Source: Planctomycetia bacterium
GTDB taxonomy: Bacteria > Planctomycetota > Planctomycetia > Pirellulales > Thermoguttaceae
DNA length: 34,314 nucleotides
Direction: 5' to 3'
NCBI GenBank assembly: GCA_030527705.1
Contig: JAUNAI010000011.1
Location: 1-34,314, forward strand
Positions 1 to 34,314 of this stretch are shown one piece after another. Below the pieces are notes generated by a model that was not told the DNA's origin, did no database searches, and was given only the letters and a program-made list of their open reading frames with translations. The position numbers and the translations under genes were made by a program. Numbering within the stretch: position 1 is the first letter of the stretch; every line of letters begins with the position of its first letter.

Positions 1-2946
1 AGAATCCAGCGACTGACGCATCATCTCCATTTCCGGTCCCTGAACCTGCTCGCACACCGGCAGAAGGGACGTCGCCATCTCGCGGACTGTCGCTTTTACG
101 CTTTCGCTATTCGTCTGGTCGGCAGAAGTACGCTGTCCCACGATCGCGACCATCTGAATGCACATCTGGAGGCAATTCGCGTTGAAAAGTTTCTTATCCG
201 TCCCAGTCTTGACGCATTCCAGATACTTCGTCTTGAACGCCTCCACGTCCAGATTATCCGTCATGAGAAGCGGAATCATGTGAATCAGGTCAATCTGCCA
301 CGAGGTATATGCCGTCAGGTCCGCGTTGCCGAACTTTTCGACAGCGGCGAGGAATTCCGACAGTTTCTCTTCCGGCAGTCCTTCACGCGTACTGGAGCGC
401 ATGATAATTTCCATCTTCTGTGTCACTAACTTTTTCAGATCTTCCAGCTCCGTCCCTTCCGGCGCGGTAAACGTCATCGGCTCCGACATGAACTGAATCT
501 CTTCCAGTCGGGTTTTGAACATGCTTGCCAACTGCGTCGACTGCGGATCCGTCTTGCCTTCCAGACCTTTCAGGAGCGTTTCGCAAATCGGCTTCATTTT
601 CGCGTTATCTTCCGAGAAAACGCTCGCAATCTGCATAATCATCTGGAGTTGCGGTCCATTCAGAGCGTCCGCGCTCGCCGCCTTTTCCACGAACGGCATG
701 AATTCCTTGAATAACTCCTCCAGTTGCTCCGCGCTCGGCGTTTCGGCATTACTGAACATCGCGTTCGCCTTGTCCATCACCTCTTCCGCCGCCATGTCGA
801 GTTCAACTTTCGTCACCATCGCCGGGAAACGTCCCGACTTCACTTCCTCAATCAATTCCGCATATTTCGGCTCGATATTCTTCCGCACTTTATCTGCGCG
901 CATGATGTCCAGCCGAATCTCCAACGCATTGCGGTACTGCTCTTCCGTCGCGTCTTCCGCCTTGCAAATCGTCGTCGTCGCGTCAATCAGAGATGTCTGC
1001 AATTTGCCGATAATCTCCGTCACCCACTTCTGCTGTTCCGCGTCCTGCGTCTGCATTAACGGCATGATTACGCTCTGAAATTCCGGTCCGTCAATCGACT
1101 TCACATACGCATCCAGTTCCGCCGCCGTCGCGTTTTCAGGAACTTTTACATAAGTTTCCAACTTCTGTTTCAGCGCGTCGATTTCCTCAGCCGACAACTC
1201 TTTCTGTGCCTGTTCCGGCATTCCCACACCATGCGGATTCTGTCCCTGCATCATTGCCTGCGGATTCTCAATCATCGCCAACTGCATTTTCAGCTCGCTC
1301 AGCAACTGTTTAGAATCCTCATCCGTTTTCGTCTCCAACGCGGAAATCATCGTTTCCAACAGCGGTTTCACCTTCTCTTTATCATCGCTGTAAACCAACG
1401 CCAGCGACTGAATCACCTGGAACGGCAACCCACCCAGCGCGTCCGCGTCACAGACCTGTTTCACGAGTGCTTCCACTTCTGGATATACCGTATTTTTCAG
1501 CTCTTTCGCCTGTTCCTCCGGCAACTGATTCGCCGTGTTTCCGTAATACGGCTGTAACAGCGGATCGACCTTCTCCAGAATCGTCACCGCATTCACATAA
1601 CACACCGCCGCGTCCGCGATTTTCGGGAAACGCTCGACTTTCACCTCATTCTGAACCGCGGTGAACCGTTCCTTAATCTGCGCCGGTTTCAGCGCTTCTT
1701 CACCCTCTTCCGTCATCAGCGCGAGCTGGAATTTCATCTCCAGCGCCTCTCGGCATTCCGCTTCCGTCGCCGCCTCGGATTTCAGAATTTCGTCTGCCGC
1801 AACTCCCATATTTTTCAGAATCGCGTCAAGTTCCTCCTTCACGACCGCTTTCACGTCTTCCTTCCGAATGGAGTTCATTTTCCGGGAAACTTCCTGAAAT
1901 TCCGGACTTTCCAGCGTTTTCATGTACGTGACATAAGCCGACGGCGTTTTCTCTTCCGGCAGAACCTTAAACGGCGCGTACTGCTCTTTCACCTGTTCCG
2001 GCGTGATTTTCTGAATCTCGATGTCCGCCTTCAGCGTCTCAATCTGCTGTGCGAGCATTCCAGAAAGTTGCTTCATGCGCTCATCAGTTTTCGATTCCAG
2101 AGCCGTGTTGATTTTCTCAAAAATCGCGACCGCTTTTTCTGGCTGTTCCTCGAAAATCTGTGACAGTCCCAACAGTGCCTGTAACTGAACCTCATTCAGC
2201 GCATCCGCCGCAATGACCGCATCTAACTGCGTCATGTACTCCGCATAAAACTCATCCACCTGTTCCGGTTTCGGCGCCTCGCCCTGTAACAGAGCGGCTC
2301 CCTTATCGAACAGTTTCCGCGTGTTCAGCGTGCAATCTACCTGTTTCACCAATTCCGGGAAACGACCTTTCGCAACGCGGTCCCGAATGACGTTCATTTC
2401 CAGTTCCAGAGCGTCCACCGACGCGGAAGAACCCATTTTTTCGTCCAGCTGAATCTGTAACGCCGCCTGATATTCTTCCAGCGTAGCGTCTTCTGCACCG
2501 AGAATCAGGTCCGCCGCCAGTTTTTCATTCTCCAGAATCACTTTCCGTGCGGCAGTGATACCAATCTGCGATGCTTCGTCCTGTGACTGGAGCATCGAAA
2601 TTAGAACCGCCTGAAATTCCGGGCTTCTCAGCGAATCGAGATACTTTTTCAGCGCAGCAGAACTCTTATCTTCCGGAAACTCCGTGTATTCCCGCAAAGA
2701 TTCCGGGATAATTTCCGACGCGGCCGCCAACACACTCGCTGGGTCCGTCGCTTGATTGGAGTCCGCTACGATAACCGGAGCCGGGTCCGCACTCGTTGTG
2801 TTTTCCGTCGTCGCACCGTCCGCTCTTGCACTCGCGGTTTCCGCACTCTCCAGAGTTTCCGCATTCCGATCCACCGGCGGCTCACAACCCACCAACAACG
2901 CAGAAACGGAAAGAGAAAGAAACAGTAATTTCCAGTTAGATTTCAT
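1..2946 (-). CDS. Large lipoprotein with three repeated helical modules (partial, runs off the window)
   Basis: An open frame begins at an ATG at 2946 and is still open at base 1, giving at least 982 residues without the C-terminus. I translated the start, middle and end stretches and saw no stop. An AAAGGA ribosome-binding site lies about 8 bases upstream. The N-terminus is a lipoprotein signal: a Lys, a hydrophobic run, then the lipobox LLVGC with Cys at about residue 21, followed by a Thr/Ala/Glu-rich linker. The rest is mostly alpha-helix-type sequence arranged as three related modules of about 250-280 residues, each opening with a stretch like LKKYLDSLRSPEFQ, VTYMKTLESPEFQ or LDAYVKSIDGPEFQ, with a later RFPE/RFPK/RFPA motif. 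It is probably anchored to a membrane facing the periplasm. I do not recognise the family and assign no function. It lies downstream of glgC on the same strand. Confidence 0.85.
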   Translation of the reverse strand, partial: MKSNWKLLFLSLSVSALLVGCEPPVDRNAETLESAETASARADGATTENTTSADPAPVIVADSNQATDPASVLAAASEIIPESLREYTEFPEDKSSAALKKYLDSLRSPEFQAVLISMLQSQDEASQIGITAARKVILENEKLAADLILGAEDATLEEYQAALQIQLDEKMGSSASVDALELEMNVIRDRVAKGRFPELVKQVDCTLNTRKLFDKGAALLQGEAPKPEQVDEFYAEYMTQLDAVIAADALNEVQLQALLGLSQIFEEQPEKAVAIFEKINTALESKTDERMKQLSGMLAQQIETLKADIEIQKITPEQVKEQYAPFKVLPEEKTPSAYVTYMKTLESPEFQEVSRKMNSIRKEDVKAVVKEELDAILKNMGVAADEILKSEAATEAECREALEMKFQLALMTEEGEEALKPAQIKERFTAVQNEVKVERFPKIADAAVCYVNAVTILEKVDPLLQPYYGNTANQLPEEQAKELKNTVYPEVEALVKQVCDADALGGLPFQVIQSLALVYSDDKEKVKPLLETMISALETKTDEDSKQLLSELKMQLAMIENPQAMMQGQNPHGVGMPEQAQKELSAEEIDALKQKLETYVKVPENATAAELDAYVKSIDGPEFQSVIMPLMQTQDAEQQKWVTEIIGKLQTSLIDATTTICKAEDATEEQYRNALEIRLDIMRADKVRKNIEPKYAELIEEVKSGRFPAMVTKVELDMAAEEVMDKANAMFSNAETPSAEQLEELFKEFMPFVEKAASADALNGPQLQMIMQIASVFSEDNAKMKPICETLLKGLEGKTDPQSTQLASMFKTRLEEIQFMSEPMTFTAPEGTELEDLKKLVTQKMEIIMRSSTREGLPEEKLSEFLAAVEKFGNADLTAYTSWQIDLIHMIPLLMTDNLDVEAFKTKYLECVKTGTDKKLFNANCLQMCIQMVAIVGQRTSADQTNSESVKATVREMATSLLPVCEQVQGPEMEMMRQSLDS

Positions 2947-3000
2947 TCTTTATTCCTTTAAATGTTATGTCCTTATATTCTATTTAGAAGCGGGAACATT

Positions 3001-3027
3001 CAGGGACGGGGACATTCCCGTCCCCTG
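3001..3027. repeat. REP-like GC-rich hairpin between glgC and the lipoprotein gene
   Basis: The arms CAGGGACGGG and CCCGTCCCCTG flank a six-base loop, giving at least eight perfect GC-rich pairs. It starts 14 bases beyond the glgC stop codon. There is no following T-run, so it is not a standard intrinsic terminator. It may protect the 3' end of the glgC message or be a REP-type palindrome. Confidence 0.55.
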
Positions 3028-3040
3028 ATTTTACAACGGT

Positions 3041-4321
3041 CTACATATTCCATCCGTTGGGGATGCAGTTTCCTTTTTTTACAACCACGATTCCATCGAC
3101 AATCTGACAGTATTCATTTTCCGCGACATTCACGCCTTCGCTCTGCGCCCAGATGTGAACTTCTTCGCCAATTCGACAGTTTTTATCGATAATCGCGTTT
3201 TCGATGATACTTCTCCGCCCAATTCCCAACGGGATCGGGTTTCCGTCCTCCGCGTCCCCCTCATGTTCGTAAAAGTCCGCGCCCATGATGATACTGTTGC
3301 GAATCACTACATTTTCGCCAATTTGGCAACGCACGCCAATAACCGAGTTCTCAATCACCGCCCCTTTTCCAATTGTACAGCCATCCGCAATCAGCGAGTC
3401 GGAAACCGTCGCTCCAGAAATCGTCGTGGAGGGCAAAAAACGGGCATTCGTGTAAATCGGCGCGTCCGGCAGGAACATTTGGAACGGCGGATTCGGTTTC
3501 GCCAAACTCAGATTCGCCTCAAAGAATGACCGAATCGTTCCAATATCTTCCCAGTAACCGTCGAAAACGTAGGTATGAACCTTCTTGCTATGAATCAGCG
3601 CGGGGAATACTTCCTTACCGAAATCTTTATATTCCGTCTTACTCAGCGCGTGAATCAACATGCTCTTATTAAAGATGTAGATTCCCATACTTGCGAGATA
3701 CTGCCGGTCACGCGGTTCCACCCCCTGCGAGCGAATCCAGTCAGCGTCCGTGTTGAAACCGTGCAGCTCCTCCATCCCCTTCGGCTTCTCCAGGAAACCT
3801 CCGACCTGCCCCGTTTCCGGCTCAATCCGCATAATTCCCAGACCTTTCGTCTGTTCCGCTGTAACCGGCATCGAAGCGATCGTCGCGTCCGCACCCGACT
3901 CTTTATGAATCCGCAACATTTCGCGGAAGTCCATCCGATACAACTGGTCACCAGAGAGAATAATGACGTAATCGACGTTATTACTCTCGATATACCGGAG
4001 GCTTTTCTTGACCGCGTCGGCCGTCCCCTGATACCAATCTGGATTGTCACGCGTCTGTTCCGCCGCCAGAATTTCGATGAATCCTTGCCGATATGCGTCG
4101 AACGAGTACGCTCGGCGAATATGCTTGTGCAGGCTCATGGAGTTAAACTGCGTCAGGACATACACCTTAAGAATGTCGCTGTTAATGCAGTTGGACAGCG
4201 GAATATCGATTAAACGATACTTTCCCGCGACGGGGACCGCCGGTTTGGAGCGTACGCTGGTCAACGGATAGAGGCGGGAACCTTGCCCACCACCGAGAAT
4301 GAGAGCTAAAACCTTATCCAT
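3041..4321 (-). CDS. glgC: Glucose-1-phosphate adenylyltransferase (ADP-glucose pyrophosphorylase)
   Basis: This is the committed step of glycogen synthesis: glucose-1-phosphate plus ATP gives ADP-glucose and pyrophosphate, in the cytosol. The N-terminal nucleotidyltransferase domain shows GGGQGSRLYPLT at about residues 10-21, then SKPAVPVAGKYRLIDIPLSN, WYQGTADAV, LSGDQLYRMD and FLEKP. The C-terminal third has the hexapeptide-like pattern of a left-handed beta-helix (TIGKGAVIENSVIG, IGENVVIRNSIIMG). At 426 residues it has the normal family length. I chose the ATG at 4321 over an in-frame ATG at 4354 because AAAGGA lies 8 bases before it and MDKVLALILGGG is the usual family start. No other glg gene is in the window. 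The 3' side has a strong palindrome at 3001-3027. Confidence 0.95.
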   Translation of the reverse strand: MDKVLALILGGGQGSRLYPLTSVRSKPAVPVAGKYRLIDIPLSNCINSDILKVYVLTQFNSMSLHKHIRRAYSFDAYRQGFIEILAAEQTRDNPDWYQGTADAVKKSLRYIESNNVDYVIILSGDQLYRMDFREMLRIHKESGADATIASMPVTAEQTKGLGIMRIEPETGQVGGFLEKPKGMEELHGFNTDADWIRSQGVEPRDRQYLASMGIYIFNKSMLIHALSKTEYKDFGKEVFPALIHSKKVHTYVFDGYWEDIGTIRSFFEANLSLAKPNPPFQMFLPDAPIYTNARFLPSTTISGATVSDSLIADGCTIGKGAVIENSVIGVRCQIGENVVIRNSIIMGADFYEHEGDAEDGNPIPLGIGRRSIIENAIIDKNCRIGEEVHIWAQSEGVNVAENEYCQIVDGIVVVKKGNCIPNGWNM

Positions 4322-4509
4322 CTGGATTCCTTTTACTTTTTTGCCTGAGCTCAATCCAAAAAACGATTCCGCCGTTTTCAGGTTATGAACCGCGGTATCA
4401 TTCCATATATATTGAATTTTAACAAATATTTATAATATTGAAAGGGGGCAGGAGGATTTCTGAGCAATTTCGTTAAAAATTTTCGGTGATTCAAGAAAAA
4501 CACACATCA

Positions 4510-4905
4510 GCCACACCTTTTAGCCTGAAAATTTCATACGTCCCTGAAAGAGACGTTCATAACAGACAGTGAAACGCTACTCTTCGACCGCGGAACGGTC
4601 AAATATATATAGCCGTGGGGTTTTTACCCCCGGAATACGGGAAACCCCTCAAAAACGCCAACCGCGGAGCGGTTGAATCATTCAACCACTACGTGGTCGG
4701 CGTGGGTGGGCGATGCCGTTCAACCGTGGTTTTACAACGGCTATTACATGACGCTCCTGCGGAGCTTGGCGTTTCGGCAATGAACCCTAAAACACAATGT
4801 GTAAATGATTCCCTCCACAAAAATGTCGGTTTCATCCCGTATTTTACTGCGCTTTAACGTTTTTTACCGTTTCGGGTATGAAATATTCAGGCTAAAAGGG
4901 GTGGC
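4510..4905. mobile_element. 396-bp non-coding element with 30-bp terminal inverted repeats (MITE-like)
   Basis: Bases 4510-4539 and the reverse complement of 4876-4905 agree at 28 of 30 positions; both ends read GCCAC...TTTTAGCCTGAA...TTTCATAC. The interior has no convincing gene. It is packed with short hairpins: 4586-4600, 4617-4648, 4659-4675 (CAACCGC/GCGGTTG, loop GGA), 4685-4697 (ACCAC/GTGGT), 4715-4741 and 4753-4765 (GCTCC/GGAGC). A further long-range pair, AACGCCAA at 4654-4661 with TTGGCGTT at 4766-4773, encloses several of them. The element fills most of the glgC-sigma factor gap. I see no transposase and no clear target-site duplication, so mobility is inferred from the end structure. 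Confidence 0.7.
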
Positions 4906-4982
4906 TATCAGTTAATCAGCATTTCCTAAAGTATCCTAAATATTTAAAATCCGTGGGATATGAAATATCTTATTAGTGGAGG

Positions 4983-5567
4983 CTATTTCAACTGCATATT
5001 CGTCCGCATGAACTCCCTCGCCCGTGACAGTAACGGTCCCACCGTATTTTCCGGAATTCCCATCGTGGCCGCTATTTCCGCATACGATTTCTGTTCTAGA
5101 TGATACATCTTCACCACTTTCGCATCCCGTTCCGGTAATCGGGAAATCAGGAACAGAACCTCATCCATATTATCAATATATTCTTCCACACCTTCCGATT
5201 CTGCCACGTCGAGCGCCTCAACTTTTTCACTATTTTTCGCCTGTGTCGCCCCGTCCGGAGTAATATATTTCTGCAACAGACTACGCACCACCACACGCCG
5301 AGCGATAACCGTCAGATATGTCGCAAAACTGCAATTCCCTCTAAATCGGCGAAGCACAACGAAATTTTCCGACAAAATTACCACAAAAACTTCCTGAACC
5401 AAGTCTTCCTGCGTCGCCAGACCCAAGTCCAGACCGCGAGATTTACAGGTGCTGGAAACCACGAACGAAATCAGACCTGCATATCGGTCCACAAATTCAT
5501 CCCACGCCTGCGCCTGTTTCTGCAAGCAACGTTCAATCAGGTTCCGATCATAATCAGAGAGCGCCAT
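4983..5567 (-). CDS. RNA polymerase sigma factor, ECF (RpoE-like) family
   Basis: This is an alternative sigma factor expected to direct RNA polymerase to a stress or envelope regulon. Of 194 residues, the first ~100 match sigma region 2 (FVDRYAGLISFVV, then DLVQEVFVVILSENF and FRGNCSFATYLTVIARRVV). The last ~60 match region 4 with its helix-turn-helix (LPERDAKVVKMYHLEQKSYAEIA, then GIPENTVGPLLSRAREFMR). The short acidic spacer between them is typical of ECF factors, which lack region 3. GGAGG lies about 6 bases before the ATG. No anti-sigma gene is adjacent on either side, so its control is not visible here. The exact ECF subgroup was not determined. Confidence 0.92.
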   Translation of the reverse strand: MALSDYDRNLIERCLQKQAQAWDEFVDRYAGLISFVVSSTCKSRGLDLGLATQEDLVQEVFVVILSENFVVLRRFRGNCSFATYLTVIARRVVVRSLLQKYITPDGATQAKNSEKVEALDVAESEGVEEYIDNMDEVLFLISRLPERDAKVVKMYHLEQKSYAEIAATMGIPENTVGPLLSRAREFMRTNMQLK

Positions 5568-5646
5568 AATTTTCCTCCGGTGCGTCTAATTCACGAAAAA
5601 CGTGAAAGGACTATCAAATATATTAAAGAACATAAAATACATAAAA

Positions 5647-5749
5647 TATACAGATTCCACTTTAAAATTCAGGAAAGAGCAGTCCTTCCGGTAGTCATTT
5701 CAGTAACGCGAAATGATGGTAAAATGGAATTTTATAGTGCGTCGGATAT
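5647..5749 (+). mobile_element. 104-bp TA-flanked inverted-repeat element, copy 1
   Basis: This is a copy of a family seen five times in the window. It starts TATAC, has CCACTTTAAAATTC near the left end, and an internal hairpin CATTTC...GAAATG. Its right end reads GGAATTTTATAGTGCGTCGG. A second, partial copy of the right terminus (GTGTCGGGTATA) follows to 5765, as if the end had been duplicated. The element lies in the intergenic gap between the sigma factor and DUF1559 genes. Confidence 0.65.
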
Positions 5750-5961
5750 CTAATGTGTCGGGTATAAATAACATCAAAGCAAGCTCATATCGAATCTTGC
5801 ACAATGTATTCAGCCTCTCCTTCCATTTTATGTTTCTTTACATCTTGATTATACCTTTTCTTTACGGAATATTCAAGCAAAAAAATACCCATTTCCCCAA
5901 CTTTCTGCCAAAAAAATTGAAAAAAAGAGCGTTTACGTTGACTTTTTCTACTCCGAGCGTC
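5750..5961. other. AT-rich intergenic stretch, no gene seen
   Basis: The gap between the sigma factor and DUF1559 genes (5568-5961) holds only the 104-bp element and its duplicated right end. The rest is AT-rich with no supported gene, clear promoter or terminator. Confidence 0.5.
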
Positions 5962-6828
5962 TCAATCGAACTGATTATACGTAAAAAGTGAGAAAAACAC
6001 ATCCGGATCAATTCCCTCCTGCTCGAAGTGAACCGATCCGTCACCGTACAGATAGAAACAACCATTCTGATGAAAACTGTAAACCTCATTATGGTTATTA
6101 CAGTTAATAAATCTCCGTCCCGTCAGCGAGTGTGAGTAGAAAAACGCATCGACATCCGCCCAAGCCGCACCTGTCACTTTCGCCCCGTCCGGTTCACGAT
6201 TCGTATACCCGATCGGTCTTCCGCAATCTTCAAAAAACAGAAACGTATTCGACAGTCCGTCCCGCACTTCACCTGCCGTCAGCGCACGTGTGTCAGGCCG
6301 CAACATTCCGTACCACAGATTTCTCTTTTTCGCGCTCCCTTCCTTCACGAACAGATTATACACCGCAGGCTGAATCTTCACATTCGCGGCATAATCCGAC
6401 ACATAATCCTCATGCTCCGGCGTGGTCGGACACCGAAAAAGCGCAATATTCGTCTTCCTCACCGTCGAATTCGGTGCTTTATTCCAATCCACATTCAAAT
6501 CCATCTGAATTGCCACATTTCCCTGCTCCAGATACGGCAAAATCAGCGTCAACACATTATGTTTTCCCGGTTTTAGCGTGTGTGACGGCGGAAACTTCTT
6601 GCAATTCGTCTCATGTTGGAGCATTCCCAGACCAATTTGTTTCAGATTATTCGAGCACTGAACTTTCCTCGCCGCCTCACGCGCAGACTGAACTGCCGGC
6701 AATAACAGACCTACCAGCATTCCAATAATCGCAATCACCACAAGAAGTTCCACCAGCGTGAACCCACACCGACCGTCTTCCTGTGGCGACTTCATCTCAT
6801 TCTCTTTCTTTTCCGGTTCCGTCCTCAT
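5962..6828 (-). CDS. DUF1559 family protein with prepilin-type N-terminal cleavage/methylation motif
   Basis: DUF1559 proteins are a hallmark, highly expanded family of planctomycetes. They have a type IV pilin-like N-terminus and are thought to be exported by a type II/pilus-like system; their role is unknown. Here the motif [20 protein letters not shown] is followed by [27 protein letters not shown], then a beta-rich domain with ILPYLEQ, and near the C-terminus [10 protein letters not shown], the usual family ending. I chose the ATG at 6828 because it overlaps the hydrolase stop as ATGA, implying translational coupling; a longer start at 6864 and a shorter one at 6795 are possible. The last residues end in [11 protein letters not shown]. 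Confidence 0.93.
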
Positions 6829-7769
6829 TTTTCCGCAGATTCCGACATTTTCAGCTCTTCCCAACCGATAAATTCCAGAATCTTTCGCGCCAACAATTCC
6901 GACTCTCCCAGCGTTCCAATATCATGCACGCCGGTATTACTTGTCCACAATTCCGTCCGCACACCGCGACTTTTCAGTGCCTCATAATACAACGCGCCCT
7001 GCGAGACTGGCACAATCGTATCCATCACACCATGAAACGTCAGCGTTGGTGCCGATTTTCCCGTCACATACGTAATCGGACTGCATTTCAGTGCCATTTC
7101 CTTCATTTCCGGCGTCATATCCGCCAGCGTTCTCCCCTTCCTCGGCTTATCACCGAGTGCCAGATAAATGCACTCCACGCCGACATGCCGATCTAGAAGC
7201 ACACTAAAATCCGTTGGTCCGTAAAAGTTAATCACGACATTCACCTGCGACGATTCTTCCAGATTTTCGCCAACATCAAAAAGCCGAAATTCGTCCGACA
7301 TGCCGAGCATATTCGACAGATGCCCGCCCGACGACGCGCCGCTGACAGCAATCCGATTCTCATCAATTCCATACTCTTCCGCGTGCGCCCGCAAAAACCG
7401 AACTGCGGCTTTTACATCCTCAATCTGAGCTGGAAAAGCGTCCGTCGCCAGACTCCGCGTCGACACGCTCGCCACGGCACAACCGCGTTCCCAGAGTTTC
7501 ATCATTCCCCAGATTCCGCCATTTCCCGGATTGTCACTGTACCAACACCCGCTATCAATCCAAATCAGCAACGGCGCATTTTCGCGCGTTTTTCCATTTT
7601 CGTCGACTGGAAGAGCGATATTCAACAGGATTTTCTTCCCGTTCACCTCTTTATAAATGACATCTCTCTGAACTTTCGCGCTCCACACTTGCGCCCACAC
7701 GCCGTTTGCGCAGGAACCGGAAAAGAGAACAATCAGAAAAAGTACGACAATTCGGCAGGAAAACGACAT
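6825..7769 (-). CDS. Secreted alpha/beta hydrolase (BD-FAE / carboxylesterase-like)
   Basis: This is probably an exported esterase acting on acylated carbohydrates or similar esters; the substrate is unknown. A signal peptide is visible ([19 protein letters not shown]...GVWA, likely cut after GVWA). The mature protein has the alpha/beta-hydrolase pattern: an oxyanion-side strand [13 protein letters not shown], the nucleophile elbow [12 protein letters not shown], the acid in [15 protein letters not shown], and a histidine in [10 protein letters not shown]. From the ATG at 7769 it is 314 residues; an in-frame upstream ATG at 7856 would put 29 residues before the signal peptide and is unlikely. 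Its stop overlaps the DUF1559 start by 4 bases, so the two form an operon. A copy of a structured repeat (7812-7936) lies just upstream. Confidence 0.88.
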
Positions 7770-7811
7770 GATATACTCTCGCGACAAAAACAAAAAATAA
7801 AAACACCTGAT

Positions 7812-7936
7812 CAAGAAGTTTTTGAAAGAGGGGTCTGGGGAGAAAACAATATTCAAAATATTGTCTCTCCACGAACATAAATTCTTTACGGGTAGCTGAT
7901 TTCTCCCGACAGGGTGAAATTCGGCGTAATGCGTTT
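7812..7936 (+). repeat. Structured ~150-bp repeat, copy A
   Basis: This copy shares with the copies at 9249-9399 and 9450-9598 the order: GAGGGGTCTGGGGAG, a hairpin (ACAATATT/AATATTGT inside GGAGA/TCTCC), TAAATTCTTTACGGGTAGC, a second hairpin (GATTTC-CCC / GGG-GAAAT around GACA), then a tail near GCGTTTA. The hairpin positions are conserved while the stem bases differ from the other copies. It lacks the 5' GCAAGCG segment. Confidence 0.7.
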
Positions 7937-8070
7937 ATCCTAATCCCCAAAATCCATCAACTTCTAGCATTATTCCTCAACATTTCTCTATTATACAAAA
8001 CTCCCCCAATTCCGTAAAGGGGGGAGAAACATGTTTTTAAAAGAAATTTCAAAAAACATTCCTGTAACTC

Positions 8071-8099
8071 TTGACACTCGGAAATTTTTGAATTACAAT
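8071..8099 (+). promoter_or_regulatory. Sigma-70-type promoter for the leucine-rich-repeat gene
   Basis: TTGACA at 8071-8076 and TACAAT at 8094-8099 are separated by exactly 17 bases. The ATG at 8140 would lie about 35 bases after the expected start of transcription. Confidence 0.7.
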
Positions 8100-8139
8100 C
8101 ATTATAAAATAGAAATACCCAATCAATCAGGAATGCGCC

Positions 8140-9273
8140 ATGTCCGAAACACCCCCCATTTTTGAATACGAAATCCACGACGGTCAAGTCACCATCACAC
8201 GTTGTATGGACTATGAAAGCGACCTCATCATTCCACGCGAAATTAAGGGGTTTCCCGTCACGGAAATTGCCAAAAGCGCAGTCACCAGTTTCGACGTTTC
8301 GACCGTCACCGTTCCAGAAACCATCTTAAAAATCGGCAACAACGCTTTCGGGAACTGTTATTACTTAACCGCTGTTCACGTTTCGCCTCAAAATCCAAAC
8401 TACGCAGCTCGCGACGGTATTTTATTCAGTAAAGACTATTCCGTTCTTTACTCCTGTCCCCGAACATTTCAGGGTGACTACGTTATTCCCGAAACCGTCC
8501 GGAAAATCGATTCCTGGGCGTTTTTTGACTGTCAGAAACTCCAATCCGTCATCATTCCTGAAGGAGTTACCCATCTTCCCGATGCGGTTTTCTATTCCTG
8601 TGAAAATTTAACCTCCGTCCGCCTCCCCACCACGTTACAGAGAATTGGAAAATACGTATTCCGCGACTGTGAGGCAATTCAGTCCATTACCATTCCCGAA
8701 AAAGTGAAATCCATTTCCCAAAGAGCTTTTTGGGAGTGTGACAGCCTTCAGGCAATCCATGTTTCCCCAAAAAACCGATACTACAAGAGCGTAGATGGCG
8801 TTTTATTTAACCGAGACGGTACAATTCTCCAGACCTACCCCGCCGGACGCCCCAATCCGACCTACGCAGTCCCCGTCGGAACTGAAAAAATCCAGAATTT
8901 CGCTTTCGAATGGTCCCAGAATCTGACTTCCGTCACGATTCCCGACACGGTCCGAGAAATCGGCTATAAGGCATTCGAGGATTGTAGCGCACTCACCTCC
9001 GTCCGCCTTCCCGCCACAATTACGGAAATTAAGTCGTTTACCTTTAATTCATGCAATCAATTAACCTCCATCACGATTCCGCCAAGCGTTACGAAAATTA
9101 AAACCGACGCTTTTAGACTGTGTCGCAATTTAACTTCCGTCACAGTTTCCACGCGTGATATTAAGATACATCGATACGCATTTTACGCGTGTAGTGAAGA
9201 ACTTACAATTAAAACCAGAACAAAAAAACAAAAAAACAAAAACAAGAAGCAAGCGTTCGTAGAACGCGATTAA
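8140..9273 (+). CDS. BspA-type leucine-rich-repeat (LRR_5) protein
   Basis: The protein (377 residues) is built from roughly 23-residue repeats of the form LTSVTIPDTVREIGYKAFED, the LRR_5 (Treponema pallidum/BspA) type; about ten repeats are recognisable. Such repeats form a binding surface, but the ligand is unknown. There are two inserts with the pattern VSPxNxxY...DGVLFNRD within the array. No signal peptide is seen, so cytosolic location or a non-classical route is possible. AGGA lies about 8 bases before the ATG. The last residues are odd: a Lys/Asn/Gln-rich tail (KKQKNKNKKQ) and then QAFVERD, encoded by an A-rich tract and the first bases of the structured repeat at 9249. The original stop may have been lost by insertion of the repeat. 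Confidence 0.88.
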   Translation: MSETPPIFEYEIHDGQVTITRCMDYESDLIIPREIKGFPVTEIAKSAVTSFDVSTVTVPETILKIGNNAFGNCYYLTAVHVSPQNPNYAARDGILFSKDYSVLYSCPRTFQGDYVIPETVRKIDSWAFFDCQKLQSVIIPEGVTHLPDAVFYSCENLTSVRLPTTLQRIGKYVFRDCEAIQSITIPEKVKSISQRAFWECDSLQAIHVSPKNRYYKSVDGVLFNRDGTILQTYPAGRPNPTYAVPVGTEKIQNFAFEWSQNLTSVTIPDTVREIGYKAFEDCSALTSVRLPATITEIKSFTFNSCNQLTSITIPPSVTKIKTDAFRLCRNLTSVTVSTRDIKIHRYAFYACSEELTIKTRTKKQKNKNKKQAFVERD

Positions 9274-9399
9274 AAGGGTTTTTGGAAGAGGGTCTGGGAG
9301 AAACCTATTTTGCAAAAATGGTTTCTCCCACGGACGTTATCCTGTGACGGGTAGCAAGTTCCTCTGCGGAGCGCAGTGGAATCTTGCGTTGGTGTTTAG
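9249..9399 (+). repeat. Structured ~150-bp repeat, copy B
   Basis: It begins GCAAGCGTTCGTAGAACGCG, with GCGTTC/GAACGC as a 3-base-loop hairpin. Next comes a 10-bp perfect stem GGGAGAAACC/GGTTTCTCCC, then ACGGGTAGC, then a long hairpin GCAAG-TTCC-CTGCG / CGCAG-GGAA-CTTGC, ending in GTGTTTAG. It overlaps the last codons of the leucine-rich-repeat gene. With copy C it forms a ~350-bp imperfect palindrome between two convergent genes. Confidence 0.8.
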
Positions 9400-9449
9400 C
9401 TATTTAACCTTTTTTCGGTGTCGAAAGTGTTTTGGTATGGGGGGAATTT

Positions 9450-9598
9450 CTAAACACTAACGCCGAATTCTACCCTATCGGGAAGAATCGGCTACCCGTA
9501 AAGAATTTACGCTGGTGAGTGGGGAACATTTTTGCAAAATAGTTCCCCCTCACACTCCCCCTCAAAAAACCTCTTAATCGCGTTCTACGAACGCTTGC
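9450..9598 (-). repeat. Structured ~150-bp repeat, copy C (inverted)
   Basis: On the minus strand it starts with the same 25 bases as copy B apart from the final position(s) and ends in GTGTTTAG. The central hairpin is GGGGAAC/GTTCCCC around the same TATTTTGCAAAAAT loop as copy B. The last hairpin is GCCGATTCTTCCC / GGGTAGAATTCGGC. It lies about 30 bases beyond the ferritin stop codon, in the orientation of ferritin transcription. Confidence 0.8.
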
Positions 9599-9628
9599 TT
9601 TTTTGGTTTTTTTCTTCCTCTTTTTCTT

Positions 9629-10138
9629 TTATCCCTTCATATCAAACTGTGTCCTCTGTGCCAATTCGCGGTCCAGAAGGAAAATCGACGGCGTGTCAAT
9701 CTGCGCGTATCTCATCTGATGAAGAATATTCTCCACCATCGATTCTTCCTCCACCTGCGCGTCGATGAACCGTTTCAGAAGTGACTGAACCGCAAAATCT
9801 TTCTGCGCACTCGCTAACGTCGCTAAATCCTGAATCGACATCGTCATCAGTCGCTCATGCTCCAAAACCGCCTCAAAAAGCTCTTGCACGTTCTCCCACT
9901 GTCGCGGAGGTGCCTCAATCGTCGCAAGTTGCACCCTCCCCGACCGTTCCAGAATGTGTTTTGCGAGCATTTCCGCATGAACACAATCTTCCATTTTCTG
10001 TAGGTTCAGCCAATTTCCAAACCCCGGAAGTCCGTTTTCATAACAGTAATACGACATCGACAGGTACAGATACGCCGAGTAATATTCCCGATGAATCTGC
10101 GCATTGAGCGCGTCCAGAATTCCTTTTTCGATTTTCAT
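9629..10138 (-). CDS. Ferritin (FtnA-like non-haem iron storage protein)
   Basis: Ferritins oxidise Fe(II) and store it as a mineral in a 24-subunit cage, limiting iron toxicity and oxidative damage. The 169-residue four-helix sequence shows IHREYYSAYLYLSM with Glu at about residue 18, then KMEDCVHAEML with Glu50 and His54, and VEEESMVENIL in the third/fourth helix: the ferroxidase-centre pattern of bacterial FtnA. I chose the ATG at 10138, six bases after AGGAG; a GTG directly before it is possible. It converges on the leucine-rich-repeat gene, and the 3' side carries structured repeat copy C. Confidence 0.92.
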   Translation of the reverse strand: MKIEKGILDALNAQIHREYYSAYLYLSMSYYCYENGLPGFGNWLNLQKMEDCVHAEMLAKHILERSGRVQLATIEAPPRQWENVQELFEAVLEHERLMTMSIQDLATLASAQKDFAVQSLLKRFIDAQVEEESMVENILHQMRYAQIDTPSIFLLDRELAQRTQFDMKG

Positions 10139-10278
10139 CACTTACTCCTTTTTTATAAACAAAATTCCAAATTAACAAAATTTCCACTCTAATTTTATTA
10201 AAAGAAGCAAAATTTTACCTAAATTTCCAAAAAACAGGATAAATAACTTAAATATTTTAAGAAATTTAGAGAAAAAAG

Positions 10279-10307
10279 TTGCAATCCACCGTAAAATGTG
10301 TTATTAT
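10279..10307 (+). promoter_or_regulatory. Sigma-70-type promoter for csrA
   Basis: TTGCAA at 10279-10284 and TATTAT at 10302-10307 are spaced by 17 bases. The leader to the csrA ATG would be about 65 bases. Confidence 0.55.
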
Positions 10308-10378
10308 TGTTAAAAACAGCAAAATCATTAAAACAGATAAACATTATCCATTTTAACCATAGAGCAAGGAGTCGCGAT

Positions 10379-10618
10379 ATGTTGGTTTTATCACGGAGAC
10401 CGGATGAAAGTCTCATTATCAACGAGAACATCGAAGTTGTAGTCCTCGGTGTGACAGGGAATAAGGTTTCGCTAGGAATAGTGGCACCATCAGACGTTTC
10501 GGTCTACCGAAAAGAATTGGCGAAGCCGAAAAAGAAGAAAAAAGTGACTGTTGCAGGTCCTAAAAAGACTTGGCATGTGCTATCAAAGATACAGCAGATG
10601 AATTCCATGATTCGTTAA
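10379..10618 (+). CDS. csrA: Carbon storage regulator CsrA (RNA-binding translational regulator)
   Basis: CsrA dimers bind GGA motifs in mRNA leaders and adjust translation and stability of messages for carbon storage, motility and biofilm genes. The start MLVLSRRPDESLIINENIEV and the later GIVAPSDVSVYRKEL match the family closely, including the conserved Arg of the VxR motif. It is 79 residues; the last ~30 (Lys-rich KPKKKKK and a tail) extend beyond the ~60-residue core. I chose the ATG at 10379 because AAGGAG lies 8 bases upstream and MLVLSR is the universal start; a longer frame from 10298 has no support. In this window glgC is a plausible kind of target, by family knowledge only. Confidence 0.95.
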   Translation: MLVLSRRPDESLIINENIEVVVLGVTGNKVSLGIVAPSDVSVYRKELAKPKKKKKVTVAGPKKTWHVLSKIQQMNSMIR

Positions 10619-10638
10619 AATTCCATCATTTTTAGTTT

Positions 10639-10697
10639 CGGCAAATTGTTGCCACATATCGGCAATTAACTTCCGGCAATTACGGCAACATCGGCAA
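10639..10697 (+). repeat. Cluster of five CGGCAA repeats upstream of the GH16 gene
   Basis: CGGCAA occurs at 10639, 10660, 10674, 10683 and 10692, four of them followed by AT-rich AWTT-type sequence. The cluster lies between csrA and the GH16 start codon. It could be a protein-binding array or a local direct-repeat expansion; no function is known. Confidence 0.5.
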
Positions 10698-10722
10698 TTT
10701 TCCGTTTCAAAGGAATTTTACC

Positions 10723-11616
10723 ATGCAAAAGACAATTATTTTGATTACGATGGTTCTTTTTGGAGCGATACCGACCTTTTTATGGGCAGATTCTCCGGAA
10801 GAAAAAGTCGCCCCAATCCGTCCTGGCTGGAAACTCGTTTTCGAGGACACTTTCGACGGTGTTACGAAACTTGATTCAGAAAAATGGTTCGATACCTATC
10901 GCTCAGAGCGGCTGGAATATCAGGAATTGCTCAAAAATCCGAACTGGAAATCTAACCAAAAGTTTTCTCAGGCGCATTATGTGATCGAAGATGGCATTCT
11001 GAAAATCCGTCTTGATCGTGATTTACCAAAGCGGAAAGATATTTTAAGTACGACTGTTTCCTCTATTCAGACTTCACGATGGACGTACAATCCGCACGAT
11101 AAAACGTTCGGAACCAACGATAAATTTACCGCGAAATACGGCTGGTTTGAGATTCGTTGCCGAATGCCGAAGGGGAATGGATTGCATAGCGCGTTTTGGC
11201 TTCTTCAGAAAGAGGCAGATAAACAAGAAATAAAACTGGACGGTAAGCGTGGAAAAGTCGGTGATGGTGTCGTAGAAATCGATATTTTTGAAATGCTCGG
11301 CAGTAAGGTAGACGAGCGTATCAATTATTTTAATGTTCACTTCACAGAAAATGGGCATTATAAGTATCATTTCGATTTCGACTGTTCACAGGAATTCCAC
11401 ACATGGGCACTAAACTGGGAAGAAGGACGTCTGACGTGGTATCTCGACGGCAAAGAAATTTGTGTTTATGAGGGAGAAACACCTAAAAACGAAATGTTAA
11501 TCCTTCTCGGACTTTACCAGAACTGTGGTTGGACTGGTCCGATGGACCCTGAAATGCCATATCCACGCGATTTTGAAATTGATTATATTCGTGTCTGGCA
11601 AAAAGAAACAAATTAA
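10723..11616 (+). CDS. Secreted glycoside hydrolase family 16 protein
   Basis: GH16 enzymes cut beta-1,3/1,4-glucans, laminarin, agar, carrageenan or related polymers. The 297-residue protein has a signal peptide (TIILITMVLFGAIPTFLWA) and a single jelly-roll catalytic domain. The catalytic motif EIDIFE is at residues 185-190, with Glu185 as the likely nucleophile, Asp187 as helper and Glu190 as acid/base. Conserved flanks include YGWFEIRCRMPKGNGLHSAF, FHTWALNWEEGRLTWYLDG and the C-terminal FEIDYIRVWQ. AAAGGA lies upstream of the ATG. The substrate cannot be told from sequence reading alone. On the plus strand this gene is G-rich relative to C, unlike the neighbouring leucine-rich-repeat gene. 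Confidence 0.93.
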   Translation: MQKTIILITMVLFGAIPTFLWADSPEEKVAPIRPGWKLVFEDTFDGVTKLDSEKWFDTYRSERLEYQELLKNPNWKSNQKFSQAHYVIEDGILKIRLDRDLPKRKDILSTTVSSIQTSRWTYNPHDKTFGTNDKFTAKYGWFEIRCRMPKGNGLHSAFWLLQKEADKQEIKLDGKRGKVGDGVVEIDIFEMLGSKVDERINYFNVHFTENGHYKYHFDFDCSQEFHTWALNWEEGRLTWYLDGKEICVYEGETPKNEMLILLGLYQNCGWTGPMDPEMPYPRDFEIDYIRVWQKETN

Positions 11617-11661
11617 AAAGAAGCCAAGAGCAGAAAATTTTTAAGTTTTTAATCGTATAAC

Positions 11662-11698
11662 GGGGGAGCAATTCGTAAAACACTCCCCCACTTACGAA
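11662..11698. terminator. Two overlapping alternative hairpins after the GH16 gene
   Basis: GGGGGAG at 11662-11668 pairs with CTCCCCC at 11683-11689, while TTCGTAA at 11672-11678 pairs with TTACGAA at 11692-11698. The arms interleave, so the two stems exclude each other or form a strained pseudoknot. There is no T-run, so a terminator role is a guess. Confidence 0.4.
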
Positions 11699-11754
11699 CA
11701 CGGATTTTCCAAGGGTATCATCTCCTAAAAGATAAAACTTGATATGCTTAGAAC

Positions 11755-11967
11755 TTATAGTTCATCTTCTTCATCTCTTTTATATATCTCTGGATTTAAT
11801 TTCTCTTCCGATATTTTTTCTTCCTGTATGACTCTTGGTTCTTCAGATTCACGAGGTGATTCACAATATCGATGCAATATATAATTGAGGAAAAAGATAA
11901 CCAGCATACAATAAGTATACCCAACCAATAACTGAATAAATAACTTATCCTCTCTACTTAGTTTCAT
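11755..11967 (-). CDS. Small single-pass membrane protein of unknown function
   Basis: The 70-residue frame starts MKLSREDKLF and has one clear hydrophobic helix at about residues 10-31 (FIQLLVGYTYCMLVIFFLNY), followed by a strongly charged, mainly acidic tail (ESPRESEEPRVIQEEK...KRDEEDEL). This is the expected pattern for a small inner-membrane protein. A weak TAGGG lies about 6 bases before the ATG. The bases just before the ATG, GGTACAGA at 11968-11975, exactly repeat one strand of the closing helix in the structured RNA upstream, which argues that the frame is a real, regulated gene. No family is recognised. A type I toxin-like peptide is an alternative idea, though the acidic tail is unusual for one. 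Confidence 0.55.
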   Translation of the reverse strand: MKLSREDKLFIQLLVGYTYCMLVIFFLNYILHRYCESPRESEEPRVIQEEKISEEKLNPEIYKRDEEDEL

Positions 11968-12040
11968 TCTGTACCCTACTTTCTGATGGAAAATTAAAGG
12001 AAATCCCCCTCTTTCAATTTCAGAAAATTCGACAAGAAAT

Positions 12041-12069
12041 AAAAAAAGGGAGTACGTCTAACGTATCCC
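12041..12069 (-). terminator. Intrinsic terminator of the structured RNA
   Basis: On the minus strand GGGATACGT-TAG-ACGTACTCCC forms a stem of about nine pairs (one bulged base) and is followed by seven T residues. Its first base is the last base of the closing-helix strand. The segment GATACGT in its 5' arm can pair instead with ACGTATC at 12108-12102 upstream. Confidence 0.8.
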
Positions 12070-12264
12070 GGTACAGAGGTCTGCAACAACCCACAAAAAC
12101 AGATACGTGACGACTCCCGAAGGAGCCACACGCTCTTGTTTTTGTAAGTGCATAAATACATAGAATCCCCTAACCCTTAAGCTAGGGGTTCACACGCCGA
12201 AACGATTTAGATGTTGCAGTTTCTGTACCGTTAAGCGAATTCTGGACAAATAGAGTCCTATGTT
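12041..12264 (-). ncRNA. Structured leader RNA / candidate riboswitch or independent small RNA
   Basis: A consensus promoter lies upstream and an intrinsic terminator ends the RNA, about 224 bases apart. Inside, CGGTACAGA (12230-12222) pairs with TCTGTACCG (12077-12069), and CTGCAACA (12219-12212) with TGTTGCAG (12088-12081), forming a closing helix with a small internal loop. It encloses two hairpins: CCCCTA/TAGGGG at 12188-12167, and a longer one with ACAAAAACA/TGTTTTTGT at 12145-12093 capped by GGCTCC-TTCG-GGAGTC, a stable UUCG tetraloop. A small 5' hairpin GGAC/GTCC precedes them. The small membrane-protein gene follows 73 bases after the terminator. I do not recognise the class; it does not resemble 6S, tmRNA, SRP or RNase P RNA as I know them. 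Confidence 0.75.
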
Positions 12265-12270
12265 CATTTT

Positions 12271-12298
12271 ATTATAATCAGTAAATGAGAAATGTCAA
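12271..12298 (-). promoter_or_regulatory. Consensus sigma-70 promoter for the structured RNA
   Basis: On the minus strand TTGACA (12298-12293) and TATAAT (12276-12271) are both perfect consensus hexamers, separated by 16 bases. The expected transcription start is near 12264. Confidence 0.85.
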
Positions 12299-12472
12299 AA
12301 TGTGGTGAGAAATTTTATGAGAAATATAAAAAAATCCCCCCCAAACAGAAATTAGGATTGATTAAATCACCAGTCGATTACGGATAAAAGCAGGAAAACC
12401 ACATGCAACGGAAAATTGAAAAGTAATTTAATAAATTCCTAAATACGTTCTCTCCGGTCGTTCCTTGACGGT

Positions 12473-13603
12473 TCATCCTCCAAACGATAAATGTACGCGT
12501 GAATTTCCAGGACCTTTTCCGATTTCTCGCCCTATTCCAAGAATTCTTTCTTTCAACTCGCGGTCATATTTTTCCGCTTCTTCAGCCGTGTTGGCTTTCG
12601 AGGGATAAATCTCGTACAGCTGACGGTATTTCGCCGGCGTCACGTTCGGCATGATGACGTTCGCGCCACGCGTTAAGCCATTTCGGTGTCCCTGAGAACG
12701 GTCGATGCACGCCAACGCGGTCGTTGCGGGGATGTTCGAGCGTGGGCAGAGCAGTCGGGTTAACGCCACCGTTTTCAGCGTCATTAACTCATCGTTCGTC
12801 ACAAAATTCGCATTTTGCGACTCGAAAACCGGCTCCATCACACGTAACTGCTGGAGCTGATAATATTCCTGTCCCAGCGGAGTTTCCGGATGTGGTAAGT
12901 ACGGCCCAACACCAATCATATCAAGATTCAGCGTCCGGAACATTTCGATGTCATTCGCCAGATCGTCCCACGTCTGTCCCGGCACGCCAACCATAACACC
13001 ACTACCGACTTCATAACCGATTTCTCGCAGAGCACGCAACGCCTCCAGACGCACGTTTAATCCCGGGTGACCAGGGTGTAAACGCTGAAAAAGTTCGGGA
13101 TTCGACGTCTCAAACCGTAACAGATACCGATTCGCACCAGCCGAGAACCATTCCCGGTACGCCTGAAAATTATTATCCGCACGCTCACCAAGACTCAGCG
13201 TAATCGCAATTTTCGAGACCTTCCTAATTTCCTGAATTATCTCCGTTATCCACTCCGTCGGCATGGCAGCCGGTGCCTCACCCGCCTGAAGAACCACACT
13301 TCCATACCCCAGTTTTTCTGCCAAGAACACACTTTCCAGAATTTCCTCCAGCGTCATTCGGTATCGCTGAACATTCGCGTTTCGCACACGGATTCCACAG
13401 TACGTACACTGTCCCGTACAGATATTCGACACTTCAATCAGCCCACGTAGATGGACTTCATTTCCGACGTTCTTTTCACGTGTTTCGTCCGCTTTTTTCC
13501 AGAGCGTCTCCAATTCATCCACGTCCAACGAGCGTAAAAGATGTAAAATCTCTCCGTGTGACAGATTTTCCCAATTCTGAGGCGTTTCGACTTCCATTTT
13601 CAC
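12473..13603 (-). CDS. hydE: [FeFe]-hydrogenase maturase HydE, radical SAM enzyme
   Basis: HydE works with HydF and HydG to build the two-iron subcluster of the [FeFe]-hydrogenase active site; it cleaves S-adenosylmethionine using a 4Fe-4S cluster. The cluster motif CTGQCTYC gives Cys62, Cys66 and Cys69 in the CxxxCxxC form. Family stretches follow in order: LIEVSNICTGQCTYCGIRV, GYGSVVLQAGE, AITLSLGER, GANRYLLRFET, MVGVPGQTWDDL, MIGVGPYLPHPETPLG, PATTALACID, and GANVIMPNVTP. Biotin synthase is the nearest alternative, but these stretches fit HydE better. It is 376 residues, full length. The DUF6485 gene lies 53 bases upstream on the same strand. hydF, hydG and the hydrogenase itself are not in this window. 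It points to an anaerobic, hydrogen-metabolising organism. Confidence 0.88.
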   Translation of the reverse strand: MKMEVETPQNWENLSHGEILHLLRSLDVDELETLWKKADETREKNVGNEVHLRGLIEVSNICTGQCTYCGIRVRNANVQRYRMTLEEILESVFLAEKLGYGSVVLQAGEAPAAMPTEWITEIIQEIRKVSKIAITLSLGERADNNFQAYREWFSAGANRYLLRFETSNPELFQRLHPGHPGLNVRLEALRALREIGYEVGSGVMVGVPGQTWDDLANDIEMFRTLNLDMIGVGPYLPHPETPLGQEYYQLQQLRVMEPVFESQNANFVTNDELMTLKTVALTRLLCPRSNIPATTALACIDRSQGHRNGLTRGANVIMPNVTPAKYRQLYEIYPSKANTAEEAEKYDRELKERILGIGREIGKGPGNSRVHLSFGG

Positions 13604-13656
13604 TGTTTTTCTCGACTTTTTCGTCTCGGTTCGACTAGATTCTCGATAAAACTAGA

Positions 13657-13860
13657 CTAGATTCTCTTTTCCATCACTTCTTTCGCGAAATGCTCGAAGC
13701 TCCGGTCATACGTTGCCTCGCCGTCTTTCGAGAAAAAACAGCCGGGAACCTGACGTTTCGCGAGATGATACCGCACGCAGTCACAACACATACCACGTCG
13801 TGAACAGCTGGTGTAAGTACAGGCGCAATTCACGCTATTTTCCGCTTTTTTACATTCCAT
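13657..13860 (-). CDS. Cysteine-rich DUF6485 family protein
   Basis: A 67-residue protein with eight or more cysteines in the order CACTYTSCSRRGMCCDCVRY, then GCFFS, matching the small DUF6485 family known from anaerobes (CxCTY..C.R.G.CC.C..YH pattern). The spacing suggests a metal or iron-sulfur site; this is an inference. AAAGGA lies about 8 bases before the ATG. It lies directly upstream of hydE, probably in one transcript, so a link to hydrogenase maturation or redox metabolism is possible but unproven. Confidence 0.82.
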   Translation of the reverse strand: MECKKAENSVNCACTYTSCSRRGMCCDCVRYHLAKRQVPGCFFSKDGEATYDRSFEHFAKEVMEKRI

Positions 13861-13994
13861 AACGCATTCCTTTCACATAAAAATTGGATTCTACAGATAT
13901 TTTTCGTTAAAATTTCCACTCATACTTTCTCAGTATACCCCGAAAACTGTAATTTGTCAAGGAGGGTTAAAGAAAACGTCTCTGGAACGCCCCT

Positions 13995-14023
13995 CTTGAC
14001 AAGTGAAAAATTTTTTATGATAC
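13995..14023 (+). promoter_or_regulatory. Possible promoter reading into a repeat element, no gene downstream
   Basis: TTGACA near 13997 is followed after 17 bases by GATACT. On the plus strand it reads into the 104-bp element at 14032 and then into the 3' end of the minus-strand M16-like gene. It may be fortuitous, or drive an antisense RNA. Confidence 0.3.
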
Positions 14024-14031
14024 TAATATTT

Positions 14032-14133
14032 TATATCAACTCCACTTGAAATTTCTATTTTCCGTCGTTTCGCATTAGAAAAACGACTACAGCAGAACCG
14101 ATCTTTCCTGAATTCTCATATAAAATCAGTATA
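14032..14133 (-). mobile_element. 104-bp TA-flanked inverted-repeat element, copy 2
   Basis: This copy lies in the gap between the DUF6485 and M16-like genes. The left end reads TATATCAACTCCACTTGAAA and the right end, on the other strand, TATACTGATTTTATATGAGA. The internal hairpin is GTCGTTT...AAACGAC. TA precedes and follows it. Confidence 0.65.
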
Positions 14134-14145
14134 GGAATGTAACCA

Positions 14146-15372
14146 TTATCTCAACTTCAACGCTTTTCGTCCGAGCGTACAGAGTAAAATATCTCCGACC
14201 GGGTGAGTGGCGGCGTAGTCGTTCACTTCTGCAAGCGTTAAACTCTCCATTTTCTCCAAAATTTCCTCGTTCCTCCGGACACGCCCAAAATTCACCCAAT
14301 CGCCAATCATCTCGGTCGCCCATGACTGACACGATTCCTGGGAAGTCAGGAGCGTCATCCGATACCGAGCCTTAAACGCACGAAATTCTTCTTCCGTTAT
14401 CCCTTCTTCCAGTCGGCGAATTTCCTGAAGAATCACGTCCAGCGTCTGTTGCGCATTTTCCGTCCGGCAACTTGCCGTGCAAAAAACGCCCGCAACGGAG
14501 CGAAGCGAGCAACACCGTGCATCCACATCATAACATAAACCCCGTTTTTCACGCACTTCATTAAATAACCGTGAATTCATCCCACCGCTTAACACGCTAA
14601 TCGGCGCCCACGCTTTCAGGCGGTCCGGGTGCGCGTACGGTAACGTTTCCCACGCCAGTCCAATCTGTGTCTGTGTCGCACGTGACGGTATATGAACCGA
14701 CTCTCTTTTCGCCACGAATTCCGGCTGCGTCGGCAATTCCCCACGCTCCCAGTCGCCAAACAGCCTTTCAATCTGACATGCTATCTTTTCCCAGTCGAAA
14801 TTTCCCGTCACCGCCATCACACACCGATTCGGCATCAATAGTTTTTTATGCTGATAAAGAATATCCTCCCAGACGATATTTTCGATTCCCTCGCGGTCTC
14901 CGTCTACATTATGTCCCCACGCTTTTCCGTAAAATTGTTCGTCCAGAATCTGTCCCAATTTCCCTTCCGGACTGTCCGCAATCGACGCCATTTCACGTAA
15001 AAGAACCTGTCTCCCCGCCTCCATTTCGTCCTGTGGCATACGTGGAAACCGGATTAAATCGGCATATAAATTCAACGTATCTTCCAGATTTTCCTTGAGC
15101 ATCGCTGCTTGGAATTTTAGATTCGAGGCGGTCAACGTCTCCGTCCGATCAATTCCGATTCGGTCAATCGCCTCCAAAAAACCACGTGCCGACAGATTCC
15201 CAGCCCCACGTAACATCATCTCACAGACAAACGCCGCCAGCCCATATTTTCCGACAGGGTCCCATGCGCTTCCAATTCCCGTCGCAATCGACACCGCCGC
15301 TGACTGAAATTCCGGCAAAATATCCCCTAAAAGTGTAAAACCATTCGGTAAAACAAGCTGATAATTCATCAT
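14146..15372 (-). CDS. M16 (pitrilysin/insulinase) family protein lacking the zinc site
   Basis: The 408-residue sequence has the two-half M16 layout: an N-terminal domain opening LPNGFTLLGDI and GKYGLAAF, and a C-terminal domain with NSRLFNEVREKRGLCYDVDA. Active M16 enzymes carry HxxEH just after GLAHF; here the corresponding stretch is GLAAFVCEMML (residues 44-54), so His-47, Glu-50 and His-51 are replaced by Ala, Cys and Glu. It is therefore probably not a peptidase by itself. Known inactive M16 proteins act as partner subunits of active ones or as binding proteins. No signal peptide is seen. It starts 9 bases after the glycosyltransferase stop, so the two are co-transcribed. Confidence 0.85.
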   Translation of the reverse strand: MMNYQLVLPNGFTLLGDILPEFQSAAVSIATGIGSAWDPVGKYGLAAFVCEMMLRGAGNLSARGFLEAIDRIGIDRTETLTASNLKFQAAMLKENLEDTLNLYADLIRFPRMPQDEMEAGRQVLLREMASIADSPEGKLGQILDEQFYGKAWGHNVDGDREGIENIVWEDILYQHKKLLMPNRCVMAVTGNFDWEKIACQIERLFGDWERGELPTQPEFVAKRESVHIPSRATQTQIGLAWETLPYAHPDRLKAWAPISVLSGGMNSRLFNEVREKRGLCYDVDARCCSLRSVAGVFCTASCRTENAQQTLDVILQEIRRLEEGITEEEFRAFKARYRMTLLTSQESCQSWATEMIGDWVNFGRVRRNEEILEKMESLTLAEVNDYAATHPVGDILLCTLGRKALKLR

Positions 15373-15381
15373 ATTATTTTC

Positions 15382-16629
15382 TTATTCAGACTTCTCACCC
15401 TCTTCAGTTCCGGGTACATCTGAAATTTCTACCATACCTCGTAACCTATTTCTCAGATTCTGCCGAAATGCTGTATCCTGATAAATTTCCGCATTTTTTA
15501 CTGCTCCCGTCGCAATAATGGGCAAAAGTCGATTCTCAAGCAACACCGCACAAAACATATCCACCAGCTCACGTGCAGTACACCACAACAGTCCATTCAT
15601 GGCATGACGCACGACTTCTGGCATCGCGCCTGCCTGATAAACCATCGGAATGGCACCTGCCGCCTGTGCTTCCAGAACCCTCATTCCACATGCGTCCATG
15701 CGCTCTGGATACAATTCCTCACTCGACTCATACCCTAAAGCCGACCAGAAAAAAGTCGCCTCACCAAGTAACTTCTGAACCGTCTCTAACCCCGGATTCA
15801 CCAGAAACTCAATCGGATATCCGTATGCTTTTCTGCGCAATTTCTCTACGAAAGCCATATCTGCTTCCGATTCACCACATGTCCCAGCCACAATCAGTTT
15901 CCACTCGGAATCCAGTCCTAATTTCGCTATTTTTTGCTCGTAAAAGTCCTGAAAAATTCCGATTAACACTTCCTGACGCTCATGTTTTTCGGCAGAAAAC
16001 TCACCGTACGTCATAATTGAATGCGTCTTCTCTCCCACCGTAAATCCCGGTCGGAGTACCTGCGGAAACACCGTCGGCGTCACCTGCCACTTCCGCCAGC
16101 ACCACTGTTTCGTAAACCGAGATGGGCACAGAATATGCTGATACGACGCCAATCGTCCACGCCAACTGACTCGGTGACGCCGTACTCCAAAAAATCGGCT
16201 CAAGTACCCCATCTGCCCCCATTCCGGCAGATCATGTCCATAAAATTCATCAAAAGACATACTTGGAAATTCTGTCCAGTAAATCCCCATTTTCGAATGA
16301 CAGAAAATAGGCGGACAATTTCCAAAACCCCAGAATATCTCGTATGGCTCGCTGATTTCCCGTCCAAAATCCGCTTCTTCACGTAGACTTTTCCTGAAGT
16401 TCGCACTCCCCTGCTCCATTTCCAACGCAGGAACATACCGAAAATCTACACGCGAAAGATTCACACCCAGCCACTTCTGCCATGCTTCCGCATCCAAATT
16501 TTCCTCATGATGCACGATTTCCACACGGCAATTCTCCGACAGAATTTCCGCGATTTTCGCCATACTATACGAATTATCAGACGAATTCTGCCCTAATCTG
16601 CCTGATTGATAAATTCCAACCGTTTTCAC
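15382..16629 (-). CDS. Glycosyltransferase, GT-B fold (GT4-like)
   Basis: It probably transfers a sugar from a nucleotide-sugar donor during surface polysaccharide or glycoprotein synthesis. The N-terminus (KTVGIYQSGRLGQNSSDNSY) resembles the acceptor-domain start of GT-B enzymes. The C-terminal half has the donor-site pattern YPERMDACGMRVLEAQAAGA followed by IPMVYQAGAMPEVVRHAMNG, with the conserved Glu of the E-x7-E type motif. I chose a GTG start at 16629, six bases after GAGG; the longer TTG start at 16641 would overlap the upstream stop codon and lacks a ribosome-binding site. It sits in a string with the cupin epimerase gene upstream and the M16-like gene downstream. Donor and acceptor are unknown. 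Confidence 0.8.
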   Translation of the reverse strand: MKTVGIYQSGRLGQNSSDNSYSMAKIAEILSENCRVEIVHHEENLDAEAWQKWLGVNLSRVDFRYVPALEMEQGSANFRKSLREEADFGREISEPYEIFWGFGNCPPIFCHSKMGIYWTEFPSMSFDEFYGHDLPEWGQMGYLSRFFGVRRHRVSWRGRLASYQHILCPSRFTKQWCWRKWQVTPTVFPQVLRPGFTVGEKTHSIMTYGEFSAEKHERQEVLIGIFQDFYEQKIAKLGLDSEWKLIVAGTCGESEADMAFVEKLRRKAYGYPIEFLVNPGLETVQKLLGEATFFWSALGYESSEELYPERMDACGMRVLEAQAAGAIPMVYQAGAMPEVVRHAMNGLLWCTARELVDMFCAVLLENRLLPIIATGAVKNAEIYQDTAFRQNLRNRLRGMVEISDVPGTEEGEKSE

Positions 16630-16637
16630 GACACGCC

Positions 16638-17111
16638 TCAATCCAACTGATAAATGCTATCCGCATCGTTTTCGTGCCGAATTTCATCAACCGGCTCCTT
16701 CTTATCCCACCCTGCGTACAACTTGTCGGGTAAATTAATACACCACCCTGGCATATCACTCACACAACGATAAGCATGAACGACTCCCGGTGGTACAATG
16801 ACTCGTGCAGGATTTTCGACACCGACCTCCACTTTCATTTTCGCGCCAAAAGTCGACGAATCTTTCCGTGCATCCCAAAGATAAAGACGAAACGTGCCAG
16901 GACCAATAAAAACGAAAATATCCGTCTGTTCCCTATGTTCATGTGGACCGCGTGCCACACCTGGTAATGTCTCGCTCACATACGACATCGCCGGCCGAAT
17001 CCCCTCTGGTAACTCGTCATCCCGATAAATTTCAGTCAGCCACCCACGGTGGTCCGTAAAACGTTTTAAGGACGTAATCTCGACGCCCTGAATGGTTATT
17101 TCTTCGTTCAT
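16638..17111 (-). CDS. dTDP-4-dehydrorhamnose 3,5-epimerase family cupin protein
   Basis: RmlC-type proteins epimerise dTDP-4-keto-6-deoxyglucose at C3 and C5 on the way to dTDP-rhamnose; relatives act as 3,4-ketoisomerases. This 157-residue protein has the cupin core: DHRGWLTEIYRDDELP, SYVSETLPGVARGPHEHREQ, FVFIGPGTFRLYLWDARKDS and VIVPPGVVHAYRCVS. The RGPHEH pattern replaces the RGLHxQ of classical RmlC, and the protein is shorter than usual (~180), so the precise reaction is uncertain. It lies downstream of rmlB-rmlA on the same strand, which supports a dTDP-sugar role. Two perfect DnaA boxes lie directly upstream of its ATG. No rmlD is seen in the window. Confidence 0.85.
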   Translation of the reverse strand: MNEEITIQGVEITSLKRFTDHRGWLTEIYRDDELPEGIRPAMSYVSETLPGVARGPHEHREQTDIFVFIGPGTFRLYLWDARKDSSTFGAKMKVEVGVENPARVIVPPGVVHAYRCVSDMPGWCINLPDKLYAGWDKKEPVDEIRHENDADSIYQLD

Positions 17112-17120
17112 AACCCCTCA

Positions 17121-17153
17121 TTATCCACAGTGAAAAAACTCTCGTTATCCACA
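17121..17153 (-). promoter_or_regulatory. Pair of perfect DnaA boxes upstream of the cupin gene
   Basis: TTATCCACA occurs at 17121-17129 and 17145-17153 in the same orientation, with start points 24 bases apart, in the 136-bp gap between rmlA and the cupin gene. Both match the consensus 9-mer exactly. They may titrate DnaA or link expression of the downstream genes to replication. Confidence 0.6.
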
Positions 17154-17247
17154 AACGCAACAAGCATTTTACCACACAATTCAAGCTCATAACCGTTCCC
17201 ACATAAATCTTATCTTATTAGTGGAAAACTTTTTTTCTCTTTTAATT

Positions 17248-18138
17248 TTATAACTCAGAACGACGCCATTCCAAAACACGTTTCAGATACGCACAATAAT
17301 CATTCCGATACCGATTTGCCAGCGTCTCGAATTCCTCCTCGGAAATGAAACCACGTTCCAACGCAATTTCTTCCAGACACGCGACCTTCAGTCCCTGCCG
17401 ATGGTCAATCGTCTCCATGAAGTTCGACGCCTGCAACAGCGACTCCGGTGTTCCGGTATCCAACCATGCGAAACCACGACTGAAAATCTCTACCTTCAGC
17501 TTTTTCCACTCCAGATAAATCCGGTTCACGTCCGTGATTTCCAGCTCACCCCGTGGCGATGGTTTCAGGTCACGCGCAACGTCCAGAACGGTATTATCAT
17601 AAAAATACAACCCGGTCACCGCATAATTTGAGCGTGGATTCTGTGGTTTTTCCTCAATATGCAACGCATTTCCAGCCGCGTCAAAATCGACCACGCCATA
17701 CCGTTGCGGGTCACGGACCTGATACGCGAATACCGTCGCGCCCTCTTCCTGATTCGACGCTCGCGCCAACATATTCTGGAATCCCTGTCCATAAAATATG
17801 TTATCTCCGAGAATCAGTGCCACGGAATCCTGTCCGACGAAATCCCGTCCCAGAATAAACGCCTGCGCCAACCCTTCCGGTCTCGGCTGAACCACATACG
17901 ACAGAGAAATTCCCCACTGTGCCCCGTCACCGAGTAACCGCTGGAATGCCGCCTGATCTTCCGGCGTCGTAATCATCAAAATATCCCGAATTCCCGCCAA
18001 CATCAGCACGGAAAGCGGATAAAAAATCATCGGCTTATCATAAACCGGTAGTAATTGTTTACTGACCGCCTGCGTCATGGGATGTAACCGTGTCCCAGCT
18101 CCACCCGCCAAAATGATTCCTTTTTGCGTTTTATTCAT
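17248..18138 (-). CDS. rmlA: Glucose-1-phosphate thymidylyltransferase
   Basis: RmlA (RfbA) joins glucose-1-phosphate to dTTP, giving dTDP-glucose, the first step of dTDP-rhamnose and related sugars. The 296-residue protein has the signature [47 protein letters not shown], the substrate-binding YGVVDFD and IEEKPQNP, and [24 protein letters not shown] lies 7 bases before the ATG. It starts 29 bases after the rmlB stop, so the pair form an operon. Confidence 0.96.
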
Positions 18139-18167
18139 GTTTCGGCTCCTTAAGTGTCACGGACAAT

Positions 18168-19265
18168 TTAACCATTTCCCAATCTCTGTCGCTGATACCG
18201 TCCCTGAGTAATTGCGTCGCACCACTCGCGGTTTTCCAGATACCAACGCACGGTTTTCTCCATCCCTGCCTCAAATGTCATTGCCGGTTCCCAGCCCAAT
18301 TCCGTCTTCACTCGGGTAATATCCATCGCGTAACGCCGATCATGTCCCGGACGGTCTTTCACATACGTAATTAGCCCTTCACACGGAGTCACGGGCAACT
18401 GAATCCCATACTCCGGCGCGAACCGATCCACCAGCGCGCAAATCGTCTTCACAATATGGATATTCGCCGCCTCGCAGTCTCCACCCAAGTTATACGATTC
18501 CCCGCACTTTCCGCGTTCCAGCACGCACCGAATCGCCGTACAGTGGTCCTCCACATACAGCCAGTCACGCACATTCAGCCCATCCCCATACACCGGCAAG
18601 GGTTTCCCCTCCAGACAATTCAGAATCATCAGCGGAATCAACTTTTCCGGAAACTGGAAGGGACCATAATTATTCGAGCAATTCGTCGTCACCACTGGCA
18701 GTCCGTAAGTGTGAAAATACGCGTTCACGAAGAAATCGCTCGCCGCCTTACTCGCCGAGTACGGAGACCGCGGGTCATATGGAGTGTCTTCCCGAAATTT
18801 CCCCGTCTCACCCAGTGAACCATATACTTCATCCGTGGAAACATGCAGAAACCGGAACTTTTTCTGTGCCTCTTCCGTCAATTCCCGGTAATACTTCCGA
18901 CTTTCCTCCAATAAAACGAAAGTCCCCATCACATTCGTCTGCACGAACACCGCCGGACCATCAATCGACCGATCAACATGCGATTCAGCCGCGAAATGAA
19001 CGACTTTTTCGACCTGAAATTCTCGGAGAATCCGCGCCACTTCTACCGCGTCGCCGATGTCTCCCTGAACGAAAGTAAACCGTCCTGCCGACACCGTTCC
19101 GTCCGTATTTTCAGTATTTTCCGCCAAATCACGAAGTGAATCATAATTTCCCGCGTACGTGAGCTTATCCAGAACCACCACATCGAGCGTTTCCGTCGCC
19201 AGCCACTGTCGCACAAAATTGGAACCGATAAATCCGGCTCCACCAGTCACCAAAACCGAACTCAT
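18168..19265 (-). CDS. rmlB: dTDP-glucose 4,6-dehydratase
   Basis: RmlB (RfbB) oxidises and dehydrates dTDP-glucose to dTDP-4-keto-6-deoxyglucose with bound NAD. The Rossmann motif GGAGFIGSNFVRQW is at the N-terminus. The catalytic motifs VSTDEVYGSLG (Thr-Asp-Glu) and YSASKAASD (Tyr-x3-Lys) are both present, as are HFAAESHVDRSI, NCSNNYGPFQFPEKLIP and DRPGHDRRYAMD. It is 365 residues, normal length. GGAG lies 8 bases upstream of the ATG. It is first in the rmlB-rmlA operon; a 104-bp repeat element lies between it and the preceding dciA gene. Confidence 0.96.
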   Translation of the reverse strand: MSSVLVTGGAGFIGSNFVRQWLATETLDVVVLDKLTYAGNYDSLRDLAENTENTDGTVSAGRFTFVQGDIGDAVEVARILREFQVEKVVHFAAESHVDRSIDGPAVFVQTNVMGTFVLLEESRKYYRELTEEAQKKFRFLHVSTDEVYGSLGETGKFREDTPYDPRSPYSASKAASDFFVNAYFHTYGLPVVTTNCSNNYGPFQFPEKLIPLMILNCLEGKPLPVYGDGLNVRDWLYVEDHCTAIRCVLERGKCGESYNLGGDCEAANIHIVKTICALVDRFAPEYGIQLPVTPCEGLITYVKDRPGHDRRYAMDITRVKTELGWEPAMTFEAGMEKTVRWYLENREWCDAITQGRYQRQRLGNG

Positions 19266-19365
19266 ATGCTATACTCCAATCTTAAAGGAAAATTAAAAAG
19301 GAAACCAACGGAATTCCGTTAAATTCAGTTCTCACCTAAAACCATGGTATTAAATCTAAGAGATT

Positions 19366-19469
19366 TATACCCGACGCATTATAAAATTCCATTTTTTCGT
19401 CATTTCGCGTTGCTGAAACGACTACCGGAATAGCCATCCTTCCCTAAATTGTCAAGTGGAATCAGTATA
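19366..19469 (-). mobile_element. 104-bp TA-flanked inverted-repeat element, copy 3
   Basis: Exactly 104 bases from TATACCCGACGCATTATAAA to the opposite-strand end TATACTGATTCCACTTGACA. The internal hairpin is CGTTTC...GAAATG, with one G-T type pair. TA flanks both ends. It sits 12 bases beyond the dciA stop. Confidence 0.72.
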
Positions 19470-19480
19470 ATAATTTTCTT

Positions 19481-19864
19481 TTATTCTCCATATCTTTCTC
19501 GAATATTCCCCACACGAAAACGAATATCCTCAAAATTCTGGTCGGAAAAATGTTCATTCAGTTTCTGGATTAATTCCGCTTTCCGAAACATTAGTTCCTG
19601 CATAAAAATGGCATCTGAAACGGTAATTTCCAGCCGTCCCCGACGTACGGTATCCACGGACGAATATTCTGCCAGCTCGCCTGCAAATTCTCGCCAAAAT
19701 GTCTCCAGTTCATCTTCTTCGCGTTTCCGTCCGATTCCAAACTGCGAAACCAACCCGGAAAGAATATCCGACAGAGACGCAGGAACGCTTCCGTCCAACT
19801 TCTCCCCTGCTCTCACTGTCCCAAAATTCTCCATTCCGTTTCCAGGAAACGCATTTTTCATCAC
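19481..19864 (-). CDS. dciA: DUF721/DciA family protein (probable replicative helicase-loading factor)
   Basis: DciA proteins interact with the replicative helicase DnaB and support its loading in bacteria without DnaC/DnaI. The 127-residue protein matches the DUF721 pattern: ETFWREFAGELAEYSS, GRLEITVSDAIFMQELMFRK, LIQKLNEHF and the C-terminal IRFRVGN. It follows dnaN by 5 bases on the same strand, the expected neighbourhood for this family. The GTG at 19864 is spaced 8 bases from AGGAG; the ATG just after it at 19861 is an alternative. The gene symbol is given by family and context and is less certain than dnaN. Confidence 0.8.
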   Translation of the reverse strand: MMKNAFPGNGMENFGTVRAGEKLDGSVPASLSDILSGLVSQFGIGRKREEDELETFWREFAGELAEYSSVDTVRRGRLEITVSDAIFMQELMFRKAELIQKLNEHFSDQNFEDIRFRVGNIRERYGE

Positions 19865-19869
19865 TTACA

Positions 19870-21039
19870 CTACTCCTGCGACATATCTTCCGCATCTTCT
19901 GCAACTTCCTGAGCAGTTTCAACCTTCTTTTTCCGATCCAACTGCATCGGCATCACCAAATAACGATAACCATCACTCGTCTCAAATAATACGCCAGTCC
20001 GCTCGTCCACAAAATTCATTTTCACAACAGTGTCTTCACTCACCGTCTTCAGGAATGCAGCAACGTATTCCCCATTCAGTTTCATCGCCATTTCACCTTC
20101 TGGATAATCCAGCGCGAAACTCTTTTCCATCTCGCCACGCTCAATATTCAACGCAGAAACGGTCATCTGATTATTTTCCAGCTCCATCACCACTCCCGGT
20201 GACGCTTTATCCGTAACGATCGATGCAAGTCGAATCGCCTGCGAGAATAACTGAATCGGCAACTCTACCGACTGTGGATTTCGTAACTGCCCAATCGCCG
20301 CACGCCATTCCGGAAAACGTCCTTCCAACAGAGACGCATAATAAAACACATTCTCTGATTGAATCATAAATGTGCTATCCTGTAACACGATCGACACATC
20401 AGCATCCCCATGCTGAAGAAGTCGATCCAGAAGCGTTAAGGACCGAACCGTCGCCACCGCCGTTTTTTCAGAAGGATATTCTCCCTGAACCGACGCTTCC
20501 ACCTGTTGAGCTGCCATACGCCGACCATCCGTTGAAACGAAACTCAACGTATTATCCTTATAATCCATTAAAACGCCGCTAAGCGCAAAACGGCCACTCT
20601 CAGAGTCTGTTGCGAAAATCGTACGACGAATTCCCTCTTTAATATATCGCGCTTTCGTCACAATATAATTATTTTCCTCAAAAATAGGCGTCCCTGGAAA
20701 CTCATCTGGATCTTCCGTCGCAAATACGAAACGACTATCTGCAGAAATCACCGTTTTCGTTCTATCACTCTCAATCGTAACCATTTCTGCACGTGATTCG
20801 CGCAATAATGCCATTACACGATCCGCAGGCAACATAATACAACCCGGATCTCCAACTTCTTCACATGGCAGAGTAACCCGAATTCCCATTTCCATATCTG
20901 TAGCGAATAGCACAATTTCGTTGTTCACTACTTCCAATTTTACATTTCTCAAAATTGGTTTTGGCGACTGCGATTTCACTGCATTTTGCGCTAAAGCAAA
21001 TGAATTGGCAAGGGTTTCACGATTACAAGTAATTTTCAT
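19870..21039 (-). CDS. dnaN: DNA polymerase III subunit beta (sliding clamp)
   Basis: The clamp encircles DNA as a dimer and tethers the polymerase. The 389-residue protein has the three-domain length and the family stretches KPILRNVKLEVVNNEIVLFA, LFATDMEMGIRV, GRFALSGVLMDY, VSTDGRRMAAQQ, and the C-terminal YLVMPMQL. A short charged tail (KKKVETAQEVAEDAEDMSQE) extends past the usual end. GAGGAG lies 8 bases before the ATG. It forms an operon with dciA. The upstream 660 bases are AT-rich and hold DnaA boxes, so the gene probably borders the replication origin. Confidence 0.97.
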   Translation of the reverse strand: MKITCNRETLANSFALAQNAVKSQSPKPILRNVKLEVVNNEIVLFATDMEMGIRVTLPCEEVGDPGCIMLPADRVMALLRESRAEMVTIESDRTKTVISADSRFVFATEDPDEFPGTPIFEENNYIVTKARYIKEGIRRTIFATDSESGRFALSGVLMDYKDNTLSFVSTDGRRMAAQQVEASVQGEYPSEKTAVATVRSLTLLDRLLQHGDADVSIVLQDSTFMIQSENVFYYASLLEGRFPEWRAAIGQLRNPQSVELPIQLFSQAIRLASIVTDKASPGVVMELENNQMTVSALNIERGEMEKSFALDYPEGEMAMKLNGEYVAAFLKTVSEDTVVKMNFVDERTGVLFETSDGYRYLVMPMQLDRKKKVETAQEVAEDAEDMSQE

Positions 21040-21701
21040 GAATTAGGCTCCTCAAAAAAATAAAACCAAAATTTCTTTCGGTTATCATTATACCCCAACT
21101 TTTAATTTATGCAAGTCAAATTTTCATGAAAATAAAAGAAAGACGAAAAAATCACAGCAAATACAAAAAAAATTGAGAAATGAAAAAAATAAAGAAACAA
21201 AACAACGTTTAGAAAATATTCTAAATAGATTTTTTTCTAAACGTTGTGTATTGAGTGATAGATCATATTGGTTGCAAGCCTCCCAATACCCCTCGTTGTC
21301 ATATTAAATAATAATTATAACTAAGTAATATTTATTCAATGGACTTCAGGGAGAAATTTGTCTCTGTAAGGGGATTAAAGGACTGTGTGTCATGTAAGTA
21401 TCGGTATTAATAAATTAATTTAGAAATATTTAATAATATTAGCAAAATAGACTGATTGTGGAAAACTTTTTGTGGATAATTTTAGATGTCCTAGAATATG
21501 CGAAGTTTTCTGAGGTATAATGGCTGGGTTATGAACGTAGAAAAAATGTGATTTAGATGTGATGATTCTGTTGTGAAAAAAGTGACATGTTACAAGACAG
21601 GAAGAATGTTGTCTTGCCTGTCATGAAACTGTGACTTATCCACAATGAAAACACAATTTGTTGAAAAAAAGAAACATCTTTTCCACAAAGGAAATTTGAA
21701 A
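21040..21701. other. Candidate replication origin (oriC) next to dnaN
   Basis: This 662-bp gap has no gene. It holds perfect DnaA boxes TTATCCACA at 21471-21479 (minus) and 21636-21644 (plus), and near-boxes TTTTCCACA at 21457-21465 (minus) and 21679-21687 (plus). There is a very A-rich stretch from about 21110 to 21240 and a 15-bp perfect inverted repeat at 21202-21247. All genes from 12.4 to 22.1 kb read left and all from 22.2 kb on read right, as expected around a bidirectional origin. dnaA itself is not in the window, so this remains a candidate. Confidence 0.55.
21202..21247. repeat. 15-bp perfect inverted repeat in the candidate origin
   Basis: ACAACGTTTAGAAAA at 21202-21216 and its exact reverse complement at 21233-21247 flank a 16-base AT-rich spacer. 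The spacer itself contains TTCTAAA, a third partial copy of the arm. Confidence 0.8.
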
Positions 21702-22052
21702 TTAATGCAACTTTTTCATCTCGGCATGAAGGTCAATTCCTAGACCGTCACAACGGACTTCAAGTGACTTGCCGAAATAAACCCAGCGGTTTTTAGGCTT
21801 GCCCATTGCGTAGTGGAATGCAGAAAGAACCAGCGATTCTGGAAGTATGCCACGTGTGACGAGCGTGAAACAGTCGTCGACGAATTCTTTAGACGCATCC
21901 GTCGGGCACTGTAATGCAGCTTTCATCTGGTCGGCAGATAACTGAATATACTGCGCCTGTGTGGTCGGCATAAATGCGGGAATGTCCGCGATTCCGCTAC
22001 CGAGGAGAATGAGTGACGATAAAATAATGATTTTAGGGAATTTGGCGGTCAT
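21702..22052 (-). CDS. Small secreted protein of unknown function
   Basis: I take the ATG at 22052, giving 116 residues beginning MTAKFPKIIILSSLILLGSG, a signal peptide likely cut after TTQA. The mature part of about 90 residues (QYIQLSADQMKAALQ... WVYFGKSLEVRCDGLGIDLH) has three cysteines and is not a family I recognise. A longer frame from 22157 would place 35 residues before the signal peptide and is unlikely. There is no strong ribosome-binding site. It is divergent from the gene at 22199 and lies on the dnaN side of the strand switch. Confidence 0.6.
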   Translation of the reverse strand: MTAKFPKIIILSSLILLGSGIADIPAFMPTTQAQYIQLSADQMKAALQCPTDASKEFVDDCFTLVTRGILPESLVLSAFHYAMGKPKNRWVYFGKSLEVRCDGLGIDLHAEMKKLH

Positions 22053-22198
22053 GATTGGTTGAAAGTTCAGGAATTTTGAAAAATTTTTAATGTCTGGGTA
22101 GACTTTTTTTATTCTATCGGATATAATAACAGAAATCGTCTTGAGTTGCAAGACCAAATTTGTGATTCAGACAAAAAAATGTTAGGAGGTAATGTATT

Positions 22199-24241
22199 TT
22201 GAGCCAGGTAAATCGACTATATTTCCGTAATTGGTGTGGAGTGAGCTTTTTCGGCGCAACGATTTTGCTTGCGGTTTCTGTGTTTGCGGAAAATGGGACG
22301 GGAATTAACGAAACGCAGAATTATTATGTACCGTGGTTGGAAATGCTTGATAGTGATTCCAGTCAGCGTCGTTCTGTAGCTTGGAATCAATTGTCTAATG
22401 AGATTGGCTCGTTGAAAGTTTCTCAGGAGTTGGAAAAATCAACTAAATTATTATATGCAGTACGGGAAAGGTTGCGGAAGCCGGAAATTTCGTATGAAGC
22501 GCAGTATCAATTGGGGGTGTTGGAGCAGAGGATTTTGAGTCAGATGGAAGCCAGCGACGTGGAGAAATTGATGACGTCGGTGGAAATCGTGGCGAGTAAT
22601 GAGTTGGATAAGTTGGCTTGTTGGCAAGAGTTGTTTTCGGACATACCAACACGACGGAGTTGGGCTCAGAGGGAAATAGAGAACCGGATTGCGAGTGGGC
22701 AGGATGTCGATGTTGTGATGCGAATTCTGCGTGAAATTGTTGTGGAAAACGAAATCTCAGGAGAAGAACGTCAATGTGTCTGGAAATTGGAAAAAAAAGC
22801 ACGAAGTCGATGGCTGAAATGTGGAAAAGCCTCAGAAAGTGATTGTGGATATTCGGAGGTTCAGATTCGGGAATGGATTGACTTTCTTGCGAGTGTGAAT
22901 TTACCGGAAGACCGACTTGTGCCGTGGATTGCGCTTGACGATCGGGTGAAGAATCAGTTCTCGGTCTCGCAGTATGAGGATCCTTTTGGGGGAGATGGGT
23001 TGCCATTTTTAGACTTACGGCAGGAAAAAGCGCGAATGGATGGACTGAAAGTTTGGCTGTTAATGCAGAAACTGGAAGATGCGCTGATTAGTCGAGAGTC
23101 TGCGACGGAAACATTGAAGTATTTAAACAGAAAATTGGCTTCCGAAACGGTAACGCCGACTGGGACGATTTTACTGGAGCGGTTGGTGTTTCTGACTCAG
23201 CCCTGTATGGCGGCTGAATACTGGATTAATGGAGCGATGCATCGGTCGCAGATTCTACAGATAGGAATTCCACAGGAGACAAGTGTCGGGACCTCGTTTT
23301 TTGATGAGTATAATGAGCAGACCGTTCACTGTGCATCAGGGACGAATCTTGTACCAGGAGATTATCCGTGGGGAGTCGCAGTGGCGCATCCGAATCAGCC
23401 TTTGGCGTTTTTTCATCTGGAAATGCTTGATACGCCGGAGAAAAAGTTGTTGTATTCGGAATTGATGACGCAGAATAAAGAGGAACGGTGGGAGAAGGTT
23501 ACGCGGAATACATTGGAGTATCTGGAAAAAGCGTGTCAGACGCGGAAGGAAACGAGTAATTTACTACGTTTTACAGATATACAGCTTTTGGAGTTGTTGA
23601 AACCACAAGAAATGTCGCGGTCTGTAGCATGTTGGTTAAAGGAATGGCCAAATAAGAAAGATTGGGTGGAGGAAAAGTCACAGAATACGTTTGTGGATAC
23701 TCTGAAATTGAGTGTTACGAGAAAGCAGTCGCACCACGCATGTCTGTGTGTAATATTAGGGAAAAAAGGTATGCGGGAAGCAATTCCGGGAGTGATGGAG
23801 ATTCTAAAGAAAGAGCCACTTTGGTGGGAGGAGGAGTTTTTGAGGTTTCGTGTAGATTTTTATGCTGCTTTGGCGATGACTGCGCGAGATCCGTGGGACG
23901 GGGATGAGGCGTGGTTAAAATCACTCTTGGTACAGGACATAAAACAAGATATCGTGTTGGAGGAACGGCAGACATTAGAGGATAGTGATTCTCCTATGCG
24001 GGCAGTGATGGGAAGTAATCCGATGATTCCAGCTGGAAATCGGAAAAACGATGTGCCAGTAGTGGATTTGCCGACGGTGGCTGCGACAGCTGCGGGAATT
24101 CTTCTACTTCGGCGTCGTGAGTCTGTGGAGGGGCTGGAAGAGATGAGAGTATCGTGGAATTGTGCGAAAGAGTTGCGAGTTTTTCGTTTTAAGGATGGGG
24201 TGTCCAGGAAGAAAATCTGTGAGAAACTGATGGAGGAATGA
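22199..24241 (+). CDS. Large secreted or membrane-anchored protein of unknown function
   Basis: The 680-residue frame begins with TTG at 22199, nine bases after a full AGGAGG; an ATG at 22192 is in another frame and only two bases from it. An N-terminal hydrophobic stretch (GVSFFGATILLAVSVFA) looks like a signal peptide. The rest is a mostly helical, charged sequence with many Trp, Glu and Leu, with no motif I recognise. A LPGVMEILKK-like stretch (AIPGVMEILKKEPLW) could be a HEAT-like helical repeat, but this is weak. It is the first rightward gene after the candidate origin and shows a strong G-over-C excess on the coding strand. Confidence 0.75.
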   Translation: MSQVNRLYFRNWCGVSFFGATILLAVSVFAENGTGINETQNYYVPWLEMLDSDSSQRRSVAWNQLSNEIGSLKVSQELEKSTKLLYAVRERLRKPEISYEAQYQLGVLEQRILSQMEASDVEKLMTSVEIVASNELDKLACWQELFSDIPTRRSWAQREIENRIASGQDVDVVMRILREIVVENEISGEERQCVWKLEKKARSRWLKCGKASESDCGYSEVQIREWIDFLASVNLPEDRLVPWIALDDRVKNQFSVSQYEDPFGGDGLPFLDLRQEKARMDGLKVWLLMQKLEDALISRESATETLKYLNRKLASETVTPTGTILLERLVFLTQPCMAAEYWINGAMHRSQILQIGIPQETSVGTSFFDEYNEQTVHCASGTNLVPGDYPWGVAVAHPNQPLAFFHLEMLDTPEKKLLYSELMTQNKEERWEKVTRNTLEYLEKACQTRKETSNLLRFTDIQLLELLKPQEMSRSVACWLKEWPNKKDWVEEKSQNTFVDTLKLSVTRKQSHHACLCVILGKKGMREAIPGVMEILKKEPLWWEEEFLRFRVDFYAALAMTARDPWDGDEAWLKSLLVQDIKQDIVLEERQTLEDSDSPMRAVMGSNPMIPAGNRKNDVPVVDLPTVAATAAGILLLRRRESVEGLEEMRVSWNCAKELRVFRFKDGVSRKKICEKLMEE

Positions 24242-24777
24242 GAGGGGAGATAAAATGTCGGTTGGTATGTTTTCGTATCGTAAAAATAGGGAGATAATTG
24301 AGTATGTGAAAATTTTTATTTCGTTACATTTTTATTTGGTCTCGTAATTTGCGGTGTAAAATGCACTTTTTAGTAAAATTTCATGTTTTTACGTTTTTTC
24401 TTTAGATTTTGATGGGTGTTTTATGCCGTATTTTGTGGGATGAAACGTGATTTTATCTTGAAAATAAAATTTGATGATGAATTTCTGGTCTTTTTTAAAA
24501 TTGGAATGGTGTTTTCTTTCGTAAAATACGGGAAGAAATCGTAATTTTGAAAAACGTATTTATTCATAGACTGGTTGTCTTTTTTAAAAAAAGTAAAAAA
24601 ATTTTTCAAGAAATTTCATGATTTTTTATTGTTTTTGGAGGTTTTTTAGTGATTTTTGGATAAAATGGCTTCAATTTTGAAGATGAGAGTAAGTGTTCTG
24701 ATTTTAATGTAAATCATACAATTATTAGCATATTCGACTTATTCAGTGCTTCCCTAAGTTGTAGCTGATTAAGTTAT
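24242..24777. other. AT-rich gene-free stretch
   Basis: No supported gene. The sequence is T-rich on the plus strand with poly-T tracts. There is a distant inverted pair CCGTATTTT near 24427 with AAAATACGG near 24520, and ATTTTAT/ATAAAAT near 24451. It may be the remains of an older element. Confidence 0.4.
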
Positions 24778-24922
24778 ACTGGGTGCACGGACGTCTCATC
24801 CGCAGAAAATAGTAAACTTTTTGAAGCCCAATGATAATACATTGCGTGATTTGGGAAAGATTTGTTCCCTGAAAATTGCCATTTTTATACACGATTTCGG
24901 ACGAGGCGTCTGTGTACCCAGT
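24778..24922. mobile_element. 145-bp element with 25-bp terminal inverted repeats
   Basis: Bases 24778-24802 and the reverse complement of 24898-24922 agree at 21 of 25 positions; both begin ACTGGGT. All four differences are transitions, and three of them would form G-U pairs in RNA. Direct repeats TGCTTCCYTAAG flank it at about 24747 and 24929. There is no internal gene. This may be a small mobile element or a hairpin RNA. Confidence 0.55.
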
Positions 24923-24987
24923 TAATCATTGCTTCCTTAAGAGAAAAGAATTCGAGTATTTGGTGTACTGTCGTTGAATATAAACAT

Positions 24988-25049
24988 AAAAAATCTCCCG
25001 GATAGCTGAAATCCCAGGGGGGCAGTGGATTTGAAAGCTATTCCGGGAG
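24988..25049 (-). terminator. Intrinsic terminator with no obvious upstream gene
   Basis: CTCCCGGAATAGCT pairs with AGCT-A-TCCGGGAG across 25049-24995, and on the minus strand a T-run follows. The plus side has no T-run, so it acts leftwards. Confidence 0.6.
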
Positions 25050-25071
25050 CGATTGGACGGATTGTAAATAA

Positions 25072-25178
25072 TATACTGCTGATTCTACTTCAACATTCCA
25101 CATTGGGATGTCCTTTCAGTAACCATTTCAGTAACATGAAATGACAGAGAATCGGAATTTTACAGTATATCGGAAATA
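25072..25178 (+). mobile_element. 104-bp TA-flanked inverted-repeat element, copy 4 (degenerate)
   Basis: The left end is TATACTGCTGATTCTACTT and the internal hairpin is CATTTC...GAAATG. The right end GGAATTTTACAGTATATCGG has drifted from the family ending. Confidence 0.5.
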
Positions 25179-25327
25179 AAAGTTTTTCGGATATTTGAAA
25201 ATTCTTTTATTTTTTGAGGAGTATTTTCTCCTTGATTGAATAAGAGGAATTTAGCGTTTTTTGGTGATTATGTCAAGTGCAAAATCGAGAATTCTGAAAA
25301 ATTTTTAGAAGTTTTTGGGGTAGACCC

Positions 25328-25356
25328 TTGAAATATTCTCGAAAATTGGGTATAAA
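25328..25356 (+). promoter_or_regulatory. Promoter for the histidine kinase gene
   Basis: TTGAAA at 25328-25333 and TATAAA at 25351-25356 are spaced by 17 bases. The ~190-base leader would contain element copy 5. Confidence 0.5.
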
Positions 25357-25432
25357 TAAAGGAATATGGAAGTAGGTTGCCCTTTTTTGTTGGACTTGTT
25401 TATTTTTTTAGTATTTTCGCCTGCTTCCGATT

Positions 25433-25536
25433 TATACCAACTCCACTTGAAAATTTAGGGAAGGGCGGTCCTTTCGGCAGTCGTTTCTGAAACGTGAAAC
25501 GGCGGAGAAACGAAATTTTATAGTGTGTCGGGTATA
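25433..25536 (+). mobile_element. 104-bp TA-flanked inverted-repeat element, copy 5
   Basis: Exactly 104 bases, from TATACCAACTCCACTTGAAA to the opposite-strand end TATACCCGACACACTATAAA; the two ends match over much of 24 bases. The internal hairpin is GTCGTTTC...GAAACGGC. It ends 15 bases before the chosen start codon of the histidine kinase, inside its leader. Confidence 0.72.
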
Positions 25537-25551
25537 GAAAGCTGTAACCTT

Positions 25552-27702
25552 ATGACTGCTGTTTTAGTTTTAACGATTTACGAAAAGAATGGTCTGAAAA
25601 AGCATGTTCCTCTGGAGAAAGGGGAATATATTATCGGGCGAGATAGTACGTGTACCGTGTATCTTGCGGATACGGAGGTTTCTCGACGTCATGCACAGTT
25701 ACTCGTGGAAACGTGTAATCGTGATGATGGAGATACTGGAAATACAGGCGGTATTCAATTGAATTTAATGGATCTGGGAAGCCTAAACGGAACATTTATA
25801 AATGGACATCAGGTAAAAAATTATCTCTTGCAGGTCGGGGACAGAATTCAGATAGGCGGTACGTTACTAGTTGTAGAGGTACTTGAGTCGGCAAAAATCG
25901 ATGAAAAAGAGGAGTTTCGCGAAAAAAATGTAAGTAATCACGCAAGAAGACGAAATTTTAAGAATTACAATCCGAATTATTCTGCATTGGTTCAGGAAAA
26001 TGAAAAAAGTGCATCTGTTTTGGAGGTGATGCCTGATAGTTTAATGGGGACGGACCAATTTTCTCAGTCTGGAATAGGTATTGATTCGGTAGATATCACG
26101 AATGTTTCGTCGAATGACCAGATTTTAAGAAGAATTTCCCATACAGAAGGAAGAAATTTACTTTCAGATTCTCAGAATAATCCGCAAAAATCGGAATGGC
26201 AGTGGGCATTTCGTGCACAAGATTTCTTGCAGTTACTCTATGAAATGACACTTTCCAGTAGCCGTTGTACGGACATCGGACGACTTTCGACAGAAATTCT
26301 TGATATGATTTTCCAGCTTCTTGAGCCTGATCGAGGATGTATTCTGCTTTTTGATATGAGTACGAATCGGTTAATCCCACGCGCGAAAAAAATACGGGAA
26401 AAGTTCCAGAAGCAGAAGATGATTATCAGTAAAACGATTCTGGATTATGTTTTGGAACACCGTGAAGGAGTTTTGACAAGCAACGCGCAGAATGATACAC
26501 GTTGGGAAGAAGCGAATAGCGTGGTGACTGTGGGAATTCATGAAGCGATTTGTGTACCACTTCAGGGACGTTATGGAATTTTGGGGGCGATTTATCTCGA
26601 TACATTTTCTCATGCGGACCGAATTACACGGACGGAAACGCCACGTTTTAATGATGAATGCCTGAAGTTGATGATCACGATTGCGCATCATATTGCGTTG
26701 GCGGTAGAAGATACACGTTATTATCGTGGAATGTTACAGGCGGAACGGCTTGCCGCGATTGGTCAGACGGTAACGACGCTTTCTCACCATATTAAAAATA
26801 TCTTGCAGGGAATTCAGGGGGGAAGTTTTCTGATTCGTAGTGGGTTGGAGGCTCATAATGAAGAATTTGTCTCGAAAGGTTGGAAAATTGTAGAGCGGAA
26901 TCAGTCACGTATATCGGCACTGATTATGGACATGTTAACGTTCAGTAAGGAAAGGAAACCTGAATTAGTATTGACGAATGTAAATCGTGTCGTGAGTGAA
27001 GTGGTGGAACTGATGACGGAGCGTGCGATCAAGGCGAATATTTCTCTTGTTTGGACGCCGGATGGAGAAGTGCCGAATTCGTTAGTGGACCCAGAAGCGA
27101 TTAATCATGCGGTTTTGAATCTTGTCACGAATGCTATTGATGCCGTCGTTGAAATGCAGGAGGAACGGAAGAGAAAATATGAAGACCCGATGCAGACGAT
27201 ACGGATGGACTCGGAAGAATCTTTCGGTGAAAATGTGGATTCAGATGTGGAAAACTCTGATGAACACTCTGTGGAAAACCAGTCAGAAAGCGTTGTGGAA
27301 AACTCTGCGTCCAGGAATGATTTAGAGTCGATTTTTGCGGATGGAAGTCATATTTTCAGTGAATTGGAAGATGTGGATGAAATAGCGGATCATGATGGGG
27401 ATACTGGAGGGAGTGGAATTAATTTGCCGAGTGGGCAGATTGATGTTTTGACGCTGTATGATTCGGAAAAAAATCTGATTCGGATTTTCGTGAAGGATAC
27501 GGGGCCTGGTCTGACGAAAGAACAGGTGGCAACTATTTTCCGACCGTTTGAGTCGTCGAAAGGAAACCGTGGAACGGGACTTGGATTACCGGTGTGTAAG
27601 AAAATCGTGCGTGAACACGGTGGTACGATTCATGTGGAACAGCGTTCGCCACATGGTTGTCGATTTATCATAACGTTGCCGGTCGTGCAGGATTTAAACT
27701 GA
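25552..27702 (+). CDS. FHA-GAF sensor histidine kinase
   Basis: A cytosolic sensor kinase of 716 residues with no membrane segment. The FHA domain (residues ~20-110: YIIGRDSTCTVYLADTEVSR, RHAQLL, DLGSLNGTFING) binds phosphothreonine peptides. A GAF domain follows (~225-385; GCILLFDMSTNRLIP, ICVPLQGRYGILGAIYLDTF). The phosphoacceptor is His412 in LSHHIKNILQGIQGG. The ATP-binding domain has the N box NLVTNAIDAV, G1 KDTGPGL and G2 GTGLGLPVCKKIVREHGG. Between the N and G1 boxes is an acidic insert of ~90 residues. I chose the ATG at 25552; an in-frame GTG at 25525 lies inside a repeat element. No response regulator is adjacent, so it is an orphan here. FHA on a kinase suggests a link to Ser/Thr phosphorylation signalling. 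Confidence 0.9.
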   Translation: MTAVLVLTIYEKNGLKKHVPLEKGEYIIGRDSTCTVYLADTEVSRRHAQLLVETCNRDDGDTGNTGGIQLNLMDLGSLNGTFINGHQVKNYLLQVGDRIQIGGTLLVVEVLESAKIDEKEEFREKNVSNHARRRNFKNYNPNYSALVQENEKSASVLEVMPDSLMGTDQFSQSGIGIDSVDITNVSSNDQILRRISHTEGRNLLSDSQNNPQKSEWQWAFRAQDFLQLLYEMTLSSSRCTDIGRLSTEILDMIFQLLEPDRGCILLFDMSTNRLIPRAKKIREKFQKQKMIISKTILDYVLEHREGVLTSNAQNDTRWEEANSVVTVGIHEAICVPLQGRYGILGAIYLDTFSHADRITRTETPRFNDECLKLMITIAHHIALAVEDTRYYRGMLQAERLAAIGQTVTTLSHHIKNILQGIQGGSFLIRSGLEAHNEEFVSKGWKIVERNQSRISALIMDMLTFSKERKPELVLTNVNRVVSEVVELMTERAIKANISLVWTPDGEVPNSLVDPEAINHAVLNLVTNAIDAVVEMQEERKRKYEDPMQTIRMDSEESFGENVDSDVENSDEHSVENQSESVVENSASRNDLESIFADGSHIFSELEDVDEIADHDGDTGGSGINLPSGQIDVLTLYDSEKNLIRIFVKDTGPGLTKEQVATIFRPFESSKGNRGTGLGLPVCKKIVREHGGTIHVEQRSPHGCRFIITLPVVQDLN

Positions 27703-27737
27703 CGGACTGACGGCGTAATTCTTCTCAATTTTTATCA

Positions 27738-27789
27738 TTTCCGACGATTTCGTGACCGTAAAACCGCGAAATTGTCGGAAATCTTTTTT
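27738..27789 (+). terminator. Intrinsic terminator of the histidine kinase gene
   Basis: TTTCCGAC-ATTTCG pairs with CGAAAT-GTCGGAAA, followed by TCTTTTTT. Confidence 0.8.
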
Positions 27790-27857
27790 GTGTGACGTTC
27801 TTGTAATTGTTGGGGAATGAAATTTGAAATTTTTCTGAAAAAAGTTTTTTCCACCTC

Positions 27858-27886
27858 TTGACAAATGAATATTGCTCCTATAAAAT
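27858..27886 (+). promoter_or_regulatory. Promoter for the giant surface protein gene
   Basis: TTGACA at 27858-27863 is followed after 17 bases by TAAAAT (27881-27886); TATAAA at 27879 with a 15-base spacer is an alternative. The ATG at 27977 follows AAAGGAG by about 8 bases. Confidence 0.55.
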
Positions 27887-27976
27887 AAAAATAGTGACGG
27901 AAATCGTTAAGAAAAATTTTTTCTCGATTTTTGTTATTGGGTTTTCAATTTCCATTTTTCCAAAAGGAGAAACGTC

Positions 27977-30900
27977 ATGAATGCGATTTTGAATTGTGTG
28001 AAAAATTGGGGGACTGGAAACAAAATATCTTCACGGAGGGGGGGGAATCCTCGAAATAAAGTTTGCAAGATGGAATTTTTGGAAGAGAGAAACCTGTTAA
28101 GTGCCATACCGTTACACCTAAATACAGAAATCGCCGAGTCCACCTATTCTTCGGAGTATTATGCAGAAGAAATTCGTGCGGATTACTCCATTTCCGGGCT
28201 TGAAGATTCTGTCGTAATGCAAACGTCGGATGACCCCGATCCAATTCCAACTGTGCAATTTGTTTGGGATGGAACCGTTAATTCGTGTACTGAAGGGGAA
28301 TCGGTAACTCTCACGTTAACACGGGATATAACGATTGAATCATTGACTGTTTATTATTGTCAGGACTATACCTATGGTCCTAATGTTGCGGAAGCGCAGG
28401 ATGTTATCAATCCGGGAACATTTGAAACGCCACGTAGTGTAACTTTTGCGGCGGGACAATCGACGACAACAATTACAATTCAAACGGTTGATGATAATTA
28501 TGTTGAAGCCAATTGGGAATGTTATTATGTAAGACTCGTATCTGATATGGATTACACAGACTATCCAGATTACTATACAGGCACTAATTATCTACAGAAT
28601 GTGCACGTTATTGACAATGATGCGTGGATAATTTCTGTTTCACAGGTTGGAAATTCAATCATTGAATCAGCCAGTATTGGTGGCGACAAATATGAAGGTT
28701 ATACGACATGGGATTCCGATACGACGTACCCCAAATTTGTTCTGACAAGAACGGGAATGGTAGACCCAGATGATGACTATCAGGTTTCCTGTTCTGTAAA
28801 TATAAGTGTTTCTTCGCAATATGACGACATGCAGTGGGGCGGTAATAATTACACATTGCATATAAAGAATGAAGATGGAGAATATGAAAGCGGATTGAAT
28901 ACGAGTTATCCGATTTCTTGGTGGTGGGAAGATAGTAATACGATGGAAATTTATCTGAATCCCTATGTTGGACCGGAAGAAGCGGATCAAACGGTAACGC
29001 TTACAATAAATCCATCAGATGATTATTATGCAACGAGCGGTTTACAAAATTACGTTGTTGGCACGAATTCCAGTGCTCAAATTCGGATTATCAATGATGA
29101 AAAACCCGAAATTGATACGGCTTCTTATGGCGTAACCACGACATTGGCGGAGATTTTTCACGACGCCAATGATGATGACGAAGAAATAATTATCAATCTG
29201 GAAGACTACTTTGACGACGAAGAAACGCCGAATGATTTAACATATTCGGTTTCTTTTTGGTCAAGTTATAATGTAATTGATACAGAACGAACAGTTATCG
29301 ATTCGGATAATAAATTGCATATTTATTTTCAGGACGGTGAATGGAGTTCCGTCGGTTATAACGAAATTCACATAACGGCGACCGACCCTGCCAACCAGAC
29401 TGTAACGTGGATTATTAACGTTTATAGTGACCGTGTAAATGGATATTCTATTCAGGAAAAATCTCATGAAATGGGATATTGGGATTGGGTTGACGATTCT
29501 GGTACGGATTGGGCTTTGTTATGGAAGGAGAATGCGTATAAACTAAAGCCAAATTTGCAGAATTATAGTACATCAAATGTAATCTCTGTAGATTGGGAAT
29601 ACACGTCATGGAGTAATCGTGGCGCTGGTTCTGGTGAGAGTATCGGCACAACTACATGGGATACGGTTCAAAATCAGTGGGAATATTTTGAAAATGGCTT
29701 AACATGGTCATTTCCCAATACCGGAACCTTAAATGAAATTGCATTACTTCCCACAGTAACGCTTGCTTCTACTCAGCCTACGCTTTTTACCCATTCCGCA
29801 ACGCTTGAAATGGATTGGGGAACTTCACCGAACCTTCTTGTGGCGTCTGGAACAGCTCCGCGTATTGGCGTCACCGGTATTCAGAGCGTTGAATGGGAAG
29901 CGATTACAGGAAACGCGGAACTTTCCAATAATCCAACTAGTAGTATTGGAGGAAAACGTATTTTCCCAGAAAAGGATTTAAGTGGAACTTTGCAGAATAA
30001 GGTAAATGTAAAAGTTACTTTGGAAAAAGATATTCCCACAGGAATGACAGGGAATGTTTATTTGGCATTTTTCGACCCGATGAATCAATGTTTTGATTCG
30101 AGAGGTGCTAAAGTTGGGGTGATTGGCGATTGGATGAATGGAAGAAATGATAATCATGGTTCGGGATTTTTGGAATCAACTACATTAATGTTTACAAGTA
30201 CCGATAATAGGGTAAAACGGAGCGCATTTACAATTAGTAGTGCTTATGCTGGCGATAATTATATTGTTGTTGCTCTACCCTCTTCAACTGTTGCACAGGA
30301 TACTTTTATTTATGCCAATACAACAGACGGCACCAATGATTATAAAACAATAATGAGGCGAATTGAAAATGGCAACGAAGAACTTGACGACGCGCATCAA
30401 ACCGAGTTGCTCACCGTTTGGAGGACGTTATGGTTAGAGGTGGAAAGAATTTATGATACTATTGGTGCCCAACTTGCTCCTGATTTAGATTTAACCAGTT
30501 CTTCTTATTCTTGGGCAGTAACCGAGATGAGGTATGCATGTATTGAAATAAAAATATGTTCATGTAATGATGAAGATGGTTGGAAAGTTAATATGCCTGG
30601 TAATAAGGCTGAATTATCGACTAATTATGAGGAAACCTATAATACAACAACGCTTAGAAATTATCCTAATTCAGAGGATTTTTGGGTTGTTCAAACGATT
30701 ATGGGATTTAGTTGTAGCCTTAGTGGAGGCGACTACTACGTCAATGGGCAAGCGTATATGAATTCAGTAATACTTTTTACAAATGAATTTACTGGAGTAG
30801 GTTGGAAGAAGGGCGGAAAAGTTTTGCTTCATGAACTAGGACATGCCTTTAGTTTGCCAGATAATGAAGAAGATAATAATTCATTGATGTTTTCAGGTAT

Positions 30901-31030
30901 GGTGACTGATGAAAATGGTACTGTTCGAACATGGAACTATATTGATGCTTACCTTACCAATGATTATATTCGAGTAATTCAGAGTAAGAATAAACCCATT
31001 TTAGTTGTAAGGAGTAATGAAAATGAATAA
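27977..31030 (+). CDS. Planctomycete surface protein with Calx-beta-like repeats and a C-terminal metalloprotease-like motif
   Basis: 1017 residues. The N-terminal ~45 residues contain KMEFLEERNLLSA (residues 31-43), the signature placed near the start of many exported planctomycete proteins. A Calx-beta-like stretch follows (VQFVWDGTVNSCTEGESVTL... VTFAAGQSTTTITIQTVDDN), then a second repeat-like beta region and a cadherin/Ig-like region (ITATDPANQTVTWIINVYSD). Near the C-terminus is VLLHELGHAFSLPDNEEDN with LMFSG following: HELGH at residues 952-956 with a possible third ligand Asp962, and a Met-turn-like SLMF. This resembles metzincins with an Asp third ligand (snapalysin type), with Ser in place of the usual Gly. 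Activity is unproven. It is probably secreted or on the cell surface. Its stop overlaps the start of the next gene. Confidence 0.85.
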   Translation: MNAILNCVKNWGTGNKISSRRGGNPRNKVCKMEFLEERNLLSAIPLHLNTEIAESTYSSEYYAEEIRADYSISGLEDSVVMQTSDDPDPIPTVQFVWDGTVNSCTEGESVTLTLTRDITIESLTVYYCQDYTYGPNVAEAQDVINPGTFETPRSVTFAAGQSTTTITIQTVDDNYVEANWECYYVRLVSDMDYTDYPDYYTGTNYLQNVHVIDNDAWIISVSQVGNSIIESASIGGDKYEGYTTWDSDTTYPKFVLTRTGMVDPDDDYQVSCSVNISVSSQYDDMQWGGNNYTLHIKNEDGEYESGLNTSYPISWWWEDSNTMEIYLNPYVGPEEADQTVTLTINPSDDYYATSGLQNYVVGTNSSAQIRIINDEKPEIDTASYGVTTTLAEIFHDANDDDEEIIINLEDYFDDEETPNDLTYSVSFWSSYNVIDTERTVIDSDNKLHIYFQDGEWSSVGYNEIHITATDPANQTVTWIINVYSDRVNGYSIQEKSHEMGYWDWVDDSGTDWALLWKENAYKLKPNLQNYSTSNVISVDWEYTSWSNRGAGSGESIGTTTWDTVQNQWEYFENGLTWSFPNTGTLNEIALLPTVTLASTQPTLFTHSATLEMDWGTSPNLLVASGTAPRIGVTGIQSVEWEAITGNAELSNNPTSSIGGKRIFPEKDLSGTLQNKVNVKVTLEKDIPTGMTGNVYLAFFDPMNQCFDSRGAKVGVIGDWMNGRNDNHGSGFLESTTLMFTSTDNRVKRSAFTISSAYAGDNYIVVALPSSTVAQDTFIYANTTDGTNDYKTIMRRIENGNEELDDAHQTELLTVWRTLWLEVERIYDTIGAQLAPDLDLTSSSYSWAVTEMRYACIEIKICSCNDEDGWKVNMPGNKAELSTNYEETYNTTTLRNYPNSEDFWVVQTIMGFSCSLSGGDYYVNGQAYMNSVILFTNEFTGVGWKKGGKVLLHELGHAFSLPDNEEDNNSLMFSGMVTDENGTVRTWNYIDAYLTNDYIRVIQSKNKPILVVRSNENE

Positions 31031-32162
31031 ATATTTGAAATTTTTTATAATATTGATTTGTCTATTATATGGCTTAGGGGATTGGAGTGGAATTTCCGTT
31101 GCCGTTGCACAGCATGAAAAGTCGGAACCGTGGGTAATGCAGTATGCGGATGGTTCTGGGGTGTTGTCGTTTTCGCAGGTGGCGCAGTTTCCAAAAAAGA
31201 TAACGTTTCCTGAAGATTCAGAAAATTATGGTTACGAATTTTATACGGAAGTTGTAGGAGATATGTTTCGGGTTTCTTGTCCAATTGACGAGAAAGTTTG
31301 TTGGTATGTTGAGATTTATCCCATCAAGCCGAAAGAGGGAGATTGTGTGTATGGAGTCTGTTATCTAAAAAATATTTCAGATACTCCGATATATAATGTT
31401 TGGGCACCGGATGGTTGTTATATGAACTTTGCCAAGCGTCAGCGACAAGTGCGACCTATGTATCAAAAAATAAATGATCAGGAATGTCTACTTCCTGGAC
31501 AGAAGGCGATGTTGGCATCTCTGATGTCTGCGACCATTTATCACAGAAGAAGGTTTAAGGATATGCCGTATAGAAAAAATGCTCAATTTGGGTGGTTTAT
31601 GCTTCCCCACAGAAATCTGTATAGTGGTTCTACGGCGAAAACACTAAGAGTTTCCAGACCATTCGTTTTTGAATTTAGTGCGTTTACGTCACGACCGGTA
31701 GAAGAAGAGGAACATTTGGACGAGTGGTGGTTTTTTCAGATAGATAAAATAATAGAGGGAAATAAATGGGTTCCTATTCCTTCGGAGTGGAATCCAGAAC
31801 CGATTGGCGACGATGTGTATGATTTTTATCTAAGCGATCCATTTATCGGTGCGGACGAGACGTTGCTCGAAGAACCCTCGACGGCGCGAGATGAGATGAA
31901 ATTGACGCGTTTGATTTTGGAATATGCGAAAGGAGAAGGAACTCTGGATTCAGTCACGGATTTCGTTTCGTCGCGTCCGTTTCCACAGAAAATGCTGATG
32001 ACGGACCGCCTGCGTCTCGATGTGGATTTTAAAAAATACCCTAAAGCGTGGATAAACTGGAGTCCATGTCAACCTTCCGACCTCCCAGAATCGTGGCGCG
32101 AACGGTTACTGACGCTTGAGGAAAAACTCCGCGAAATACGCAAAAACGCGCTGGCGGAATAA
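31023..32162 (+). CDS. Secreted protein of a tandem paralogue family, member A
   Basis: I chose the ATG at 31023, eight bases after GGAG, giving 379 residues; it overlaps the upstream stop codon, implying coupled translation. A signal peptide is clear (YLKFFIILICLLYGLGDW...VAVAQ). Shared family motifs are VEIYPIKPKEGDCVYGVCYL followed by KNISDTPI, and at the C-terminus YDFYLSDPFIGADETLLEEP, STARDEMKLTRLILEYAKGE, VTDFVSSRPFPQKMLMTDRL and PESWRERLLTLEEKLREIRK. I do not recognise the family. Parts of the 3' half are nearly identical to the other members, whereas the front is diverged. Confidence 0.8.
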   Translation: MNKYLKFFIILICLLYGLGDWSGISVAVAQHEKSEPWVMQYADGSGVLSFSQVAQFPKKITFPEDSENYGYEFYTEVVGDMFRVSCPIDEKVCWYVEIYPIKPKEGDCVYGVCYLKNISDTPIYNVWAPDGCYMNFAKRQRQVRPMYQKINDQECLLPGQKAMLASLMSATIYHRRRFKDMPYRKNAQFGWFMLPHRNLYSGSTAKTLRVSRPFVFEFSAFTSRPVEEEEHLDEWWFFQIDKIIEGNKWVPIPSEWNPEPIGDDVYDFYLSDPFIGADETLLEEPSTARDEMKLTRLILEYAKGEGTLDSVTDFVSSRPFPQKMLMTDRLRLDVDFKKYPKAWINWSPCQPSDLPESWRERLLTLEEKLREIRKNALAE

Positions 32163-32211
32163 ATAATGGTTGTAAATGTTTGTTTTTTGCCAGAAAAGGA
32201 GGGATTTTCTG

Positions 32212-33204
32212 ATGAAAATACGTGTTATTCTGACATTGGTTTTTCTCCTTTTTTGGGGGAATGTGAAAGCGGTAGAGGTACGTTCTTCTGGACCGTGGAG
32301 TGCGGAAAAAACAGTGACTTTCACGGTCTGTGAGCCGGAAAAAGTAAATGTTCGGCTGGAAAATAACACGCTCATTCAGACACTTCCCTCCTCGTCGCAA
32401 TCGTCGGGAATTGTAAAACGGATTGAGATTTTTCCGGTGGTAAAACCTGTGAATGATATGGTTTACTGCGTAGTTTATCTGGAAAATATCTCCGATGAAA
32501 CGGTTCCAGACGTGCCGAACGGGTGGGCGGGAATGTTGCCTAGAGGCGGATGGTTTATGGAATTAACACCGGAACGGAAACTATTGCCGACGAAATCATT
32601 ATCTCCGGGAGAGAAACGGATTTTGTATTTTAGGATTCTGCATGAAAAACATGCGTCTGGAGCGTGGGAGTCTCCGCAACCGTTATTGCCGAATGAAAAA
32701 GAAGGGAAAGAGAATTTTGAGAAATGTGTACACTTGAAAAACCGATATGAAGACCGGAGTGAGACGCCACTATTGCTGAAGTGGTATGCGTGTAATTCGC
32801 AGGAAATTCCGCCTGGCGACGCGGCTTATGGTTTTTATGTCTGTGACCCAAGCGTCGGCGCGGATGAAAATAAATTGCAGAAACCCTCGACCGTCCGGGA
32901 CGAAATTCAGTTGACGCGACTGATTTTTGAGTATCTTCATGCTGAGGAGGGGGAAGATGTGGGAAATGCGTGCGACGCGGTTACGGATTTTGTTCGTGAA
33001 CGTCCATTTCCACAGAAAATTGCCATGACGCACCGACTTTTCCGTCTTGAGCCGACGGTGTTTGAGGCATCTTCGGACGCGCGAGCTAATTGGGAAGCTC
33101 GGAATGGTTACTATCCTCCTGACCTCCCAGAATCGTGGCGCGAACGGTTACTGACGCTTGAGGAAAAACTCCGCGAAATACGCAAAAACGCGCTGGCGGA
33201 ATAA
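32212..33204 (+). CDS. Secreted protein of a tandem paralogue family, member B
   Basis: 330 residues from the ATG at 32212, nine bases after GGAGG. The signal peptide is KIRVILTLVFLLFWGNVKA. It is the same family as its neighbours: IEIFPVVKPVNDMVYCVVYL then ENISDETV, later YGFYVCDPSVGADENKLQKP, STVRDEIQLTRLIFEYLHAE, VTDFVRERPFPQKIAMTHRL. The last ~28 residues, and the following ~57 bases, are almost identical in DNA to those of member A, including the sequence up to the next ATG. A longer ORF start at 32176 lacks support. Function unknown. Confidence 0.8.
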   Translation: MKIRVILTLVFLLFWGNVKAVEVRSSGPWSAEKTVTFTVCEPEKVNVRLENNTLIQTLPSSSQSSGIVKRIEIFPVVKPVNDMVYCVVYLENISDETVPDVPNGWAGMLPRGGWFMELTPERKLLPTKSLSPGEKRILYFRILHEKHASGAWESPQPLLPNEKEGKENFEKCVHLKNRYEDRSETPLLLKWYACNSQEIPPGDAAYGFYVCDPSVGADENKLQKPSTVRDEIQLTRLIFEYLHAEEGEDVGNACDAVTDFVRERPFPQKIAMTHRLFRLEPTVFEASSDARANWEARNGYYPPDLPESWRERLLTLEEKLREIRKNALAE

Positions 33205-33250
33205 ATAATGGTTGTGAATGTTTGTTTTTTGCCAGAAAAGGAGGGATTTT

Positions 33251-33359
33251 CTGATGAAAATGGTACTGTTCGAACATGGAACTATATTGATGCTTACCTT
33301 ACCAATGATTATATTCGAGTAATTCAGAGTAAGAATAACCCAATTTTAGTTGTAAGGAG
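33251..33359 (+). pseudogene. Displaced 109-bp fragment of the metalloprotease gene 3' end
   Basis: Bases 33251-33359 match 30906-31014 with about two differences. It was joined to the start of what would have been another member-B gene at the shared CTGATGAAAAT. In the new frame it reads only a 22-codon peptide (33254 on). It carries the GGAG that serves the next gene. Confidence 0.85.
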
Positions 33360-33365
33360 GTGAAT

Positions 33366-34314
33366 ATGAATACGGGAAGATTTTTGTTATTGAGCCTTTT
33401 ACTAGGTTGGTTTTGTTTGGGAGATGCGGGAAATATTTTACAGGCACAGGGGGAAAGTGATTTAATCTCGGCGCATTGGATGCGAAAACACAATGGTTTT
33501 TATGCGGTTTGGTTGCCGAATTCACTGGCGAACCGATTTCCTAAAACGGTTCCTTTTCCTCATGATCATGAGTTGTATGGTTTAAAACTGCATACGAAAG
33601 TTATCGGAAATACCCTTGAAATAAGCGTTCCACTGGACGAAAGAGTGTGTATGTATACCGAAATATATCCCCTGAAACCGAAAATTGGTGATTGTTGGTA
33701 TTCTGTGTGTTATATCAAAAACATTTCCGATTCGCCTATTCAGAATGTTTATACTCCTGATTTTAGTCAGATGATGATGAATAACCATAAACGGAACTTG
33801 CGGGGTGTACGGGGAGGAATATTTCGGAGACGTTTTAGCGAGTTACCAGCGGGAGGTAAAGCGTTGTTATACTCTCGTATGCAGAGCGTTATTTATCCTA
33901 AAGGAACGAAGGAGGCGTTAAATTTACTACCTTTTATGGGAATTTGCGAACAGGAGAATTACGTAATTGGTAGAACTTTTAACTCGTGGATTTTGTGTCC
34001 GCAGAAAGAGAAATACACGGGTCCCAGACCTTATGTTGACATATCGGCTTGCGTCGAATTTGACGCCTATACTCCGCGACCAGAAGCTGAAACGGTGAAT
34101 TTAGTTCAGTGGTTAGAATTCATTGGACCGGACAAGGGGCAATTCCAGGTGATTCCAAGTGACGAGAATCCAGAACCGGTTGGTGACGATGTGTATGATT
34201 TTTATCTGAGCGATCCATTTATCGGTGCGGACGAGACGTTGCTCGAAGAACCCTCGACAGCGCGAGATGAGATGAAATTGACGCGTTTGATTTTGGAATA
34301 TGCGAAAGGAGAAG
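33366..34314 (+). CDS. Secreted protein of a tandem paralogue family, member A' (partial at the window edge)
   Basis: An open frame from the ATG at 33366, five bases after AGGAGG, runs to the end of the window (316 codons seen). The signal peptide is GRFLLLSLLLGWFCLGDAGN...QAQ. It aligns with member A: EIYPLKPKIGDCWYSVCYIK, NISDSPIQNV, then YDFYLSDPFIGADETLLEEP. Bases 34167-34314 match member A 31791-31938 with only four differences, while its first half is much more diverged. The C-terminus lies beyond the window. Same unknown family as A and B. Confidence 0.8.
   Translation, partial: MNTGRFLLLSLLLGWFCLGDAGNILQAQGESDLISAHWMRKHNGFYAVWLPNSLANRFPKTVPFPHDHELYGLKLHTKVIGNTLEISVPLDERVCMYTEIYPLKPKIGDCWYSVCYIKNISDSPIQNVYTPDFSQMMMNNHKRNLRGVRGGIFRRRFSELPAGGKALLYSRMQSVIYPKGTKEALNLLPFMGICEQENYVIGRTFNSWILCPQKEKYTGPRPYVDISACVEFDAYTPRPEAETVNLVQWLEFIGPDKGQFQVIPSDENPEPVGDDVYDFYLSDPFIGADETLLEEPSTARDEMKLTRLILEYAKGE

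Follow-up and report, generated by a model that had tools for sequence, protein, structure and literature searches.

Riboswitches and attenuation leaders are the described systems closest to an RNA that we analysed in a 34,314-nt stretch of DNA (the window) from a gut planctomycete genome. They share with it the position between promoter and gene, a covarying pseudoknotted core and mutually exclusive helices at an intrinsic terminator. Riboswitches for signalling nucleotides occur in several copies per genome, as does the family to which the window RNA belongs, and T-box and amino-acid attenuators likewise choose between alternative hairpins before a U-tract. Orphan structured RNA motifs, reportedly collected through comparative genomics by Weinberg et al. 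in 2010 and in later surveys, resemble the family in being found by covariation and in lying upstream of mixed or uncharacterised genes. Stand-alone regulatory RNAs, 6S RNA among them, have a similar length, a long hairpin and their own promoter and terminator.

The window family nevertheless differs from each of these systems. It matches no known riboswitch class, has few conserved unpaired bases, and contains a strand complementary to the whole terminator, not merely to its 5' arm. It lacks an Rfam match to the T-box or to 6S RNA, shows no leader peptide or codon run, precedes genes other than amino-acid genes, and, in contrast to 6S RNA, is multicopy and followed by downstream genes. Covariance-model scans of the window and 20 related loci against Rfam 15 at the gathering score gave no match except two nearby tRNAs, and relaxed E-values gave nothing credible for the window and related loci; a search of open-access text gave no paper describing the family. 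The RNA family appears to be new and undescribed, in line with the first-pass annotation, which had recognised no known class. Our best reading is a bistable, riboswitch-like transcription-attenuation leader acting in cis. With a probability of about 0.62, the window locus would be a member of a dispersed family of ~180-290-nt promoter-borne leaders that govern read-through by RNA polymerase in cis. Of the earlier proposal, a new structured leader before a gene, belonging to no known class and with two exclusive conserved folds at the terminator, is supported.

In the window, the promoter and all elements of the RNA lie on the minus strand. The promoter (TTGACA-16-TATAAT, 12298-12271) agrees with the consensus at 12 of 12 positions, and a similar promoter is found at the equivalent position in all 18 of the first-collected copies. 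The predicted RNA covers ~224 nt (12264-12041), with an MFE of -91.2 kcal/mol (z = -7.0). It starts with the 5' hairpin P0 (12244..12258), in which all four pairs carry two-sided changes and 95% of cells are paired. The closing helix P1 is formed by the 5' strand GGTACAGA (12229-12222) and the 3' strand TCTGTACC (12077-12070), and is separated from the second helix P2 (12219-12212 with 12088-12081) by an AA (12221-12220) that is nearly invariant across the copies. P3 (12163..12191) is a variable hairpin, present in the window MFE fold, which other copies lack or have with a different length and sequence. The long hairpin P4 comprises a 5' strand (12122..12149) with the outer stem and the inner strand X, the 3' inner strand Y (GGGAGTCGTCACGTATC, 12102..12118) and an outer 3' strand (12089..12101). 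A mini-helix of GGT (12091-12089) with ACC (12080-12078) encloses the 3' strand of P2. Directly after the core follow the terminator strand X' (12069-12048), which forms a terminator-like stem, and a U-tract of seven U (12047-12041).

The presumed controlled gene is a 70-aa ORF (11967-11755, minus strand) with one hydrophobic segment; it begins 73 nt past the RNA and has no match in Pfam. The perfect-hexamer promoter, the two-part closing helix with two hairpins (one with a UUCG loop), the terminator-like stem at 12069-12041 and the 70-residue ORF had all been described in the first-pass annotation and are all present. A radical-SAM gene lies upstream of the RNA on the same strand and a GH16 glycosidase gene downstream on the opposite strand. 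About 1.4 kb from the RNA, an ORF on the plus strand (10385-10618) was named CsrA-like by eye from its sequence.

The predicted core fold is strongly backed by covariation across 41 copies, which extends to the closing helix, the second helix, the long hairpin, the pseudoknot and the mini-helix. For the first 18 copies the covariation score is 0.343, slid controls staying at or below 0.115, and 27 of the 56 pairs carry two-sided changes. These values rise to 0.542 (slid controls, at most 0.103) and 45 of 56 pairs with the 41 copies, whose two-sided cells number 416 where sliding yields no more than 91; their alignment was fitted to the covariance model, which favours the structure. Despite this fitting, the core fold stands beyond real doubt because of the slid controls and because whole helices are exchanged between copies (GGTACAGA/TCTGTACC, CCAGTTGG/CCAACTGG and CAGCACGA/TCGTGCTG). 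The structured RNA with its closing helix, as first proposed, is real and above chance. In P1, seven of the eight pairs show two-sided changes and 95.5% of cells are paired; in P2, all eight pairs change on both sides. The outer and middle stem of P4 reach 19 of 21 pairs, the covariance alignments being imprecise for upper P4.

The pseudoknot joins TCGCT (12238-12234) with an AGCGA-like segment after P2 (12198-12194). It is 74.5% paired, compared with at most 43% in slid controls, and has two-sided changes in five of seven pairs, although it fits less well in the window copy than in its relatives. The mini-helix emerged from a free search for covarying pairs, which yielded one new pair (176-185, tenth strongest and outside the model). 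Together with its neighbours, this pair forms a GG(U/C):(A/G)CC helix around the 3' strand of P2; 23 of the 41 copies have U-A as its third pair, and 15 have C-G. Nearly invariant unpaired bases are few, mainly the AA and a CC, fewer than in a typical small-molecule aptamer, which counts against the riboswitch-like reading. The pseudoknot, the mini-helix, the multicopy nature of the RNA and the full-length complementarity to the terminator strand are absent from the first-pass annotation.

The family extends well past the window locus, and its copies, about fifteen in number, are dispersed in the window's genome ahead of different surface and membrane protein genes. A DNA search gave 19 matches in this genome, and among 30 relatives its matches were confined to the window's genus. 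Covariance models, built from 18 copies (R1) and then from 29 copies (R2), found matches in 18 of 119 Thermoguttaceae (Planctomycetota) genomes, belonging to five of 40 genera. The window's genome, an assembly of 514 contigs with 88% completeness, holds 17 of these matches, and each other matching genome holds one to five. Twelve of the 17 are clearly intact; of the others, C120 is divergent, C209 carries a replaced 5' end, and C435, C8 and C513 are truncated. Records carrying the terminator pattern are, where named, Thermoguttaceae or Planctomycetia MAGs, one of them from goat reticulum. The single convincing relative outside Thermoguttaceae, L080, is a weak match (E 9e-4), which by inspection contains the whole architecture: P1, AA, P2, a GGG/CCC mini-helix, P4, the terminator strand and the U-tract. 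Its adjoining ORF has a C-terminal region, VPEPASLLLVG, that resembles PEP-CTERM sorting signals. Neither 41 genomes of the family to which L080 belongs nor 298 genomes of the class (E <= 1e-4) contained an additional relative.

Three weak hits (L050, L073 and L074) were taken by eye as chance, and L051 looks like a partial copy. In L012, L027, L028, L030 and L033 the RNA copies are truncated or recombined, some retaining just the 5' or the 3' half. A block starting GTGTACTTTCGGAGATTATTGGGGGAAACA is found downstream of the RNA in the otherwise unrelated loci L022, L023, L024, L026 and L029, suggesting that the RNA was duplicated together with its flank.

The connection between core and terminator is made by strand Y, which can have as partner either X or the entire X'. 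In the window, Y (GGGAGTCGTCACGTATC) is close to the reverse complement of the full terminator strand, GATACGT(TA)GACG(T)ACTCCC, over 17-18 bp, and 37 of the 40 copies allow a Y:X' pairing of 16-21 bp. The mean energy of Y with its own X' is -25.6 kcal/mol, compared with -20.7 +/- 0.5 kcal/mol for permuted partners (40 copies). None of 20,000 permutations fell below -22.7 kcal/mol and the own energy is about ten standard deviations better, a figure not readable as a probability because the copies are related and perhaps represent six to eight independent lineages. The lower seven well-aligned Y:X' pairs contain 31 two-sided cells against at most six when slid, and two of the pairs (160-201 and 161-200) belong to the best-scoring covarying pairs that the model does not contain. 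Moreover, the pairing capacity is retained with differing sequence in L046, L045, L087, L066, L048, L072 and L080.

The local terminator hairpin is conserved as well: one of its pairs changes on both sides (U-A 25, C-G 10) and its base is paired in 97% of cells, so that both folds are kept. Comparison of the copies shows Y to be conserved for predicted pairing with X or with the whole of X', which is also able to fold on itself; at the level of sequence, mutually exclusive conserved helices connect the core to the terminator. The earlier observation that ACGTATC (12108-12102) complements GATACGT in the terminator holds and is above chance, but these 7 nt are part of a larger feature. A further motif, TTTCTTG, is conserved 1-8 nt past the U-tract, beyond the expected transcript end, in L001, L032, L034, L035, L040, L066 and others.

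For the window copy the computed energies are -8.8 kcal/mol (local hairpin) and about -25 to -27 kcal/mol (long hairpin formed with Y). The long Y:X' hairpin ends exactly at the U-tract and reaches -22 to -31 kcal/mol in almost every copy, while the local hairpin is usually ~-8 kcal/mol. In six copies the latter weakens to 0 to -2.3 kcal/mol, and most of these retain the U-tract; three of the six (L046, L055 and L067) still have the long hairpin at -25 to -28 kcal/mol. Since Y:X' takes in the 3' arm of the terminator up to the U-tract, it equally could be a stronger terminator, not an anti-terminator. The first-pass annotation had proposed an anti-terminator; the pairing behind that proposal is conserved, whereas its sign is uncertain. 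Under that assignment, the local hairpin would terminate, the folded core would leave it free (OFF) and Y:X' would anti-terminate (ON). This is unlikely, though it survives best among the rival accounts. The local hairpin, with the U-tract behind it, shows two-sided changes and survives in most copies, and a default fold that is OFF would fit a ligand-repressed riboswitch; yet a usual anti-terminator does not pair the terminator 3' arm to the U-tract, and the loss of the local hairpin in six copies, most with the U-tract in place, also argues against it.

As the long hairpin is much stronger and outlasts the lost local hairpin, read-through upon P4 formation and termination by Y:X' appear slightly more likely than the reverse, an assignment we make with low confidence. 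On this assignment, folding of the core (P0, P1, P2, the pseudoknot, the GGU/ACC mini-helix and P4) would commit Y to P4, so that just the weaker local terminator hairpin remains. If P4 is held open, Y and X' would form the long hairpin abutting the U-tract. The choice between the folds would be made by a signal, whether small molecule, protein or a further RNA. Nearest-neighbour calculation on six sequences favours the native fold over the alternative by 10-20 kcal/mol. Because the native fold is more stable and P4 is transcribed first, an active trigger would be needed, whichever sign applies. In both folds a stem abuts the U-tract, so a difference in termination is not certain.

The downstream genes favour control in cis. 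Of the 39 copies with a gene within 400 nt, 34 share their strand with the nearest downstream ORF (p = 2.4e-6), in agreement with the leader position first proposed, while the upstream genes are divided 26 same strand versus 15. Among the five exceptions, some (for example L031 and L013) have a plausible same-strand gene skipped by the automatic rule; L024 is among the few copies without an obvious same-strand gene, and in L017 an ORF on the opposite strand competes for the role. Gene starts are mostly 20-160 nt past the U-tract. RNA-gene pairs are retained across species or paralogues, with protein identities of 43% (L042/L049), 56% (L062/L047) and 45% (L030/L035). This retention and the strand bias both speak for control in cis, and they tell against a stand-alone family of trans-acting sRNAs with their own promoter and terminator and independent downstream genes. 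Such a family is rather improbable: the strong promoter, the very stable fold, the terminator, the several similar copies and a native fold by far more stable than the alternative would all suit it, but the conserved alternative pairing of the terminator would not.

The domains encoded downstream include CD225-like, ankyrin, Sel1, GYF_2, zinc-ribbon, BspA-type LRR, PEMT, glycosyltransferase and T2SS protein G, as well as a DUF4190-like domain below the Pfam cut-off; large surface-type proteins are also encoded there. Short Cys-containing peptides, possible modified-peptide precursors, occur ~205 nt after the L065 RNA (62 aa) and ~125 nt after the L084 RNA (~56 aa). For the proposed cis-acting leader, the several copies per genome would then form one regulon, mostly of membrane, secreted and repeat proteins. 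We tentatively suggest, at somewhat less than even odds, a new class of RNA switch, so far mainly in Thermoguttaceae, in which a hairpin strand swaps its P4 partner for a complete, self-folding terminator strand, and which would serve, in roughly a dozen copies within a single genome, a surface and membrane protein regulon under one signal. If true, this adds an undescribed regulator with an unusual three-strand switch to the Planctomycetota, in which, to our knowledge, few such RNA regulators are known. That several copies stand before genes for surface, membrane and repeat proteins unrelated to each other points to a signal common to gut and rumen species, and with the covariation model the ligand or factor can be searched for directly.

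The RNA could instead mark a mobile or recombining element whose copies spread with flanking DNA. The truncated and recombined copies, the shared downstream block and an expansion limited to one genome are compatible with this, yet it is very unlikely, given that the downstream genes differ between copies, no transposase occurs among the flanks read, and covariation of RNA pairs together with the promoter indicates selection on the transcript. The terminator pattern was unmatched in viral contigs, which also counts against a phage origin. GCTTAAC recalls the core motif of integron attC sites; this candidate was dropped, the copies being dispersed, promoter-bearing and 5' of genes.

A second GGTACAGA stands directly before the ATG of the 70-aa ORF (11975-11968, minus strand), and the first-pass annotation had read it as a start-site partner for the 3' strand of P1, with exclusive folds governing both termination and translation. 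The octamer is present, and the shared stretch amounts to nine bases, the longest match between P1 and downstream sequence; shuffles also reach 9 nt and other loci 10 nt. Most other copies have no counterpart, and the repeat is absent from L029 and L031, close relatives whose P1 strand is identical. When ten RNA segments were paired with their own downstream 150 nt, the duplex energies revealed no family-wide preference when a four-locus subfamily was set aside, so the start-site pairing is not borne out. The two conserved terminator folds stand, but control of translation at the ATG is not supported, since the repeat stays within the range of chance and lacks conservation; we judge it a coincidence. 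Translational control in the window copy, for which the exact octamer and a true repeat in the subfamily would speak, is the least probable account of all, with the repeat length within chance for the family and the identical closing-helix strands of L029 and L031 lacking it. Only the subfamily L047/L062/L063/L065 stands out in common substring and duplex energy. In L047, L062, L063 and the paralogue L065, from three species, the P1/P2 5' strand (CACACGAAAACTTCAGCAATTTTC) is repeated exactly over 16-24 nt right after the U-tract. In L062, L063 and L065, the stretch after this repeat, within the first 40 nt past the RNA, is complementary to the terminator.
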